Of a DNA stretch of 64,000 nucleotides, positions 1 through 64,000 are shown piece after piece. The DNA is from Lysinibacillus louembei (GTDB lineage: Bacteria; Bacillota; Bacilli; Bacillales_A; Planococcaceae): positions 2,515,501 through 2,579,500 of the forward strand of contig NZ_CP137624.1 in assembly GCF_033880585.1 (NCBI RefSeq). The letters run 5' to 3'. The position numbers and the translations under genes were made by a program. Under the pieces are notes generated by a model. It did no database searches. It saw only the letters and a list, made by a program, of their open reading frames with translations, and was not told the DNA's origin. How positions within the stretch are numbered: the stretch's first letter is position 1; each line of letters starts with the position of its first letter.

Positions 1-1
1 T

Positions 2-472
2 TATCGTAAAAATAGATTAAATAGAATGACTTCAACTGACAGAGCAGAGTATCTTCATTTGCGTTCAGCTATTGAAAAAATGCAGGATGAGGAACGGGAG
101 CATACAAAAAATCGACTACGAGCACTTAGTTTAAAAGCAGATTTGTTTAATCATAATAACTTTAGCAAGCTTCCACGTATGGATGAGCCGTTTGTCAACA
201 GCGAAGTAAATCAAGAGGTGGGGGCACAATGTGAGACGTATTTTAGTAGCGAGCAATTTAAGCAAGCAATTCCGTTTAACAGCTTTCCTGCCCTCTTTAT
301 TCACGGAGCAGCAGATCCTCGCCCGTATCGTTATGTGGAAGAGCTTGCCGCCAACTTTCAAAAGGGTGAATTTGCATTAATTCCAAATGCAGGACATTAC
401 CCTTGGCTTGATAACGCAACTATTTTAGGAAAGCATATAAAGGCATTTTTATCCCGTATTGATAAGCAATAA
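2..472 (+). CDS. alpha/beta hydrolase, 3' part only
   Basis: The frame is open from the first bases of the window, so this is the C-terminal part of a longer protein whose start lies upstream. The last third reads like the end of an alpha/beta hydrolase of the proline iminopeptidase type: IHGAADPRP matches the strand carrying the catalytic Asp, and IPNAGHYPW matches the catalytic His loop. The catalytic Ser would lie before the window. The substrate cannot be told from this fragment. No clear terminator follows. The fold is well supported, the specific activity is not. Confidence 0.7.
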   Translation, partial: YRKNRLNRMTSTDRAEYLHLRSAIEKMQDEEREHTKNRLRALSLKADLFNHNNFSKLPRMDEPFVNSEVNQEVGAQCETYFSSEQFKQAIPFNSFPALFIHGAADPRPYRYVEELAANFQKGEFALIPNAGHYPWLDNATILGKHIKAFLSRIDKQ

Positions 473-608
473 TATTTTCTGTAATAGGTGTAAATATGAA
501 AAATAAATTCCCTTTTTAAGTACTAAAACTAGCTACGTTCTCCATAAACTGTGACAAGTAATAAATTGCATAATCGAGCGAATTTTCTAATTAATAGCAA
601 AAAATCAT

Positions 609-637
609 TTGTAAACGCATTCATTTTTCACTATAAT
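609..637 (+). promoter_or_regulatory. fadD promoter overlapping a cre-like site
   Basis: A sigma-A promoter is visible: -35 TTGTAA (609-614), a 17-base spacer and -10 TATAAT (632-637), about 50 bases before the fadD start. Bases 609-623 also fit the Bacillus cre consensus (WTGNAANCGNWNNCW), which would place CcpA over the -35 region. The same stretch holds CATTCATT, one half of a FadR-type operator. Catabolite repression of beta-oxidation genes is known in B. subtilis; applying it here is inference. Confidence 0.6.
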
Positions 638-685
638 AATTAATAATAGCATATGAAAAATATACTAGGTGAAGGGGAGAATGTT

Positions 686-2374
686 ATGACAGAGAAGGTG
701 TGGTTAAAGAAGTATCCCGAGGAGATTCCGCATGAAATCGACTTACCTGCAATGCCTGTACAGCAATTTTTAACGGAGGCTTACAATGCATATCCCGATA
801 AAGTTGCCGTGCATTTTATGGGGAAGGAGCTAACGTATAAAGAGCTGTACGAATCCTCTTTAAAGTTTGCAAACTATTTGCGTTCCTTAGGGATAGAGAA
901 GGGTGACCGTGTGGCGGTTATGCTACCGAACTGTCCACAAGCTGTTATCGCTTACTATGGTACGATGTATGCAGGGGGCATTGTTGTCCAAACAAATCCG
1001 CTTTATACAGAGCGGGAGCTGCAATATCAAATGGCTGACTCAGGCGCAAAAGTGCTATTAGTAATGGATATTTTATATCCAAGAGCGATGAAGATTATAA
1101 AGGAAACCGCTTTGGAGAATGTCATTGTCACAGGGATCAAAGATTATTTACCATTCCCGAAAAATTTAGTGTACCCATTCATTCAAAAGAAGCAATATGG
1201 CTTTAGCGTTAAGGTTGAGCATAGTGGGACAAATCATTTATTTACGCATATTATGCAATCAAGCTCGCCAAATCCAATACCTCTCGACTTTGATTTTGAG
1301 CAAGATTTAGCATTATTGCAATACACTGGTGGGACAACAGGATCACCAAAAGGGGTTATGCTAACGCATAAAAATTTAGTTGCCAATACGAAAATGTGCG
1401 ATGCATGGATGTATAAAAGCGAGGAAGGCAATGAAACAGTTTTAGGCATACTGCCGTTCTTCCATGTGTATGGTATGACAACCGTTTTAATTTTAGCAGT
1501 TATGCTAAAAGGTAAAATGGTGTTACTGCCGAAGTTTGATGCAGAGCAAGCATTAAAAACGATTGATAAGCAGAAGCCAACATTATTCCCTGGTGCACCA
1601 ACGATGTATATCGGTTTATTAAATCATCCAGGTATCGGCAACTATGACCTTTCCTCAATTAAAGCATGTTTAAGTGGCTCAGCTCCATTGCCAGTCGATG
1701 TGCAAGAGAAGTTTGAAAAGATTACTGGTGGAAAGCTTGTCGAAGGCTATGGGCTAACAGAAACATCACCTGTAACACATGCTAACTTTATCTGGCATGA
1801 TCGCATGGTCGGTTCGATTGGTGTACCTTGGCCAAATACAGATGCTATCATTTTACGAAGTGGTGACTATGAGCCTTTACCACCAGGAGAAATTGGTGAA
1901 ATTGCTGTAAAAGGTCCACAAGTCATGAAAGGCTATTGGAATCGACCAGAAGAAACGGCAATGTCATTTTATGATGGTTGGTTTTTAACTGGAGATTTAG
2001 GCTATATGGATGAAAACGGTTATTTTTATGTAGTAGACCGCAAAAAAGATATGATTATTGCAGGGGGCTTCAATATTTATCCACGTGAAGTAGAGGAAGT
2101 ATTGTATGAGCATGAAGCAATACAGGAATGTGTTGTTGCAGGGATTCCTGACCCATATCGTGGTGAAACAGTGAAGGCGTATATTGTATTAAAAGAAGGC
2201 TATTCAGTAACAGAAGAGCAGCTAAATGAATTTTGTCGTAAAAACTTAGCTTCATTCAAAGTGCCACGTCACTATGAGTTCCGTACAGAGCTACCAAAAA
2301 CAGCGGTAGGGAAAATTTTACGTCGCTCATTAATTGATGAAGAAAAGCAAAAGCTTGCAGCTAAAGAAGCATAA
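686..2374 (+). CDS. fadD: long-chain-fatty-acid--CoA ligase (FadD/LcfA)
   Basis: Activates free long-chain fatty acids to acyl-CoA in two steps through an acyl-adenylate, the entry to beta-oxidation. The AMP-binding signature YTGGTTGSPKG is at about residue 215, the GYGLTE motif follows, and the C-terminal hinge and lysine region (DRKKDMI, then PKTAVGK near the end) are present. At 562 residues the length is normal. The start at 686 is chosen because AGGGGAGA sits directly before it; an in-frame ATG at 653 has no ribosome binding site. It is first in a fadD-fadR-fadB-etfB-etfA cluster in the same order as B. subtilis lcfA-ysiA-ysiB-etfB-etfA. Confidence 0.95.
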   Translation: MTEKVWLKKYPEEIPHEIDLPAMPVQQFLTEAYNAYPDKVAVHFMGKELTYKELYESSLKFANYLRSLGIEKGDRVAVMLPNCPQAVIAYYGTMYAGGIVVQTNPLYTERELQYQMADSGAKVLLVMDILYPRAMKIIKETALENVIVTGIKDYLPFPKNLVYPFIQKKQYGFSVKVEHSGTNHLFTHIMQSSSPNPIPLDFDFEQDLALLQYTGGTTGSPKGVMLTHKNLVANTKMCDAWMYKSEEGNETVLGILPFFHVYGMTTVLILAVMLKGKMVLLPKFDAEQALKTIDKQKPTLFPGAPTMYIGLLNHPGIGNYDLSSIKACLSGSAPLPVDVQEKFEKITGGKLVEGYGLTETSPVTHANFIWHDRMVGSIGVPWPNTDAIILRSGDYEPLPPGEIGEIAVKGPQVMKGYWNRPEETAMSFYDGWFLTGDLGYMDENGYFYVVDRKKDMIIAGGFNIYPREVEEVLYEHEAIQECVVAGIPDPYRGETVKAYIVLKEGYSVTEEQLNEFCRKNLASFKVPRHYEFRTELPKTAVGKILRRSLIDEEKQKLAAKEA

Positions 2375-2424
2375 GAAAATATTTGGTGAACTACTTGACA
2401 TCTAGTAGAACAAATAATAATATA

Positions 2425-2454
2425 AAAACATGAATGAATGGTCATTCATGTTTT
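2425..2454. promoter_or_regulatory. FadR-type operator (perfect inverted repeat)
   Basis: A perfect inverted repeat with 13-base arms (2425-2437 and 2442-2454) separated by ATGG lies between fadD and fadR. The core ATGAATGA...TCATTCAT fits the B. subtilis FadR operator consensus (TGAATGA, four bases, TCATTCA). A short T-rich run follows, so the same sequence could also act as a weak AT-rich terminator after fadD. The operator reading is preferred because of the exact core match and the FadR gene immediately downstream. Confidence 0.75.
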
Positions 2455-2501
2455 TCTTATGAAAAGAAAATGTAATTGATTTTTTACTGGTGGTGATAAA
2501 C

Positions 2502-3083
2502 ATGAAGCGCAATAAACCAAAATATAAACAAATTATTGATGCTGCTGTTATTGCAATTGCTGAAAATGGCTACCATCAGGCTCAAGTTTCGAAAATTGCC
2601 AAACAGGCTGGCGTTGCTGACGGCACAATTTATCTTTATTTCAAAAACAAAGAGGATATTTTAATTTCTGTTTTTCAAGAAAAGATGGTCGTGTTCGTTG
2701 AAAACTTGCAGGAAATTTTAAAAAGTGGTGAAACCTCTTCAGAAAAACTATGCCGAATGATTGAAGGTCACTTTTCAGTATTAGCGGATGATCATCATCT
2801 TGCAACGGTGACACAATTAGAATTACGTCAGTCCAATAAGGAAATTCGCTTAAAAATCAATGCGATTTTAAAGGAATATTTAAAATTGCTTGATGAAATT
2901 TTAATTGAAGGCATGGTGTCTGGTGAATTTAATTCTGCAATGGATGTGCGAGTAGCGCGTCAAATGGTATTTGGCACAATCGATGAAATTACGACAACTT
3001 GGGTAATGAATGACTATCGTTATAATTTACTTGAACAAGCACCAAAAGTGCAGCAATTACTACTGAATGGCTTAAAAGCTTAA
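2502..3083 (+). CDS. fadR: TetR-family fatty-acid degradation repressor FadR
   Basis: TetR-type repressor, 193 residues, very close in sequence to B. subtilis FadR (YsiA) as I remember it: the N-terminal helix-turn-helix ([20 protein letters not shown], residues 30-49) and the C-terminal stretch [11 protein letters not shown]. In B. subtilis it represses beta-oxidation operons and is released by long-chain acyl-CoA, the product of the adjacent FadD. The ATG at 2502 is preferred over GTG codons at 2490 and 2493 because those overlap the GGTGGTGA ribosome binding site. Its own operator lies just upstream, which suggests autoregulation. Confidence 0.93.
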
Positions 3084-3099
3084 AGGGGTGTATGGGAGA

Positions 3100-3873
3100 A
3101 TGGAATTTCTCAGTTGGGCAATAGACGAAGGCGTAGCTGTTGTAACAATACAGCGACCACCAGCCAACGCTTTATCACGGGGAATGATTGCAGAAGTTAA
3201 TGAATTACTCGATATAGTGGAGCATAATGAGGAAGTTCGTGTCATCGTATTACATGGTGAAGGGCGCTTTTTCTCTGCCGGTGCAGATATTAAAGAATTT
3301 ACAGAAGTATCATCAGGCGCAGAATTCGCAAAATTATCTCAGCATGGACAAAATGTTTTTGAGAGATTAGAAACATTCTCAAAACCTATTATTGCAGCGA
3401 TTCACGGTGCAGCATTAGGCGGAGGGCTAGAGCTAGCAATGGGCTGTCACTTACGCTATGTAACTGAAGGTGCGAAGCTAGGCTTGCCAGAGCTACAGCT
3501 AGGCTTAATTCCTGGCTTTGCAGGCACACAGCGCTTACCGCGTTATGTAGGCTTTGCAAAAGCGGCTGAAATGCTGTTTACATCAGAGCCAATTACAGGG
3601 GCAGAGGCTGTCCAATGGGGATTAGCAAACCAAGCATTTACGGATGAGGAATTATTGCCAAAAACGCTTGAAATTGCGAAAAAAATTGCGAAGAAAAGTC
3701 CAGTTGCACTAAAGGCGGCTATTGCGATGCTGCAATATGCAAAGCCTGCATCCTTCCATGAAGGGGTAGCAGCCGAGGCGGAAAGCTTTGGTACAGTTTT
3801 CGTATCAGAGGACGCAAAAGAGGGAATACAAGCATTTATTGAAAAACGTCAACCAGTTTTTAAAGGTAAATAA
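3100..3873 (+). CDS. fadB: enoyl-CoA hydratase (FadB/YsiB type)
   Basis: Crotonase-fold enoyl-CoA hydratase, 257 residues, hydrating trans-2-enoyl-CoA to 3-hydroxyacyl-CoA. The oxyanion-hole segments [11 protein letters not shown] and [13 protein letters not shown] are present, as is the pair of acidic residues around [11 protein letters not shown] expected in active hydratases. ATG 3100 gives the usual N-terminus, with GGGG and GGGAG upstream; a GTG at 3088 is also in frame. It begins 16 bases after fadR and is almost certainly in the same transcript. The product call is firm; chain-length preference is unknown. Confidence 0.92.
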
Positions 3874-3930
3874 TCAATTACGCCCCAGCGTAATTGCGTC
3901 CGGATTTTTTTGAGTATGCGAGGAAAACCT
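3874..3930. repeat. fragment of a dispersed intergenic repeat
   Basis: Directly after the fadB stop, bases matching TCAATTACGCC, then GTCCGGATTTTTT and GAG, resemble the reverse complement of 7390-7452. It contains a small hairpin (AATTACGC/GCGTAATT). It appears to be a remnant of a dispersed repeat family also seen near 7.2 kb and 63.9 kb. It sits inside the fad-etf operon, so it does not obviously block transcription. Confidence 0.5.
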
Positions 3931-4000
3931 CGTCACATTCCTATTAAAGAAGGAAATTTACTACTGAACCAAAATAAATTAGCTTTCGGGGGTCTGGAAA

Positions 4001-4774
4001 ATGAACATTTATGTATTAGTAAAACGCACGTTTGACACAGAGGAAAAAATCGTTGTAGCAGGTGGCAAAATTCAAGAGGATGGCGCAGAGTTCATCATTA
4101 ACCCATACGATGAGTATGCGATTGAAGAAGCGATTCAAAAGCGCGATGCACTAGGTGGCAAAGTAACGGTTATCACAATCGGTGGCGAGGATGCTGAAAA
4201 GCAATTGCGTACAGCATTGGCAATGGGTGCAGATGAAGCAGTCCTAATTAATACAGAAGACGATTTAGACGAATTAGATCAATATTCATCAGCTTATATT
4301 TTAGCAGAATATTTAAAAGATAAAGAGGTAGATTTAATTTTAGCAGGTAATGTTGCAATTGATGGTGGCTCTGGTCAAGTAGGCCCTCGTCTAGCTGACC
4401 TTTTAGGTATCAATTATGTCACAACAATTACAAGCCTAGAAATCGATGGCACAAACGTGAAGATCGTGCGTGATATCGAAGGGGATTCAGAAGTGTTAGA
4501 AACTTCATTACCTTTATTAGTAACAGCGCAACAAGGCTTAAACGAGCCACGCTACCCATCTTTACCAGGGATTATGAAGGCGAAGAAAAAACCATTAGAA
4601 GAGCTTGAGCTTGATGATTTAGACATCGATGAAGATGATGTAGAAGTAAAAGTGGAAACAGTAGAAATCTACTTACCACCACAAAAAGCAGCAGGTCGCG
4701 TGTTAGAAGGCGAATTACAGGCACAAGTAAAAGAGCTTGTTAACTTACTACACACAGAAGCAAAAGTAGTCTAA
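4001..4774 (+). CDS. etfB: electron transfer flavoprotein beta subunit
   Basis: ETF beta subunit, 257 residues. With EtfA it accepts electrons from acyl-CoA dehydrogenases and passes them to the respiratory chain. Family hallmarks are the N-terminal NIYVLVKRTFDTEEK, the NPYDEYAIEEA stretch, and LAGNVAIDGGSGQVGPRLAD in the AMP/FAD-binding region. It is preceded by a GGGGGTC ribosome binding site and followed after 37 bases by etfA, the usual pair. Its place after fadB ties it to beta-oxidation. Confidence 0.95.
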   Translation: MNIYVLVKRTFDTEEKIVVAGGKIQEDGAEFIINPYDEYAIEEAIQKRDALGGKVTVITIGGEDAEKQLRTALAMGADEAVLINTEDDLDELDQYSSAYILAEYLKDKEVDLILAGNVAIDGGSGQVGPRLADLLGINYVTTITSLEIDGTNVKIVRDIEGDSEVLETSLPLLVTAQQGLNEPRYPSLPGIMKAKKKPLEELELDDLDIDEDDVEVKVETVEIYLPPQKAAGRVLEGELQAQVKELVNLLHTEAKVV

Positions 4775-4811
4775 TTGCATATTCATAACAAAGGTAACGG
4801 AGGGAAATAGC

Positions 4812-5789
4812 ATGTCAAAAAAAGTGTTAGTTTTAGGGGAAGTTCGTGAAGGAAGCCTACGTAACGTATCGTTCGAGGCAATTGCAGCAGCAAAACAAAT
4901 CGCTGATGGTGGCGAAATTGTTGGGGTATTAATCGGAGATAGCGTTGCGGGTGTCGCAAATGAATTAGTTGCATACGGTGCAGACCGCGTTGTCACAGTG
5001 GAACACCCACACTTAAAATCATATACATCTGATGGCTTTAGCCAAGCATTTATGGCAGTTGTTGGTGAAGAAAGCCCAGAAGCAATCGTATTTGGTCACA
5101 CAGCTCTTGGGAAAGACTTATCACCAAAAATCGCATCAAAATTACAAGCAGGTCTTGTATCTGACGTAACAGAAATCGAAGGCGCTGGTGACGGTGCAGT
5201 ATTTATCCGCCCAATTTATTCTGGTAAAGCATTCGAAAAAGTAAAGGTGAAGGATGGCATCGTATTTGTAACGATTCGTCCAAACAATATCGCACCACTT
5301 GCAAAAGATGCAGGTCGCTCAGGCGATGTATCGTCATTAGCTGTTGATATTACAAACTTGCGTACAATTATTAAAGAAGTTGTTCGCAAATCAGCAGAGG
5401 GTGTTGATTTATCAGAGGCAAAAGTGGTTGTTGCTGGCGGACGTGGCGTGAAATCGGAAGAAGGCTTTGAGCCATTAAAAGAGCTTGCGAACGTATTAGG
5501 CGGTGCAGTTGGTGCTTCTCGTGGTGCATGTGACGCAGAATACTGTGACTACTCTTTGCAAATCGGTCAAACGGGTAAGGTTGTAACACCTGATCTTTAT
5601 ATCGCAGCAGGTATTTCAGGCGCAATCCAACATTTAGCGGGTATGTCAAACTCAAAAGTAATCGTAGCGATCAACAAAGACCCAGAAGCTAACATTTTCA
5701 AAGTAGCAGACTACGGTATCGTTGGCGACCTATTCGAAGTTGTCCCAATGTTAATTGAAGAATTCAAAGCGTTGAAGGCAAACGCTTAA
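4812..5789 (+). CDS. etfA: electron transfer flavoprotein alpha subunit
   Basis: ETF alpha subunit, 325 residues, carrying most of the FAD site. The C-terminal FAD-binding domain shows VGASRGACDA, QIGQTGKVVTPDLYIA and GISGAIQHLAGM, the family signature, then NKDPEANIF. The ribosome binding site GGAGGG is ideally spaced. It is the last gene of the fad-etf operon; a strong terminator starts eight bases after its stop codon. No acyl-CoA dehydrogenase gene is present in the window, so the partner enzyme must be encoded elsewhere. Confidence 0.95.
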   Translation: MSKKVLVLGEVREGSLRNVSFEAIAAAKQIADGGEIVGVLIGDSVAGVANELVAYGADRVVTVEHPHLKSYTSDGFSQAFMAVVGEESPEAIVFGHTALGKDLSPKIASKLQAGLVSDVTEIEGAGDGAVFIRPIYSGKAFEKVKVKDGIVFVTIRPNNIAPLAKDAGRSGDVSSLAVDITNLRTIIKEVVRKSAEGVDLSEAKVVVAGGRGVKSEEGFEPLKELANVLGGAVGASRGACDAEYCDYSLQIGQTGKVVTPDLYIAAGISGAIQHLAGMSNSKVIVAINKDPEANIFKVADYGIVGDLFEVVPMLIEEFKALKANA

Positions 5790-5796
5790 TAAAAGG

Positions 5797-5838
5797 CTGT
5801 AGGGGAACACTTCCCCTACAGATTTTTGTATTTTTATT
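5797..5838 (+). terminator. rho-independent terminator after etfA
   Basis: A 10-base-pair stem (CTGTAGGGGA at 5797-5806 and its complement at 5812-5821) is followed by a T-rich tract. It ends the fad-etf operon. Confidence 0.9.
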
Positions 5839-6301
5839 GAAATGGAGAAAAGGCCATTTCCATTTAAAGTTAGTGTAGATTTATGTAAAGAATTGATTAA
5901 TTAAAAAGCCCGATAAAACAATCTCTTTTGTTATTGTATATGAGGTTGTTTTTATTTTCTTTACAAGCAAGTTCCATGTCAGATAACTACATCGATAATA
6001 AATTTAACTATCAAAGCTTAGTGTAGATTTAGAAATTGACTTTGAATGATATATTACAAGAAATCTGTCAAAGATTACTGAAAAAATCGATTATTATCAA
6101 AAAGATAATAAAAATAGGGAAATCACGAACAATTATGGTTCATCGAAACTTTATTTGTTTATGAGCAATCTGAAATTTACCCCTATATCTACTAGTGGTT
6201 CTGTTAATTATAAAAAGAGGATATAAATAACTTAATTTTGAAAATGTTGAAATAATCGGTTTACTACTCTTTGTTTTTATGGTAATTTATAGTTGTGAAG
6301 G
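5839..6301. other. gene-free stretch, AT-rich
   Basis: About 460 bases without a convincing gene. Short open stretches exist but have no ribosome binding site or recognisable product. It marks the junction between the conserved etf genes and the small accessory insert that begins with the M23 peptidase. Confidence 0.4.
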
Positions 6302-6323
6302 CAATGTTTATTAATAAACATTG
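6302..6323. promoter_or_regulatory. 22-base perfect palindrome before the M23 peptidase
   Basis: A perfect palindrome (half-site CAATGTTTATT) ends 31 bases before the peptidase start codon and about 15 bases before its ribosome binding site. There is no T-run after it, so it is not a terminator. It looks like a binding site for a dimeric regulator, which I cannot identify. Confidence 0.45.
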
Positions 6324-6353
6324 TGCCGATAAAATATGTTAGGGGGAAAATTC

Positions 6354-7040
6354 ATGAAGAAAAAAATGATTGGAAGTATCTTTGTATTAGCACTATGTTT
6401 CTCTTTTGCAGGTGCCTCTTTAGCAGCTACAATCTATTGGCCCACTCAATCAACAAGAATTACATCTGAGTATGGAATGAGAACACTAAATGGTGTCACA
6501 GAAATGCACTATGGTTTGGATATTGGGGCAAGAACCGCTGGCGTAGCAGGGGATGCAGTTAAAGCAATTCATAACGGGGTAGTATATTCAGCGGGTTACC
6601 ATTCTTCTTATGGGAATGTAGTATTTATTAATCATAATGGAACAAATCAAATGAACTATGTAAATGTTCAAAGTGTATATGCACATTTAAACACATATAA
6701 TGTTTCGGCTGGACAAACAGTAAATGGGAATACTCAAATTGGTACTATGGGGAAAACAGGAAATGTTACAGGGGTGCACTTACATTTAGAAACTAGAAAT
6801 TGCCCAACTTCCACATGTACTAATGTCACTCAATCAAATGCTACTAATCCTAAAACTTGGCTTAGTAACTTTATACCTGCTTCAATTAATTTATTAGACG
6901 AAGATATGGGTCAATTATTAGAAGAGGGTAGCGATTTGTCACCAGATAGTCCAAATTATTATTCTCATGAAGAATTAGTTAAGATGTCTCCAGAAGAATT
7001 AGAGGAAATTGGTTACCCTAATCCTTTTGACTTTCAATAG
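6354..7040 (+). CDS. secreted M23-family metallopeptidase (LytM-like)
   Basis: 228-residue exported protein. Residues 1-25 form a signal peptide (MKKK, hydrophobic core, ASLAA). The M23 zinc site is visible: MHYGLDIG near residue 50 supplies His and Asp, and VHLHLE near residue 141 supplies the HxH pair. This family cuts peptide cross-links in cell-wall peptidoglycan or similar glycine-rich substrates. The tail after about residue 190 is acidic with no recognised domain. The start at 6354 follows AGGGGGAAA; the in-frame ATG at 6336 overlaps that site. It stands alone, with a palindrome upstream and a terminator downstream. Confidence 0.85.
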   Translation: MKKKMIGSIFVLALCFSFAGASLAATIYWPTQSTRITSEYGMRTLNGVTEMHYGLDIGARTAGVAGDAVKAIHNGVVYSAGYHSSYGNVVFINHNGTNQMNYVNVQSVYAHLNTYNVSAGQTVNGNTQIGTMGKTGNVTGVHLHLETRNCPTSTCTNVTQSNATNPKTWLSNFIPASINLLDEDMGQLLEEGSDLSPDSPNYYSHEELVKMSPEELEEIGYPNPFDFQ

Positions 7041-7088
7041 CTAATGGTTACATAATAGTATTGAAGAAACTCACTCTGGATTTTATAG

Positions 7089-7155
7089 AAAAACACCTCT
7101 ACTTGAATTATTAGGTATTTTGATACCAATTTTCAATGTAAGGTGTTTTTATTTA
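7089..7155 (+). terminator. imperfect hairpin terminator after the M23 gene
   Basis: AAAAACACCT (from 7089) pairs with AGGTGTTTTT (to 7150), and GGTAT/ATACC forms an inner stem. The 3' arm runs into T-rich sequence. Confidence 0.65.
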
Positions 7156-7197
7156 TTGTATTTTTAGAAATGAGAGTATAAATCAATAAAGGTTATT

Positions 7198-7452
7198 TTA
7201 ACTTGATTCAGCAAAAGTCCGCCACTTCTATAAGTGTGGGATGAATGCAGGAAAAGTAACGAAATCAGAAGGATTGCCAAACTACCTGTATCTAACGTTA
7301 CGCTTTCGATACAAAAAAGATTTGCTCCTGCGGTTACTCGTCGCAAAAAATATTGCTGATTCAAGTTAAGCCTTCGGCGGATGTCACAGATTTTGAAGGG
7401 GAGTTTTCGAACGAGCTCGAAAAAATCTGGACAAGAGTTAGCCGAGGCGTAA
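7198..7452. repeat. MITE-like element and associated repeat
   Basis: Bases 7198-7369 (172 bp) are bounded by 17-base inverted repeats (TTAACTTGATTCAGCAA and its complement, one mismatch). Bases 7370-7452 continue with a second palindromic section ending AGGCGTAATTGA. There is no coding content. Parts recur at 3874-3930 and 63905-63958. From memory, similar sequences are common between genes in Lysinibacillus genomes; this has not been checked. A non-autonomous mobile element or a structured intergenic repeat would both fit. Confidence 0.6.
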
Positions 7453-7463
7453 TTGATTATAGA

Positions 7464-8099
7464 CTAGTCTGCATTGTCTTGTTGTTCTAAAAACTTTTGT
7501 GTTTCTGCAAAGTCTGGGCCTGCATACATTAGAAATACGTATAACCCATTAGGTGTAAACTCGGCTTTTATTACATGGGACGTTTCACTTGAATAAAGAA
7601 ACTGAGTTTCCTCAACAGTAAATTTTGTTCCTTTGTAATGAGTAAATACCTCATCAAAACGCTGCTCATTTGTTCCAATAAGTATGATAGACACTAATTT
7701 CTCTTGTATAAAATAAAACCTTGCATTACCCCCATAATCTAATATGAGATCCGCGTTACTACCGTCCTCTTGAAATTCTGTTGTGTAATTCTCTCCTAAG
7801 AGTTTTGTTACTTTGGCTTTTGGATCACCCAAGGTAACACCATGTAAATAAAATAAACCTTGTTCTTCATAAAATGCGGGTTCGGTGAAGTCAATCGTTG
7901 TGGCATGTTTATCCCCCATAAACATCTGATTGACAATAAAAAGAATAGAGCTGATTGTTAAAACAGCACTTAGTATAACAAATCGCCATCTAAATGCAGG
8001 CTTGCGGGGGCCATTTTCTATTTCCTGCAATACATTAAATATCACACGTTGTTTAATGGCTTGTAAGTCTTTTATTTCAGTAGGTGTATAGTTATTCAT
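7464..8099 (-). CDS. probable anti-sigma factor (membrane protein)
   Basis: 211-residue protein with an N-terminal cytoplasmic segment of about 35 residues, one transmembrane helix (RWRFVILSAVLTISSILFIV, roughly 37-56) and an extracytoplasmic domain of about 150 residues that I do not recognise. Its first codons overlap the end of the sigma-factor gene by eight bases, the standard arrangement for an ECF sigma factor and its membrane-bound anti-sigma partner. The expected role is to hold the sigma factor inactive until an envelope signal arrives. No zinc-binding HxxxCxxC motif is present. The assignment rests on context and topology. Confidence 0.65.
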   Translation of the reverse strand: MNNYTPTEIKDLQAIKQRVIFNVLQEIENGPRKPAFRWRFVILSAVLTISSILFIVNQMFMGDKHATTIDFTEPAFYEEQGLFYLHGVTLGDPKAKVTKLLGENYTTEFQEDGSNADLILDYGGNARFYFIQEKLVSIILIGTNEQRFDEVFTHYKGTKFTVEETQFLYSSETSHVIKAEFTPNGLYVFLMYAGPDFAETQKFLEQQDNAD

Positions 8100-8610
8100 T
8101 TAAAAGCACCTCCCATTGAATATCTTTCAATTTATTTTTCAATAGTTCTTTGCCTCTTCTTAATCGCGTTTTTACCGTACTTTCTGGAATAGTCAAAATA
8201 CTGGCTATATCTTTAATATTCATTTCATTAAAATAAAAATAAATGAGTACCTCTCTTTGTTTTAATGGTAATTCAAGAATTGCCTCTCCTACTATGGTTT
8301 CTTCCTCTTTTCTTACCAGTTCATCTAAATCTATTTTACTATCGAAAGGGAAAATTTTATTTTGTAGTTGTACTTTGCGATAAGACCAGCTCTTTAAATA
8401 ATCTTTACTTTTATTAGCTGTCATTTTATATAAAAAAGCTTTTAGCTCTCCCCGTTCTTCATATTTATCTTGATGGTGATACATCTTTATAAATACTTCT
8501 TGAACAATATCCTCAGCTGCTTGGCAATCCTTTACATAATAATAAGCTAATCGTATTAAGGATTCTGTATATAGATTCATTATTTCTTTTAAGTCATGAA
8601 TAGTTAACAA
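8092..8610 (-). CDS. ECF-type RNA polymerase sigma factor
   Basis: 172-residue sigma-70 family protein of the ECF class. Region 2 contains CQAAEDIVQEVFIKMY and region 4 contains LPLKQREVLIYFYFNEMNIKDIASILTIPESTVKTRLRRG. A TTG at 8610 is chosen because AAAGGAG lies eight bases before it; a GTG at 8619 would overlap the ribosome binding site. It is co-transcribed with the membrane protein downstream. ECF systems usually autoregulate, but I could not make out a clear bipartite ECF promoter upstream. Target genes are unknown. Confidence 0.85.
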   Translation of the reverse strand: MLTIHDLKEIMNLYTESLIRLAYYYVKDCQAAEDIVQEVFIKMYHHQDKYEERGELKAFLYKMTANKSKDYLKSWSYRKVQLQNKIFPFDSKIDLDELVRKEEETIVGEAILELPLKQREVLIYFYFNEMNIKDIASILTIPESTVKTRLRRGKELLKNKLKDIQWEVLLNE

Positions 8611-8744
8611 AAATACCACTCCTTTCCTTTCTTCACTTATAAAACGATTCTCAATGCAGTAAAGTTTGGATTTTTTTATTTTGTGCTGTAAAAATTTAGG
8701 TATTTACTAAAAATATGAAATTTTAGTACAGAAATGGCTCGGGG

Positions 8745-8911
8745 AGACATCTTGGGGAAATAGATATCTTAATGGAACATATACTAACTTGACTACAATA
8801 ATTATTTTAGGTAATGGAAAAAATTTTACAGGTGCTTAAATAAAGTTTACAATAGATTATCATAAGACACCAGATGATTATAAGGGGCGTGGAGTACTGT
8901 ATAAATAATAT
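8745..8911 (+). pseudogene. short remnant of a coding sequence
   Basis: One frame reads WGNRYLNGTYTNLTT, then a stop at TAA, and resumes in frame as IKFTIDYHKTPDDYKGRG ending at TAA. It has no start codon or ribosome binding site, and a strong hairpin follows it. It looks like the decayed 3' end of a gene. The product is not recognisable. The rest of 8620-9065 contains nothing else I can support. Confidence 0.3.
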
Positions 8912-8936
8912 TTAAACAAACCTTATACATAAATCA

Positions 8937-8985
8937 CATGAAATCAAAATTTACTAATTTGATTTCATGTGATTTTCATATATTC
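8937..8985 (+). terminator. hairpin with 14-base-pair stem
   Basis: CACATGAAATCAAA pairs with TTTGATTTCATGTG across a 9-base loop, then a T-rich stretch. It follows the gene remnant and precedes the GNAT gene. Confidence 0.7.
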
Positions 8986-9065
8986 AGCAAGAAGTAAAGA
9001 AATTGAATGTTGTATGATAAGCTAATTTTAACAGCAAGAGGATTATGAATTTGAGGTGATTTTGA

Positions 9066-9557
9066 ATGAACGACATAATGCTTAGACCTTTAAAATCAGA
9101 AGATTTCGCCTATGTCCTAGCGTGGAGCAAAGACCCAGAGTTTTGTGCAGCAAGCGGCTGGGAAATCGAGAGAGAAGAAGAGGAATTAGCTGCATGGTGG
9201 GAACGTTGTATACATATAAACAATGCTACTTTCATAAGGGTGGGTATTGAATATCAAAACAAGCTAATTGGTTACACTGATTTAGCAGAAATACATAACA
9301 GGCAAGCAGAAATTGGTATAGCGATTGGTGATCGTAGTTTGTGGGGTAGAGGTCTAGGCGTAGCAGTGGTGCAGCAACTAATTCAATACGGTATGGAGCA
9401 ATTACATATCACTACATTTTTAGCTGAAACACATGCGACAAATATACGTGCACAAAAAATGCTAGAAAAGCTTGGATTTAAGGAAATTAGCCGCATTGGT
9501 AGCGAGCTGTATTGTGGCGAGGAAACCGCACTTATTCAATATCAATATAACATCTGA
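9066..9557 (+). CDS. GNAT-family N-acetyltransferase
   Basis: 163-residue acetyltransferase of the RimJ/RimL type. It opens with MLRPLKSEDFAYV. The acetyl-CoA pyrophosphate loop is represented by IGDRSLWGRGLGVAVVQ, and TNIRAQKMLEKLGF is the common C-terminal signature for this group. The ribosome binding site is GAGGTGAT. The substrate (protein N-terminus, amino acid or antibiotic) cannot be inferred. It stands alone just before trxA and is not part of the conserved order. Confidence 0.8.
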   Translation: MNDIMLRPLKSEDFAYVLAWSKDPEFCAASGWEIEREEEELAAWWERCIHINNATFIRVGIEYQNKLIGYTDLAEIHNRQAEIGIAIGDRSLWGRGLGVAVVQQLIQYGMEQLHITTFLAETHATNIRAQKMLEKLGFKEISRIGSELYCGEETALIQYQYNI

Positions 9558-9628
9558 GCAATATGCTATCCTCAGTATTTTAAACATGCTATACTACAGG
9601 CAGATGTTAGTTGAAGGAGGCTATTTAA

Positions 9629-9943
9629 ATGGCAATTATACAAGCGACAGATCAAAACTTTTCACAAGAAATCGCAAACGGCGTAGTTCTTGTAGACTTT
9701 TGGGCAACATGGTGCGGACCATGTAAAATGATTGCACCAGTTCTTGAGGAATTAGATGCAGAGATCGGTAATGATGTGAAAATCGTAAAAGTGGATGTTG
9801 ATAACAACCAAGCGACAGCAGCAGAATACCAAATCATGTCAATCCCATCATTATTATTATTCGTAGATGGCGAATTAAAGGCGAAAACAGCTGGTTTCCA
9901 ACCGAAAGAAGCATTAATCGACTTTATCGACTCGAACAAATAA
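9629..9943 (+). CDS. trxA: thioredoxin
   Basis: 104-residue cytosolic thioredoxin with the redox motif WCGPC (Cys29 and Cys32) and the cis-Pro segment SIPSLLLF. It reduces protein disulfides using electrons from thioredoxin reductase. The ribosome binding site GAAGGAGG is strong. The trxA-uvrC order is conserved in Bacillus. A strong terminator follows directly. Confidence 0.97.
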   Translation: MAIIQATDQNFSQEIANGVVLVDFWATWCGPCKMIAPVLEELDAEIGNDVKIVKVDVDNNQATAAEYQIMSIPSLLLFVDGELKAKTAGFQPKEALIDFIDSNK

Positions 9944-9948
9944 GATGG

Positions 9949-9990
9949 AGCCGCGCACTGTGAAATCAGTAGCGCGGCTTTTCATTTTTC
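9949..9990 (+). terminator. terminator after trxA
   Basis: AGCCGCGC (9949-9956) pairs with GCGCGGCT (9972-9979), followed by TTTTCATTTTT. It separates trxA from uvrC. Confidence 0.9.
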
Positions 9991-10024
9991 GCTATCATTA
10001 TGTTAAAAGTATAGGTGATTCTAA

Positions 10025-11812
10025 ATGAATGAAATCATTCACAATAAACTAGCTATTCTACCAGATGAACCAGGCTGTTATTTAATGAAAGACCGCCAAG
10101 GGACAGTGATTTATGTTGGTAAGGCAAAAATACTGAAAAACCGTGTGCGCTCTTATTTTTCGGGAACGCATGACGGTAAAACACAGCGTTTAGTTAGCGA
10201 AATCGAAGACTTTGAATATATCGTGACAGCATCTAACCTGGAGGCATTAATGCTTGAGTTAAATTTAATCAAGCAATACGATCCAAAGTATAATGTGATG
10301 CTAACAGACGATAAAACGTATCCGTATATTAAAATAACGAACGAAAAATATCCACGTATTTTAACGACGCGTAAAATTCAAAAGGATAAAGCGAAATATT
10401 TCGGTCCATATCCAAATGCCTATGCAGCTAATGAAACGCGCAAGTTGTTAGATCGCATTTATCCGCTTCGAAAATGTGCACAGTTGCCAGCACAAGTATG
10501 CTTATATTATCACTTAGGGCAATGTTTAGCACCTTGTGTGAAAGAAATTGAGCCGCACATTTATCGTGATATGACAGAGGAAATTGCGAAATTTTTAAAT
10601 GGTGATTATATCGAGGTCAAGCAAAATTTAGAGCGTCAAATGCTAGAAGCAGCAGAAGCCTTACAATTTGAACGAGCAAAGGAGTTTCGCGACCAAATTG
10701 CCCATATCGAGGCGATTATGCAAAAGCAAAAAATTATTACGAAGGATTTATCCAATCGTGATGTATTTGGCTATGCGGTAGAAAAGGGCTGGATGTGTGT
10801 ACAAGTATTATTCGTGCGACAAGGGAAATTAATCGAGCGTGACGTTTCCATTTTCCCGATTTACCGTGACCCAGAGGAGGAATTTTTAACATTCGTTGGG
10901 CGCTTTTATGAGGAAACGAAGCATTTGAAGCCAAAGGAAATATTGATTCCTTCATCAATTGAGGAAGCATTACTTGAGCAACTGCTAGATGTACGCGTTG
11001 TTATTCCAAAGCGTGGTGCAAAAAAAGAGCTCGTGGATATGGCGATGAAAAATGCCCAAATAGGTATTCATGAAAAATTCCAGTTGATTGAAAGGCAGGA
11101 GGTGCGCACTGTAGGCGCTTGTGAGGCGCTTGGGGAGGCGATGGGCATCGCAGCACCTCTTCGTATCGAGGCGTTCGATAATAGCCATATGCACGGTGCA
11201 GATGCGGTTTCAGCGATGGTTGTCTTTATTGATGGCAAGCCTGCGAAGAAGGAATATCGTAAATATAAATTGCGTGAAGCAGCGAGCCATGATGATTATG
11301 GTGCCATGCAGGAAGTAATTCGCCGCCGCTACAGCCGCGTGTTAAAGGAAAATCTGCCGCTGCCTGATTTAATAGTAATCGATGGTGGGAAAGGGCAAAT
11401 GGAGGTGGCACGTGAAGTGATTGAGGATGAGCTAGGCTTATATATTCCGATTGCAGGCTTAGCGAAGGATGATAAGCACAATACATCACAGCTGTTATTT
11501 GGCGAGCCACCTATACCGATTGAGCTAAAGCGCACAAGCGATAGCTTTTATTTATTGCAACGTATTCAAGATGAGGTGCATCGCTTTGCCATCACCTTCT
11601 TACGTCAGCAGCATGGCACGAATGCGATTAAATCTGCGCTTGATCATATTGAAGGCGTAGGGCCGAAGCGTAAGCAACAGCTATTAAAGGCTTTCGGTTC
11701 GGTGAAAAAAATCCGTGAAGCAACGGTGGAGGAGCTAACAGCACAGCGCATTCCGCAAGCTTTAGCTGAAAAGATTTACGGATATTTTCAGGAACAAAAA
11801 GAGCAAAAATAG
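10025..11812 (+). CDS. uvrC: excinuclease ABC subunit C
   Basis: 595-residue UvrC, the nuclease that cuts on both sides of a DNA lesion in nucleotide excision repair. An N-terminal GIY-YIG domain ([19 protein letters not shown]), a central UVR segment ([15 protein letters not shown]) for UvrB contact, the RNase H-like C-terminal nuclease ([19 protein letters not shown]) and helix-hairpin-helix motifs near the end ([18 protein letters not shown]) appear in the normal order. Length is typical. It follows trxA as in B. subtilis; lysC, which follows uvrC there, is absent. Confidence 0.97.
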
Positions 11813-11892
11813 CGATTCGCTCAACGAAAGGTGAAAATCGCTCAACGGATGACGAAATTCGCCCATCCAATGTGAAAATTCGCTCAACCAAC
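11813..11892. repeat. short imperfect tandem repeat after uvrC
   Basis: Four imperfect copies of a roughly 20-base unit built around AATTCGCTCAAC lie between the uvrC stop and its terminator. They have no conserved long spacers and no cas genes nearby. The role is unknown. Confidence 0.5.
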
Positions 11893-11896
11893 ATAA

Positions 11897-11940
11897 AAGG
11901 CTAGCTTGAAAAAGAATATTTTCCAAGCTAGCCTTCTTTA
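11897..11940. terminator. bidirectional terminator between uvrC and yslB
   Basis: AAGGCTAGCTTG (11897-11908) pairs with CAAGCTAGCCTT (11924-11935). It lies between two convergent genes and has A- and T-rich flanks, so it can serve both. Confidence 0.85.
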
Positions 11941-11941
11941 T

Positions 11942-12355
11942 TTATATCTTTTCCTTCAAATCTGTTTTTAAATGAAACTCAACATATTGCTTTTTGCTAT
12001 TTTTTTCGTCATAGCATTCTGTTAAATAACCTAGCTGATGCTGCATTTGCTGTGCTAAAAAGCCTGCTTCAAGGCGGAAGCAGCGGCTATCAAATTTTAA
12101 AATGTCTGAATCACCAGTCAATAAATATGTACGGCTATCTTTTGTTTCTTTTTCTAATGTTAATGCACCCCAGCCAGCCTCTTTGAAAAATGTAGCTGCT
12201 TCTTCCATTGAAAACAGGGGGAATTTTCTTGCGATGTCTTTGCCTGCCCAATAGAGCACATCTCCTTCGTGTTTTCCTAAAATTGAGGACAGTACATAAT
12301 CGCGTAGTATTTCATAGCCAAACGTTGGAATCGTCTTTGTATTACCGCTTTCCAT
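11942..12355 (-). CDS. yslB: YslB-like protein (DUF2507)
   Basis: 137-residue cytosolic protein of the DUF2507/YslB family, found in Bacillus between uvrC/lysC and sdhC. Features include TFGYEILRDYVLSSILG near the start and a central ALTLEKET strand. The fold resembles small ligand-binding regulators that sense hydrophobic compounds, but no function is established that I know of. It is convergent with uvrC. Family identity is supported by both sequence and position. Confidence 0.8.
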   Translation of the reverse strand: MESGNTKTIPTFGYEILRDYVLSSILGKHEGDVLYWAGKDIARKFPLFSMEEAATFFKEAGWGALTLEKETKDSRTYLLTGDSDILKFDSRCFRLEAGFLAQQMQHQLGYLTECYDEKNSKKQYVEFHLKTDLKEKI

Positions 12356-12486
12356 AGGTAAAAACCTCTTTCTAAAATTTCTTCTATATTGTTTAAATTT
12401 GCAAAAAATAGATATTACGCAAGAAAAATGCGCATGAAGTAGCGAAAAAAACGCTTAAAGAGCGACATGAATTATCGTAAGCTACC

Positions 12487-12515
12487 TTGACGCTCTAGTA
12501 GGTTGAGAGTACAAT
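12487..12515 (+). promoter_or_regulatory. sdhCAB promoter
   Basis: TTGACG (12487-12492), a 17-base spacer and TACAAT (12510-12515) form a good sigma-A promoter. It implies an untranslated leader of about 100 bases before sdhC. Confidence 0.7.
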
Positions 12516-12624
12516 GGACATGTCATAATATTGTACCATGATGAAATTCGCAGTCAACGGACAACGTTTACAATTTCGTGACGGCTTGGCTAGCGTATTT
12601 TAAGTACTAAGGGGGGTAACAGTC

Positions 12625-13239
12625 TTGTCAAAAGATCGTGAGTTTTTATGGCGCCGCTTACATTCTCTATTAGGGATTATTCCAGTAGGTCTGTTCTTGG
12701 TGTTCCACTTATCTTTGAACTTCACTGCAGTTGGTGGTGAAGAAGCTTACAATAGCGCAACTGGAATGATGGAGTTAGTTCCACATGCACTATTATTAGT
12801 AATGGAATGGGTAATCATTTATATTCCATTAATGTTCCATGCTTTCTACGGAGTGTATATCGCATTTACAGCAACAAATAATACTTCACGCTTTAGCACT
12901 TTCCGTAACTGGGCATTCCGTCTTCAACGTATGACAGGGATTTTCCTAGTAGTCTTCATCGCATGGCATATTTTCCAAACGCGTATCCAAAAGGCGCTTG
13001 GTGCGGAAGTCAACTTCGATATGATGGAGCAAATCGTTGCATCACCGTGGATGCTTGGGTTCTATATCGTAGGTATTTTATCTGCAACATTCCACTTAGC
13101 AAACGGTATTTGGGCATTTTTAGTGAGCTGGGGTATTACACAATCTCCAAAGTCACAACAAATTGCCACATATGTAACGATGGTCATCTTTGTTATTCTA
13201 AGCATTATGGGCGTAGCAGCTATCGTATCATTCGTTTAA
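12625..13239 (+). CDS. sdhC: succinate dehydrogenase cytochrome b558 subunit
   Basis: 204-residue membrane anchor with five predicted helices, binding two haems and menaquinone. The opening REFLWRRLHSLLGIIPVG is typical of the Bacillus type, and conserved haem-ligand His residues lie in HLSLNF, HAFYG, AWHIFQ and TFHLANG. The start is TTG at 12625, with AAGGGGGGT ahead of it; no ATG would preserve the conserved N-terminus. It is the first gene of sdhCAB, the membrane enzyme linking the TCA cycle to the respiratory chain. Confidence 0.95.
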   Translation: MSKDREFLWRRLHSLLGIIPVGLFLVFHLSLNFTAVGGEEAYNSATGMMELVPHALLLVMEWVIIYIPLMFHAFYGVYIAFTATNNTSRFSTFRNWAFRLQRMTGIFLVVFIAWHIFQTRIQKALGAEVNFDMMEQIVASPWMLGFYIVGILSATFHLANGIWAFLVSWGITQSPKSQQIATYVTMVIFVILSIMGVAAIVSFV

Positions 13240-13280
13240 GAGAGAAGTTTTAGTTAAAGAAAGAGGAGTGAGAAGAAATC

Positions 13281-15038
13281 ATGGCAAAAAGCAAAATCAT
13301 CGTTGTTGGTGGCGGGTTAGCCGGTTTAATGGCAACGATTAAAGCAGCCGAGGCAGGCACTCAAGTTGAATTATTCTCATTAGTTCCAGTTAAACGCTCA
13401 CACTCTGTTTGTGCGCAGGGCGGAATTAATGGTGCAGTAAATACAAAAGGTGAAGGAGATTCTCCGTGGATTCACTTTGATGATACAGTATATGGTGGGG
13501 ACTTCTTAGCAAACCAACCACCAGTAAAAGCGATGTGTGATGCGGCACCTGGTATTATCCACTTAATGGACCGTATGGGTGTAATGTTCAACCGTACACC
13601 AGAAGGCTTACTTGACTTCCGTCGTTTCGGTGGTACATTAATGCACCGTACAGCATTTGCTGGTGCAACGACTGGTCAACAATTACTTTACGCATTAGAC
13701 GAGCAAGTTCGTGCACACGAAGTAGCTGGTTTAGTAACAAAATATGAGCACTGGGAATTCCTTGGTGCGGTGCTTGATGACGACGGCGTATGTCGCGGTA
13801 TCGTAGCGCAAGACTTAGTAAAAGAAGAAATCCGCGCGTTCCGCGGTGATGCTGTTATTATGGCAACTGGTGGTCCTGGTATTATCTTCGGTAAAACAAC
13901 AAACTCTGTTATTAACACAGGTTCTGCGGCTTCAATCGTTTACCAACAAGGTGCTTCATATGCAAACGGTGAATTTATTCAAATCCACCCAACAGCGATT
14001 CCTGGCGATGATAAAAACCGCTTAATGTCTGAATCTGCTCGTGGTGAAGGTGGACGTGTTTGGACTTATAAAGATGGTAAGCCTTGGTACTTCCTAGAAG
14101 AAAAATATCCAGCATATGGTAACCTAGTACCACGTGATATTGCAACACGTGAAATTTTTGATGTGTGCGTTAACCAAAAGCTTGGTATTAACGGCGAAAA
14201 CATGGTGTATCTAGACCTTTCTCATAAAGATCCACATGAGTTAGATATTAAGCTTGGTGGTATCATTGAAATTTACGAGAAATTCGTAGGGGATGACCCA
14301 CGCAAATTACCAATGAAAATCTTCCCAGCAGTTCACTATTCAATGGGTGGCTTATGGGTAGACTACGATCAAATGACAGAAATTCCTGGCTTATTTGCAG
14401 CTGGTGAATGTGACTTCTCACAACATGGTGCAAACCGTTTAGGTGCGAACTCACTATTATCAGCAATTTACGGTGGTATGGTTGCAGGACCAAATGCTGT
14501 AGAATATGTAAAAGGTCTGAAAAAGCATGCGGAAGATTTACCAGAAACAATCTACGATGCACGTGTAAAAGAAGAAACAGAGAAGTGGGAAGCAATCCTG
14601 AAAATGGATGGCACAGAAAATGCCTACTTATTGCATAAAGAGCTTGGTGAGTGGATGACTGACAACATGACAGTTGTACGTCATAACGATCGCTTGGAAA
14701 AAACTTACGAGAAATTAACAGAGCTACAACAACGTTGGGAAAAAATCAACATTCATGACACACAAAAATGGTCAAACCAAGGTGCTCACTTTACTCGTCA
14801 GTTAAAAAACATGCTTTACCTTGCAAAAGTAATGACAAAAGGTGCGTTACTGCGTAATGAATCACGCGGTGCTCACTACAAACCTGATTTCCCGAACCGT
14901 GACGATGAGAACTTCTTAAAAACAACAATGGCGAAATTTGACCCAGCTACTGGTGAACCAATTATTTCGTATGGAGAAGTTGACGTTTCATTAATTCCGC
15001 CACGTACTCGCGACTATTCTTCGAAAGGGGATAATTAA
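13281..15038 (+). CDS. sdhA: succinate dehydrogenase flavoprotein subunit
   Basis: 585-residue FAD subunit. It has the dinucleotide-binding GGGLAGLMA, the covalent-FAD His in RSHSVCAQGGIN, and the active-site His/Arg segments (HPTAIPGDD, SARGEGG). It oxidises succinate to fumarate and passes electrons to SdhB. Its ribosome binding site is GAGGAGTGAG, 42 bases after sdhC. Length and domain order are normal. Confidence 0.97.
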   Translation: MAKSKIIVVGGGLAGLMATIKAAEAGTQVELFSLVPVKRSHSVCAQGGINGAVNTKGEGDSPWIHFDDTVYGGDFLANQPPVKAMCDAAPGIIHLMDRMGVMFNRTPEGLLDFRRFGGTLMHRTAFAGATTGQQLLYALDEQVRAHEVAGLVTKYEHWEFLGAVLDDDGVCRGIVAQDLVKEEIRAFRGDAVIMATGGPGIIFGKTTNSVINTGSAASIVYQQGASYANGEFIQIHPTAIPGDDKNRLMSESARGEGGRVWTYKDGKPWYFLEEKYPAYGNLVPRDIATREIFDVCVNQKLGINGENMVYLDLSHKDPHELDIKLGGIIEIYEKFVGDDPRKLPMKIFPAVHYSMGGLWVDYDQMTEIPGLFAAGECDFSQHGANRLGANSLLSAIYGGMVAGPNAVEYVKGLKKHAEDLPETIYDARVKEETEKWEAILKMDGTENAYLLHKELGEWMTDNMTVVRHNDRLEKTYEKLTELQQRWEKINIHDTQKWSNQGAHFTRQLKNMLYLAKVMTKGALLRNESRGAHYKPDFPNRDDENFLKTTMAKFDPATGEPIISYGEVDVSLIPPRTRDYSSKGDN

Positions 15039-15040
15039 TA

Positions 15041-15817
15041 ATGGAAGCAGTAAACACTGGCAAAACAGTTGAATTGATTATTGTCCGTCAAGATACGGAA
15101 AATGGTCCAACACGTGAAGAGAAATTTAGCGTACCTTACCGTCCAGGTATGAACGTAATTTCGGCATTAATGCATATTCAAAGATACCCTGTAACAGCTG
15201 ATGGAAAAGAAACAACACCTGTTACTTGGGATATGAACTGCTTAGAGGAAGTTTGTGGTGCATGTTCGATGGTTATTAACGGTCGTCCACAGCAATCTTG
15301 CTCGGCATTAGTTGATAAATTAACGCAACCAATTCGTTTAGAGCCAATGAAAACTTTCCCTGTTGTTCGTGACTTACAGGTTGACCGTAGCCGTATGTTC
15401 AACGCCTTGAAAAAGGTAAAAGCATGGGTGCCAATCGATGGTACGTATGACTTAGGTGAAGGTCCACGTATGCCAGAGCGCAAACGTCAATGGGCTTACG
15501 AATTATCAAAATGTATGACATGTGGTGTATGTATGGAAGCATGTCCAAACGTATCTGAAAAAGCTTCGTTTATCGGACCAGCACCATTATCACAAGTTCG
15601 CTTATTCAACACACACCCAACAGGTGCAATGAATAAAGATGAGCGTTTAGCTGCAATTATGGGCGATGGCGGTTTAGCAAACTGCGGTAACTCACAAAAC
15701 TGTGTAGCTGCATGTCCAAAAGGTATTCCTTTAACAACTTCAATCGCTGCACTTAACCGTGCTGCGACTGTACAAATGTTCAAGAACTTCTTCGGTTCTG
15801 ACCATATGGTAGACTAA
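15041..15817 (+). CDS. sdhB: succinate dehydrogenase iron-sulfur subunit
   Basis: 258-residue subunit carrying the three Fe-S clusters that relay electrons from SdhA to SdhC. The [2Fe-2S] ligands are in NCLEEVCGACS, and the 4Fe-4S and 3Fe-4S sets are in CMTCGVCMEACP and NCGNSQNCVAACPKG. It starts two bases after the sdhA stop, so translation is likely coupled. A strong terminator follows. Confidence 0.97.
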   Translation: MEAVNTGKTVELIIVRQDTENGPTREEKFSVPYRPGMNVISALMHIQRYPVTADGKETTPVTWDMNCLEEVCGACSMVINGRPQQSCSALVDKLTQPIRLEPMKTFPVVRDLQVDRSRMFNALKKVKAWVPIDGTYDLGEGPRMPERKRQWAYELSKCMTCGVCMEACPNVSEKASFIGPAPLSQVRLFNTHPTGAMNKDERLAAIMGDGGLANCGNSQNCVAACPKGIPLTTSIAALNRAATVQMFKNFFGSDHMVD

Positions 15818-15824
15818 TAAGGAG

Positions 15825-15860
15825 CCATCCGAAAGCATAAGTGCTTTTGGATGGTTTTTT
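15825..15860 (+). terminator. terminator after sdhB
   Basis: A 13-base-pair stem (15825-15837 with 15842-15854) is followed by six T residues. It ends the sdhCAB operon. Confidence 0.93.
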
Positions 15861-16013
15861 AATGTGTAGAAAGCTACAGTCGACAAAATAAAAATCAATT
15901 CTTTAAAAAAAACACAGTGCTTAGCTAGGGCAAAGGAAAACAGCAATACCATGTGCCATTTTGCATGTCAGTTTCAACTTATAGTGATTACTATATTCTT
16001 CAATTTTTTATGC

Positions 16014-16036
16014 TATAATGAATAGGTATTCATTAT
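16014..16036 (+). promoter_or_regulatory. ysmA promoter overlapped by a FadR-like inverted repeat
   Basis: An extended -10 element, TGCTATAAT, ends at 16019. It overlaps a perfect inverted repeat at 16015-16036 with 10-base arms, ATAATGAATA and TATTCATTAT, separated by GG. The core ATGAATA..TATTCAT is close to the FadR consensus. The position over the start site would suit a repressor. FadR as the regulator is inference. Confidence 0.5.
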
Positions 16037-16052
16037 ACAAGGGGGAGTTTTT

Positions 16053-16499
16053 ATGCGAGCAGTATATATTGATAACGCAGAGCAGTGGATGGAGGAATTC
16101 CGATTTTCGGTAGAAGTAAAGGTACGTTTTAGTGAGACGGATATGTATGGACATTTAAATAATACGGTGCCATTTACTTATTTTGAAATGGCACGTATCG
16201 AATATTTACAATCGCTTGGCTTAATGGCTGATTGGGTTTCACCAAATAGTGAAACAATTCCTGTCGTTGCTGATTTGCAATGTGATTTTTTACAGCAAGT
16301 ATTTTTCGATGAGCGCTTGCGAATTTTTGTGAAGGCTGCAAAAGTAGGCTCCAGCTCTGTTGATGTTCACTATTTAGCCAAAAATGAAAAAGGTGTGCCA
16401 GTGTTTACAGGACGAGGTACTATTGTACAAATAAACCGTCAAACTGGCAGAGCACAAGCATGGACAGACCATACCAAAAAACTAATGCTGACAAAGTAG
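16053..16499 (+). CDS. ysmA: acyl-CoA thioesterase, 4-hydroxybenzoyl-CoA type (YsmA-like)
   Basis: 148-residue single hot-dog domain protein. VRFSETDMYGHLNNTVPFTYFEMAR contains the Asp/His/Asn segment typical of the 4HBT family, which hydrolyses acyl-CoA thioesters. The position between sdhB and gerE matches B. subtilis ysmA. A strong ribosome binding site (AAGGGGGAG) precedes ATG 16053. The FadR-like operator over its promoter suggests a link to fatty-acid metabolism. The natural substrate is unknown. Confidence 0.8.
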   Translation: MRAVYIDNAEQWMEEFRFSVEVKVRFSETDMYGHLNNTVPFTYFEMARIEYLQSLGLMADWVSPNSETIPVVADLQCDFLQQVFFDERLRIFVKAAKVGSSSVDVHYLAKNEKGVPVFTGRGTIVQINRQTGRAQAWTDHTKKLMLTK

Positions 16500-16569
16500 T
16501 GAAATCGCCCTCACCGTAATGCTCCTGTTCACATATTTTACAAAGAACAGGATAGGAGGGTGTTATAAC

Positions 16570-16797
16570 ATGGGGAACTCACAATCACGCTTATTATTAA
16601 CGAAACGAGAGCGTGAAATATTTCAACTATTAATTGAAGACTATTCGACAAAGGAAATTTCAGAGAAGCTTGCTATTAGCGAAAAAACAGTTCGCAATCA
16701 TATTTCCAATACGATACAAAAATTGGGTGTTTCAAGTAGAACACAAGCATTAATCGAGCTGTTACGCTTACAAGAATTGAAGTTAAACGGAACGTAA
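16570..16797 (+). CDS. gerE: spore coat transcription regulator GerE
   Basis: 75-residue LuxR-type helix-turn-helix protein with almost no extra domain, as in GerE. LLTKREREIFQLL and TKEISEKLAISEKTVRNHISN match the GerE DNA-binding domain. In Bacillus it acts late in the mother cell with sigma-K on coat genes; a CotD-like coat gene is at 49.1 kb. ATG 16570 follows GGAGGG; longer in-frame starts have no such site. Gene order around it (ysmA-gerE-ysmB-racE) is conserved. Confidence 0.93.
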   Translation: MGNSQSRLLLTKREREIFQLLIEDYSTKEISEKLAISEKTVRNHISNTIQKLGVSSRTQALIELLRLQELKLNGT

Positions 16798-16864
16798 GCT
16801 TGCTATTTTCCTCAAAAAACCTCAAAATAGAGCTATGAATTGTTGTTAGGAGTGATCTTGTAAT

Positions 16865-17308
16865 ATGCATAATAATGAAAAACACAGTGCTGACTCTATA
16901 GCGACTATAGAAAAAGAACTACGCTTTATTTCACACTTGGTGAAGCAAAAAGGTCGCGAAATTTTAAGTAACTATACAATAACACCTCCGCAGTTTGTAG
17001 CACTACAATGGTTGGGAGAAGCAGGCGATATGACGATTGGTGATTTATCCACTAAAATGTATTTAGCTTTTAGCACGACAACAGATTTAGTTGATCGTAT
17101 GGAGAAAGCCCAGCTTGTACAACGTGTTCGCGATGAACAAGACCGACGTGTTGTGCGCATTCATTTACTGCCTGAGGGAGAGCGAATTATTCAAGAAGTA
17201 ATTGAGCAACGTCGCCATTATTTGCGCAATATCATGGAAGATTTTGATGTAGAAGAAGCGACAGATTTAGTGCGACTTTTAAGAAAACTACATGTACAAA
17301 TGAAATAG
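16865..17308 (+). CDS. ysmB: MarR-family regulator (YsmB-like)
   Basis: 147-residue MarR-type winged-helix protein. The DNA-binding region includes MTIGDLSTKMYLAFSTTTDL, followed by the wing DEQDRRVVRIHL, the family hallmark. It lies between gerE and racE as in B. subtilis ysmB. It starts after TTAGGAGTG. The ligand and target genes are unknown. It begins only 16 bases before racE, so the two are probably co-transcribed. Confidence 0.85.
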   Translation: MHNNEKHSADSIATIEKELRFISHLVKQKGREILSNYTITPPQFVALQWLGEAGDMTIGDLSTKMYLAFSTTTDLVDRMEKAQLVQRVRDEQDRRVVRIHLLPEGERIIQEVIEQRRHYLRNIMEDFDVEEATDLVRLLRKLHVQMK

Positions 17309-17324
17309 GATTGAGGCGGTTTAT

Positions 17325-18119
17325 ATGGATGCCCCTATCGGTGTCATTGATTCAGGCGTTGGTGGGCTGACAGTTGCAAAGGCGATGATGAGGCTTCTCC
17401 CAAATGAAAGCATATACTATATTGGCGATACGGCTAGATGTCCATACGGGCCAAGGACAGAACAAGAGGTACGTCAATTTACGTGGCAAATGGCAAAAGC
17501 TTTAGAAAAAATGAATATTAAAATGCTAGTCGTTGCTTGTAACACAGCAACAGCGGTTGCTTTAGAAAGCCTGCAAAGAAAACTATCAATACCTGTTATT
17601 GGTGTTATCAATGCTGGTGCACGTGCTGCCATTAAACGAACGAAGCGCAATGAGGTGGCTGTCCTCGCTACTGCAGGCACCATAAAAAGTGCTGCCTATG
17701 AAAAAGCATTGCACTCATTGTCAACAAAAGTGAAAGTTATGCCACTCGCTTGCCCGACATTTGTACCGCTTGTGGAGAGTGGTGAGTATGAGGGTCAATT
17801 TTCTTATGATTTAGTAGCGGACGGTTTAAAGCCGCTGAAGGATGTAAGCTTCGATACAGTGATTTTAGGCTGTACACATTACCCAATTATCCAAAAGCAA
17901 ATAGAGGCGGCAGTAGGGGCAGGTATACATGTTGTATCATCAGCAGAAGAAACCGCATATCATGTGCTGGAAACTTTAACTTATACGAATCAATTGCGTA
18001 CAAATAAACTGGCGCCACAGCATGTTTTTTTTGCGTCAGGCTCTGTACCTATTTTTCGTTCCATTGCTGAAAGATGGCTAGAGCAGCCAAATTTAAATAT
18101 TCAACGCATTGCGTTTTAA
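17325..18119 (+). CDS. racE: glutamate racemase
   Basis: 264-residue cytosolic enzyme making D-glutamate for peptidoglycan. It opens with IGVIDSGVGGLTV, and the two catalytic cysteines are in VVACNTATA (about residue 72) and LGCTHYP (about 183). The length is normal. Named racE from position (B. subtilis racE); murI is the general name. gerM, which follows it in B. subtilis, is absent; a terminator and then rph follow. Confidence 0.95.
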   Translation: MDAPIGVIDSGVGGLTVAKAMMRLLPNESIYYIGDTARCPYGPRTEQEVRQFTWQMAKALEKMNIKMLVVACNTATAVALESLQRKLSIPVIGVINAGARAAIKRTKRNEVAVLATAGTIKSAAYEKALHSLSTKVKVMPLACPTFVPLVESGEYEGQFSYDLVADGLKPLKDVSFDTVILGCTHYPIIQKQIEAAVGAGIHVVSSAEETAYHVLETLTYTNQLRTNKLAPQHVFFASGSVPIFRSIAERWLEQPNLNIQRIAF

Positions 18120-18131
18120 TACAAAAGCTAA

Positions 18132-18172
18132 GGCAGTCTGAAAAGGTAGTATCTTTTCGGGCTGCCCCTTTT
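18132..18172 (+). terminator. terminator after racE
   Basis: GGCAGTCTGAAAAG (18132-18145) pairs, with G-U pairs, with 18153-18166, followed by CCTTTTTTG. Confidence 0.85.
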
Positions 18173-18225
18173 TTGCGTACATAATATATGATAAGATTAG
18201 TGCGCGAATAAAAAGGAGGATTTTC

Positions 18226-18981
18226 ATGATTAGACATGACGAAAGGGCAGTACATGAGCTGCGCCCAATTCATATCGATACAAATTATTTACTACATCCA
18301 GAAGGCTCTGTCCTTATTACAGTAGGCAATACAAAGGTCATTTGTACAGCGACAATAGAGGAGAAGGTTCCGGGCTTTTTAAGAGGGCAAGGCAAAGGCT
18401 GGATTACGGCTGAATATTCGATGCTTCCTAGAGCCACAGCACAGCGTACACAGCGCGAATCAGCGCGCGGTAAGATAAATGGTCGGACGATGGAAATACA
18501 GCGCCTAATCGGGCGTGCATTGCGTGCTGTTGTCGATTTAGAAGCATTAGGCGAGAAAACAGTATGGATTGACTGTGATGTCATTCAGGCGGATGGTGGT
18601 ACACGTACAGCCTCCATTACAGGTGCTTTTGTCGCAATGGCACAAGCAATTGCCAAGCTAGGTGAAGAAAAGTCATTTGACACGTTTCCCATCATCGATT
18701 ATTTAGCTGCAACGAGCGTCGGGATTGTCGAAGAGATTGGCGCTGTAGTAGACTTAAACTATGTAGAAGATGTGGCAGCACTCGTAGACATGAATATTGT
18801 CATGACAGGTGCAGGTCGCTTTGTTGAAGTACAAGGCACTGGTGAAGAGGCAACATTTTCTCGTCAAGAATTAAATGAGCTATTAGCGTTAGGTGAAGCG
18901 GGGATTCAACAATTAATCGTGCACCAAAAACAAGCATTAGGCGCTGTAGCGGCAATGATTGATGCGAGAAAGGAAGCGTAA
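18226..18981 (+). CDS. rph: ribonuclease PH
   Basis: 251-residue phosphorolytic 3'-5' exoribonuclease that trims tRNA 3' ends. Conserved segments are [33 protein letters not shown], the RxxR region [11 protein letters not shown], and [18 protein letters not shown]. It has an AAGGAGG ribosome binding site. It is followed six bases later by rdgB, and then ysnB, as in Bacillus. Confidence 0.97.
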
Positions 18982-18987
18982 GCACAT

Positions 18988-19581
18988 ATGACGAAACAAG
19001 TAGTAATTGCAACAAAAAATAAAGGCAAGGCGAAGGATTTTGAAGCACTATTCACACCGCTTGGCTATGAGGTTGTTACAATGTTTGATGTAGCACCTGA
19101 TATGGAAATTGAGGAAACAGGTACAACATTTGAGGAAAATGCAATTTTAAAGGCAGAGGCATTAGCAGAAGCCTTACAAATGCTTGTTATTGCAGATGAT
19201 AGCGGCTTAGCGATTGACGCATTGAACGGCGAGCCAGGCGTTTATTCAGCACGCTATGCAGGCGATCATGATGACGAGGCAAATATCATCAAAGTATTAG
19301 AAAAGCTTCAAGGTGTACCAGAAGAACAGCGTACAGCACGCTTCTGTTGTGCGTTAGCAGTAGCAGGTCCACAATTAGAAACATATACAGTGTTTGGCAC
19401 GTGTGAAGGGGTTATTTTGGAGGACAAGCGCGGTACAAATGGCTTCGGCTATGATCCAATCTTTTACGTACCACAATTACAGCGTGCAATGGCTGAGCTT
19501 TCTCCAGAAGAAAAAGGCGCCATTTCACACCGTGGTAACGCCATTCGCAAATTAGCGGATGTACTTCCAACGTTAATTTAA
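18988..19581 (+). CDS. rdgB: XTP/dITP diphosphatase (RdgB/HAM1 family)
   Basis: 197-residue house-cleaning enzyme hydrolysing non-canonical purine triphosphates (ITP, dITP, XTP) to monophosphates. Signatures are [13 protein letters not shown] at the start, [24 protein letters not shown] in the middle, and [11 protein letters not shown] toward the end. It corresponds to B. subtilis ysnA. It is tightly linked to rph (six-base gap). Confidence 0.95.
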
Positions 19582-19606
19582 TTGACATGACAAGGGGGCA
19601 GCAAAT

Positions 19607-20113
19607 ATGAAAATACTAGTAATGAGCGACACGCATGGCGATGCGGAAGTGATTCGCCTCGTGCGCAGCCAGCAGGAAGATAGCGATATTGTTATTCATT
19701 GTGGTGACAGTGAGTTATCATATGACCATCCAAATTTAGCAGATGTCGTCCGTGTGCGCGGCAATTGTGATTATACAGACAATCGCTTTCCCGATGAAGA
19801 TGTCATCATTCATGGTCATGTAAAAATATACGTTACACACGGCCATTTATTTCAAGTGAAGTCATCCTTACTAGCATTATCGTACCGTGCGAAGGAGCTA
19901 GGTGCCAATATTTGCTGCTTCGGTCATTCACACGTACTTGGTGCTGAAATGATTGATGATATCCTATTCATCAACCCAGGCAGCCTATTAATGCCAAGAG
20001 GGCGCCGTGAGCAAAGCTATGTCGTCCTAACGGTTGAACAGGAAGCATATAAAGTCGAATGCTTTACACGCCAAGGTGAGCTATTTGAAACACTGCATTT
20101 TAATCGCCACTAA
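19607..20113 (+). CDS. ysnB: YfcE-type metallophosphoesterase (YsnB-like)
   Basis: 168-residue calcineurin-like phosphoesterase. Metal-binding motifs are all present: MSDTHGD near the start, HCGDSEL, RGNCD, and the pair THGHLF and FGHSH. The family cleaves phosphodiesters and phosphomonoesters in vitro; the physiological substrate is not settled. It is third in rph-rdgB-ysnB. No clear terminator separates it from the tRNA promoter downstream. Confidence 0.88.
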   Translation: MKILVMSDTHGDAEVIRLVRSQQEDSDIVIHCGDSELSYDHPNLADVVRVRGNCDYTDNRFPDEDVIIHGHVKIYVTHGHLFQVKSSLLALSYRAKELGANICCFGHSHVLGAEMIDDILFINPGSLLMPRGRREQSYVVLTVEQEAYKVECFTRQGELFETLHFNRH

Positions 20114-20127
20114 TTTTTAAAATTGTG

Positions 20128-20156
20128 TTGACTTTATAACGCTTTATTCATATAAT
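20128..20156 (+). promoter_or_regulatory. promoter of the tRNA-Arg gene
   Basis: TTGACT (20128-20133), a 17-base spacer and TATAAT (20151-20156), 40 bases before the tRNA. Near-consensus sigma-A promoter. Confidence 0.85.
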
Positions 20157-20196
20157 AAATATTGTCTTTAATACCAATTGCGTTATTAAAGCAACT

Positions 20197-20270
20197 GTCT
20201 CCATAGCTCAGCTGGATAGAGCACGGGCCTTCTAAGCTCGCGGTCGTAGGTTCGAATCCTACTGGGGACG
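20197..20270 (+). tRNA. tRNA-Arg (anticodon TCT)
   Basis: A full cloverleaf can be drawn by hand: acceptor GTCTCCA/TGGGGAC, D stem GCTC/GAGC, anticodon stem CGGGC/GCTCG with loop CTTCTAA, T stem GTAGG/CCTAC with loop TTCGAAT, and discriminator G. The anticodon TCT reads AGA, an arginine codon. CCA is not encoded. Its 3' part (20242-20270) is the left end of the integrated element's att repeat, so the gene stays intact after insertion. Its probable original terminator is now at 40.87 kb. Confidence 0.97.
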
Positions 20271-20283
20271 TAAATAGGTCGAA
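20242..20283. repeat. attL of the integrative element
   Basis: Left copy of the exact 42-base direct repeat. It includes the T arm and 3' acceptor of the tRNA-Arg gene, a classic tyrosine-integrase target. Confidence 0.93.
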
Positions 20284-20309
20284 CAGAAAAGCCTATAATA
20301 TAGGCAATT

Positions 20310-20402
20310 AAAAGCATCTTACTCAATATAGATTAAACTACAACAATCGGTCATCTTGCTGATTAGTATAGTCAATCTATAGAGGGTGAGGTGCTTTTTT
20401 CT
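20310..20402 (+). promoter_or_regulatory. terminator-like hairpin overlapping the integrase ribosome binding site
   Basis: Bases 20310-20334 can pair with 20374-20398 through an almost continuous stem rich in G-U pairs, followed by TTTTTT. The 3' arm contains the integrase ribosome binding site (GGGTGAGG, 20384-20391). The structure could stop read-through from the tRNA promoter and hide the integrase start signal. A smaller perfect hairpin (GCCTATA/TATAGGC) lies just before it. The function is inferred from structure only. Confidence 0.55.
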
Positions 20403-21389
20403 ATGACGAAAAAGAAAGGGATATTTGATATTAATTTAGCGAATCAGTTTATTTCATCTACAAATTCAGTTAAAAAGAAGGAAGAGAAAAGAGAAGGCGT
20501 TACAATGGAACAAGCTTTAAGCACTATACTAAGACAAATGGAAGTAGAAGGCTGTAGAGAACGAACATTGTATGATTATCGAACAATTACAATCAATTTT
20601 ATGCACAATACAGATGCAGTTTATCTTGATGATATTACAGAAACGGTTATTCGAGATTGGTTAGGCACAATGAAGGTTAAAAACTCTACTCGCTTAACAC
20701 GTTTAAAGTGCTTTAAAGCCTTTTTATCACGTTGCTATGATAATGGGTGGATTAAGTTTAAATATTGGAAAAACATTAAAATACGAGTTGATACAGCTAT
20801 TAAAGAAGGGGCTACAGATGATGAAGTAAATCTTTTATTATCTGTACTAGATTACTCTAAATTTTTAGATTTAAGAAATGCATGTGCTATTTTGTTAATG
20901 TATCGAGCAGGCTTGCGAATTGGAACTATCTCACTTATGCGTGAACGTCATATTGACTTTGAAAATATGCAGTTAAAGCTAGATGGTGACGTAATGAAGA
21001 ATCACAAAGGCTTAATACTTCCAATTGATAAGCAACTTGCTTATTTACTAACTGTATTAATTAATCAAAATGAAGCAATAAGACGTGAATACAGCCAAGA
21101 CAACGATTTACTGTTTATAACAATGAAAGGTACTTCTACTATTAATTCAATTACTTCTAATTCTATTAAACAGCAATTGTATAAATATACTAAGCAGTTT
21201 GGTATTAAAAATATTAATCCACATGCATTAAGGCGTGGCTTTGCATCTAATTTGTATAAGAAAAGCAATGACATATTATTAGTATCAAAGGCTTTAGGTC
21301 ATGCAGATTTATCTGTAACAACTAAGTATTTACATGCAGACTTGCAGAATGTTGCAGATGACGTTAGAAAGTATTTTGAGTTTAATTAG
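20403..21389 (+). CDS. tyrosine recombinase / phage-type integrase
   Basis: 329 residues. An N-terminal SAM-like domain (about 35-130: LSTILRQMEVEGCRERTLYDYR) is followed by the catalytic domain with Arg in MYRAGLRIGT (about 172), HALRRGF (His and Arg, about 274-277), His of LGHADLS and the nucleophile Tyr in TTKYLH (about 309). It catalyses site-specific insertion and excision at the tRNA-Arg att site. ATG 20403 is preferred over GTG 20391, which lies within the GGGTGAGG ribosome binding site. Position next to the tRNA is typical. Confidence 0.92.
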   Translation: MTKKKGIFDINLANQFISSTNSVKKKEEKREGVTMEQALSTILRQMEVEGCRERTLYDYRTITINFMHNTDAVYLDDITETVIRDWLGTMKVKNSTRLTRLKCFKAFLSRCYDNGWIKFKYWKNIKIRVDTAIKEGATDDEVNLLLSVLDYSKFLDLRNACAILLMYRAGLRIGTISLMRERHIDFENMQLKLDGDVMKNHKGLILPIDKQLAYLLTVLINQNEAIRREYSQDNDLLFITMKGTSTINSITSNSIKQQLYKYTKQFGIKNINPHALRRGFASNLYKKSNDILLVSKALGHADLSVTTKYLHADLQNVADDVRKYFEFN

Positions 21390-21400
21390 GAGGGCTTACA

Positions 21401-21829
21401 ATGTCAAAAATCATCAATACAGCAAACTATGGTTTATATGAGCTTCATGCTCGCTACAATGCCAAACATAATGTAGCTACATTTGATAAATATGCAGTCT
21501 ATAGGAATCAACCGCCATTTAGAATGGGGTCAATTGAGCTAACGAAAGAAGATTTACATTTTATGCTCAAATATTTTTATGATGTAGACTTGGAATTAGA
21601 ACAAATAAAGAAAGGGAAACGAATGATGATAGATTACAAAGTTACTTTTTCAGTGGCTCATGATTTTGAAGGGGTCAATGAGTTAACAACAGCGCAGGGG
21701 AATATTGATAGTATTGTGATTACAACAAGTGATGGTCAGACAATGGTGTTAAATGATGTGGAGAGCTTTGAGATTGTGGAAGCAGTCAAGGTTGATATAG
21801 ATGAAGATAAAGACCAAAGGCTAATATAG
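21401..21829 (+). CDS. hypothetical protein downstream of the integrase
   Basis: 142 residues, no recognised domain. The first half is basic and aromatic (GLYELHARYNAKHNVATFDKY), the second half acidic, ending in VDIDEDKDQRL. It starts 11 bases after the integrase with a strong AGGAGGG site and ends at a terminator, so it is co-transcribed with the integrase. That position often holds an excisionase or directionality factor, but those are usually smaller and basic, so this is not claimed. Confidence 0.6.
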   Translation: MSKIINTANYGLYELHARYNAKHNVATFDKYAVYRNQPPFRMGSIELTKEDLHFMLKYFYDVDLELEQIKKGKRMMIDYKVTFSVAHDFEGVNELTTAQGNIDSIVITTSDGQTMVLNDVESFEIVEAVKVDIDEDKDQRLI

Positions 21830-21836
21830 ATAAGTC

Positions 21837-21873
21837 AAAACACGCTAATCTTTTAAGAGATGGCGTGTTTTTG
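21837..21873 (+). terminator. terminator after the integrase operon
   Basis: AAAACACGC (21837-21845) pairs with GCGTGTTTT, ending in a T-run. Confidence 0.85.
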
Positions 21874-22062
21874 TTATGGGAGATTTGAATACTCTTGGAG
21901 AGTAGGCTAAATAGTTATTTACATCAAATATAAAATCAATCGAGGTAATTGGTATTTTTGGTTGAAAGGCTTTCAATTTATAATAATTTGATGTATAATA
22001 ATAGCAATATGATTTTTTTAGACACTTACAGCAAACAGACGTTCTTTTAATAGAGCATGTGT

Positions 22063-22230
22063 CTAGTACAAATAAATAATAAAATGTGAAAAATCAGCCT
22101 AGCTAATGGGTTATTTGTTATACATATTTATTTGAGTTGTACTAGGGCTTCTATTATTGTTACGTGTCTATTAGGATAACAATGATGATTAGGAAGCACT
22201 TTTAAACATTTGTTTAAGAGTGCTTTTGTT
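22063..22230 (+). promoter_or_regulatory. structured leader with terminal hairpin before the helicase gene
   Basis: Three consecutive hairpins precede the helicase gene: 22063-22078 with 22125-22145 (CTAGTACAA/TTGTACTAG plus a second run); 22146-22196 (GCTTC/GGAAGC with ATTGTTA/TAACAAT); and a terminator-like stem AAGCACTTTTAAAC / GTTTAAGAGTGCTT at about 22195-22224 followed by TTTTGTTTT. This arrangement resembles transcription-attenuation control of plasmid replication genes. An antisense RNA or protein regulator is not visible. Confidence 0.5.
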
Positions 22231-22299
22231 TTGGTTTTGAATAGGTATTGTCAAATAGCCTTTTAGTGTAGCGGTTGTTACACAAAGGAGACAAAGGAA

Positions 22300-23781
22300 A
22301 TGAAAGTAACAGATTTTATTGGAAACAAGTATAAGAGTTGGAGCGCAGGTGATATGGTCAGTATCGCTAGTGGAACAGGAAGTGGGAAAAGCTACTTTGT
22401 TCAAAATGTTCTAGCTGAATATGCTAAACAAAATGGTGAGCTAATTTTATATCTTGTTCCAAGAAAAAAGCTAAAAGAGCAGATTGAAGCTAAACTTAAA
22501 AAAGAAGGAATAACAAATATTACTGTTAAAATGTATCAAACTGTTGAAGCTAAGTGTAATAATCATGGAAATAATAATGGTTGGCTAGAAGTTTACAAAT
22601 ACATTGTTTGTGATGAATCACACTACTTTACTAATGACGCAAATTTCAATGATTATACAGACATGTCGTTGAAACATCTTTTATCAACCTCTCATGCAAT
22701 CACGCTGTTTTTAAGTGCTACAGGTGAAACATTACTAAACTATGTTAAGCGCTTTTACAAAGAGAGAAAGCTCATTAAATACCCTGATGAATACCCTTTA
22801 AGTCAAGACTATGGTTTTGTTGGTAACCTTTCAGCTTATCAATCTGACGAGCAATTATACAAGGCTATGGATTGGTTGCTTAAAAACAATTATAAAACAA
22901 TGGTTTTTATTCAAAGTGACAGAAGGGCATATCAACTTTTCAAAAAATATGAGCAACACGCTACATTTGTCTGTGGGGTAAATAGTGATTACGTTGAGTT
23001 TGTTGATAATGAAAAGGTTGATACAATTGTCAATGAAGAAAGGTTTGAAACGCTTTTTTTGATTGCTACCTCTGCACTTGATGTTGGTGTAAACATTGTA
23101 GATTTAGATGTACAACACATTATTATTGATATGCTTGATACAGACACATTCCTTCAATGTCTTGGGAGGAAACGCTTATCCGATGAAGTTGAGGAAAAAG
23201 TAAGACTTCTATTTAAAAATTATTCTAACATACAATTAGGTGGTTATATATCTAAGGAAGCCGAAAGAGTTAAATCAGGCAAACTGTTCTATGGAACTGT
23301 CAAATCAACCAAAGGTAAGCATACGAAATTGAGTGACATTTTTTACATTGACAGCTCAGGTAATGTGAAAGTTAATAACATGAAGTATGTTAAAGCAGCA
23401 GTAAATTTAATAAGTTATCAAAAGTATGTACAGAAGCCAAATGGGTATCTTGAAGAGATTAAATCCCTCATGGATTATCAAGAAAAGATATATATTCGAG
23501 ATTATCTTGAGGATAAAAATGCTAAGTTAGCAATACTAGAAGAAAATATTGACAATAAGTTTTCTTCTGAGGAAGCCAAAGAACTTTTGGAGAAATTATT
23601 TTTGAAAAATAGCAAGACTAAAAAGGTAATAAAGAGTATCTCGACAGCTAACAGAGAGATGGTTATTTTAGGTTATCCTTATGAATTTATTGAATCCAAA
23701 GAATATATTATAGATTCTAATGGACAGAAAAAACAGCGCAGAATCTACACCTTGCATCGTGTAAGACAGAATAGTCTATAA
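22300..23781 (+). CDS. superfamily 2 helicase, probable element replication protein
   Basis: 493 residues. Helicase motif I (SGTGSGKS, residues 25-32), motif II (CDESHYF, about 104), motif III (FLSATGE) and motif VI (QCLGRKRL, about 285) are in order, giving one complete SF2 helicase core. The last 180 residues are charged and not recognised. It has a good ribosome binding site and a long structured leader, and inverted repeats follow downstream. Such helicases often serve as replication or mobilisation factors of integrative elements; I infer that role from location only. Confidence 0.7.
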   Translation: MKVTDFIGNKYKSWSAGDMVSIASGTGSGKSYFVQNVLAEYAKQNGELILYLVPRKKLKEQIEAKLKKEGITNITVKMYQTVEAKCNNHGNNNGWLEVYKYIVCDESHYFTNDANFNDYTDMSLKHLLSTSHAITLFLSATGETLLNYVKRFYKERKLIKYPDEYPLSQDYGFVGNLSAYQSDEQLYKAMDWLLKNNYKTMVFIQSDRRAYQLFKKYEQHATFVCGVNSDYVEFVDNEKVDTIVNEERFETLFLIATSALDVGVNIVDLDVQHIIIDMLDTDTFLQCLGRKRLSDEVEEKVRLLFKNYSNIQLGGYISKEAERVKSGKLFYGTVKSTKGKHTKLSDIFYIDSSGNVKVNNMKYVKAAVNLISYQKYVQKPNGYLEEIKSLMDYQEKIYIRDYLEDKNAKLAILEENIDNKFSSEEAKELLEKLFLKNSKTKKVIKSISTANREMVILGYPYEFIESKEYIIDSNGQKKQRRIYTLHRVRQNSL

Positions 23782-23870
23782 GCTATATATAGCCTTAGGA
23801 CTGTTTTGTCTTGCAATAGAAAAAGTGATATGTAAAACGGTTTTTGCTTCGAAGAAGCGAAAACCAACAA

Positions 23871-23952
23871 GTGTTGAGTTCGTTATTTTTTAAACATGAG
23901 CGGAGGGAGCGGAAGCGACTAAAGCCATGTTTAAACAATAACAACTCGACAC
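23871..23952. repeat. large imperfect inverted repeat, candidate origin
   Basis: Arms of about 27 bases (23871-23898 and 23926-23952; GTGTTGAGTT...AAACATG with its near complement) enclose a purine-rich GC-richer loop of 27 bases. A smaller hairpin (GCTTC GAA GAAGC, with flanking GGTTTT/AAAACC) lies at 23840-23865. There is no T-run for termination. Placed after the helicase in a gene-free region, it could be an origin of replication or transfer. No nick-site consensus was recognised. Confidence 0.5.
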
Positions 23953-23986
23953 GCTGTTAGGAAAAGTAGTTTATTAACAAAAGATA

Positions 23987-24091
23987 ATGGAAATCATAAA
24001 AGAGAAAGAGTTGCTTATGGCTATCATGTTTGCTTCCAATGAAATTGAACGTACTACAGCAATTAATGAGCATCTTCTTAAAGGGAAGTAG
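23987..24091 (+). CDS. possible 34-residue peptide
   Basis: ATG 23987 to TAG 24091 encodes a short amphipathic, charged peptide (MEIIKEKELLMAIMFASNEI...). The nearest ribosome binding candidate (AGGAAAAG) is about 20 bases upstream, which is too far. It may be a gene fragment. Confidence 0.25.
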   Translation: MEIIKEKELLMAIMFASNEIERTTAINEHLLKGK

Positions 24092-24127
24092 TATAATAGT
24101 TGACCTGTTTTTCATACTTTTTAGACC

Positions 24128-24236
24128 GAAGGTTACGTTCAGGTACAACACTCTACTTAGTTTATTAATATATTATTATATTAAATTAAGATATATAAAT
24201 ACACTAAGTAGATAGGCATACCTGAACGTAACCTTC
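24128..24236. repeat. 109-base element with 18-base perfect terminal inverted repeats
   Basis: GAAGGTTACGTTCAGGTA at 24128-24145 is exactly complementary to 24219-24236. Inner 9-base arms (CTACTTAGT 24153-24161 and 24203-24211) flank a very AT-rich centre. A third, single copy (17 of 18 bases) is at 35986-36003. It could be a MITE, a protein-bound iteron pair or an origin element. No target-site duplication is evident. Confidence 0.6.
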
Positions 24237-24564
24237 ACTATTTTATGTTTAAGCCTTATTCAGTTTGGCTGTAGTGAGCCTTGGGAGGTAAAAAAACTAC
24301 CATCTCACAATAGCATGAAAATCACATACCCTCTAAAAGCGATTCTAAGGGTTCTTAAAGGTGAGGTAGAGAGAACTTCTCAATCGGACTGACTGACCTT
24401 TGATGGTTTAAGACCTTGTTACCTGTGGTGTGCTTTTTATATTTCACCTTTTCAGAACGCTCTCAGGGTGGTTATCAGAGCTGAAACAACTGTCTCAAAG
24501 GAAGTAGTGTCAATTGAGTGGCACAGACAAGCCCGTAAGCAATGATAAGCATGTGTTGGTAACA
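24237..24564. other. gene-free stretch
   Basis: About 330 bases with no supported gene on either strand. Several short inverted segments are present but no motif I recognise. Confidence 0.4.
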
Positions 24565-24606
24565 ATTAAAACGCTCAGGTCGTTCACAGAGCCTGTATGA
24601 GCGTTT
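24565..24606 (-). terminator. terminator of the XRE gene
   Basis: AAACGCTCA (24569-24577) pairs with TGAGCGTTT (24598-24606). On the minus strand the stem is followed by TTTTAATT, placing it after the regulator gene. Confidence 0.7.
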
Positions 24607-24655
24607 AGACATGACATATTGAGTATATAGGCAGAGCTATCAACAAAGGATATTT

Positions 24656-24985
24656 CTACTTCTTATTTTGGATTTTCAATAGTTCATCAATCTGCTTTAA
24701 AACAAATTCTTGATAATCAGGATTCAGTTCTTTGAAAACATTCATTGCCATTTCAAACTTAGTATCAGCGGGATTTTTGAACATATCGCCTTCCCCATTT
24801 TTTAACCAATTTTCATTCACATTAAAAGTAGAACAAATAAGCTTTATAAGGCGGTCATTTACTTTTCGATTTCCTAATTCTATGCCTGCTATGTAACCAT
24901 TGGATATTGCGATAGCTGTAGCAAACTTTGCTTGTGACAAATTTAAAGCTAATCTAATTTCCTTAACACGTTGATTGGTAGACAA
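24656..24985 (-). CDS. XRE-family transcriptional regulator
   Basis: 109 residues. An N-terminal Cro/cI helix-turn-helix (VKEIRLALNLSQAKFATAIAISNGYIAGIELGNRKV, residues 7-42) is followed by CSTFNVNENWLKNGEGDMF, a typical linker in phage-type repressors, and a short C-terminal helix. It is transcribed away from the downstream small gene and membrane protein, giving a repressor-divergent promoter layout. It probably controls element functions. Confidence 0.87.
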   Translation of the reverse strand: MSTNQRVKEIRLALNLSQAKFATAIAISNGYIAGIELGNRKVNDRLIKLICSTFNVNENWLKNGEGDMFKNPADTKFEMAMNVFKELNPDYQEFVLKQIDELLKIQNKK

Positions 24986-25124
24986 TACATATCACCTCTT
25001 TATTGATGAATTCAAAATATCATATTTTCGCTTACAATGAAAGTGATTGAAGTATAAATGTAGTTGAAATACTCACTTGGTGAATATATAATGCTATCAT
25101 AGCGAGTTTTAGAGGAGGGTGATT

Positions 25125-25301
25125 ATGGAGAGGGAAGACAAGTATAAGCAATTAGAGATAGGCTTTAAAAAACTAAATGATGAAGGTAAAAACTACATAC
25201 TAGGAATTATGCAGGCGCTTGAGTTTGCTCAATCTAATCAAGTGGCTGATGGAGAAAAATATAAAGAGAATAAACCAATTGAAGATAAAAATTTTGAGTA
25301 A
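25125..25301 (+). CDS. small hypothetical protein (58 residues)
   Basis: Strong ribosome binding site (AGAGGAGGG) before ATG 25125; a GTG at 25119 is too close to it. The sequence is charged and helical (YKQLEIGFKKLNDEGKNYILGIMQALEF) and resembles the C-terminal helices found at the end of XRE-type regulators. Divergent from the XRE gene, it may be a partner or antagonist of the repressor. This is a guess from position. Confidence 0.6.
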   Translation: MEREDKYKQLEIGFKKLNDEGKNYILGIMQALEFAQSNQVADGEKYKENKPIEDKNFE

Positions 25302-25317
25302 GTCAGGTGATTGAATT

Positions 25318-26121
25318 GTGAGCATTAAAGACGAAGTTAAAGCGGAGCAACAGAGAATATTAAATGAAAAAATGGAACAAAGACAAGTAAATGAAGTAAA
25401 GTATAAAGTAGATAAGAAGAAGCTTATCATCATATCGATGGTAATCGTAGGTATTCTTGTGTCTATTTTTGTTGCGACTAGACCTGACGAATATGAAAGA
25501 GCAAGAATTAAGGAAGATATTAGAGTAAAAGAGTTAGTTTATAACAATTATAAGAATAATACAAAATACATTATTAATAGTAATACGATTGAAGATAACA
25601 TTAGTATTATGGATATTTCACATACAGCTATTGTTCATGCGAAGTACCGCCTTGATAATAATTCTGACCAAACTAAAAAAGGAAATGATAAACTGAATGA
25701 AGTAATAAAGGGAGCAACAAAAACCCTTAACAATTCCATTCTTATTGTATTAAACAGCGAAAATCTTAGTTATGAAGATTTTAAATCTATTAAATCTACT
25801 ATCCAAGATGAAGTTGTTAATAGCTATGTCAATGATGAGAATAAAGAACTCTATGACAGTATAAAAGATAAATACTACTATAAAGAAATAGCTGATTCAT
25901 TGGAAGAATCAAGAAAAGACCAAGACTATCAAAATAATCAATCGAGAAACATACTACAATCAAATTTACAAACAGGAATGTCAGAAAGTGAAGTTAAAAA
26001 GTTAGCAGGTTTGCCTAATGATACTTATAAAAATGATGAAGCTTATTTTTGGGTTTATGATGGTGTGGTGCTAACAATGAAAAAAGGATATGTATATGAT
26101 ATAACCTACGAATTAGAGTAG
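25318..26121 (+). CDS. membrane-anchored protein with a BamE-like C-terminal segment
   Basis: 267 residues starting with GTG. A cytoplasmic N-terminus rich in charged residues (1-35) is followed by one transmembrane helix (LIIISMVIVGILVSIFVAT, about 36-54) and a hydrophilic outer region. The last 60 residues (LQTGMSESEVKKLAGLPNDTYKN) resemble the SmpA/BamE-type small domain often seen in Gram-positive envelope proteins. It is 16 bases after the small gene and ends at a strong terminator. The function is unknown. Confidence 0.65.
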   Translation: MSIKDEVKAEQQRILNEKMEQRQVNEVKYKVDKKKLIIISMVIVGILVSIFVATRPDEYERARIKEDIRVKELVYNNYKNNTKYIINSNTIEDNISIMDISHTAIVHAKYRLDNNSDQTKKGNDKLNEVIKGATKTLNNSILIVLNSENLSYEDFKSIKSTIQDEVVNSYVNDENKELYDSIKDKYYYKEIADSLEESRKDQDYQNNQSRNILQSNLQTGMSESEVKKLAGLPNDTYKNDEAYFWVYDGVVLTMKKGYVYDITYELE

Positions 26122-26132
26122 GGGAACTAAAG

Positions 26133-26160
26133 GATAGAGCGAACTGCTCTATCTTTTTTT
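26133..26160 (+). terminator. terminator after the membrane protein gene
   Basis: GATAGAGC (26133-26140) pairs with GCTCTATC (26146-26153), followed by seven T residues. Confidence 0.93.
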
Positions 26161-26545
26161 GTTGTCATGTCAAAAGCTCACAGTCACGTTGCATGGTGCT
26201 TTGATGAAATTATGACATAGGGGGGACTGCTTCAATGGAGCTTCATGTAAGCCATGCTAGAAGGGTTAGAGTGTATTAAAATAGAATGGCAGTTATCACA
26301 TGCGACACGAGAGGGTTTTATAGCTACTGTGCGCTTGGAACAATCATTCCTTTTGCTCCAAATAGAAGCGGTCTTTTAGTAAAGTAACAGAATCAGCTAT
26401 TTACAGTAGCAGGAGCAAACAATGGGATAAATGTTAGGGAATCATTGAAGCTTAACGATAGAGTGTTACGATAGCTCATAGCGCAATCGAGAGGAACAGC
26501 TAAGGGCTTGTTTTGTTCTCGATTACGCTGTGATTGAACATCCAA
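26161..26545. other. gene-free stretch
   Basis: About 385 bases between two convergent genes. No supported gene, tRNA or clear repeat was found. Fragmentary open frames suggest decayed sequence. Confidence 0.35.
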
Positions 26546-27319
26546 TTATGAAATAACAGGAATTTCTAGAGAGTTGAAGTAATTAATAACACCATCTAAT
26601 CCACCTTTTGCCATGTAAGCTTCTGCGTCAGTGCAAGGGTGTTCAGACCTAATCTCTACTAAAGGGTGTACAAAATTTCTATAGTCTCTTAAAACTTGGT
26701 CAATTGATTTGGCTCTTTTTTGTGGTAGACAATCTATCTTTTCAGCAACAGTAATCATTTCTGCTAATTTCCAATTTTCTAGTTTTTTCACTATTTTTTG
26801 TGCGTTTTCATCTGTGGATTTTGGTGCTGATTTACAATTTAGAGCTTGCTGGTTATATTTTGGGCTACTTAGTTGGTCATACAATATAGCTTCTAAAATA
26901 CTTCCTGCTAGAATAACAGAACTTTTCCATGCACCATCGGGCATTAGAATATGCACTAATTCTTTATAATCACGTTCAATAATCAATTTTAAGTTGTAAT
27001 TTTGAATGAAATCAAAGTTTTTAGGCAGTTCTTGATTATGGATAGTACCATAGTTTCTTAATGCATTAGCTATTGTAGTAAATTCATTAATGAAATAGTC
27101 AATGTCTGCATAATTGAATCCCGCCTGTTTACTTTGTAATTTAATATTTTGGCGTGCCAAAATAAATTCATATCTATCATTAGGTGCAAAACACAAGGTA
27201 TCTAATGTATTTAATTCATCAGCAATCATCTCGAAATATGCACGATGAGTAATACCACTTTCTCTTGATTCCATTTTTTTTATGAAGCTTTCAATGAGCT
27301 GAATAATATGATTAACCAT
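26546..27319 (-). CDS. HEPN-like protein of unknown function
   Basis: 257 residues, mostly alpha-helical. Near the C-terminus LRDYRNFVHP fits the R-x(4-6)-H motif of HEPN domains, many of which are RNases in toxin or abortive-infection systems. A mid-protein segment (SSVILAGSILEAILYDQL) is the type of helix that precedes this motif in C-terminal HEPN domains. No transmembrane segment is seen. It stands alone between the membrane-protein gene and the resolvase. Defence or regulatory roles are both possible. Confidence 0.5.
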   Translation of the reverse strand: MVNHIIQLIESFIKKMESRESGITHRAYFEMIADELNTLDTLCFAPNDRYEFILARQNIKLQSKQAGFNYADIDYFINEFTTIANALRNYGTIHNQELPKNFDFIQNYNLKLIIERDYKELVHILMPDGAWKSSVILAGSILEAILYDQLSSPKYNQQALNCKSAPKSTDENAQKIVKKLENWKLAEMITVAEKIDCLPQKRAKSIDQVLRDYRNFVHPLVEIRSEHPCTDAEAYMAKGGLDGVINYFNSLEIPVIS

Positions 27320-27559
27320 AATAAACCTCCTAAGGATATTTAATTTTATAATACTATTTTATCGTATTTTTGAGAAATATTATTATTTATTTACTTCTGT
27401 TTGCAAAGGCATACCTTTGAGGACAGAATACCTCGATTCGGAAAATGCAGTCAAATCAATGGTTTAGGGTCAGTATAAAATTCCGTAAAGGTATTGTTTA
27501 ACATTTAAAAACGTTTATAATATAAGTATAACCTTAACAAACAGGAGCGGGAAATTAAC

Positions 27560-28189
27560 ATGACAGAAACAAAAACATTCGGCTATGTTCGTGTGTCAAC
27601 TAAGGAGCAGAACGCAGACCGACAAACAGTAGAAATGAAGAAATTAAAAATCAACGAGCGTGACATTTTCATTGATAAAGCGAGTGGTAAAGATTTTGAC
27701 CGTCCCCAATATCAAGCACTTAAAGCCCAACTACGCAAAGGTGACCTAGTTTATATTAGTTCCCTTGACCGTTTAGGACGTAACAGTGACGCAATCAAAA
27801 AAGAATGGGAAGAAATCACAAGGGAAATTGGAGCAGATATGGTTGTGCTTGATATGCCATTGCTTGATACACGCAAATATAAAGATACGATGGGAAACTT
27901 TGTTGCTAACTTAGTCTTACAGGTGCTTACATTCATGGCTCAAAGCGAACGTGAAAAGATACTAGCACGACAAAAGGAAGGAATTGCAGTTGCTAAAGCA
28001 CAAGGGAAGCATTTAGGTAGACCGCAATTAAACCTTAACACTTTGACAAAGCAACAGAGAGCAGACCTTGAGGCGAACTATACAACATGGAAAGCCAAAG
28101 AAATCACAAGTGTACAATTCATGGAAATCTTAGGACTAAAAAAGAACTCGTTTTACAAGATAATCAGTGAATATGAGGAATCTAAATAG
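27560..28189 (+). CDS. serine recombinase (resolvase/invertase family)
   Basis: 209 residues. The catalytic domain has the nucleophile in GYVRVSTKEQN (Ser13), conserved ISSLDRLGRN, and SEREKILARQKEGI at the start of the long helix; a C-terminal helix-turn-helix (ITSVQFMEILGLKKNSFYKII) binds DNA. It resembles plasmid or Tn3-type resolvases. A promoter-like TTGTTT / TATAAT pair lies at about 27487-27516. Its crossover site is not identified; an invertible segment or multimer resolution of the excised circle are possible roles. Confidence 0.88.
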   Translation: MTETKTFGYVRVSTKEQNADRQTVEMKKLKINERDIFIDKASGKDFDRPQYQALKAQLRKGDLVYISSLDRLGRNSDAIKKEWEEITREIGADMVVLDMPLLDTRKYKDTMGNFVANLVLQVLTFMAQSEREKILARQKEGIAVAKAQGKHLGRPQLNLNTLTKQQRADLEANYTTWKAKEITSVQFMEILGLKKNSFYKIISEYEESK

Positions 28190-28751
28190 CGCTAAAAGTA
28201 TTGATTTACCTGCTTTATTATGATGCTCAAACAGGTCATAGATAGCAGGTAAAACATTGATTTTATTGAGCTGTGGTGAAGCTATCACGTATATGTTAGG
28301 TGGCTTTATTGGAGTCGTAGGAGAGCTGTGACAAGGCGTTACAGTTCGGGGTGAAACATTGGTCAGAGAAGGTTGTAGTCTTGTCGTAGAGCCATTTCAA
28401 GCGTCATATAACAAGGCTTAGGTAGGGGGCGTAGTTAGCGATAATTTGATGAAGGTGAATGAAGAATTGGAGCTACCTATTACACTCACATCGAATTAAA
28501 TGATAATATTCAAAGGAAAGCACTTCTTTTACATAGATTTGTAGTTAACTCCACAAAAATCCTTAATTAGTTTATAATGGGGATAATTAAGAAATATCGA
28601 GAAGTGGTATACCTAAAAAATTATGAACGAATTGCGCTGTAACTCGTTTAGAATTACAAAACGCTGCATCTAATGAGAGTCCTTATTTTGAGAACTATCA
28701 TTTCATTATGCAACTATATGGTATATACTAGTCCTCAGAAGGTGTTTGAAT
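28190..28751. other. gene-poor stretch with a decayed coding remnant and boundary motif
   Basis: TTTACCTGCT and AGCAGGTAAA (about 28206-28255) form a hairpin after the resolvase. From about 28260 to 28500 one frame reads as protein-like sequence broken by two stops (for example GVTVRGETLVREGCSLVVEP, later VNEELELPITLTSN), which looks like a decayed phage-type gene. Its end, 28475-28497, contains a motif that recurs at 30889, 36287 and 39938 (ACCTATTACACTCACAT here). Confidence 0.4.
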
Positions 28752-28838
28752 CAAGTTCGTAAAAATGTAATACTACCTAGTGGAGTAAATCGCATATGTT
28801 ACATGAAAGAGAGCAGAGACTTGCTCTCTTTTTCTATT
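28752..28838. repeat. module-boundary repeat, copy A, with terminator
   Basis: This segment is repeated at 33925-34025: about 35 of 41 bases match in the first part, and nearly all of the last 46 bases match. Copy B has a 17-base insertion. Both carry the same terminator hairpin (AGAGAGCA/TGCTCTCT then TTTTT; here 28808-28833). Confidence 0.75.
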
Positions 28839-28865
28839 GTTCAAAAATGTAAAATTTAATTTTAG

Positions 28866-28905
28866 ACTGTAGACATATTCAAAATTCTTCGATTATGTCT
28901 ACAGT
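28866..28905 (-). terminator. terminator hairpin of the DUF262 gene
   Basis: ACTGTAGACATA (28866-28877) pairs exactly with TATGTCTACAGT (28894-28905). It lies 45 bases beyond the end of the minus-strand gene. T-rich flanks are weak on that strand. Confidence 0.6.
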
Positions 28906-28950
28906 TTGAATCCTTTTTATATAGATGAATTATCGGATATAATTTAATAC

Positions 28951-30537
28951 CTATTCACATAATAATTTCATTTGCTTGATTAAATCTTCTGAACGTAACT
29001 CAAGGAACTTGGAATAATCGTCAACTAAAGCTGCATCAAGTGCCTTTTGAGAAATAAAATTGCTTTCTAAAATATCAGCTGCAGAGTCTCCTAAAGAATC
29101 TAACACTGTATTAAAGTAAATCGATGGTTTTTTGTCCGAAATAGTTCTGTTGTTAATCAAATTTAAAAGGCAAATGTTTGAGTGATAATTTGCTTCTTTA
29201 TCGGAAATATTTGTGTTTTTTAAATATGCTTTAGGGAAAATGTGATGATATTCATGACGGTTGATTACAGCTAAAACATTGGCGATATTAATTACTGAAC
29301 CATCAAGTAGACTTTGAGGCTTTTTTGAAGCTAATAATAAACCTAAGGACTTACTATTGGCTTTATTTAATTTAAAATCATCAAAGACAAATTTTTTAAA
29401 GTCAATAGGCGTTGAGAAATTAAGAGTAGTTGTATTTCCATTTGCGAAACTTCTAATTTCTTCCAAATCCTTGGTTAATTGAGCGGTGTTAAATGAAGCG
29501 AAATATCTGCTAAAAGCAGTACGCCAAAACCATTTTTTTAATTCATCTCTTTGCTGTACAGTTGGGCTAGGACAAATGTTGAAGAACTCTACTAATAGGG
29601 TTAGTTGTAGCCCATAAGGTAAATAAGAAGATGAAGTTATTGGTAATTCAGAAGTTAAAAAATCAACAGCATGTTTATAAGCTTCAACACATTTAAGTGC
29701 GGCATTTTTCAACTCTGAAGAAGTGCAATCTCTTAATTTATCCATATCATCTTTATTAATACCATAGCCCATTACAGATGAAATATTTTTTAATATATCA
29801 GCTTCTGAAACATCTTCAAAATTTTTAGGTTTTAAAACTTCTCTTATTTTCTGTATAGTGTCACTTAAATCGAAATCACCACTCCAAGTAGCAGCTCGCA
29901 TTAAATCAACAATAGTTAATCTACGACCTGTACTATTAATTCGTTCAAAAATAGGAGCTACTTCATGAACTGTCATATCACCAATAGTTACAGCAGCGAC
30001 TTTATAATCTTTGATAGCCTGTAATAAACGTTCTGCATTTTTAATATATTTATCTTTATTTGGTAAAGCTTCTATTTTACGACATTCATTAATAAAGTCC
30101 ATTGTTCCTATAACTTTATTTAAAGGGAGATATTCAGGTTTTGAATTACTTTCGGGATGAATAAATACTTCTTTTTCTAAATCAAATGCTATATTCCACA
30201 TACTTTTTAGGTCAGAGCCATTCCAAAAAAGTGCACCACATAATGTAGAAAGCCTTTGTTGCCCATCTAACAAATAATTTGTAGGATATTCTAAACTTCT
30301 ATCATCAATTTTAAAATCACCAATGTTTCTTTCGCTAGCTAATTTTTCTTTAGTGAACCAAAGTAAAATACTTCCTATAGGATAGCCTTTATAAATACTA
30401 TCTAGCAGACTTAATATGTCTTTTTTCTTCCAGACAAACGGACGTTGAAACTTTGGTAATTTAATATCACCTGTCTTAACTTTTAAGACAAGTTCTTCAA
30501 TTCGTAATACTTCTGGTTTTGGGTCAAAAGCCTTCAC
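28951..30537 (-). CDS. DUF262/HNH-type (GmrSD-like) restriction endonuclease
   Basis: 528 residues. The N-terminal DUF262 (ParB/Srx-like NTPase) domain shows IKLPKFQRPFVWKKKDIL (residues 25-42), SIYKGYPIGSILLW, and LLDGQQRLSTL. The C-terminus has a His-Me/HNH-like site, EYHHIFPKAYL (about 427) and NNRTISDKKPS. This matches the single-chain GmrSD layout, type IV enzymes that attack phage DNA with modified bases, though many relatives are uncharacterised. It is shorter than typical fused GmrSD proteins. It is transcribed divergently from the HNH gene at 31.2 kb, inside a module bounded by repeats A and B. Confidence 0.8.
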   Translation of the reverse strand: MKAFDPKPEVLRIEELVLKVKTGDIKLPKFQRPFVWKKKDILSLLDSIYKGYPIGSILLWFTKEKLASERNIGDFKIDDRSLEYPTNYLLDGQQRLSTLCGALFWNGSDLKSMWNIAFDLEKEVFIHPESNSKPEYLPLNKVIGTMDFINECRKIEALPNKDKYIKNAERLLQAIKDYKVAAVTIGDMTVHEVAPIFERINSTGRRLTIVDLMRAATWSGDFDLSDTIQKIREVLKPKNFEDVSEADILKNISSVMGYGINKDDMDKLRDCTSSELKNAALKCVEAYKHAVDFLTSELPITSSSYLPYGLQLTLLVEFFNICPSPTVQQRDELKKWFWRTAFSRYFASFNTAQLTKDLEEIRSFANGNTTTLNFSTPIDFKKFVFDDFKLNKANSKSLGLLLASKKPQSLLDGSVINIANVLAVINRHEYHHIFPKAYLKNTNISDKEANYHSNICLLNLINNRTISDKKPSIYFNTVLDSLGDSAADILESNFISQKALDAALVDDYSKFLELRSEDLIKQMKLLCE

Positions 30538-31230
30538 TTACAAATCTCCTCCTTTGGTAATATTAATATACCATTTTAATAACTTTTTTGGAATATTAAT
30601 ATTTTTTGTAGACTTTAAACTTTGATTTTATCTAATCACTAGTAAGAGGAATTCAAAAGAATTTTATGAGAATATCGAAACATGTATAAGAATAGTTAAA
30701 GTTGTAGGTCATTGTAACTACACATTCCATCTGAGAAGAGGTAGAACCGAACCACCCTGTGAGTATTTTTGTGAGTTAGATTAATTCATTTCTTTGGAGG
30801 TATCTGTGAACTCTTCCTAAGCTTCATGTGAACAGATAGTAGGGGGCATGGTTTCCGAAATGGTAAGGTAACTTCATATAGAATTGTGACCAATACACTC
30901 ACACGATATTCATTCTGCACATCGAGCGACTGATTGTGAGATGAAACGTAGATATATCATTGCTGAAAAAGGCAAATCAGTAGGTAAGAGAATACTACTT
31001 CTTGTTAATTCCTAACAACGGCAGCAGGGCGGATTTTTTTGTATTAAAGAAGAAGCATACATTAACTACATTTCTACCAAAGAAAGATGAAGAAACGATA
31101 AAAACTTAATGTTTATATCGTTTTTTTATTATATAAAGGTACTTTTAATGAAAGGTATAATTGTATGTATATTTAGTAGCTGTGGAATCTATAAGACCGT
31201 ATATCTAAATGAAAGAAAGGGGTAATTTGA
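30538..31230. other. gene-free divergent region with terminator-like hairpin
   Basis: About 690 bases between two divergent nuclease genes. It holds the recurring motif at 30889-30910 (ACCAATACACTCACAC) and a hairpin at 31095-31129 (AAACGATA/TATCGTTT plus T-run) 100 bases before the HNH gene, which could end upstream transcription. A 24-codon open frame near 30.95 kb has no ribosome binding site. Confidence 0.45.
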
Positions 31231-32247
31231 ATGTCTGAGAAACATCACCAATTACAAAAAGAATTACATAAGGTTTTATTAAATGCAGCGAAAAGTGCTA
31301 ATAGTATAGGTTACAATCCTCATATTTTTAACCAAATGTTAGCAAATGAAGGTGGGTACTCTGTTGCGAAAAAACTGATTCATAGAACTTCTACAAGGTT
31401 TGAGAAATTATGGGAACTTAATCGATTGGATTTATCCACTGAAGCTGTGATATTACAAGAGAAATTTAGACCTTTGTTTACAAAAGAAGAGTTAGAGATT
31501 GCTAAAGCTAGATTAAGTGAATTTGGCTATGAAGTAGAAGATATATGCTATGATTTACCGTCTTTGAAACCAAGTGGTCGAGAAAGAGAGTTTAATTATT
31601 ATCCTGAAGATTTAAAGGGAAGAGTTATTTATGAACATTTATTAAATAACCAAACTCATAGATGGCTTGATGTTAATATACTTGGTAGACCAGAAACTAA
31701 TCATGGTAGAGATGCAGCGAACATCCTTTACTATCTAGGTATGAAATCAGATTATAGAGGCGTATTCCAAGGAAAAGTATTCCACGAAGTAATAGAAATT
31801 CTACAAAGAAAAGGGACAGAGTATGATGAAATTGTACGGTTATTAAATGTATATTCTGAATCAGAAAAGCTATTTGAGATTGTAAAATCAGATATTGAAG
31901 CTCAACAAGTGGAGGAAGGAAATCGAATAGAGGGAACTAAGAAAGCGTACTTAGTAAATAAATATGAGCGTGACCCAAAGAATCGTAAGAAAGCAATTGA
32001 GATTCAGGGATTGAATTGCTATGCTTGTGGATTTAATTTTGAAGATGTATATGGAGAACGAGGAACAGATTTTATAGAAATTCATCATATTAAACCATTA
32101 AGTAAATTAGAAGAAGCTGTAAAAATAAATCCTAAAACGGATTTAGTTCCTTTATGTGCAAATTGTCATCGAATGGTGCATAGAAGGAAGGATAATGTAT
32201 TGAATATAGAAGAGTTAAAGAAATTAATAATTAGGGAGAAAGAGTAA
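31231..32247 (+). CDS. HNH endonuclease (McrA-type C-terminus)
   Basis: 338 residues. The C-terminal HNH domain is complete: CYACGF (about 263), IEIHHIKPLS (about 283-291), PLCANCHRMVH (about 308-317), with four zinc cysteines. The N-terminal 100 residues (HRTSTRFEKLWELNRLDL) and the middle (RWLDVNILGRPETNHGRDAANIL) belong to a domain type I have seen on other HNH proteins but cannot name. It starts after AAAGGGG. It probably cuts DNA, perhaps modified DNA. It could act with the divergent DUF262 gene, or independently. Confidence 0.8.
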   Translation: MSEKHHQLQKELHKVLLNAAKSANSIGYNPHIFNQMLANEGGYSVAKKLIHRTSTRFEKLWELNRLDLSTEAVILQEKFRPLFTKEELEIAKARLSEFGYEVEDICYDLPSLKPSGREREFNYYPEDLKGRVIYEHLLNNQTHRWLDVNILGRPETNHGRDAANILYYLGMKSDYRGVFQGKVFHEVIEILQRKGTEYDEIVRLLNVYSESEKLFEIVKSDIEAQQVEEGNRIEGTKKAYLVNKYERDPKNRKKAIEIQGLNCYACGFNFEDVYGERGTDFIEIHHIKPLSKLEEAVKINPKTDLVPLCANCHRMVHRRKDNVLNIEELKKLIIREKE

Positions 32248-32333
32248 TGGAATGGTTTAATAATAAGTCAAAACCTTTAATTAGGTATTTTGAATAATTA
32301 TTTTTTAAATAAATCATAGGTGAGGGTGATACA

Positions 32334-32753
32334 GTGTCAAATCAACATCCAATAAAAATTTTTAAAAACTATACTTATATTTTTTCAAATCAACATAGAA
32401 TTCGACAAAATAATAATAAATCGATATGGCAAGTTAATCAAAATGAAGAATTCGATTCATTTACATTAATGTGTAATGAGAATTGGATAATAGATAACGT
32501 GAAGGGTTGGTCAGTACATAGAGTTAACAGTCGTAATGAATTTTTGGGAATTAATACAAGAAATGAAGAAGTAAAAATAGCGAAATTCCTAGATAGTGCC
32601 AATAATTTTCAGTGGCACGGTTATCCAATCGATTATAGATTTTCTGTAAATGATAAACCTAACGCTAAAATACTTAAACAATGGGTTAAGGACGAGATTA
32701 TAACTAAAACACAAATGAGACGAATTTTGCAAGGGCAAGGATGTGAAATTTAA
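32334..32753 (+). CDS. hypothetical protein, first gene of an unrecognised pair
   Basis: 139 residues starting with GTG after a good ribosome binding site (AGGTGAGGG). No known domain recognised. The N-terminal half is polar; the C-terminal half carries a conserved-looking block, WHGYPIDYR, followed by ILKQWVKDEIITKTQMRRIL and a Cys, reminiscent of a small helical binding domain. Its stop codon abuts the ATG of the next gene without a gap, so the two are made together. Position within a nuclease-rich island suggests a defence role, but nothing in the sequence proves it. Confidence 0.6.
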   Translation: MSNQHPIKIFKNYTYIFSNQHRIRQNNNKSIWQVNQNEEFDSFTLMCNENWIIDNVKGWSVHRVNSRNEFLGINTRNEEVKIAKFLDSANNFQWHGYPIDYRFSVNDKPNAKILKQWVKDEIITKTQMRRILQGQGCEI

Positions 32754-33896
32754 ATGAAAAGTATATCTATTAGAATTGAAGGAGAATACTGGGATTATTT
32801 AATTAAGTACAATGCTTTATTTTTATGGACTTTTGAAGGAACGTTGGAAATTTACGATTGGGAATACTTGTTGAATGATTTGAGCTATAAAATGAAAGAT
32901 AATAATATTTATAAATTTTTTAGAGGAAATATAAATTCTATACTTTTAAATGTTCATAATAAAGATATGAAAGAGAGTTCAAAAATAAATCTCAGAAAAA
33001 GTGAAATTCAAAAATATAAAGTAAGGGAATTTTGGATTTCTACTAATGATTTAATTATTTCCTTAGATTCATATAATGATGATTTACTTTTAAATACTGA
33101 TGAGGGATTACTTTTATGCAATTTGAAAGAGATTTTGGTAGATTCAAATAATATTCATACAAATACTTTAACCAAAGAAAAATATTATGAAAAGATATTT
33201 GATATGCCTTTTTTTGATATTAGTATTGGAAATTATGGGAATGTTGCATTAGCTGGAGGTGAAGAGGGGGTATTTGAATTTGTAATGCCTCAAAAAAAAT
33301 ATAATGAGACAAATGAAGTTAAACATATAATAAAAAAACAATCGAATAAAGTTGATTGGCTAAAAAATAGTATTTATAATACTTCTCCAATAGAAGAAAG
33401 CTTTATTCTAAATAAGCCCATTGAAAGAGGCGTATGGAATTATAATGACTATAAAATTTATGAAGATTCACAGATTTTTCGGAAAAATGATGAAAATGTA
33501 TATCATTCCAATATAAGTTGGGCTAATAATAACAAAATATATAGAGTTGTTGATAGTAGACAATTACAAGAAGTAACCGTACAAAACTTTGGGAATGGAG
33601 AATTGGCTTTTAGGTCTAGATATATTAACTTCATGGAATGGAAAGGAGATATTTTAGCTGGTGCAGGTACATCATTTGGTACAGTGGTAGAGTGTGAAAA
33701 TGCTTTAGTAGTAATATTTAAAAATAAAGACTTTATTAATATACCTGGGGAAATTGTACGGTGGAAATATTATAAATCAAATGAAAGATATAGTAACTTG
33801 TTAGGAGTAATTTTTGATAAATCCATTGTCCTTCAAGCATTTGAACCTAATAATTATTTTAAAATTAGAAGTATTAATAAATCGTATTTTGAATAG
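32754..33896 (+). CDS. hypothetical protein, possibly beta-propeller-like, second gene of the pair
   Basis: 380 residues, no named domain. It is rich in aromatic and Asn residues, with repeated short strand patterns such as ISIGNYGNVALAGGEEGVFEF and FMEWKGDILAGAGTSFGTVV, which look like propeller blades. No signal peptide, membrane helix or nuclease motif is visible. The gene begins on the base after the upstream stop codon, so translation is coupled. A boundary repeat with terminator follows. It may be a sensor or scaffold whose partner is the 139-residue protein. Confidence 0.55.
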   Translation: MKSISIRIEGEYWDYLIKYNALFLWTFEGTLEIYDWEYLLNDLSYKMKDNNIYKFFRGNINSILLNVHNKDMKESSKINLRKSEIQKYKVREFWISTNDLIISLDSYNDDLLLNTDEGLLLCNLKEILVDSNNIHTNTLTKEKYYEKIFDMPFFDISIGNYGNVALAGGEEGVFEFVMPQKKYNETNEVKHIIKKQSNKVDWLKNSIYNTSPIEESFILNKPIERGVWNYNDYKIYEDSQIFRKNDENVYHSNISWANNNKIYRVVDSRQLQEVTVQNFGNGELAFRSRYINFMEWKGDILAGAGTSFGTVVECENALVVIFKNKDFINIPGEIVRWKYYKSNERYSNLLGVIFDKSIVLQAFEPNNYFKIRSINKSYFE

Positions 33897-33924
33897 CCGT
33901 TTGATGGTTATTAGGCTTCCGAAC

Positions 33925-34025
33925 CAAGTTCGTAAATTTATAATACTTCCAAGTGGAGAAAATCGTTTATACTAATCGCATAATGTTACATGAAAGAGAG
34001 CAGAAACTTGCTCTCTTTTTCTATT
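33925..34025. repeat. module-boundary repeat, copy B, with terminator
   Basis: Second copy of 28752-28838. The terminator AGAGAGCA/TGCTCTCT (33995-34016) with T-run to 34020 ends the two-gene operon. Together the copies enclose about 5.1 kb holding the DUF262, HNH and pair genes. Confidence 0.75.
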
Positions 34026-34076
34026 AATGTAAAATCATTCTTTTACTCATGAAAGAATAAGAATAGTGGTGATGTA

Positions 34077-35298
34077 ATGAAATTTGAAAATAGTAATATT
34101 GAAGAGGAGTACATAGATGTTAAAGGATATTGTTCTGATAAATTTATAGATTGTTATTATAATAATTTATCTATCTTTCATTCAGAAAAAGAGACCGACA
34201 TTGTTTTAAGTAACTCCACATTATTAACAGTTTATCTCCCCTTAACAAGGTATTCAATAGAATGTAAGTTTGAAGATTTAGTGTTCAATATTCAAAAAGT
34301 AAAAACGGCGAATTTTATAAATGATTATACACTTTTGACTAAAGATGAAGCTTTAGTAAGAGTAACGACAACAGGAGATTTTTATGAAACAATAACAACC
34401 GTAAATGCTTATAGTGCAGATATAATTCTTGATGAGATAGAGTATATAGTATGTCTTACAAAAGGGTTCAATAGTTTTAATCTCAAAATAGTAGAAGAAG
34501 ATGCATATAATAAATTTGTAGCACCTTATTATAAAGATGACATGTATGTATGTATGTATTTACAGTCCTTATATACAAAAAGAACATATAGAGGAAATTT
34601 ATTTAGCTTACTTTTTTGAAATCAAAACTATGTTTAATATAGAACTAAAATATCATCCTCTAGTAGATTTGAACTTTTTTGCTGAGGAAGAAGATATCAA
34701 AGAGCCTGAACGTGAGATAAGATTAAGACCATTATTATATGGAAAAGGTATGAAAGAAGTAATTGATATCTATGCAAGGGGATTCAATACTACATTTGCA
34801 GAACATAGAATTTTAAGTTTTTGTAGAGTAATAGAATATGTATCGCAAACTGTAATTCGAAAAGACCTAATAGAAAAGGCTACAAATAAATTATCGAATA
34901 GAAGAGTTTTTTTACCTGATTCAGATTTTATATTAGAACTTGGTAAAATATTCGAACAGCACAATGAGAGTAAAAAAGACTATCAAGCTTTTAAAATAAC
35001 AGTAGAAAATTGTTGTGATATTTATGAGCTTGTCAAGCTTGCACCTAGTAATTTGAAGAAGACGCAAAAAATAACTTTAAATAGTAATTCAAAACAAATT
35101 GAAGAAGCTTTTTTAGAAATAGTAGAGAGTATAACCGCAACTAGAAATAAGTTATCACATGCTAAAACCAATTATAGAACTAAGGGTGGAGAATGTCCTG
35201 AGGAAAATATGGGAGATTTTTCTGTATTTTTAGATATAGTTGCACAGCAAGTAATTCGGTGGTTTGGATGGCAAAAAGAAGAAAATAGAATAATATGA
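34077..35298 (+). CDS. ApeA-like HEPN protein, split by a frame change at a tetranucleotide repeat
   Basis: Two overlapping frames (34077-34619, 180 residues, and the frame ending 35298, about 253 residues) read as one protein of about 405 residues if a -4, -1 or +2 change occurs in the overlap. The second half ends in a HEPN domain with RNKLSHAK (R at 35143, H at 35158, the R-x4-H motif). The long beta-rich N-terminus plus C-terminal HEPN resembles ApeA anti-phage proteins. The overlap contains four and a half ATGT units, and loss of one unit would join the frames. It may be OFF by phase variation, a plain pseudogene, or an assembly error. Confidence 0.6.
34542..34559. repeat. (ATGT)4.5 simple sequence repeat inside the HEPN gene
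   Basis: Four full ATGT units and AT, exactly where the two reading frames overlap. Such tracts change length by slipped-strand replication. By frame arithmetic, losing one unit would restore an uninterrupted gene. Confidence 0.85.
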
Positions 35299-35431
35299 TG
35301 TGATGAATTTATTCTAAAAATAGAAGTCAAATCACTTATATATAAATAAACTATTTGATGGATGGGGAGTATATCAATATGATATGCTCTTTTTCTTTTA
35401 AAAATATAAGTAATGTGGAAATAGAAAAGTT

Positions 35432-35973
35432 GTAACAATACTAATATTAAATGGTGTCAAATTAGATATAGAGCAAGGTCATAAAACTATGAACATGAAG
35501 TAGGTGGCAAGAGAAAGTGGTATTGGAGAAACAAAGTTAAAGCAGGTGTTTTCTTCATTCAGCTATGAATACGATAGCACTAAATACAAGGGACAGTATG
35601 TTTTGATAGATAAAAAGGATTATAGGAATTGCTCCTTATGGTTAACCATGCAATATGATGTCAATGGTAATATTGATATTATCAATACTGAAATAGAGGA
35701 TATAATAAAGTCAGAGAATAATAATATTGCTTGTGGATTTACATATGAGGGAATCAAAGTATTGAAGCATCTAACACAACAACAAATGGTTAGCCAAAGT
35801 GTTATATATGGCTCTCTAGGTATTTTAGGTGATATTCAGAGCATTTCAATAAAGAAGAGTCTATCAATGATTAGCTGATAGAGCAGCTAGACGCTTTTTG
35901 TGAGCGACATAGGATAAAGAAATCAGATTTTTTAGCAATTGCAATTAGTGATAGATACATTGTAGAAATTTAG
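35432..35973 (+). pseudogene. broken DNA-binding protein gene (HTH plus ribbon-helix-helix)
   Basis: One frame runs through a TAG at 35501, continues with ESGIGETKLKQVF (helix-turn-helix-like) to a stop at 35876-35878, and a second frame then reads LIEQLDAFCERHRIKKSDFL, ending at TAG 35973. That last part fits the C-terminal helices of a ribbon-helix-helix domain. A stop and a frameshift therefore appear to have inactivated a regulator or plasmid-type DNA-binding protein. The 124-codon GTG frame at 35504 could still be expressed but lacks a good ribosome binding site. Confidence 0.45.
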
Positions 35974-35985
35974 TTGAGGTTTTGC

Positions 35986-36003
35986 GAAGGTTACGTTTAG
36001 GTA
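35986..36003 (+). repeat. single copy of the 18-base GAAGGTTACG motif
   Basis: GAAGGTTACGTTTAGGTA matches the arm of the 24128-24236 inverted repeat at 17 of 18 positions. No inverted partner is found nearby. Confidence 0.65.
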
Positions 36004-36484
36004 TATTCAGACGAAAATCTTGATTTATAGGGCTTTATGGCACATTAAAATTTTATGGATTGACAAGTAAAACAGCGATTTTATTTCAGTCGTGATACAG
36101 GAGTGACTGGTGGATTGTCAGAGGGGGGTGGAGCTTTGTTTGTAGTCTGTTCCTAGAGGTCAAGCTGACTTATTTGTCAGCGAAGGTCAAAAGTGTGTTG
36201 GATGGACGTTTGGAGAATTAGACGGCAAGGGTCAAGCAGGGGGGATTTTCCGATATTAAGATTGAGTATTTCCCTATTAATGTGTGACCTGTTACATCTA
36301 CACAAATTGAAGTAGCTCACGATACGATATAATTGTATTTTAAAATAATTACATTGTAAATAGAAATTTCATTAACTACAATTAATATAAGAATTAGATG
36401 TGGTGGAATTGATTTTTACTCTTTTAATATGCCAAAATCTCGATAGTTTTAATGGAAAATAAATCAACTGGAGTGAATAAAATA
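36004..36484. other. gene-free stretch with boundary motif
   Basis: About 480 bases with no supported gene. Contains the recurring motif at 36287-36310 (ACCTGTTACATCTACACAAA) and AT-rich sequence likely to hold the helicase promoter. Confidence 0.4.
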
Positions 36485-38221
36485 GTGGCTAAGTATAATT
36501 GTATAACATTGAAAGTAAAAAATGGGGAACTAGAAGACTTTGATAAACTTCGCCAACCTGAACAAAATATCCTGAAAAACGGCAATGTTGTTTATATATA
36601 CAGAGGAACGAAATCTAAGAAAATTTATATTGGACAAACGAAACATTTTATTGAAAGAAATAAGCAACATTATAATAGTAAAGAGGGCAAATTTAATGCA
36701 GCAGCCTTCGACCAAGTATGCATTCTTATCTCATCTTATTTCAATGGTTCAGCTTTAGATGATGTAGAAAGTCAGCTTATTACCTACTTTATTGCAGATA
36801 ATCCAAAGTCTAAAGTTCAGTATGATAATGGTGAAGTTATCAATCGGAACAATGGTAATAGTGTAAATAACTACCGAGAAAGAGAAAAAGTTTCTTTAGA
36901 AGTTATTTTACCTTTCTGGGAGAAAGAATTATATCCTAATGAATGGGTAAACACTCCTTCTTTGGCGGAACTACGCACTAATGCACTAGTAAAATATAGC
37001 CCAATTAAACAATTAACGGAACAGCAAATAGATTTACTAAACGAAATAAATTTAAATCAAGATAAAGATTTTGTGATTAATGGTGATGCAGGTACAGGAA
37101 AAACTGTATTATTAACTCATTTAGTAGCTATGCTCTTAAAAGAGCAACCTAATAAGAGGATAGCAGTTGTTTTACAACGCAATTGGATTGAAACAGCAAA
37201 AGATATCTTTAGAGTGTACGGAATGAAGAGTAGTAACCTTACAATTGCAACTTCAATACAACTAATTAATGCGGATGACAATTATGATGTTGTTATTGTT
37301 GATGAATCCCATAAGCTTTCTAGAAAGTTCTCTAAACAAATGGTGAGTTTTAACAAAGTGTATAAAGGCAGATTTGTTAATGATAGCAATCATTTGGAGT
37401 GTTTGAAAAAAATGGGTAGCCAAATTGTTTTAATGTATGACATATTACAAGCTATTCGACCTGCTAACATGACACGTATTCAATTCAATGAAGCTACTAA
37501 AGATTTTGAAAAGAGATACTTAAAGACACAGTTTAGAATTCAAGCACCAGCAGGAAAAAGCTATACATCAGATGATTTTGTAAATGGTATAAAATATCTT
37601 TTATATAAGGATACGGGCTTATTAGAACAAACGAATTTCAATCCTAAATTTGATAGATATGTATTCCAAGATAAAGATATGGATGCTTATTTTGGATATT
37701 TGGAAACAGAGCCGTTAAAGAATTTAATTGACTGGATAGAGGAAGACAGAAATTTTAATCCTGAACATATTAATCGTATATTAGGTGGGTTAGTTGAACC
37801 TTGGAAACAGGCTGACGGTAAAGATTCTTCAATCACCCATTGGCATGAAGGTGATATAAAACGAAGATGGAATTCCACTCAGGAAAATTGGGTTTATTCA
37901 GATGAGGAAGATGCTGAAGAGCAAATTGGCTCTGTTTTTGCAGTGCAAGGTATTGATTTAAATAAAGTGGGCGTTTTAGTAGGAAATGACCTTCAAGTTG
38001 ACACTGAGGGGCGATTATATGGGAATCCAGAGAACTTTCATAATGTAAATGGAAAATTCTCTAAAGAAGATGAAAGCCCAGAAAATGCACAAGAGTTTAC
38101 TTTATTTGTATTGAATATTTATTATATTTTGATGACTAGAGGCATTGATGGTATACGACTAGGTTTTTGGAAAAATGATGCTTTTAAAGAATATATGAAG
38201 AAAACATTAGAAATTATATAA
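36485..38221 (+). CDS. GIY-YIG nuclease fused to a DUF2075 (Schlafen group 3-like) helicase
   Basis: 578 residues. The N-terminal GIY-YIG domain shows NVVYIYRGT and KIYIGQT with a following RNKQHY (about residues 33-63). The central and C-terminal P-loop helicase has Walker A GDAGTGKT (about 200), Walker B VVIVDESHK (about 268), GSQIVLMYD, and AVQGIDLNKVGVLVGNDL plus YILMTRGIDGIRLG at the end, typical of DUF2075. GTG 36485 is chosen for its GGAGTGA site; ATG 36452 is in frame but without one. A nuclease joined to a helicase on a defence island suggests nucleic-acid targeting. A terminator-like hairpin separates it from the MazG gene. Confidence 0.8.
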   Translation: MAKYNCITLKVKNGELEDFDKLRQPEQNILKNGNVVYIYRGTKSKKIYIGQTKHFIERNKQHYNSKEGKFNAAAFDQVCILISSYFNGSALDDVESQLITYFIADNPKSKVQYDNGEVINRNNGNSVNNYREREKVSLEVILPFWEKELYPNEWVNTPSLAELRTNALVKYSPIKQLTEQQIDLLNEINLNQDKDFVINGDAGTGKTVLLTHLVAMLLKEQPNKRIAVVLQRNWIETAKDIFRVYGMKSSNLTIATSIQLINADDNYDVVIVDESHKLSRKFSKQMVSFNKVYKGRFVNDSNHLECLKKMGSQIVLMYDILQAIRPANMTRIQFNEATKDFEKRYLKTQFRIQAPAGKSYTSDDFVNGIKYLLYKDTGLLEQTNFNPKFDRYVFQDKDMDAYFGYLETEPLKNLIDWIEEDRNFNPEHINRILGGLVEPWKQADGKDSSITHWHEGDIKRRWNSTQENWVYSDEEDAEEQIGSVFAVQGIDLNKVGVLVGNDLQVDTEGRLYGNPENFHNVNGKFSKEDESPENAQEFTLFVLNIYYILMTRGIDGIRLGFWKNDAFKEYMKKTLEII

Positions 38222-38264
38222 CAATCTCTAAATACCTATTCAAAGGTGAAACAACTTAACAAAA

Positions 38265-38404
38265 TATATGCTGATTGTGTGTTTCAATAGAAACCAGCAC
38301 TTTTTTATTTCGAGAATAATTTAGATGATGGATAAAAATGGTGTGTAGTATTATTATGAGAGATACTTGCTACGAGTAGTGTGATAGCAGGTATTTTTCT
38401 CTCA
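38265..38404 (+). terminator. two terminator-like hairpins between helicase and MazG genes
   Basis: The first (about 38268-38308) pairs TGCTG with CAGCA around GTTTC/GAAAC, then TTTTTT. The second (38354-38404) pairs ATGAGAGA and TACTTGCTA with TAGCAGGTA and TCTCTCAT, with a T-run inside the 3' arm. They suggest the MazG-HNH pair has its own promoter or that expression is attenuated. Confidence 0.5.
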
Positions 38405-38496
38405 TATGTGATAATTATATTTTTATTAAAAGAGAAGTTTTCGAGTGCAATAAGGGAAGTAAGGTTTTAATTTATATGTTAAAGGAGTTAAGGATG

Positions 38497-38823
38497 ATGC
38501 CTGTATATAATAAATTAGTAAGAGATAAAATTTTAGAGATTATCGAAGCAGATGGGTTAGCTTATAATGCTAGAATATTGGAGTCTAGTGAGCTTCTAAA
38601 GGAAGTAAAGGCGAAGATGATTGAAGAAGCTAAAGAGTTTTATGGGGCAGATAACGTCCAAGAAAGTGTTGAAGAATTAGCAGATATTTTAGAACTAGTA
38701 CATACAGCTATCAGTGCATTAGGTGTAAGTTATGAAGAACTAGAAGCCATTCGTGAGCAGAAAAAGGCTAAACGTGGCGGATTTGAAAAGGCAATTTATT
38801 TAATTGATGTAGAGGATAAGTAA
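38497..38823 (+). CDS. MazG-type nucleoside triphosphate pyrophosphohydrolase
   Basis: 108-residue all-alpha NTP pyrophosphatase. The opening YNKLVRDKILEII is the signature of the phosphoribosyl-ATP pyrophosphohydrolase-like branch, and EEAKEF plus EELADILELVHTA provide the Mg-binding Glu/Asp residues. It would hydrolyse (d)NTPs or modified or alarmone nucleotides to monophosphate and pyrophosphate. ATG 38497 (or 38494) follows AAAGGAG. It is 23 bases ahead of the HNH gene, so they form an operon. Confidence 0.85.
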   Translation: MPVYNKLVRDKILEIIEADGLAYNARILESSELLKEVKAKMIEEAKEFYGADNVQESVEELADILELVHTAISALGVSYEELEAIREQKKAKRGGFEKAIYLIDVEDK

Positions 38824-38846
38824 CCTATTTTCAATGGAGTGTTTAG

Positions 38847-39899
38847 ATGAATAATTACTTAGAAAATGATGATACCTTGGAATCGTATTTCCGCTCGATT
38901 TACTTATTTGGTAAAAATGTTGCAACTTATAAATTTGCGTTCGCTAAAACATTACTTGAATTAGGTGAGAGTAACAAAAGCTTTGTGAGCTTAGAAGAAT
39001 TATCCCCTATATTTGCAAAGTATATGTTAGAGCATATTGGGAATGGGAAACGACAAATAACAAGTCAGTCATCTAAGTTTATTAGTGCTCTGGATTTATT
39101 TCATCAAAACCAAATTATGTGGGAACAGTTACTTGAGATTACTGAAAAAGTAGGGTTTAACAATGTGATAGATGCTTTTCATAACATTCCTAATGGTGAG
39201 CTTGATAAAAAATTTTATGAGAAGTCCATACAAGGAAAGACTTTAGGAATTACCTTGACTGATGGTATATTTTTTTTGAATGAAAGCTCCCAAAAAGAAA
39301 ATATTTTTAGTGAAATTGAAGGTAGATGGAACTTAGTTGAAAACGCATGGACTGAACGAAATCCAAAACTAGAAGTTCAGTTTGATACAGACCTTGAGCA
39401 GTTTTTCTTTATAAAGCCTATGACACCAAAGCAGTTCATGTTGTCACATGAAAGAATCAATCTAACTTCTGCTAGAAAACCATTAAACGGGTATCAAAAG
39501 GGAAAATGCTTCTATTGCTATAGACCGATTTCAATTGAAAGTAACCAATTGAATACTTGTGACATAGACCATTTTGTGCCGCTCTCAACACAGTTCAACA
39601 GTACACATGATTTAGACTTAAATGGTGTTTGGAATTTAGTTCTAAGCTGTCAGGATTGCAATAGAGGGGAAGCTAATGGGAAGTTTGCTCGACTACCTGA
39701 AAACCATCTTTTGCAACGATTGTATAAGCGTAATGAGTATCTAATTGAAAGTAATCATCCACTAAAAGAAATGATAATTATAAGAACAGGAAAAACCCCA
39801 CACCAAAGAGCGAACTTTTTAAATACTATGTATGGATTTGCAGAGTCTCTAAGTAGAGCTAAGTGGAAGCCTAAACTTGAGTATGATATTGGATTTTAA
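38847..39899 (+). CDS. HNH endonuclease
   Basis: 350 residues. The HNH site is in the C-terminal half: CFYCYRPI (about 221), CDIDHFVPLS (about 239), CQDCNRGEANGKFARLP (about 268), with four metal cysteines. The N-terminal 200 residues are helical and unrecognised, probably for target or partner recognition. Ribosome binding site GGAGTG. It follows MazG closely and lies after the GIY-YIG helicase, so two nucleases, a helicase and a nucleotide pyrophosphatase sit together. Confidence 0.82.
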   Translation: MNNYLENDDTLESYFRSIYLFGKNVATYKFAFAKTLLELGESNKSFVSLEELSPIFAKYMLEHIGNGKRQITSQSSKFISALDLFHQNQIMWEQLLEITEKVGFNNVIDAFHNIPNGELDKKFYEKSIQGKTLGITLTDGIFFLNESSQKENIFSEIEGRWNLVENAWTERNPKLEVQFDTDLEQFFFIKPMTPKQFMLSHERINLTSARKPLNGYQKGKCFYCYRPISIESNQLNTCDIDHFVPLSTQFNSTHDLDLNGVWNLVLSCQDCNRGEANGKFARLPENHLLQRLYKRNEYLIESNHPLKEMIIIRTGKTPHQRANFLNTMYGFAESLSRAKWKPKLEYDIGF

Positions 39900-40139
39900 G
39901 TAGTGGAATGGTGATTGTAATCTTTTATTGATATGCAACCTGTTGCACTCACATGAATTGATGTCAATAATGAAACAACTAACTATATCTAGTAATGGTT
40001 TATCTCTGATAGTTAGGGTATAATTGAATCAGCGATATACACAATCATAGAGGCATGGGATACACAATTCACTCTGTGGTTTACAATCTATCAAAACATC
40101 GACAAACGTTGATTTAATAATATTTACAAGCAATCATTA
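39900..40139. other. gene-free stretch at the right side of the island
   Basis: No gene supported. Contains the recurring boundary motif at 39938-39961 (ACCTGTTGCACTCACATG). Confidence 0.4.
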
Positions 40140-40235
40140 ATGGGCGGTGGTTTCACCATTGATAATCCAAATGCTCTTGCATCATGTGGCTGTGGCACAT
40201 CTTTTAGAATAGCAACACGTGAAGGAACGCCTTAG
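40140..40235 (+). pseudogene. C-terminal fragment of a HesB/IscA-type Fe-S carrier gene
   Basis: One frame encodes [20 protein letters not shown] followed by FRIATREG and a stop, matching the C-terminal end, including the CxC cluster ligands, of A-type iron-sulfur carrier proteins. The rest of the gene is missing, so it is a remnant. Bases 40236-40723 beyond it contain only unrecognised fragments. Confidence 0.7.
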
Positions 40236-40723
40236 GTTTGTGAGTGATTTAGCATTTATAAAAGTTGAAGTAAAGTTAGGAATATCAAGCTTTTTTGATT
40301 GTGTGTTGTAAAACATAACAAATTGAGAAGGTTTTTTTGTATTGTTTTGGAAAAGAAAAAAACAGCAATAATTGGGGAAATGGCAATAGAGAAGAGAGAT
40401 ATATCCAAAGAATACCTTTAAGCAAACACTCGACCTTATTGTACTGGCTAAAAATGAGGAGGGGCTACGAACATTGGTTATGCTGTGAGTGCAATTGAAG
40501 AAGGACGTGTGTAAGGAACAACAAAAAATGATGCTTCTATAATCGATTGTGTGAAATATAAAAGAGGAATTTTTGTAAATGAAGTAGGAGGGGGTGTTAG
40601 ATGTTTAATGACATCAAGAAAATAGTTATTATGGGATTCTAGAATTTTAAATAGGTTATTTATGAATCCTATTATAGATTATTCTTGTAATCTTATAAAT
40701 TAGACTATAAAATGTACAATATA

Positions 40724-40759
40724 TACTAATCGTACTAAGTTCGAAGAATGTAATTTAAT
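40724..40759. repeat. short copy of the module-boundary sequence
   Basis: ATACTAATCG, AAGTTCG and ATGTAAT occur here in the same order as in repeats A/B, but without the terminator. It lies 40 bases before attR. Weak match. Confidence 0.4.
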
Positions 40760-40800
40760 CTTATTGATATATAAAGCTTTTAAGTACGTCTATTTAGGTA

Positions 40801-40842
40801 GGTCGTAGGTTCGAATCCTACTGGGGACGTAAATAGGTCGAA
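40801..40842. repeat. attR of the integrative element
   Basis: Right copy of the exact 42-base repeat, with the 3' end of the tRNA-Arg sequence as a non-functional remnant. It marks the return to chromosomal DNA. Confidence 0.93.
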
Positions 40843-40866
40843 TTTGAATGTATCTGACCGACATAC

Positions 40867-40910
40867 AAAAAGCCTTGAAACCTTGATATACTTGGTTTTC
40901 AAGGCTTTTT
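40867..40910 (+). terminator. terminator, probably the original one of tRNA-Arg
   Basis: AAAAAGCCTTGAAA (40867-40880) pairs with 40896-40910, ending in TTTTT. It lies 38 bases beyond the tRNA 3' remnant in attR, so before insertion it would have directly followed the tRNA gene. Confidence 0.8.
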
Positions 40911-41362
40911 GCGTTTTTCGGGAAAGCATTAGAATGTAAAGTTGCACTACACAAAATCGTATTTTAATTCGCATTGAACATGTCTGCAAATACTTTTGCT
41001 GAAATAGCTTCATGTTAAAAGTATAGACTTGAAAACTAAGGAAGAATGGGGATATAGGAGAACATTTAATGATTTTGTATTAATAATTGAAGTCACATCT
41101 AACTAGGTGTGACTTTTTTCTTATGAGAGTAAATGTTAGAAAGTGTATATTTAATTTCTTTAGGTTATATAGCGGAATTGGCCATTAATTAGAGTTTATT
41201 TGATATAATGTAAATTATAAGGGTGTAAAAAACTAATGCTACTTATAGAGCAAGACATGGTTCTTGTGAAAAATTCAAATAAGCTCCATTTATGAGGATT
41301 GATTAATGAGTCATAAGCTCTTTTTTTATTAGAGGCCATTTAACTGAAGGGAAGTGGTGAAA
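40911..41362. other. gene-free stretch with an orphan terminator
   Basis: No gene supported. A hairpin AAGTCACA/TGTGACTT (41090-41115) followed by a T-run at about 41120 has no gene upstream, so it may be left from a lost gene. Confidence 0.45.
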
Positions 41363-41692
41363 ATGACGAAGAAAAAGTATTTGATAGTTTTTATTATTGC
41401 AATTATAATTTTACCCGTTCTTTATGTACAAAGTAATAAAGTTATGTTTGCCAACAGAGTAACAGAATACCTTATTGAAGAGAAGGGCTATCAAAAAGAA
41501 GAAATTAAGTTAATTAAGGGAGTATGGGGGAAAAAGCTACCAACCTTTTATGTAGTAGTTATTTTTAAGGATGAAGAGAATATCGAATATACTTATTTTG
41601 CTCATGGCAATGTGCGTCAGGTTGAGTTTAGAGCCATCGATGGTAAATCAGTGACAGTTGATGAATTAAAAAACTATGAACCGTTTAATTAA
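41363..41692 (+). CDS. small membrane-anchored protein (DUF3139-like)
   Basis: 109 residues. N-terminal transmembrane helix (YLIVFIIAIIILPVLYV, about 6-22) and a small outer domain containing EEKGYQKEEIKLIKGVWG, the pattern of DUF3139 proteins. Function unknown. ATG 41363 follows GGGAAGTGGTG; a GTG at 41354 overlaps that site. Single gene ending at a terminator. Confidence 0.65.
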   Translation: MTKKKYLIVFIIAIIILPVLYVQSNKVMFANRVTEYLIEEKGYQKEEIKLIKGVWGKKLPTFYVVVIFKDEENIEYTYFAHGNVRQVEFRAIDGKSVTVDELKNYEPFN

Positions 41693-41735
41693 GTATTTTG
41701 GTCCTTACTAAATAACAATTCTCATTTTCTAAATG

Positions 41736-41766
41736 AAGCCATGTTCATGGAGCGTGGCTTTTTATT
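41736..41766 (+). terminator. terminator after the DUF3139-like gene
   Basis: AAGCCATG (41736-41743) pairs with CGTGGCTT (41753-41760), followed by TTTT. Confidence 0.8.
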
Positions 41767-41815
41767 GCAGATTAAATGATGTAATCCAATATGTTATTAA
41801 TTGGAGGTAGGTAAT

Positions 41816-42787
41816 TTGAATAAAGCGATTGAACAATTGATTTTAAAAAATACAGGGCTAGAGACTGTAGTTGAGATTAATAATGTAGAAACAAATAATG
41901 ATGGCTTTAATAATGACATAACGATGTTTCATCTTAGCTTTTTTAATAAAGCAGAGGAATTTTCTAAGCGAGTTGTGCTGAAAAAATTTAGTCATCGTGT
42001 GTCGTTTAATAAAGAACTACATATTTTAAAGAGTGAATCTATGAATAACTACATAAATATTCCAACTCTTTATTTTGAAGATAAAGAAAATAGGCTTTTG
42101 TTAATGGAACATGTCGAGGGAGTTACTTTGGACAAATACATTATTTCGAGTGCTAATGAGATGAGGGAGACGTTTGAAAAATTTGGTTCTACACTAGCCC
42201 ATATTCATTCAATTGATGTGCAGGGGTTAAATAATGAGTATTTTAAAAATGACCAGTTAAATAACTGTATTGAAAGCTTAAAGAATAGAGTTACGGGCTT
42301 TGAAGACCCAATTTATAGAAAGATACTGAAAAATATTGAGCAATCGTTCAAAGGTGTAAAATTTAGCGAGGTGCTAAATCATGGGGATTATCATTTTTGG
42401 AACACGATAATGACGAATGATAACAAATTGTATATTTTAGATTGGGAAAAAGCCTTTCTAGGAGACCATCGTTTTGATATAGCTAATACGCTTGTATTAG
42501 GATACTCTTGGTTTGGAATGGATTTCAAAGAACCTCTATTAGCTGCTTATCAAAATGTCTCTAACAAGGAAATTGAATATTTAGAATGCTTTGAGGCCTT
42601 ATTATGCTTTGACTCTTTTACTAAGACAGTTCCATTAATATACGGAGCAGACGACTCACATATCAGAGATAGAACGTTTGAATGGTTAAAGCGACGTTAC
42701 GAATTATTTGTAAAACATACGGGAGAAAGAATTGAAAAAGCGGAACAGTATTTATTTTCTAAGGGTCTTGCAGTCAAAATATCGTAG
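41816..42787 (+). CDS. aminoglycoside phosphotransferase (APH) family protein
   Basis: 323 residues with the kinase-like APH fold. The catalytic loop LNHGDYHFWNTI and the metal-binding ILDWEKAFLGDHRFDIA are both clear, and LLLMEHVEG marks the hinge. The family phosphorylates small molecules such as antibiotics, choline or sugars; the substrate here is unknown. TTG 41816 is chosen as start because GGAGG lies eight bases upstream; a TTG at 41801 overlaps that site. A strong shared terminator follows. Confidence 0.78.
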   Translation: MNKAIEQLILKNTGLETVVEINNVETNNDGFNNDITMFHLSFFNKAEEFSKRVVLKKFSHRVSFNKELHILKSESMNNYINIPTLYFEDKENRLLLMEHVEGVTLDKYIISSANEMRETFEKFGSTLAHIHSIDVQGLNNEYFKNDQLNNCIESLKNRVTGFEDPIYRKILKNIEQSFKGVKFSEVLNHGDYHFWNTIMTNDNKLYILDWEKAFLGDHRFDIANTLVLGYSWFGMDFKEPLLAAYQNVSNKEIEYLECFEALLCFDSFTKTVPLIYGADDSHIRDRTFEWLKRRYELFVKHTGERIEKAEQYLFSKGLAVKIS

Positions 42788-42788
42788 T

Positions 42789-42822
42789 AACCCCCTTCCT
42801 AAGTCACACAAGGAAGGGGGTT
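42789..42822. terminator. bidirectional terminator
   Basis: AACCCCCTTCCT pairs with AGGAAGGGGGTT, between convergent genes. Confidence 0.92.
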
Positions 42823-42826
42823 ACTA

Positions 42827-43186
42827 TTAAATACCTGTCACATATTTCTGAAGCTGCTTCTCCCTCTGTCCAGCCAACCCTGTTTTAGTCAATGTGGAAA
42901 ACTGCTCTTTATCCAACATTTTCGTAAGCTGCTGCATCAGCATATCTCTTATTTCGCCAGTGCTATGCTCATTTTCCTCGGATTTAGGCAGCTTTGTTTC
43001 TTTAATCATGATGACCTCACCATTTGCCTTTGTGACATAATGGCGGATGTAGCCATTTTCTTTTTTGATTTCGTATTTGGCTTTTGATTTTTTGTGGTTT
43101 GCTAGCAATAAATTTTCGGTTAAGCGATTTGTATTTTCAGATTTCGCTGTATAAGCGGAATAGCTACTTCCAAGTCGTATATTCAT
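42827..43186 (-). CDS. hypothetical protein, 119 residues
   Basis: No recognised domain. Charged, with a Ser/Tyr-rich start (NIRLGSSYSAYTAKS), a central strand-like segment (GYIRHYVTKANGEVIMIKE) and a helical C-terminus. No signal peptide or membrane helix. It starts 11 bases after the polysaccharide deacetylase stop with AGGAGGG overlapping that stop, so both are in one operon. An envelope link is inferred only from its neighbour. Confidence 0.65.
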   Translation of the reverse strand: MNIRLGSSYSAYTAKSENTNRLTENLLLANHKKSKAKYEIKKENGYIRHYVTKANGEVIMIKETKLPKSEENEHSTGEIRDMLMQQLTKMLDKEQFSTLTKTGLAGQREKQLQKYVTGI

Positions 43187-43197
43187 TTATTTCCCTC

Positions 43198-44382
43198 CTA
43201 GTTCTCCACCATCCCAATAAACTCCTCCAATGTATGATCACAATTAATCGCTAAGCGTTTTAGCTTATATGGATGATCACCGATTTTCACCTTGCCATGC
43301 TTAATAGTAAATGCCATTGTCATATTTAGCTCTTTTAAAATGTCAATCGTTTCTCTGCTATATTGACCGAAAGGGTAGGCCATGTATCGGGCGTTCGTGA
43401 TGTACTGATTTGCGAGGAAATCCTGCTTCACTTCCTCAGCATCTTTCAGAACGACATCGCTTCTGCCAGTTTCGCTCGTTGTATGTAGGTCATGTGTATG
43501 ACTTTGAAGGTCGAATACATCCTTCATCGCCTCTACTTCCTCCATGCTCAATGTTTGAATGGCATTTGGTTTGAATTCAGGTGTTGTATCAAGATGAATT
43601 CTACTCGTAATTAAAAATTCGGTTGCTGTGAAGTTGTACTTTTTTAAAATAGGGTAGCCAAATAAGTAATTGGACTTGAGCCCATCATCAAAGGTGATGA
43701 CAACAGCTTTGCCTGGCAAATTAATTTCCTTATTTAAAAATTGCTCTAGCTCTTGTAGAGAAATACTTTGATAGCCACTGTCATAGAGCCATTTCATTTG
43801 CTCCTCGAAATTCTCAACAGATGTCACAGCCGATATTTCGCGGAACTTTTTGTTTTCGCCATCTGGTAATAAATGATGATACATTAAAATGGGAATGCCA
43901 TTATCCTTTTCCGTATGCTCTTTGTGAATATAGCCAACCTTGTCACCGACACGCACCTTATACCAGTTGAAAAAATGATTAGCGACAATCGGATAGCGTT
44001 GGTTTTTGTTGATAACCGCTAGCTGTTTGGCATTTGACGATGCCTTTTCATAAACAATGACATTATCGTTTAAAATAATGGTCCTTTTTGATTTATAGTC
44101 CTTCGGTGTTTTTTGCCTTTGTGATGTCAAAATTGTTTGGGTTTTTTCAATGTAGCCAGTACCGTTGCCAAAGTTGATTTTCCAATAATTTTGCTCCTCA
44201 CTATTGACCTTATATGTTTGGTTGATTTTTAGAAAACCGACTGTTGCGTTGTGAGAATCTAAAATAGGAATGTCATCTTTCTGTGTTGTAATATAGTTGA
44301 CCTCGCTCCTTTCGCCTATACTTAAATTAATTGCAAATATACTAATAAAAAATAATATAAAATAGCTAAATTTTTTGTACAT
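43198..44382 (-). CDS. SH3-domain polysaccharide deacetylase
   Basis: 394 residues. An N-terminal signal or anchor helix (FSYFILFFISIFAINLSIG), two bacterial SH3-like domains (about 35-80 and 95-160, e.g. GYIEKTQT and VGYIHKEHT), then a NodB deacetylase domain with the metal Asp pair in ITFDDGLKSNY and the His motif SHTHDLH. It likely deacetylates cell-wall or surface glycans outside the cell, the SH3 domains binding the wall. First gene of a two-gene minus-strand operon. Confidence 0.85.
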   Translation of the reverse strand: MYKKFSYFILFFISIFAINLSIGERSEVNYITTQKDDIPILDSHNATVGFLKINQTYKVNSEEQNYWKINFGNGTGYIEKTQTILTSQRQKTPKDYKSKRTIILNDNVIVYEKASSNAKQLAVINKNQRYPIVANHFFNWYKVRVGDKVGYIHKEHTEKDNGIPILMYHHLLPDGENKKFREISAVTSVENFEEQMKWLYDSGYQSISLQELEQFLNKEINLPGKAVVITFDDGLKSNYLFGYPILKKYNFTATEFLITSRIHLDTTPEFKPNAIQTLSMEEVEAMKDVFDLQSHTHDLHTTSETGRSDVVLKDAEEVKQDFLANQYITNARYMAYPFGQYSRETIDILKELNMTMAFTIKHGKVKIGDHPYKLKRLAINCDHTLEEFIGMVEN

Positions 44383-44511
44383 AAATTGTCTAGCTCCTTC
44401 TCTATCTAATTATTAGTATTAAAAAATTTTTAGTCAATACCAAAATTAACAACACATACCATTTTATAATTAATGCTATAATGGTGCTGTTACATGAAAG
44501 GGGAAAAGAAA

Positions 44512-44895
44512 ATGGAATTAACAATGAAATATGTCATTTTGTATGTCAATAATTTTGAGGAAACGATACATTTTTATCGAAATATTTTAGGATTGCCTGT
44601 TAAAATGCAGCAAGGAACATATGTGGAGTTTGATACAGGGGCAACGATATTATCCATTAATACGCGTGACTCTGTTCGAGAGGAAATTGGGCTAGATGTA
44701 CCAAACGTCTTATCAGACGCACAAACATTTGAAATTGGCTTTGTTGTAGACGATGTACAAGCAACAATTGAGACGCTGCGTACACAAGGGGTAACCGTGG
44801 TAAAGGAGCCTGTCGTGAAGCCATGGGGACAGACAGTTGCATATGTAGCAGATCCAGATGGGCATTATATTGAAATTTGTACTTCGGTTGACTGA
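44512..44895 (+). CDS. VOC-family (glyoxalase/bleomycin-resistance type) protein
   Basis: 127 residues forming one vicinal-oxygen-chelate unit: MKYVILYVNNFEETIHFYRN at the start, and PWGQTVAYVADPDGHYIEI with the metal Glu at the end. The family covers dioxygenases, isomerases and drug-binding proteins, and the substrate here is unknown. ATG 44512 follows AAAGGGG. It overlaps functionally with the serine hydrolase gene that starts two bases after its stop. Confidence 0.82.
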   Translation: MELTMKYVILYVNNFEETIHFYRNILGLPVKMQQGTYVEFDTGATILSINTRDSVREEIGLDVPNVLSDAQTFEIGFVVDDVQATIETLRTQGVTVVKEPVVKPWGQTVAYVADPDGHYIEICTSVD

Positions 44896-44897
44896 CT

Positions 44898-45935
44898 ATG
44901 CAGACACAGCTACAGCAAATAATAAAGAATATTGATTTTTCGGGTACAGTATTTGTAGCAGAAGGTGATAATAGACTAAATGAAAGCTTTGGCTATGCCA
45001 ATCGCTCAGAGCAGATTGTCAATAATGCATCAACTCGTTTTGGTATTGCATCAGGCTGTAAACTATTCACTACAATCGCTATTTGCCAGCTTGTTGAAAA
45101 AGGGCAGCTACATTTTCATACAAAGCTTAATGACTGTCTACACTATGATTTTTCAGCCTTCGACCAAGAGATTACAATTCATCACTTATTAACACATACT
45201 TCAGGTATACCTGATTATTTTGATGAGGAAGTGATGGAGGATTTTGAAGAGTTATGGGTGACAAATCCGATGTACCATATGAGGAATTTGTGCGATTTTT
45301 TACCGTTATTTCAACATCAGCCAATGAAATATCCAGTAGGGGAGAGGTTTCATTATAATAATGCTGGATATATTTTATTAGGGTTAATCGTGGAAAAATC
45401 AACGGGAATGAATTTTAGTGATTATGTGCAAACAGCTATTTTTGATAAAGCAGGTATGCATGCATCTGGTTATTTTTCGTTAGATTGCCTTCCAGCTAAT
45501 ACAGCGCTAGGCTATATAGAGCAACTAGATGGCACTTGGAAAACAAATATTTATTCTGTTCCGGTGAAAGGTGGCTCGGATGGAGGTGCATTTGTCACAG
45601 TTGGCGATATGGCAAAGCTGTGGGATGCACTTATGAATTATCAGCTTTTGACTGAAAATTCAACTAATCTATTACTATCTCCACACGTACAAGTGAATGA
45701 AGATAGCTATTATGGCTACGGTGTATGGATTAAAAAAGCAAATAACGCCATTTTTAAATATCATATAATGGGCTATGATCCAGGTGTTAGCTTTCATTCG
45801 GCTTACTATCCAAGCTTAGCTAGCAAAGTAGTTGTTTGTTCAAATAAATCAGATGGTGCATTGGATATGATGCGTGGAGTTGAAGCGTATTTAATCGAAA
45901 AACTTTCAAACCAGTCCAATGTCAGCACAAAATGA
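44898..45935 (+). CDS. serine hydrolase (beta-lactamase / class C PBP-like)
   Basis: 345 residues. The three active-site elements are visible: SGCK (S-x-x-K, about residue 52), FHYNNAGY (Y-x-N, about 152) and VKGGSDGG (K-G-G-like, about 227). LLTHTSGIPDY is a strong family marker. No signal peptide is present, so it is probably cytosolic. Related proteins are esterases or D-amino peptidases rather than antibiotic-hydrolysing enzymes. It is translated directly after the VOC gene, so the two may act in one pathway. Confidence 0.8.
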   Translation: MQTQLQQIIKNIDFSGTVFVAEGDNRLNESFGYANRSEQIVNNASTRFGIASGCKLFTTIAICQLVEKGQLHFHTKLNDCLHYDFSAFDQEITIHHLLTHTSGIPDYFDEEVMEDFEELWVTNPMYHMRNLCDFLPLFQHQPMKYPVGERFHYNNAGYILLGLIVEKSTGMNFSDYVQTAIFDKAGMHASGYFSLDCLPANTALGYIEQLDGTWKTNIYSVPVKGGSDGGAFVTVGDMAKLWDALMNYQLLTENSTNLLLSPHVQVNEDSYYGYGVWIKKANNAIFKYHIMGYDPGVSFHSAYYPSLASKVVVCSNKSDGALDMMRGVEAYLIEKLSNQSNVSTK

Positions 45936-45988
45936 CAGGACGAGGCGGTTAGCTGGCTGTATGCTAGAAGCAAGGAGTGAGGGACATT

Positions 45989-46846
45989 ATGAGTTGGATA
46001 GAGTCGATTCAAAGGGCAATTCATTATATGGAGGAGCATTTGTTAGAAAATATAACGATAGAGCAAATCGCGTGTGAAGCTAATTGCTCGGTGTATCATT
46101 TTCAACGAACATTTTCGTTATTAACAGATATGACAATTGCTGACTATATAAGAAAACGTCGCTTAACGTTGGCAGCACAAGAAATATTGATGACAGAGCA
46201 TAAAATTATCGACCTTGCCTACAAATATGGCTACGATTCTCCTGAAGCATTCACGAAGGCATTCCGCAAACAGCATGGCGTGACGCCGAGTGATGCACGC
46301 AAAAAATCATATGCGATTCAAGCATATAACCGCCTCGTTATACAGGTGAGTTTGAAAGGAGCAGAACCGATGAAGTACAAAATTGTTGAAAAAGAAGCGT
46401 TTCAAGTAGTAGGTGTGAAAAGAACATATAACTGTTCAAATGGTGAGAATTTACAAGGGATTCCTGGATTTTGGGATGAAGTCAATGCCAATGGTACAGA
46501 CCAAGAGCTATTTCAGCTAAACGATGGAGACATAAAAGGTGTGTTAGGTGTTTGTCTGCCACAAAAGGATGCAAGCAATATGATTGATTATTGGATTGCT
46601 GCTGCTACGAGTGCTGAAGCACCTAGCCATTTTGAAACATTGGAAATTCCAGCGTCAAAATGGGTTGTTTTTGAAGTAGTTGGTCCAATGCCTGATGCTA
46701 TGCAAAATGCTTGGAAGAAAATTTATTCAGAATGGTTCCCATCCAATCCGTATGAGCCTGTAGGAACAGCAGAGCTAGAAGTATATTCTGATGAGAATCC
46801 ATTTAAAGAAGATTTAGTTTCTGAAATTTGGATTCCAGTTCAATAA
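45989..46846 (+). CDS. AraC-family regulator with GyrI-like effector domain
   Basis: 285 residues. An N-terminal AraC DNA-binding domain with two helix-turn-helix units (ENITIEQIACEANCSVYHFQR and KIIDLAYKYGYDSPEAFTKAFRKQHG, about residues 20-98) is joined to a C-terminal GyrI-like small-molecule domain (about 125-285: KIVEKEAFQVVGVKR...WVVFEVVGPMPDA). Such proteins often activate genes in response to drugs or cationic compounds. ATG 45989 follows AAGGAG. It lies 53 bases after the serine hydrolase and may control it. Confidence 0.85.
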   Translation: MSWIESIQRAIHYMEEHLLENITIEQIACEANCSVYHFQRTFSLLTDMTIADYIRKRRLTLAAQEILMTEHKIIDLAYKYGYDSPEAFTKAFRKQHGVTPSDARKKSYAIQAYNRLVIQVSLKGAEPMKYKIVEKEAFQVVGVKRTYNCSNGENLQGIPGFWDEVNANGTDQELFQLNDGDIKGVLGVCLPQKDASNMIDYWIAAATSAEAPSHFETLEIPASKWVVFEVVGPMPDAMQNAWKKIYSEWFPSNPYEPVGTAELEVYSDENPFKEDLVSEIWIPVQ

Positions 46847-46877
46847 TTTTTGTTTCTTATGTATTTTTAAAATCAAT

Positions 46878-46935
46878 TGGCTGTCTGGAACGTGGCGTGT
46901 TAGCCTGCTTTCTAGGCAGCCTTATTTTTATGAAA
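46878..46935 (+). terminator. terminator after the AraC-type gene
   Basis: GGCTGTCTGGAA pairs with the TTTCTAGGCAGCC arm near 46915-46927, followed by TTATTTTTAT. Confidence 0.7.
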
Positions 46936-46990
46936 CTAATTCGCCCCTGCTTCGTAAAAATAGTATTGAATATAAAGGAGAATGATACAT

Positions 46991-47596
46991 ATGAAAAAAA
47001 TTATTTTAGCGTTTGTATTAGGTGCCTCGGTACTGACATTAGCAGGCTGTAACTTTTTGCAATGGGGATTTGGCAATATAAAGGAGCAATTTATTGGACG
47101 TGAAATTACGATTCAAACATATGATGAAAGCAGTCAAATTATTGACCAAATTAAAGGGAAGAGTGTTAGTATTAAGGCAGATGATAAGTTTGCGATGAAG
47201 GATACTGAAGGGAATACGGTGGAAAAATCATCGGTGCTGGATATTACGGTTGGCGGTAAGCAAATGCTGCATGTAGGCAGTAGTTTAATAGCTTATGAGG
47301 ATGGTTTAACAAATATTTTTGAGGAATATGCACAAACTGTAGATATTGAACATTTTGATCGTTCTATCCCATTTATTAATCGCATGGTCAATGATATGAA
47401 AAACTTAACAGTAGGCAAAGATAAAGTTGTATTAATTCGCTCACAGGCAGGCGAGCCATTAGCTACATTTGTCGGTGAGGATGTTAGTTATTTTGCTACA
47501 GAAATTGATAAAGCAACAGGCTTATTAATTGATGATCGCTATTTATTCATCTATCGTTGTGATTATACAATTTACGATTTAGCATTACTTCAATAA
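46991..47596 (+). CDS. lipoprotein (DUF5052-like)
   Basis: 201 residues. A type II signal peptide with lipobox LAGC places the lipidated Cys at residue 20. The rest is a soluble domain with strand-rich sequence ([36 protein letters not shown]) that resembles DUF5052 lipoproteins. It is anchored outside the cell membrane; function unknown. ATG 46991 follows AAAGGAG at the right distance. selO starts 16 bases later, so they are probably co-transcribed. Confidence 0.72.
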
Positions 47597-47612
47597 AGAG
47601 AGGGGGAGTCCC

Positions 47613-49052
47613 ATGATAAATATTGGCTGGCGTTTTGATAATAGCTATGCGCGGCTGCCACATACTTTTTTTGCCGCAATGGCGTTAAATCCCGTGGAAG
47701 AGCCGAAGCTTGTTATTGTGAATGAGCAGCTAGCTTCAACGCTCGGTTTGAATTTAACAGCGCTACACAGTGAAGAGGCACTGCAAGAGTTTGCTGGCAA
47801 CAAGTCACCTATTGGCAGCTCGCCTTTAGCTCAAGCATATGCAGGTCATCAGTTTGGGCATTTTAATATGCTTGGAGATGGGCGAGCAATACTTTTAGGT
47901 GAGCATATCACAGCAGAAAATGAACGTGTTGATATTCAACTAAAGGGAGCAGGGCGCACACCTTTCTCACGTGGAGGGGATGGACGTGCAGCACTTGGAC
48001 CGATGTTGCGTGAATATATGATTAGCGAGGCAATGTATGCGCTTGGCATCCCAACAACTCGCAGCTTAGCTGTCGTCACGACAGGTGAAAAAATTATGCG
48101 GGAGCAGGCATTGCAAGGGGCGATATTAACCCGCATTGCCAAGAGCCATTTGCGTGTAGGGACTTTTCAATATGCCGCAAGATGGGGAACTGGGGAGGAG
48201 CTGAAGGCTTTAGCAGATTATGCTATCGAGCGCCATTTTCCAGCACTACAACATGAAGAGCAATGTTATATGAAGCTGCTTGAAGGCGTTATTGAAAGAC
48301 AGGCTGAGTTACTTGCAAAATGGCAATTAGTAGGCTTTATACATGGTGTGATGAATACAGATAATATGACAATTAGCGGTGAAACAATTGATTATGGACC
48401 ATGTGCATTTATGGATAAATATGATCCTCAAACTGTTTTTAGCTCTATTGATACACAGGGACGCTATGCTTATCAAAACCAGCCGAATATGGCATTTTGG
48501 AATTTAGCTCGTTTCGCAGAATCTTTGCTGTCGCTAATTCATCCTGATTCGGAGCAAGCAGTGGAAATGGCACAGCGAGCGCTGCGGCAATTTCCAAAAT
48601 TGTATGAAGCGAATTGGCTAGCTGGAATGCGTCTAAAGCTTGGATTTATAACTGAGGAGCCGCAAGATATAGAGTTAATAGATGAGCTATTGCAATGGAT
48701 GCAAGCGAATGAAGCGGATTATACGAATACGTTTCGTGCATTGACATTAGGACAAGTGGAAGAGAACGAAGCATTTAAGCAGTGGTCTAGTCGATGGCAA
48801 GAAAGATTACAAAGACAAGCACAACCATTAGAGCTTGTCCAGCAAACGATGCGTCAGCATAACCCAGCAATCATTGCACGCAATCATCGGGTGGAAGAGG
48901 CATTAAGTGCAGCAGAGCAAGGCGATTTGCTTCCTTTCCAGCAGCTATTGAAAGTATTGGCACAGCCATTTGCCTACACGGATGAGCAAGAGCGGTACGC
49001 AACATTACCACCTGCCTCCAGCTGTACTTACAAAACGTTTTGTGGAACTTAA
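47613..49052 (+). CDS. selO: protein adenylyltransferase SelO (YdiU family)
   Basis: 479-residue pseudokinase that transfers AMP to Ser, Thr or Tyr of target proteins, linked to redox stress in other bacteria. Family markers: [81 protein letters not shown]. The C-terminus has the conserved Cys in KTFCGT, the position that is selenocysteine in some homologues. Ribosome binding site GAGGGGGAG. Length is normal. Confidence 0.92.
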
Positions 49053-49065
49053 TAAATTGTATGAG

Positions 49066-49100
49066 AATTGTGTGAGTGCCTGGCACCCACACAATTTTAT
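49066..49100. terminator. bidirectional terminator after selO
   Basis: AATTGTGTGAGTGCC pairs with GGCACCCACACAATT, followed by TTATTTTTT. It lies between convergent genes. Confidence 0.88.
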
Positions 49101-49103
49101 TTT

Positions 49104-49466
49104 TTAGCGTCTACCGCGTCTATTGTTGCATGGATTGAATGGCTGACCACACATTGTTGTTGTTTCACAGCATTCATTCATCACCGATTGCGTATGCGGG
49201 AAGTAATGTTGATTGTTAATCATTTGACGATTAACAACAGTTAAATGGGATGGATGAACGTGTGGTACGACCGTATTTGTCACATTTGTTTGCACGTATT
49301 GACGAGTTGGTGAAACAATCGGTTGAGTAAATTGCGTTGGTCCAACTTGTGTTGGTAGGTATTGCGCGTTTCCTCCAACCATTGGATTGTTACCCCATGC
49401 ACCAAAGCCCATGTTGTTGCGATTGCCACCTCTATTAGGGAAATTGCCCCCAAATCTATTAACCAT
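49104..49466 (-). CDS. CotD-like inner spore coat protein
   Basis: 120 residues with a Gly/Asn-rich start (FGGNFPNRGGNRNN), a conserved CotD core (VVPHVHPSHLTVVNRQMINN, HYFPHT) and a Cys/Arg tail (NECCETT, RRGRR). It is an inner spore coat component made late in the mother cell. Start ATG at 49466 follows AAAGGAGGGG. GerE, encoded at 16.6 kb, is a plausible regulator. Longer than B. subtilis CotD because of the Gly/Asn-rich start. Confidence 0.85.
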   Translation of the reverse strand: MVNRFGGNFPNRGGNRNNMGFGAWGNNPMVGGNAQYLPTQVGPTQFTQPIVSPTRQYVQTNVTNTVVPHVHPSHLTVVNRQMINNQHYFPHTQSVMNECCETTTMCGQPFNPCNNRRGRR

Positions 49467-49511
49467 TTTGAGCCCCTCCTTTTCACTGAAATAGTAAGTC
49501 ATATTTAACAT

Positions 49512-50096
49512 ATGAAAAAAGATGAGGTTGTTCTATAGTTATGCCTATTGTGAAGTAGAAAAAAGAGGAGGGTTACGGTAATCCTTTCCATCTAACGTTG
49601 AAATGGAGCAATTAAACAAGGCATATTTTAATCATTACCTCAAATTGAAATCAAAAATCCACTTTAAAAGTAAAATATAAACGATAATGTTACTGCTTCG
49701 TTTTACAGTATATCTATGTTAAATAGACTACTTTCACATCCTCCGATTTTTTATGTTCACAAGTGAAAAAGAATTAACCATAAAAAGTACAGGTTTGTTG
49801 TACAAGTATATTGTTAAGAAAATTATCTGGAAGGCAAATATATAAAGTGCCGAATAAAAGGTATATAACAAAAATATGTATAAAAAGTTTAGAATGCGCA
49901 TAAAAGCGCTGCTATTTCGATGTGATTTTTAGGGTATAACTACCATTTTTACGTGATAATCTCTTGTTTTATTTAATTATAATTAAAAAAAGCTGGATAA
50001 TTAATACGTTCGTTAATTTTTCTTAACATAAAAAATAAGAGGTATATGCTATGATTTTTGTAAGAATTTTAGAAAAATAAGAGAGGAGAAAGATAG
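49512..50096. other. long divergent intergenic region
   Basis: 585 AT-rich bases between the cotD-like gene and the kelch/SLH gene, transcribed divergently. It must contain both promoters. No riboswitch, tRNA or gene was recognised. A long leader for the surface protein is possible. Confidence 0.4.
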
Positions 50097-53000
50097 ATGA
50101 TAGAAAAATTTAAACGCTTTTTTATACTTGTAGTAATTTTGATATTGGTGATGCCCTCATTTTCTAATGAAACGCTTGTCTTTGCTAATATGAATGATAA
50201 TCGTCAGCTTTTATCATCTGCTCCATTAGATGAGAATAGAGTAATAATTATGGGTGGAAATAATGGTATTAATGATCTTACCTCATCCATGATTTACAAT
50301 TTAGCTACGGATAGCTGGACTACCACAGCGAATATGAACACAGCCCGCTTTGCTCACGCAGCTGTAAAACTTCAAAATGGCAAAATCTTAGTGATAGGGG
50401 GAAATAATTTCTCTGATGGATTTTTGCAATCAACTGAAATATATGATCCACTAAATGATACATGGACTACTAGTGCACCGATGTCGATACAGCGTGCTAG
50501 CCATACAGCTGTTACTTTGCCAAACGGGAATGTATTAGTAATGGGTGGTGGAAATCATAATGATGGGGATTTGAAATCAACTGAGATTTATAATCCAACT
50601 ACAAATACATGGACAATGGGGCCAGAAATGAAAGCAACAAGAAGGGAACATAGTGCGGTGCTACTGGATGACGGTAATGTCATGGTAATAGGAGGAACAG
50701 TAAATGGCTCAATGTCAGGTAGTGTTGAAATATATAACCCTTCCCTTAATAGCTGGTCAGATGGAGTTAGTTTATCGCAGCCTAGATATGTGACATCTGC
50801 GGCAACAGCGGCGGATGGCAGGGTGTATGTAATAGGAGGCTTTGACCCTAATTATACACCACTAAATTCTGCGGCTGTATATGACCCAGAAACAAATGCA
50901 TGGACGACAAATTCTACATTTATGAATACAGGTCGTCTAGGTCATACTTCCTCTACATTAGCAAATGGAAAGGTCATTTTTGTTGCAGGGGGTGCAGGGA
51001 ATTCAGGTCCTACAAATAGCACTGAGGAGGTTGAACCGAGCTTACGCACATATAAACCACAGGCTAGTGTAGCTGCTGGAAATGTGGCGTGGGGCACGGA
51101 AGTTACCTTAAACTCAAAATCGCAGGGAGCTACTATTTATTATACAACAGATGGAAATGAGCCAACGATTCATAGTGCTGTCTACAATGAACCAATTGAA
51201 ATTGACCATGCAATGACGATTAAGGCACTTGCTATTAAGGATGACTGGCTAGCAAGTCAAGTAATGTCTGAAAGCTACAATGTTACAGCTGTTGATAGTA
51301 CAATTAATCCTATTATAGCAAGCTTTGATAAAAATGCTGCTAATAGTGCAGATGTGATGACGACGATGGCTCTTAATGGCAACACATTGGCAAGCATTGC
51401 AAACGGCATTGATATACTAGTGGAAGGTACTGACTATTTTATTGATGCACAAAACAATGTCACAATTACAAAAAATTATTTATCTTCACAGCCAGTTGGG
51501 ACAACCAATCTGACCTTTACATTTAGCTATGGCTTACCAATGAATCTAGCTATAACAGTTCAGGATACAACCGTGGTTAACACACCACCTACTATTGCAG
51601 ATGAGACAAAGGTAACGCTTGCTAATACATCTGTTTCGGGTATAGCAAGTGGATACGATGCAGACAGTCATACATTAACATTTAGTAAAGTTAGCGAACC
51701 GACAAATGGAACAGCAACGGTGAGTGCTGATGGGGCGTGGATTTATATACCGAATAACGATTTTATAGGAGTTGATACTTTTACAATCCAAGTAGACGAT
51801 GGTCATGGTGGAATTGATATAGGTACAGTGACGATTCATGTTATGCAGCAACCTGTCTCGACCTTTACAATGACATATGATGGGAATACAAGTACAGGTG
51901 GAAGTGTTCCGATTGATACGAATCAGTATGTACCAGGAGCGTTAGTGACAGTAGCTAGTAATGTTGGTGATTTGGAAAAAATAGGTTACAGGTTTGTTGG
52001 GTGGAATACAAAAGCTGATGGTACTGGTATAAGCTATGTAGCTAATAATACATTTACAATTGGCAGTACAAATGTAATCTTATATGCGAAATGGGAAGCA
52101 ATAACGCCTCCGTCTAATCCATATCCAAATGAGAATGGTGGCGCTACAAGCCCTGCTTTACCTACTTCGACAACAGAAATGATTACGATAAATGTGGATG
52201 GGGAGAATGGCTTTAATTTAGCTAAAATGCTAATTACTCGAACAACAGAGCCAGATGGAACAATAAAAGATAAAATATCCATAACAGAGACAATCGCAAA
52301 AGAGACAGTACAAAAGGCAAGTGAGCTAGGTATTGATACAGTGCACATTGTTATTCCAGATAATGAGGATAAAGTGCAGGAAGTGTTGATTGAGATATCT
52401 AAGCTAGCATTAGAAGAATTAAACAAAGGTAATTTAAAGCTTGAAATTGTCACAGCGAATGCGGTAATGTCAATTCCAACAACATCTCTGGCAAATTTCA
52501 ATGATGATTTATATTTTAGAATAATTCCAATGAAATCAGCAGAGGAAAAGAAAAATCTTGAAAATCGGGCGAAGTTAGAAGAAATTGTACGAAGTGTGGC
52601 TCAAGACGAATCTGCACAGCTAGTAGGACGACCAATGGAAATTTCAACAAATATGCAAAATAGAGAGGTATCCATTGTTCTTCCATTAAAGGAAAACCTA
52701 TCATCAAATGTAGAAGAACGTGCAAAGGTGCTCGCTAATTTAGGGGTTTACATTGAGCACAGTGACAGTACAAAGGAATTAATTCAGGGCACAGCTGTGA
52801 AAATGAATGATGGTGCTGAGGGGGTACAATTTACAATTAATAAATTCAGTACGTTTGCCGTCATTTATTTAGGAGAAAAGCAGCAAAATCATACACCAAC
52901 TATACGACATGAAGCGTATATTAAAGGCTATGGTACAACATTCCGACCAAATGAGTATATTACAAGAGCTCAAATGGCTACAATGCTTGGCCGTAATTTG

Positions 53001-53540
53001 AACATTGTATCCACAACCGTTTCCGATTATTTGGATGTTCCTTCAACACATAATGCCTATCAAGAGATTATAAAAGTGAAGCAAGCAGGTATTATGACGG
53101 GGATAAATAGCAATGAATTTAATCCGAGTGGCTCAATCACACGTGCACAAATGGCGGGAATAGCATATCGTTGGATAAAAAATGAATGTCAACGTGATGA
53201 CAATGCATTTGATAGTTGTGGCAAGCTCACATCCACCTACAAAGGAAGCTATAAGGATGTTCCAACAACACATTGGGCATTTGAGTCCATTCAATTTATG
53301 AAGGAAGTTAACTTTATGATTGGCTATGAGGATCAGACATTCCGACCAAATGAAAAACTAACAAGAGCGCAGGCAGTGAAAGTATTAAATCGCTTATTCA
53401 AACGTGGGTCATTAACAGGTATAACGACACCGACATTTCTTGATGTTCCAATGACACATTGGGCATTTGGGGAAATTGAAGAAGCGGTAAGCAGCCATGA
53501 AGTAAAGTTCGATGAGCACAATCATGAAGTTTTAAAATAA
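50097..53540 (+). CDS. S-layer-anchored kelch-repeat surface protein
   Basis: 1147 residues, multi-domain, secreted. In order: signal peptide (1-30); six kelch blades (about 35-310, e.g. RVIIMGGNN, KILVIGGNN, NVLVMGGGN); a chitobiase/FN3-like C-terminal domain (YYTTDGNEPT, about 325-395); an X2-type Ig-like domain (about 400-485); a cadherin-like domain (NGTATVSADGAWIYIPNNDF, about 500-580); a Listeria-Bacteroides repeat (GYRFVGWNTKADG, about 585-665); a linker domain (about 690-930); and SLH modules (YIKGYGTTFRPNEYITRAQM, MTGINSNEFNPSGSITRAQM, MIGYEDQTFRPNEKLTRAQA). It is held on the wall by SLH and probably binds glycan or protein. It ends with a strong terminator. Confidence 0.88.
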   Translation: MIEKFKRFFILVVILILVMPSFSNETLVFANMNDNRQLLSSAPLDENRVIIMGGNNGINDLTSSMIYNLATDSWTTTANMNTARFAHAAVKLQNGKILVIGGNNFSDGFLQSTEIYDPLNDTWTTSAPMSIQRASHTAVTLPNGNVLVMGGGNHNDGDLKSTEIYNPTTNTWTMGPEMKATRREHSAVLLDDGNVMVIGGTVNGSMSGSVEIYNPSLNSWSDGVSLSQPRYVTSAATAADGRVYVIGGFDPNYTPLNSAAVYDPETNAWTTNSTFMNTGRLGHTSSTLANGKVIFVAGGAGNSGPTNSTEEVEPSLRTYKPQASVAAGNVAWGTEVTLNSKSQGATIYYTTDGNEPTIHSAVYNEPIEIDHAMTIKALAIKDDWLASQVMSESYNVTAVDSTINPIIASFDKNAANSADVMTTMALNGNTLASIANGIDILVEGTDYFIDAQNNVTITKNYLSSQPVGTTNLTFTFSYGLPMNLAITVQDTTVVNTPPTIADETKVTLANTSVSGIASGYDADSHTLTFSKVSEPTNGTATVSADGAWIYIPNNDFIGVDTFTIQVDDGHGGIDIGTVTIHVMQQPVSTFTMTYDGNTSTGGSVPIDTNQYVPGALVTVASNVGDLEKIGYRFVGWNTKADGTGISYVANNTFTIGSTNVILYAKWEAITPPSNPYPNENGGATSPALPTSTTEMITINVDGENGFNLAKMLITRTTEPDGTIKDKISITETIAKETVQKASELGIDTVHIVIPDNEDKVQEVLIEISKLALEELNKGNLKLEIVTANAVMSIPTTSLANFNDDLYFRIIPMKSAEEKKNLENRAKLEEIVRSVAQDESAQLVGRPMEISTNMQNREVSIVLPLKENLSSNVEERAKVLANLGVYIEHSDSTKELIQGTAVKMNDGAEGVQFTINKFSTFAVIYLGEKQQNHTPTIRHEAYIKGYGTTFRPNEYITRAQMATMLGRNLNIVSTTVSDYLDVPSTHNAYQEIIKVKQAGIMTGINSNEFNPSGSITRAQMAGIAYRWIKNECQRDDNAFDSCGKLTSTYKGSYKDVPTTHWAFESIQFMKEVNFMIGYEDQTFRPNEKLTRAQAVKVLNRLFKRGSLTGITTPTFLDVPMTHWAFGEIEEAVSSHEVKFDEHNHEVLK

Positions 53541-53548
53541 GAAAAATA

Positions 53549-53587
53549 AAAGGATTGACTTGAAATGTATGTTCAAGCAATCCTTTT
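53549..53587 (+). terminator. terminator after the kelch/SLH gene
   Basis: AAAGGATTG and TTGAA pair with TTCAA and CAATCCTTT, followed by TTTT. Confidence 0.88.
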
Positions 53588-53798
53588 TGCAGTTTCTAAC
53601 AGATTATAGTGATGGTATAGTTTTATTTAGAGAAATAGTAAAGAAAGGCTATTTCACTTGAGTAAAAAAATCTCACAGGCATGTGGAAATGCTAACAAAA
53701 AATATACTATGGGTGTAAAGGAATTTGTTCTGAATCCTTCATCAACATAAAATTGTTTTTCATTTTGGTATTTAAAATATAGGAGGTAAATTTTTTAT

Positions 53799-53843
53799 AT
53801 GACACCACCAACAAAATTAAACAAAGTAGTGCTGAGCAAATGA
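53799..53843 (+). CDS. 14-codon leader ORF coupled to the plsY-like gene
   Basis: It has the only strong ribosome binding site in the region (AGGAGGT), and encodes MTPPTKLNKVVLSK. Its TGA overlaps the ATG of the plsY-like gene (ATGA), so ribosomes ending here can restart on the next gene. The plsY-like gene has no clear ribosome binding site of its own. The peptide is likely a translational coupling device rather than functional itself. Confidence 0.5.
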   Translation: MTPPTKLNKVVLSK

Positions 53844-54388
53844 TGATTGCTTATTATTTATTTAGCAGTTATTTGCTAGGAACAATCATGACAGCATGGC
53901 TTGTAGGGAAGTACTACGGTCTTTCGCTACAGCAACAGCATAGCGGTAACCTTGGGGCACGCAATGCAGGACGTGCGCTTGGCAAAAAAGGATTTATTTT
54001 GACGGCAATTGGAGATGGCTTAAAAGGTGTAATTGTTGTGTTGATCGGGCGTTATGCAGGGTATGAGGCTAACATTATTACATGGGCAGTATTTTTTGTT
54101 TTGCTTGGGCATCTGTATCCTTTTTGGTTGCGCTTTAAAGGGGGGAAAGGGGTTGCAACGATAGTCGGAGCGCTTGTTGCATTAAATTTTCTCTACTTTA
54201 GTATATTTGTTATTAGTTTTATAGCTGGGTCCTATTTGCTAAAAAGTGCAACATTTGGGTTGTGCATTGCGTTGGTTATATATAGTAGTATTGTTATTTT
54301 CGCTGATGTGTTACCAGCAACACTTCTTTGTAGCGTTGCACTTGTTTTATGGAAGCATCGGAAAAATATAAAAGAAAGGCTGGTATAA
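53840..54388 (+). CDS. PlsY-like glycerol-3-phosphate acyltransferase (paralogue)
   Basis: 182-residue integral membrane protein of the PlsY family with several hydrophobic helices. Motif 1-like SGNLGARNAGR and motif 2-like GHLYPFWLRFKGGKGVAT, used for acyl-phosphate and glycerol-phosphate binding, are present. Canonical PlsY acylates glycerol-3-phosphate in the first phospholipid step. The one-base gap to a GNAT-aminotransferase fusion gene suggests this copy works on another substrate. A chromosomal housekeeping plsY probably exists elsewhere. Confidence 0.78.
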   Translation: MMIAYYLFSSYLLGTIMTAWLVGKYYGLSLQQQHSGNLGARNAGRALGKKGFILTAIGDGLKGVIVVLIGRYAGYEANIITWAVFFVLLGHLYPFWLRFKGGKGVATIVGALVALNFLYFSIFVISFIAGSYLLKSATFGLCIALVIYSSIVIFADVLPATLLCSVALVLWKHRKNIKERLV

Positions 54389-54389
54389 T

Positions 54390-55922
54390 ATGTATTGGTG
54401 TAAAATAGCGACATCTGAAAAAGAATTTGAAGAAATCGCTGCATTAAATTACGCAACATTTGTAGAGGAGATTCCCCAGCATCCAACAAATGCAGCACGT
54501 CATCTAGTAGATAAATTTCATACAGAGAATACATATCTTGTTGTTTATAAGGAACAACAATTGATTGGTATGTTAGCTTTGCGTGATAAACGTCCATTTT
54601 CAATAGATGAAAAAATCGGTATTGTTGAAAACTATTTAACAGCTGAAGATTGCGAGAAGCTTTGTGAAGTGCGACTCTTGGCGATTAAAAAGCAATATCG
54701 CAATGGGCGTGTGTTTTTTCGTCTTGCACAGGCATTAGTAAATTATTTATTTGAACGTCGTTACACAGCCTGCGTGATTTCAGGGACAACGAGAGAACAA
54801 AAGCTATATAAGCAAATGGGCTTTCAGCAGTTTGCAGAGGCTGTTGGAACAAGCGAGGCATTATTTTTACCAATGGTATTAACGAGGGAAGGGAGTGCAC
54901 CATTACGACAGCGATTAAGGCGTGATGCATTCACCTTTTACCCAGGGCCAGTATTACAGCAGGAGCCAATTGTGCATACAGATTTATCACATCGCTCCTA
55001 CGCCTTTCAACTATTATTTGAAGAGTTACAGCAACGTTTATTAGCATTGGCACATGCAAAATATGTAACGACACTTGTTGGAACGGGGACGTTAGCCAAT
55101 GAGGCAATGCTAGCACAACTAAAATCTGATTTTTCAGGGAGCAAAGGGTTAATTATAACAAATGGTGAGTTTGGTGAACGCTTAGCACGGCAAGCAAAGC
55201 AGCAGCAAATGGCGTTTGATGTACTAGCTTTTGGCTGGCAGGAGTCATTTGATTTAGCATATATTGAAGAGCTGCTTGAACGAGGGGAGTATAAATGGCT
55301 ACTCTATACACATGGTGAAACATCAACAGGAATGTGCAATGATGAAGAGCTAACGCTGCTTGCTGAACGTTATAATGTGGCGCTATGTGCAGATTGTATT
55401 AGCTCATTTGGGGCATTGCCATTTTCGTTAGCAGCATTTTATTTGGCAACAGCTGTTAGTGGTAAAGCAATTGGGGCACTAAGTGGACTGTCTTTTGTGT
55501 TCTCCAATCATCAGCCACAGCCTAGCGATGCACCGCTCTATATTAATTTGGCACATTATGGTCAATTGCACATTCCATTTACATTGCCAGCAGCTCTTAT
55601 AGCTAGCACATTAGCTTCTTTACGCGACTACCCTGTGCGATTTGAGCTGCTAGCAGAGCGCATGAAAAGGCTAGAAGCATGGTCATGCTACCAGCAATAT
55701 GCATCAAAAATAAACCCTTACCCAATGATTGCAACATTTAAGCTGCCGCATGAGCTATGCCATTTAGCTGACGATTTAAAGCTGAATGGCATTCATTTGC
55801 ATGATGAAAGTGGTTATTTGCAAAGTAGAGGTTTCGTGCAAATAAGTGTCGTTCAACCTTATTTTGAAGAAGCATTTACGAAGCTAACAACGATATATAA
55901 ATATTATCAATTGCTCGATTAA
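54390..55922 (+). CDS. GNAT acyltransferase fused to a class V aminotransferase
   Basis: 510 residues. The N-terminal part (1 to about 165) is GNAT-like and recalls N-acyl amino acid synthases (CEVRLLAIKKQYRNGRVFFRL, ISGTTREQKLYKQMGF). The C-terminal part (about 185-510) is a fold-type I PLP enzyme of class V: FYPGPV at its start, THGETSTGM, ALCADCISSFG with the PLP-ring Asp, and the Schiff-base Lys in VSGKAIGALSG (about residue 359). The class includes alanine-glyoxylate and aminoethylphosphonate aminotransferases. The coupling to a PlsY paralogue suggests synthesis of an unusual acylated amino compound. Function unproven. Confidence 0.75.
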   Translation: MYWCKIATSEKEFEEIAALNYATFVEEIPQHPTNAARHLVDKFHTENTYLVVYKEQQLIGMLALRDKRPFSIDEKIGIVENYLTAEDCEKLCEVRLLAIKKQYRNGRVFFRLAQALVNYLFERRYTACVISGTTREQKLYKQMGFQQFAEAVGTSEALFLPMVLTREGSAPLRQRLRRDAFTFYPGPVLQQEPIVHTDLSHRSYAFQLLFEELQQRLLALAHAKYVTTLVGTGTLANEAMLAQLKSDFSGSKGLIITNGEFGERLARQAKQQQMAFDVLAFGWQESFDLAYIEELLERGEYKWLLYTHGETSTGMCNDEELTLLAERYNVALCADCISSFGALPFSLAAFYLATAVSGKAIGALSGLSFVFSNHQPQPSDAPLYINLAHYGQLHIPFTLPAALIASTLASLRDYPVRFELLAERMKRLEAWSCYQQYASKINPYPMIATFKLPHELCHLADDLKLNGIHLHDESGYLQSRGFVQISVVQPYFEEAFTKLTTIYKYYQLLD

Positions 55923-55928
55923 ATGTAG

Positions 55929-55978
55929 AAAAGTTGTAAGAAAGTAGCTGTTAAGCTGCTTCCTTACAGCTTTTTGCA
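55929..55978 (+). terminator. terminator after the fusion gene
   Basis: A long imperfect stem (55929-55949 with 55955-55975) ends in TTTTT. Confidence 0.85.
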
Positions 55979-56092
55979 ATTTTAGCTTATGAAACATGAA
56001 AACAATGGAGAAGCTATAACTAGCAATAAAGTGGTATGAAGAAAAACAGACTCACTTTTTGTGAATTTTGAACAAGATGAGTGAGGTAATAC

Positions 56093-57193
56093 ATGAATCA
56101 AAATAAAATGATTAGTATATTGCATGTCATACTTTTAATGATGACAGTTATTGGGTTGAAAAATCATGTAACGATTCTCCCACCTTTAATAAACAAAGCA
56201 GGACGAGATGCATGGATGTCCGTGTTTTTATCAGTTATTGCTTTATTACCGTGGCTATTGCTGCTTATTTACTTGCACAAGCAAATCGGTAAGACGCCTT
56301 TTCGAGATTGGCTATCAGAAAAAGTAGGAAAAGCATGGGAGAAAATAATTGTCTATATATTTGTAGTCTATTTAATGTTGATTGCAGCTTTCACATTACG
56401 GGAAACAATGCAGTGGGTGAAAGTAACCTTTCTACCTGAGACACCAGAGCTGCTACTACTTTTAGTTTATATTGCTCTATGTATTTTTTTAGCGACTACA
56501 GGTGTTCAAGGGATTGTGATTGTCAATGTGATTGTGCTAGTAGGTGTCGTGTTTTTAGGCTTTTTTGTAGCAATCGTTAATATTAAGGTAAAAGAATATG
56601 AGCTATTAATGCCTTTTTTAGAGCATGGTATTTCCCCTATTTTATATGCTGCAGTTTATCCAGCATCTGGCTTTGTTGAACTGTTTTTTATACTGCTCAT
56701 TCAAAACCAAATAAAAGAGCGCATGAAATGGCCATATTTCGGTATTATTGTGTTGATTTTACTAGGATTAACACTTGGTCCCTTAGTTGGCGCTATCGCA
56801 GAATTTGGTCCTGCTGAAGCTAAAAATCAATACTATCCAGCGTATGAGGAGTGGCGACTTGCCTCTATTGGGCGCTTTGTTGAGCATGTGGATTTTTTCT
56901 CTATTTATCAATGGCTCACAGGTGCTTTTATGCGCATTGGTTTTATTTTATTTATAATTATTCATTTACTACGTTTAGATGGTCAAAGAAAGCGTATATT
57001 AAAAATTATATTACCAGCGTTTCTTGCGATTAGCTTGCCATTATTTTTGTTCAATGATCGTACATTCCTTCAAATAAAAAGTGAGTATTTTTTAGTTAGT
57101 ACTTTTGTTTTCTTTTTTATATGGGGAATTATACTGACACTTATTTCATTGAAAAAAACGAAAAAAATGCCAAAAAAGAAGGTGGAGCAATGA
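56093..57193 (+). CDS. GerAB-type germinant receptor subunit
   Basis: 366-residue polytopic membrane protein of the spore germination permease (GerAB/APC-like) family with about ten hydrophobic helices. It begins SILHVILLMMTVIGLKNHVTILPP and has the family-typical PASGFVELFFILLIQNQ in the middle. In spores it forms the germinant-binding subunit of the receptor in the inner membrane. It is the first of three ger genes (order B-A-C). Ribosome binding site GTGAGGT. Germinant unknown. Confidence 0.87.
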   Translation: MNQNKMISILHVILLMMTVIGLKNHVTILPPLINKAGRDAWMSVFLSVIALLPWLLLLIYLHKQIGKTPFRDWLSEKVGKAWEKIIVYIFVVYLMLIAAFTLRETMQWVKVTFLPETPELLLLLVYIALCIFLATTGVQGIVIVNVIVLVGVVFLGFFVAIVNIKVKEYELLMPFLEHGISPILYAAVYPASGFVELFFILLIQNQIKERMKWPYFGIIVLILLGLTLGPLVGAIAEFGPAEAKNQYYPAYEEWRLASIGRFVEHVDFFSIYQWLTGAFMRIGFILFIIIHLLRLDGQRKRILKIILPAFLAISLPLFLFNDRTFLQIKSEYFLVSTFVFFFIWGIILTLISLKKTKKMPKKKVEQ

Positions 57194-57194
57194 T

Positions 57195-58619
57195 ATGCAG
57201 CAAAAAATAACGGAGATGGAGCTGCGCCAATTATTTAATCAAACAGCCGATGTGCAGTTTCAAACATACCAGTTCCAATCATCTACAGTTAGTCTCATTA
57301 CATGCGAGGCTATGATTGATACGCATTTATTAAATGAGGTTATCGTACCGCGTGTGAAAGCAGTTGGTCAGCAGCAAGACGAATCAATTGAAGCGCAGCT
57401 ATATGTACCTGGCTTACAGCAAGTAGAGTCTTTGTCAGAGGTTGTAACACTTGTTTTCACAGGCTTTGTTGTTATTTATTTTGAGCAGCAGCAATTGCTT
57501 TTTTCGAGCAATATTGCTAAAAAACCGAACCGAAATCCCGAGGAAACCAATTTAGAGGTGCTTATAAAAGGTCCACGTGATAATTTTATTGAGGACATTG
57601 GGGTTAATATCGCCATTATTCGTAAGCGTTTACCAACAAATTCGCTTTCAGTTGAGAAATATACGGTAGGAAGACGTTCGAAAACAACAGTCGCACTTTT
57701 ATATATGAACGATATTGCGAATGATAAAATATTGCAGGGGATACGCAAGCAAATTAAGGAAATTGATACAGATGTCATGATAAGTGCAGATTTATTGATG
57801 GAGCGTATTACTGGAAAGGGAAAACTAATACCCCGTACCACGAATACAGCAAGGGGAGATTTTGCTGTTCAGTCATTAGTGAGTGGGCGCTTTTTAATAT
57901 TAGTCGATGGCGTTTCTTATTCGGTCATTTTTCCAATTAATTTGTTTATGCTATTGAAAACAAGTGAAGATAATGAATATCCAGTAATATTTAGCTCATT
58001 CGAGCGGCTATTGCGCTTAGTGGGTATTTTATTCGGGTTGCTGCTACCAGCCTTTTGGTTAGCGCTGACAACTTTTCACCAAGAGCAGCTCCCTTTTCAG
58101 TTGCTAGCAACAATCGTGCAATCGAATCGTGGCTTACCATTGCCATCTGCGCTAGAAATGCTATTAATGCTATTGATGTTTGAGCTTTTTCGTGAGGCGG
58201 GTTTGCGCTTGCCTAGCATTATTGGCGGAACAATAAGCGTTGTAGGTGGTCTGATTATTGGCGATGCAGCAATACGAGCAGGTGTGACAAGCCCTGCCAT
58301 GATTGTCGTTATTGCGATTTCCACAATTGCCACTTTTACACTTGTCAATCAAGCGCTTGTAACAGCGGTCAATTTGTTGCGTGTTTGCTTTATTTTAGTT
58401 ACAGCAGTATGTGGCTTGTTTGGTTTTTTTGTCTGTTTATATATGCTGCTTACTTATTTAGCGGGTATACGACTCTTTGGTATTCCTTATTTAAATATCG
58501 CTACAGATTTAAAATGGGAAACGGTAAAGAAAACTTTAATACGTGAGGTTCCTCAGCAAAAGGCAATGCGTCCAAATGCATTACATTTAAAAGATAAAAC
58601 AAAGGGAGGCAAAAAATGA
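57195..58619 (+). CDS. GerAA-type germinant receptor subunit
   Basis: 474 residues. A hydrophilic N-terminal half (with NRNPEETNLEVLIKGPRDNF and DIGVNIAIIRKRL, the strongest GerAA signature) is followed by a C-terminal membrane domain of several helices (LPSIIGGTISVVGGLIIGDAAI, AGVTSPAMIVVIAI). It forms the ion-channel-like part of the receptor. It starts one base after the GerAB stop and overlaps the next gene by four bases (ATGA), a tightly coupled operon. Confidence 0.92.
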   Translation: MQQKITEMELRQLFNQTADVQFQTYQFQSSTVSLITCEAMIDTHLLNEVIVPRVKAVGQQQDESIEAQLYVPGLQQVESLSEVVTLVFTGFVVIYFEQQQLLFSSNIAKKPNRNPEETNLEVLIKGPRDNFIEDIGVNIAIIRKRLPTNSLSVEKYTVGRRSKTTVALLYMNDIANDKILQGIRKQIKEIDTDVMISADLLMERITGKGKLIPRTTNTARGDFAVQSLVSGRFLILVDGVSYSVIFPINLFMLLKTSEDNEYPVIFSSFERLLRLVGILFGLLLPAFWLALTTFHQEQLPFQLLATIVQSNRGLPLPSALEMLLMLLMFELFREAGLRLPSIIGGTISVVGGLIIGDAAIRAGVTSPAMIVVIAISTIATFTLVNQALVTAVNLLRVCFILVTAVCGLFGFFVCLYMLLTYLAGIRLFGIPYLNIATDLKWETVKKTLIREVPQQKAMRPNALHLKDKTKGGKK

Positions 58620-59752
58620 AAAAGAGTTTATGTTTTTTCGTTTTATGTAGTCTTTTGTTAGCCTCATGCTGGGACAATAATGAGCCAGAACGAATGCTGT
58701 ATATTCATGGAGTAGGTGTTGATTACAAGGATGGCCAATTTGAAATTTATGCGCAATTATTAGATTTCTCAAATATTGCACGCTCAGATCAACCGAGCAC
58801 AGATGCCATTCAAACAGAGGTTGGTCATGCGACAGGTAAAACAATTGATGAGGCGGCAGTCAATTTATATCGAGCTGTTGACCAGCGAATTTTATGGGGA
58901 CATTTATCCTATGTAGTATTTTCAAATCAGTTATTGAAAAGCTCTCACTTAGAGCAAGCGGTTGATTCATTTGTACGCTATCGAGAAACGCGCTATACGA
59001 TGTGGGTGTACACGAGTGATGAGCCATTGAACGAGCTGTTGCTCGTTACACCGATTTTAAATAAAGGGATGACTTATTCAAGACTTGCAGATCCTTTAAA
59101 TTCTTATTATCAAGAGTCTTTTATTGAACCGATTAGTTTACGTACAATGCTTATCCATTTAGACGAGCCAGGTCATGAGGTAAATATACCATTTGTTGTT
59201 TCAGGAGATAGATGGGAGACGCCTAAAGGTGTTGATCCTGTATATGAAATGCAAGGTATTAGTGTTATCACGAAATCGCAATTGAAGGGCTCCTTGTTTG
59301 ATGCTGATGCAGAGGGGCTACGTTGGATGACCAATGAGACAGCACGGGCGCAAATTACGCTGGAAAATGATGATGATCAAAAGTCGTATACGACAATTAT
59401 TGTAGATAAAGTAAAGCGTAAAATTACCCCTGTTGAAGAAGGTGGACAACTACGCTTTGATATCTCAATCGAAGTAGATGTAACGACAAGTGGAAAAGAT
59501 GGACGAAAAGGTGAGGAAAAACTAAAGAAGGAAATAACAGGGCAAATAAAAAAAGAGGTCGAACACACTTATACAAAAAGTTTAGAGCAAAACATGGATG
59601 TTTATAGATTATCTGAGCAAGCATACCGAAAAAAGTTGAAGGCATGGAAAAGGTTGAATGACAATGGGCGAATTCAGTTAACGGAGCAATCTATCCGAAA
59701 GCTAGATGTGAGCATCAAAAACATTAGAACAGAGCGTACAACGAGACATTAG
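58616..59752 (+). CDS. GerAC-type germination lipoprotein
   Basis: 378 residues with a type II signal peptide, LLLASC, lipidated at Cys18. The body matches Ger(x)C proteins: WDNNEPERMLYIHGVGVDY at the start, then domains with EVGHATGKTIDEAAVNL, RILWGHLSYVVFSNQLL, and a C-terminal domain ending in basic residues. It completes the germinant receptor on the outer face of the spore inner membrane. It overlaps GerAA by four bases. Confidence 0.9.
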   Translation: MKKSLCFFVLCSLLLASCWDNNEPERMLYIHGVGVDYKDGQFEIYAQLLDFSNIARSDQPSTDAIQTEVGHATGKTIDEAAVNLYRAVDQRILWGHLSYVVFSNQLLKSSHLEQAVDSFVRYRETRYTMWVYTSDEPLNELLLVTPILNKGMTYSRLADPLNSYYQESFIEPISLRTMLIHLDEPGHEVNIPFVVSGDRWETPKGVDPVYEMQGISVITKSQLKGSLFDADAEGLRWMTNETARAQITLENDDDQKSYTTIIVDKVKRKITPVEEGGQLRFDISIEVDVTTSGKDGRKGEEKLKKEITGQIKKEVEHTYTKSLEQNMDVYRLSEQAYRKKLKAWKRLNDNGRIQLTEQSIRKLDVSIKNIRTERTTRH

Positions 59753-59907
59753 AGTTAAAATGAATAGGCTGCTTGGAAAGGATATTAGATTTTTTCGACA
59801 GCCTATATACATATTGAAAGGTGAGGCTTCCTGTTGTCCAATAAGCTACTGACATGTAAAATGATGATGAGGATAATCCAGATGTTACCGTAACGGGAGT
59901 GAATAGT

Positions 59908-60888
59908 TTGAAAAAAAAGAAGCAACAAATACGACGACAGGATAATGTAATACTGTTTCCCGGTGTAGGTGAACGATTATTGGAACAGGCGCATGCTTAT
60001 GCAGAAAGCTACCAATACGATTTGGCCTGTGAAGCATTTGCGGAGGCTTTACGTTATATAGAGGGCGATGAAATTTCCTTAAGTGTCTACGCTTATTCGC
60101 TGTATGAAATACGCGCATTTAAGCAGGCTAAAGAAGTTTGTGAGGAGCTTTTAGCAATTGGTCCAACGATGTATTTTGAAGCAATGGAGCTATACTTAAC
60201 GATTTCTATGCAATTGAGAGAATTTAAGCAAGTCGAAAAATTAATTGAAACATTGCTTGATGAAGATGCCATCCCAGAAAATCAATTAGAAAAATTCCAG
60301 CGACTAAAAAATTTGAATGCAGAAATCGCAAACAATCAACTGCTTCAGCAGGAAACTCAACAGCAAAATAATGCAGAATTTTCAATTGTCCATTTCTTGC
60401 AGCTCTCTCAATATGAGCAGCTACAAGTGATTTATCAATTAACAGATACAAACATTCGTCCAATTGTACAGCCGCTTATACAGGTTATAGAAAATGAAGC
60501 GATACATCCATTCATTCGAAGCTTGACATTAATTTTGCTTGTTGAACAGCAAGTAAATACAGAGATTTTTGTTGAAAAATTTCAGCAGCAGCGCACAGTT
60601 AATCCAGCTCATCTAGCAGTGCCAACAGAATTGCCGCAATATCAAGCGATTGAAGCAAATATCAAGGCGTGCTTAGAGAAAGACCCAACAACGCTAGAGA
60701 TGGTGCAGCAATTGCTTGCAAAGCATGCGATTGTCACATATCCTTTTGAATGGTTAGCGTATGATGCTGAGGATGTGGCACAGAGCTATATTGATTATGT
60801 GCATATGCTTTTTGGTCAAGTGCAAGAAATGGATTACGAAATTATTGAATTTTTGCAACAACTCGAAACATTTTCAGAATTACATTAA
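59908..60888 (+). CDS. ysoA: TPR-like protein (YsoA-like)
   Basis: 326 residues, all helical, with tetratricopeptide-like repeats in the first half (YQYDLACEAFAEALRYIEGD, AFKQAKEVCEELLAIGP, REFKQVEKLIETLLDE). It lies just before tig, as does ysoA in B. subtilis. The role is unknown; TPR folds usually mediate protein contacts. TTG 59908 is preferred since CGGGAGTG lies six to seven bases before it; a GTG at 59899 overlaps this site. It marks the return to conserved chromosomal order. Confidence 0.75.
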   Translation: MKKKKQQIRRQDNVILFPGVGERLLEQAHAYAESYQYDLACEAFAEALRYIEGDEISLSVYAYSLYEIRAFKQAKEVCEELLAIGPTMYFEAMELYLTISMQLREFKQVEKLIETLLDEDAIPENQLEKFQRLKNLNAEIANNQLLQQETQQQNNAEFSIVHFLQLSQYEQLQVIYQLTDTNIRPIVQPLIQVIENEAIHPFIRSLTLILLVEQQVNTEIFVEKFQQQRTVNPAHLAVPTELPQYQAIEANIKACLEKDPTTLEMVQQLLAKHAIVTYPFEWLAYDAEDVAQSYIDYVHMLFGQVQEMDYEIIEFLQQLETFSELH

Positions 60889-60902
60889 ACATGTGAAAAA
60901 AG

Positions 60903-60930
60903 TTGAAACATTATACATCTATGATATACT
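60903..60930 (+). promoter_or_regulatory. tig promoter
   Basis: TTGAAA (60903-60908), a 16-base spacer and TATACT (60925-60930), about 70 bases before tig. Confidence 0.6.
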
Positions 60931-61001
60931 TAAATGGTTGTAGAAACTGTATAAAACAATATGTTTGTAAACAGAGCAATTTTATTTTGGAGGTTATATA
61001 C

Positions 61002-62288
61002 ATGTCAGTTAAATGGGAAAAACAAGAAGGTAACCAAGGTTTATTAACAATCGAGGTGCCAGCTACAGAAGTAAACAAAGCTTTAGATAAAGCATTTGCA
61101 AAAGTTGTAAAGCAAATTAACGTACCAGGTTTCCGTAAAGGGAAAATGCCTCGCCCGATGTTTGAAAAGCGCTTTGGTGCTGAAGCACTTTACCAAGATG
61201 CTTTAGAAATCATCATTCCAGAAGCATACTCAAATGCCATCGACGAAGCTGGTATTGAGCCAGTGGATTTCCCAGAAATCGCTGGAACTGAAAACTTTGA
61301 AAAGGGCGCAGACTTTACATTTACTGCAACAGTAACAGTAAAGCCAGAGCCAAAATTAGGAGACTACAAAGGTCTTGAAGTAACAAAGCTTCCAACAGAA
61401 GTAACAGACGAAGAAGTAGACGCACAAATCGAAGAGCAATTAGCGAAAAAAGCAGAGCTTGAAATTAAAGAAGATGAAGCGATCGTTGAAGGCGATACAG
61501 CTGTAATCGACTTTGAAGGCTTTGTAGGTGATGAAGCTTTCGAAGGTGGTAAAGGTGCTGACTACCCATTAGAAATCGGTTCAGGCTCATTCATCCCAGG
61601 CTTTGAAGAGCAATTAGTAGGCGTAAAATCTGGTGAAGTGAAGGATGTTGTTGTAACATTCCCAGAAGAATACCACGCTACTGAATTAGCGGGTAAAGAA
61701 GCGACATTCAAAGTAACTGTAAAAGAAGTAAAAACAAAAGTATTACCAGAATTAAACGATGAGTTCGCAAAAGAATTAGACTCAGAAGTTGATAGCGTAG
61801 AAGCTTTACGTGCAAAAATTAAAGAAACAACTGCAGCACAAAAAGAAACAGATTCTGAAGCAGCATTGCGCGATGAATTAGTTGAAAAAGCAGCTGAAAA
61901 TGCTGAAATCGACATTCCACAAGCAATGATTAACACAGAAGTAGACCGTATGGTACAAGAGTTTGGCCAACGTTTACAAATGCAAGGTATGAACCTTGAT
62001 CTTTACTACCAATTCTCAGGTCAAAGCGAAGAAGCTTTACGTGAGCAAATGGCTGCTGACGCTGCAAACCGTGTACGTGTATCATTGACGTTAGAAGCAA
62101 TCGCTGCAGCTGAAGGTATCGAAGTATCAGAAGAAGATATTAAAGCAGAATTAGAAAAAATGGCTGCTCAATTCGGTATGACAACAGAGCAAATTACATC
62201 TGCATTAGGTGGTACATCTGTTTTAGAGAACGATATTCGCACACAAAAAACAGTTGAGTTACTAGTTGAAAACGCAAAAATTTCTTAA
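61002..62288 (+). CDS. tig: trigger factor, ribosome-associated chaperone
   Basis: 428 residues. The N-terminal ribosome-binding domain has the signature GFRKGKMPR (about residue 44); the middle is an FKBP-type peptidyl-prolyl isomerase domain ([22 protein letters not shown], then [14 protein letters not shown]); the C-terminal helical arms form the chaperone cradle. It protects nascent chains at the ribosome exit. ATG 61002 follows TTGGAGG; an in-frame upstream start at 60903 is inside the promoter. It ends at a strong terminator before clpX. Confidence 0.97.
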
Positions 62289-62310
62289 TCGACTTATTTG
62301 CTAAATATAG

Positions 62311-62346
62311 ATAAAACAAGGTGCACAATTTTGCACCTTGTTTTAT
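62311..62346 (+). terminator. terminator after tig
   Basis: ATAAAACAAGGTGCA pairs with TGCACCTTGTTTTAT, a perfect 15-base-pair stem with T-rich ends. Confidence 0.93.
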
Positions 62347-62494
62347 CACATATACATATAAAAACGTGATAACTGCTCATATATTTTTTAGGTATAACTT
62401 ATAATATACATAAAGCAAGCATAAAGGCAGTCAATATATTTGATAAAGAACAAATAATCTTGTAAGATTGAAGCTTGAATAGGGGTGAAACAAA

Positions 62495-63763
62495 TTGTTC
62501 AAATTTAATGATGAAAATGGCAATTTAAAATGCTCTTTCTGTGGGAAAACACAAGAACAAGTTCGCAGACTGGTAGCAGGACCAGGTGTATACATTTGTG
62601 ATGAATGTATCGAACTTTGCTCTGAAATTGTTGTAGAAGAGCTTGGAGTAGAAGAGGAAATCGACTTCAAAGATATTCCGAAGCCTAAAGAAATTTTAGG
62701 TATTTTGGATGAATATGTGATTGGGCAAGAACGCGCGAAAAAAGCTTTAGCTGTAGCGGTTTACAATCACTATAAACGCATTAACTCAAATGCTAAAATT
62801 GACGATGTAGAGTTGTCAAAATCAAATATTGTATTAATCGGACCAACTGGTAGCGGTAAAACTTTATTAGCACAAACGTTAGCACGTATTTTAAACGTAC
62901 CGTTTGCGATTGCGGATGCGACTTCTTTAACGGAAGCTGGCTATGTTGGGGAAGACGTAGAAAATATACTATTAAAGCTGATTCAAGCAGCGGATTACGA
63001 TATCGAGCGCGCTGAAAAAGGCATTATTTATATTGACGAAATCGACAAAGTGGCACGTAAATCAGAAAACCCATCGATTACACGTGATGTATCTGGTGAA
63101 GGTGTACAACAAGCCTTACTGAAAATTTTAGAAGGTACAGTAGCAAGCGTACCACCACAAGGCGGACGTAAACACCCACACCAAGAGTTTTTACAAATTG
63201 ATACATCCAACATCCTATTTATCGTAGGTGGTGCATTTGATGGCATCGAGCAAATTATTAAACGTCGCCAAGGCGAAAAAGTAATTGGTTTCGGTTCAAA
63301 TCCGAATAAAGTGGAAGAAACGGAAGGCTCATTGCTTTCACAATTGATTCCAGAGGACTTATTGAAATTTGGATTAATCCCAGAGTTTATCGGACGTTTA
63401 CCAGTATTAGCAAGCTTAGAGCAGCTAAACGTAGATGCGCTTGTACAAATTTTAACGGAGCCAAAAAATGCATTGGCAAAGCAATATCAAAAAATGCTTG
63501 AACTTGATAATGTAGAGCTAGAATTTGAAGAGAAGGCATTAGAGGAAATTGCGAAGCTAGCGATTGAGCGTAAAACAGGTGCGCGTGGCTTACGTTCTAT
63601 TATCGAAGCAACAATGCTTGATGTCATGTTTGAATTACCATCGCGTGACGATATTGTCAAATGTATCATTACGGCTGAAACAATCGTTGATAAAGCAGAG
63701 CCGAAATTGCTGTTAGCAGATGGCACTGAATTAAAAAAAAATAACGAAAAAACATCTGCTTAA
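62495..63763 (+). CDS. clpX: ATP-dependent Clp protease ATP-binding subunit ClpX
   Basis: 422 residues. N-terminal zinc-binding domain (CSFCGK, CDEC), AAA+ core with Walker A GPTGSGKT, Walker [10 protein letters not shown], sensor and C-terminal small domain ([12 protein letters not shown]). The IGF-type loop for ClpP docking is present (KVIGFGSNP). It unfolds tagged proteins and feeds ClpP. The start is TTG 62495 with AGGGGTGA ahead. The tig-clpX order is conserved. Confidence 0.97.
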
Positions 63764-63782
63764 ACTATTAAAGTAACAACAG

Positions 63783-63830
63783 AAGCTGACATCAAACGTG
63801 CATCAGCACAAGTAGATGATCAGCTTTTCA
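63783..63830 (+). terminator. hairpin after clpX
   Basis: AAGCTGA and ATC pair with GAT and TCAGCTT, followed by TTTCATTT. Confidence 0.65.
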
Positions 63831-63904
63831 TTTACGTGAAATTTTTGTACATAAAAATGATTCGTATCCGATAACAAATAAAGATGTTAAATTAAACACA
63901 TACT

Positions 63905-63958
63905 ATCAAAAGCGGGTTGTTACGGATTACTCCTGCGGTTACTGTCGCAGAAAATATT
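63905..63958. repeat. fragment of the dispersed intergenic repeat
   Basis: CTCCTGCGGTTACT, then GTCGCA and AAATATTG, matches 7326-7358 of the MITE-like element closely. It lies between clpX and the next gene's ribosome binding site. Confidence 0.6.
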
Positions 63959-63983
63959 GATTATTAATGGAGGTGAATCCCGC

Positions 63984-64000
63984 ATGAGTGAAATGAAAGA
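63984..64000 (+). CDS. start of a gene cut by the window end
   Basis: ATG 63984 is preceded by ATGGAGGTG at a good distance and reads MSEMK before the window ends. In B. subtilis lonB follows clpX, but the few residues here do not allow identification. Confidence 0.5.

Follow-up and report, generated by a model that had tools for sequence, protein, structure and literature searches.

The MazG-type nucleotide pyrophosphohydrolase and the HNH nuclease encoded side by side in the 64,000-nucleotide stretch of Lysinibacillus louembei DNA analysed here (contig NZ_CP137624.1; hereafter the window) make up a genuine two-gene unit that is widespread and apparently has no name. In the window this unit (38476-39899) may be a restriction-like module on an integrative element, with DNA cutting by the HNH protein predicted from its sequence. 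Across the HNH family the partner is swapped among three unrelated enzyme folds, which makes the family a strong natural experiment even without a mechanism, and the chemistry shared by the three folds holds the clue to the control of the nuclease.

The integrated element and its cargo

The MazG and HNH genes, together with a gene fusing GIY-YIG and Schlafen group 3 (SLFN-g3) helicase domains, are held by a 20.6-kb element integrated at tRNA-Arg(tct) (20196-20271). The left end of the element, attL (20242..20283, + strand), is the 3' end of the tRNA and forms a 42-bp perfect direct repeat with attR (40801..40842, + strand), and the element encodes a tyrosine integrase (20391..21389, + strand; Pfam Phage_integrase, E 3.4e-28). 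The corresponding empty site is found in genome G068, where the left flank is followed by one 42-bp copy and then by the first 213 bases from attR.

All three genes, which an earlier note on this DNA had proposed as a single defence group, are in place as open reading frames with Pfam matches. The helicase fusion (36452..38221, + strand; SLFN-g3_helicase, E 1.6e-38; GIY-YIG, E 1.3e-5) could start at either ATG 36452 or GTG 36485, the latter being in frame and 11 nt after a GGAG, and it belongs to the Schlafen group 3 helicases (PF09848) at 133.4 bits against a curated cut-off of 24, over residues 207-569. The MazG frame (38476..38823, + strand) matches Pfam PRA-PH above cut-off (E 7.4e-5) and MazG-like below it (0.042), and is probably translated from ATG 38494 or 38497, given an AAAGGAG at 38481-38487. 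The metal-binding motif of MazG enzymes is EExxE...ExxD; of the 34 MazG proteins linked to an HNH gene, 32, including that of the window, have a relaxed form of it (24 match the strict pattern), and the PRA-PH match together with this motif places the protein among the MazG-type pyrophosphohydrolases. The HNH gene (38847..39899, + strand; 350 aa; HNH_4, E 7.5e-6) begins 23 nt past the MazG stop, the spacing originally reported.

The helicase is a separate cargo of the same mobile element, outside the MazG-HNH pair. The genes are adjacent in the window, and SLFN-g3 helicases also occur near the HNH gene at loci L124 (1.8 kb), L027 (2.3 kb) and L153 (7.8 kb), as may be the case at L028. There a gene annotated as a DNA/RNA helicase, at 4.2 kb from HNH, is cut by the end of the retrieved sequence and is outside the scored set. 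However, a helicase of the window's family lies within 3 kb of the HNH gene in only 3 of 132 HNH loci (the window, L124 and L027), so that the trio is rarely together, which is not true of the pair, and the reading of a single three-gene system including the helicase, now rejected on this linkage count, is left with almost no probability. The nearest helicase relatives are 85% identical on a Lysinibacillus fusiformis plasmid, 74% in G145 and 37% in G179; none of the three regions shows a match to the window's HNH family or an adjoining MazG, and the plasmid copy thus stands without the pair. Helicase and pair are further separated by a terminator-like hairpin with a T-run (38355..38405, + strand; -19.5 kcal/mol; z -4.55, with 0 of 200 shuffles as good). 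The second candidate hairpin between these genes (38255-38315) did not stand up, since 70 of 200 shuffles folded as well (z -0.34), and a consensus scan reported neither. The earlier note's own doubt that these might be two systems was well placed.

The HNH family, its partners and their setting

The HNH protein carries its HNH domain at residues ~221-276 and a conserved C-terminal stretch (RNE..S.HPL) seen in family alignments A1-A4; only HNH_4 and HNH match it in Pfam at E<1, and the N-terminal part (~1-200) has no Pfam match. The family spans several phyla, and its profile matches HNH domains of the Cas9/IscB type in the PDB (best 2.5e-8). The motif DH..N..N was found in 118 of 121 proteins by pattern and in the remaining 3 by eye, while 37 of 118 have lost the zinc-type CxxC. 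The window protein has no match at E<1e-5 among 50,697 phage records, and for two distant family members the phage matches are confined to the region of the HNH domain (E<1e-3); a phage homing nuclease was rejected on these observations. A distant DNA search with an Enterobacter HNH-methyltransferase stretch gave no match in 20,395 Escherichia coli records.

The 132 HNH loci, which include two genomes counted twice, comprise named loci (the 80 top-ranking of 309 matches, not an even sample), 10 of 11 plasmid matches, and 37 of the 38 loci that the own family has beyond the window at E<=1e-25 (weaker, mostly HNH-part matches were left out, as was L173, the second G204 locus, with a broken HNH gene). 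They further include 4 of 5 phylum-level matches outside the window's genome, the fifth, G631, being a fragment and left aside. Many HNH loci of the window's own bacterial family share one chromosomal site.

In 99 of the 132 loci a MazG, HIT hydrolase or methyltransferase gene lies within 1.5 kb of the HNH gene at E<1e-20, and in 93 of these it lies within 150 nt. The partners are MazG in 36 loci, a HIT hydrolase in 25 and a TehB-like SAM methyltransferase in 38; pairs occur in both orders and orientations, and in most paired loci the two small genes overlap or lie a few nt apart. By comparison, none of 39 random 10-kb regions contained any of the three at E<1e-20, the single weak match being to the methyltransferase (E 1.2e-8); the first control set within this partner control consisted of 19 regions from family genomes, after one of 20 drawn was dropped for overlapping an HNH locus. 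MazG-HNH adjacency is far above chance; helicase adjacency is not.

MazG is the partner in Bacillota (and on one Rhodococcus plasmid), the HIT hydrolase mainly in Bacteroidota, and the methyltransferase mainly in Pseudomonadota and Clostridia-type Bacillota. A tree of 121 of the 132 loci (without 9 loci with a short HNH frame and 2 duplicates) shows at least 7 partner changes among its labelled rows, although it comes from a quick search supported by SH-aLRT alone, in which the position of several long branches (L036, L168) is uncertain. One of the changes falls in the window's own clade of 13 proteins (SH-aLRT 100), which has MazG in Bacillota and the methyltransferase in Wohlfahrtiimonas, Psychrobacter and Acinetobacter. 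Catalytic motifs of the partners are kept, with HxHxH in 25 of 25 HIT proteins and the SAM motif in 37 of 38 methyltransferases by pattern and in the last by eye. None of the three partners is present at 33 of the 132 loci, of which 4 have broken HNH genes and 29 full-length ones; 9 cyanobacterial and 3 Exiguobacterium loci are included here. Within the own family, 12 full-length HNH genes have no adjoining MazG, and 8 such genomes have no MazG match at all.

Close relatives of the window's MazG are ordinary chromosomal, generic stand-alone genes. No HNH-family match was present within 6.3-6.5 kb around any of the 14 fetched (72-90% identical), leaving the idea of a MazG reserved for HNH unsupported. 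In two of the 14 (G030, G037) the matched row contains a stop. The own family also includes at least 23 genomes in which a PLD-helicase gene is found no more than 1.5 kb from MazG; the rows were picked by eye and the distances computed. In 14 of the 23 the helicase is of the long, SauUSI-like DUF3427 type, and all five long-type proteins scanned have the PLDc_2-ResIII-Helicase_C-DUF3427 layout of SauUSI. The other 9 have a shorter (~810 aa) PLD type, for which all three scanned were without DUF3427 and are therefore uninformative on modified DNA. At L157 (G089) the gene order is DUF3427 helicase, MazG, HNH.

The sampled HNH loci stand among known defence genes, as the earlier note had supposed for the window. 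At E<=1e-30, 89 PADLOC families were matched among 119 ORFs beside 20 HNH loci, compared with 4 among 138 ORFs in matched random regions of the same contigs; these figures count families, not ORFs, and leave out 8 partner methyltransferases from 127 neighbour ORFs and, for size, one 2030-aa ORF (L196:3625-9714) from 139 control ORFs. The 19-region family set was unused in this comparison because of the shared chromosomal site described above. The DefensePredictor paper puts MazG among the defence domains that are predicted but unvalidated (PMC13092281).

Possible modes of action

The reading preferred here, tentatively and at rather less than an even chance, is that the HNH protein cuts modified invader DNA while its partner removes the modified nucleotide by which host DNA would otherwise be marked. 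The HNH protein would be the effector, cutting, in the manner of type IV enzymes, incoming DNA whose bases are unusual or modified, and the partner would shield the host by clearing the modified nucleotide before its incorporation into the chromosome, not by DNA methylation; putative targets of MazG are modified dCTP-like triphosphates. A modified nucleotide left uncleared and built into the chromosome would turn the host into a target of the nuclease. SauUSI cleaves m5C/hm5C DNA (PMC3874153), DCTPP1, which is reported to be MazG-like (PMC4491611), cleans 5-methyl-dCTP (PMC10742078), and mycobacterial MazG is reported to clean 5-OH-dCTP (PMC3855555); 2-oxo-dATP is a further MazG-family substrate (PMC10742078), and MazG therefore need not point to cytosine. 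Pairing, partner exchange, the defence setting, the link by association to modification-dependent restriction through DUF3427 helicases beside MazG, and the kept motifs count in favour of this proposal. Counting against it are the 33 partnerless loci, the 12 full-length own-family HNH genes with no adjoining MazG, the close MazG relatives that stand alone, the CxxC losses, the 9 of 23 MazG-helicase genomes with the shorter PLD type and the best-80-of-309 sampling.

A more doubtful extension is that there may be a class of metabolic self-protection, in which a nuclease against unusual-base DNA is combined with a swappable pool cleaner and host DNA is never marked. That the swappable cleaners would be MazG, HIT and the SAM methyltransferase, with Nudix also serving SauUSI-like enzymes, is put forward with the same degree of doubt. 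If true, self/non-self discrimination in restriction can rest on nucleotide-pool cleaning instead of DNA methylation, and the presence of nucleotide-cleaning enzymes next to defence-island nucleases would have an explanation.

The interchangeability of three unrelated small-molecule enzymes, along with the N-terminal half of the HNH protein that matches nothing in Pfam, would also be explained if a nucleotide-type signal raised by infection bound that N-terminal part and switched the nuclease on, the partner being an off-switch that destroys or alters the signal in healthy cells. Such ligand gating is judged unlikely, as no regular third gene able to make a signal appears among the HNH neighbour clusters, the MazG relatives are generic stand-alone enzymes, and the adjacency of the MazG family to PLD-helicases is left unexplained. 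The mobile setting and the close spacing or overlap of two small genes would suit a toxin-antitoxin-like pair, with a self-toxic HNH nuclease neutralised by its partner, perhaps by chemical modification. A toxin should not tolerate the loss of its antidote, yet all three partners are absent at 33 of 132 HNH genes, including 29 full-length ones (other antidotes are possible), and the partners are enzymes of unrelated kinds that conserve their catalytic motifs, which makes this reading improbable.

Abortive infection with two arms, in which the HNH protein cuts DNA and MazG drains NTPs or alarmones, would be in keeping with the defence setting and with the NTP hydrolysis typical of MazG-type enzymes. 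This nucleotide depletion, suggested in the earlier note, has fared poorly and is rated a little more improbable still: a HIT hydrolase or methyltransferase fills the MazG slot in relatives, neither of which is known to drain NTPs, and the 14 fetched close relatives of MazG are plain chromosomal genes with no HNH-family neighbour. Classical restriction-modification, with cutting by the HNH protein, protection of host DNA by the methyltransferase, and MazG or HIT as chance substitutes, has the 38 HNH-methyltransferase loci in its favour. It is largely refuted and hardly credible, since none of the 38 partner methyltransferases has a DNA-methyltransferase motif (patterns tested), these proteins are ~195 aa and the three scanned match TehB/Methyltransf_25, and MazG and HIT cannot methylate DNA; it was rejected on the missing motif, and the window pair has no methyltransferase.

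Comparison with known systems

No name for MazG-HNH came from PADLOC or NCBIfam, and no MazG-HNH, HIT-HNH or MTase-HNH pair was met in the openly accessible literature, absence from print not being claimed. In PADLOC-DB 2.0.0 no family matches the MazG protein, and among the best 25 of 34 matches of the HNH protein none is a full-length match to a system component, all being partial. Septu PtuB and the retron-linked HNH proteins (TIGR02646, NF041761) share the HNH superfamily with the window protein, and PADLOC PtuB models match its HNH part (best 3.7e-7), but these matches cover only ~60-100 residues; instead of an adjoining PtuA-type ATPase, of which no recurring cluster is seen among HNH neighbours, the partners are MazG, HIT or the methyltransferase. 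A full-length PtuB match with an adjoining PtuA is thus lacking, and the pair is not Septu (PtuAB). The window protein is covered from residue 13 to 292 by the PHROG 338 HNH endonuclease profile (E 4.3e-16), although, as noted, no phage record matches the protein itself at E<1e-5.

EcoKMcrA has an HNH at its C-terminus, preceded by an N-terminal part that is not a nuclease (PMC3874153), and modification-dependent enzymes of this kind resemble the window protein in this architecture and in the kind of activity proposed; the N-terminal parts may be unrelated, and no PADLOC mREase_IV model is among the best 25 of 34 matches of the HNH protein. SauUSI-type type IV enzymes (PLDc-helicase-DUF3427) share the MazG neighbour, in 14 own-family genomes, and in G089 one stands in a row with MazG-HNH. 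They differ in having a PLD nuclease, an ATPase motor and DUF3427, whereas the HNH protein shows neither motor nor DUF3427. The MazG/DCTPP1-type pool-cleaning pyrophosphohydrolases are matched by the window's MazG in the Pfam PRA-PH domain and the catalytic motif, and the difference is the regular coupling to a nuclease in the pair described here.

The MazG-HNH pair and the neighbouring helicase

All three genes that an earlier note had proposed as a candidate defence group are present in the window: a GIY-YIG domain fused to a Schlafen group 3 (SLFN-g3) helicase (36452-38221), MazG (38476-38823) and, beginning 23 nt after MazG, HNH (38847-39899). A strong hairpin with a T-run lies 3' of the helicase gene (38355-38405; z -4.55), and the ribosome-binding sequence suggests that MazG translation starts at 38494 or 38497. 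Among the PADLOC-DB 2.0.0 matches listed (for HNH, 25 of 34), there was no full-length match for any of the three.

The surroundings of the HNH gene were compared across 132 loci, comprising the best 80 of 309 matches in named genomes, 10 of 11 plasmid matches, 37 loci from 261 genomes of the window's own family (Planococcaceae), four loci from 398 genomes of the phylum, five of which matched besides the window's own, and the window itself; two genomes were retrieved twice and hence count double. A partner enzyme was found within 1.5 kb of HNH at E<1e-20 in 99 of the 132 loci (68/80 named-genome, 6/10 plasmid, 21/37 family and 3/4 phylum loci, and the window), namely MazG in 36, a HIT hydrolase in 25 and a SAM methyltransferase in 38. 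The partner lay within 150 nt in 93 loci, on either side and in either strand orientation. None of the three enzymes reached E<1e-20 in 39 random 10-kb regions, one of which held a weak methyltransferase match (E 1.2e-8), and MazG pairs with two HNH subfamilies that share merely 20-24% identity. MazG-HNH is thus a real unit, and a two-gene module is better supported than the three-gene reading.

The helicase does not belong with this pair. The proposed three-gene group was not borne out, as a profile made from 15 helicase relatives and run over the 132 loci, counting up to 5 kb per side (flank of at least 8 kb in 103), placed an SLFN-g3 helicase within 3 kb of HNH in only three: the window, L124 and L027. 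A fourth locus (L153) has one at 7.8 kb, and one further match, a weak one in L030, is to a gene annotated as a GIY-YIG nuclease. In L028 a gene annotated as a DNA/RNA helicase, 4.2 kb away from HNH and extending past the retrieved stretch, was left unscored. The nearest relatives, on a Lysinibacillus fusiformis plasmid (85% identity; followed by nucleotidyltransferase, E2 and JAB-type genes) and in genomes G145 (74%) and G179 (37%), have no MazG-HNH pair beside them. Other full-length matches are mostly about 30% identical, and a helicase match is present in 102 of the 261 family genomes. On plasmid CP110805.1 (L027), MazG is 90% and HNH 79-91% identical to those of the window, the deposited HNH sequence has a broken frame, and a fragment of a different SLFN-g3 helicase lies upstream.

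Integrated element and defence setting

A 20.6-kb element (20242-40842), integrated at a tRNA-Arg(tct) gene (20196-20271) in the single 3.96-Mb contig of the genome (G000), has the three genes close to its right end. The element carries a tyrosine integrase (20391-21389) and is bounded by perfect 42-bp att repeats, copies of the tRNA end (20242-20283 and 40801-40842). In G068, of the same genus, the left flank (81% identity) runs through one 42-bp copy directly into the first 213 bases from attR (89%), beyond which it differs from the window up to 42825; this junction identifies the G068 site as one without the element. G066, of the same species, has the left flank (98%), a different 3.7-kb stretch and the right flank from 41265 (91%). 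Also on the element are a GmrSD-like DUF262-type protein (28951-30537, minus strand; PADLOC PDC-M55C, E 3.3e-96) and a second HNH gene (31231-32247, plus strand) that partially matches a type IV restriction model (mREase_IV, 1.1e-7). Five successive ORFs of the element (32334, 32754, 34077, 34537 and 35504; 32334-35878) had no Pfam match above the curated cut-off. An imperfect duplication of about 100 bp (28748-28848 and 33921-34035, copies 5.2 kb apart) contains the hairpin-like AGAGAGCAG...CTTGCTCTCTTTTTC. Just beyond the element's end is a phosphotransferase (41801-42787, plus strand; APH Pfam family, E 4.4e-18).

The surroundings of 20 HNH loci, from 19 genera according to their record titles, were compared with PADLOC. 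A set of 119 flanking ORFs (at least 140 aa, up to 5 kb away) hit 89 families at E<=1e-30, a count of families and not genes, versus four (mad3, RtcR) for 138 control ORFs from 20 random regions on the same contigs. The 25 families listed of the 89 include type IV, type I and type II restriction-modification, retron I-B, Dpd, AbiU, Hhe, Mokosh and PDC-S37. A pure defence-island picture is countered by the group B MazG-HNH pairs of genus g8 (L145, L146, L147, L163 and L169), which occupy a common chromosomal site surrounded by ordinary genes; L163 and L169 have a broken HNH frame (with an inserted ORF in L163) and an open MazG frame.

Partner exchange and a possible role of the partner

In a phylogeny of 121 HNH proteins, partner labels clustered far more than in shuffles, with at least seven changes among labelled rows and 20 when 'none' was counted as a state. 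HIT pairs fall almost entirely in a single clade (22/25), nearly all labelled Bacteroidota. The window's own clade (n=13, support 100) has MazG in Bacillota and a methyltransferase in three gammaproteobacterial loci, from Wohlfahrtiimonas, Psychrobacter and Acinetobacter, whose HNH proteins are 48-53% identical to that of the window. Active-site motifs are retained in HNH, HIT, the methyltransferases and most MazG proteins, and the HNH CxxC is absent from 37 of 118 proteins. Three partner methyltransferases scanned match Methyltransf_25 and TehB, and the DNA-methyltransferase motif patterns tested occurred in none of 38. No MazG, HIT or methyltransferase partner was found at 33 loci (29 full-length HNH genes and four broken), nine of them cyanobacterial. 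Several cyanobacterial loci have a small gene downstream of HNH, which in L068 carries a Nif11 domain, or, as in L110, a divergent phage L5 gp82-like gene, and such small conserved neighbours (L068, L080, L107, L110, L070 and L095) are possible further partners.

A possible explanation for this arrangement is that HNH acts as a modification-dependent nuclease whose partner would exclude the marker base from host DNA. Cleavage of m5C and hm5C DNA is described for SauUSI (PMC3874153), specific cleaning of 5-methyl-dCTP is reported for DCTPP1 (PMC10742078), a MazG-like enzyme (PMC4491611), and a mycobacterial MazG cleans 5-OH-dCTP (PMC3855555). Against this explanation, no fold is assigned to the N-terminal half of the HNH protein, and 2-oxo-dATP is also a MazG-family substrate (PMC10742078), so the family is not restricted to modified cytosine. 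The main rival is an off-switch, in which the partner would destroy a nucleotide signal that activates the nuclease; it accounts for partner swapping as well as marker-base exclusion does. Also against marker-base exclusion, MazG is not indispensable, since for the 12 full-length family HNH genes with no adjacent MazG, eight genomes have no MazG match at all. Conversely, none of the 14 close MazG relatives retrieved (72-90% identical) had an HNH gene of the family nearby, which marks MazG as a generic enzyme that the pair has recruited.

MazG beside PLD-helicases

A clue to the mechanism proposed above is that the same MazG family also frequently adjoins another nuclease type, the PLD-helicases, which were found at E<=1e-40 in 161 of the 261 family genomes. 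Among the matches listed, MazG lies within 1.5 kb of one in at least 23 genomes of the family, 14 with a long helicase (about 970 aa) and nine with a shorter type (about 810 aa), and it was adjacent to or within 1 kb of a helicase ORF in all eight loci retrieved. By Pfam, the long helicase separates a Nudix gene from MazG in L229 and L231, and in L236 the Nudix gene stands between MazG and that helicase; judged by eye, a Nudix gene also adjoins the long helicase in L233 and L234; the candidate in L235 is a fragment with no Pfam match. An apparent Nudix, DUF3427 helicase and MazG cluster is seen in these six loci, followed in L229 and L231 by a second PLD-helicase of about 810 aa and with MazG divergently oriented in L236. 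In G089 (L157) the gene order is DUF3427 helicase, MazG, HNH. The three shorter helicases scanned contain PLDc_2 and helicase domains and no DUF3427, and the five long proteins scanned all have the order PLDc_2-ResIII-Helicase_C-DUF3427, which is the layout of SauUSI.
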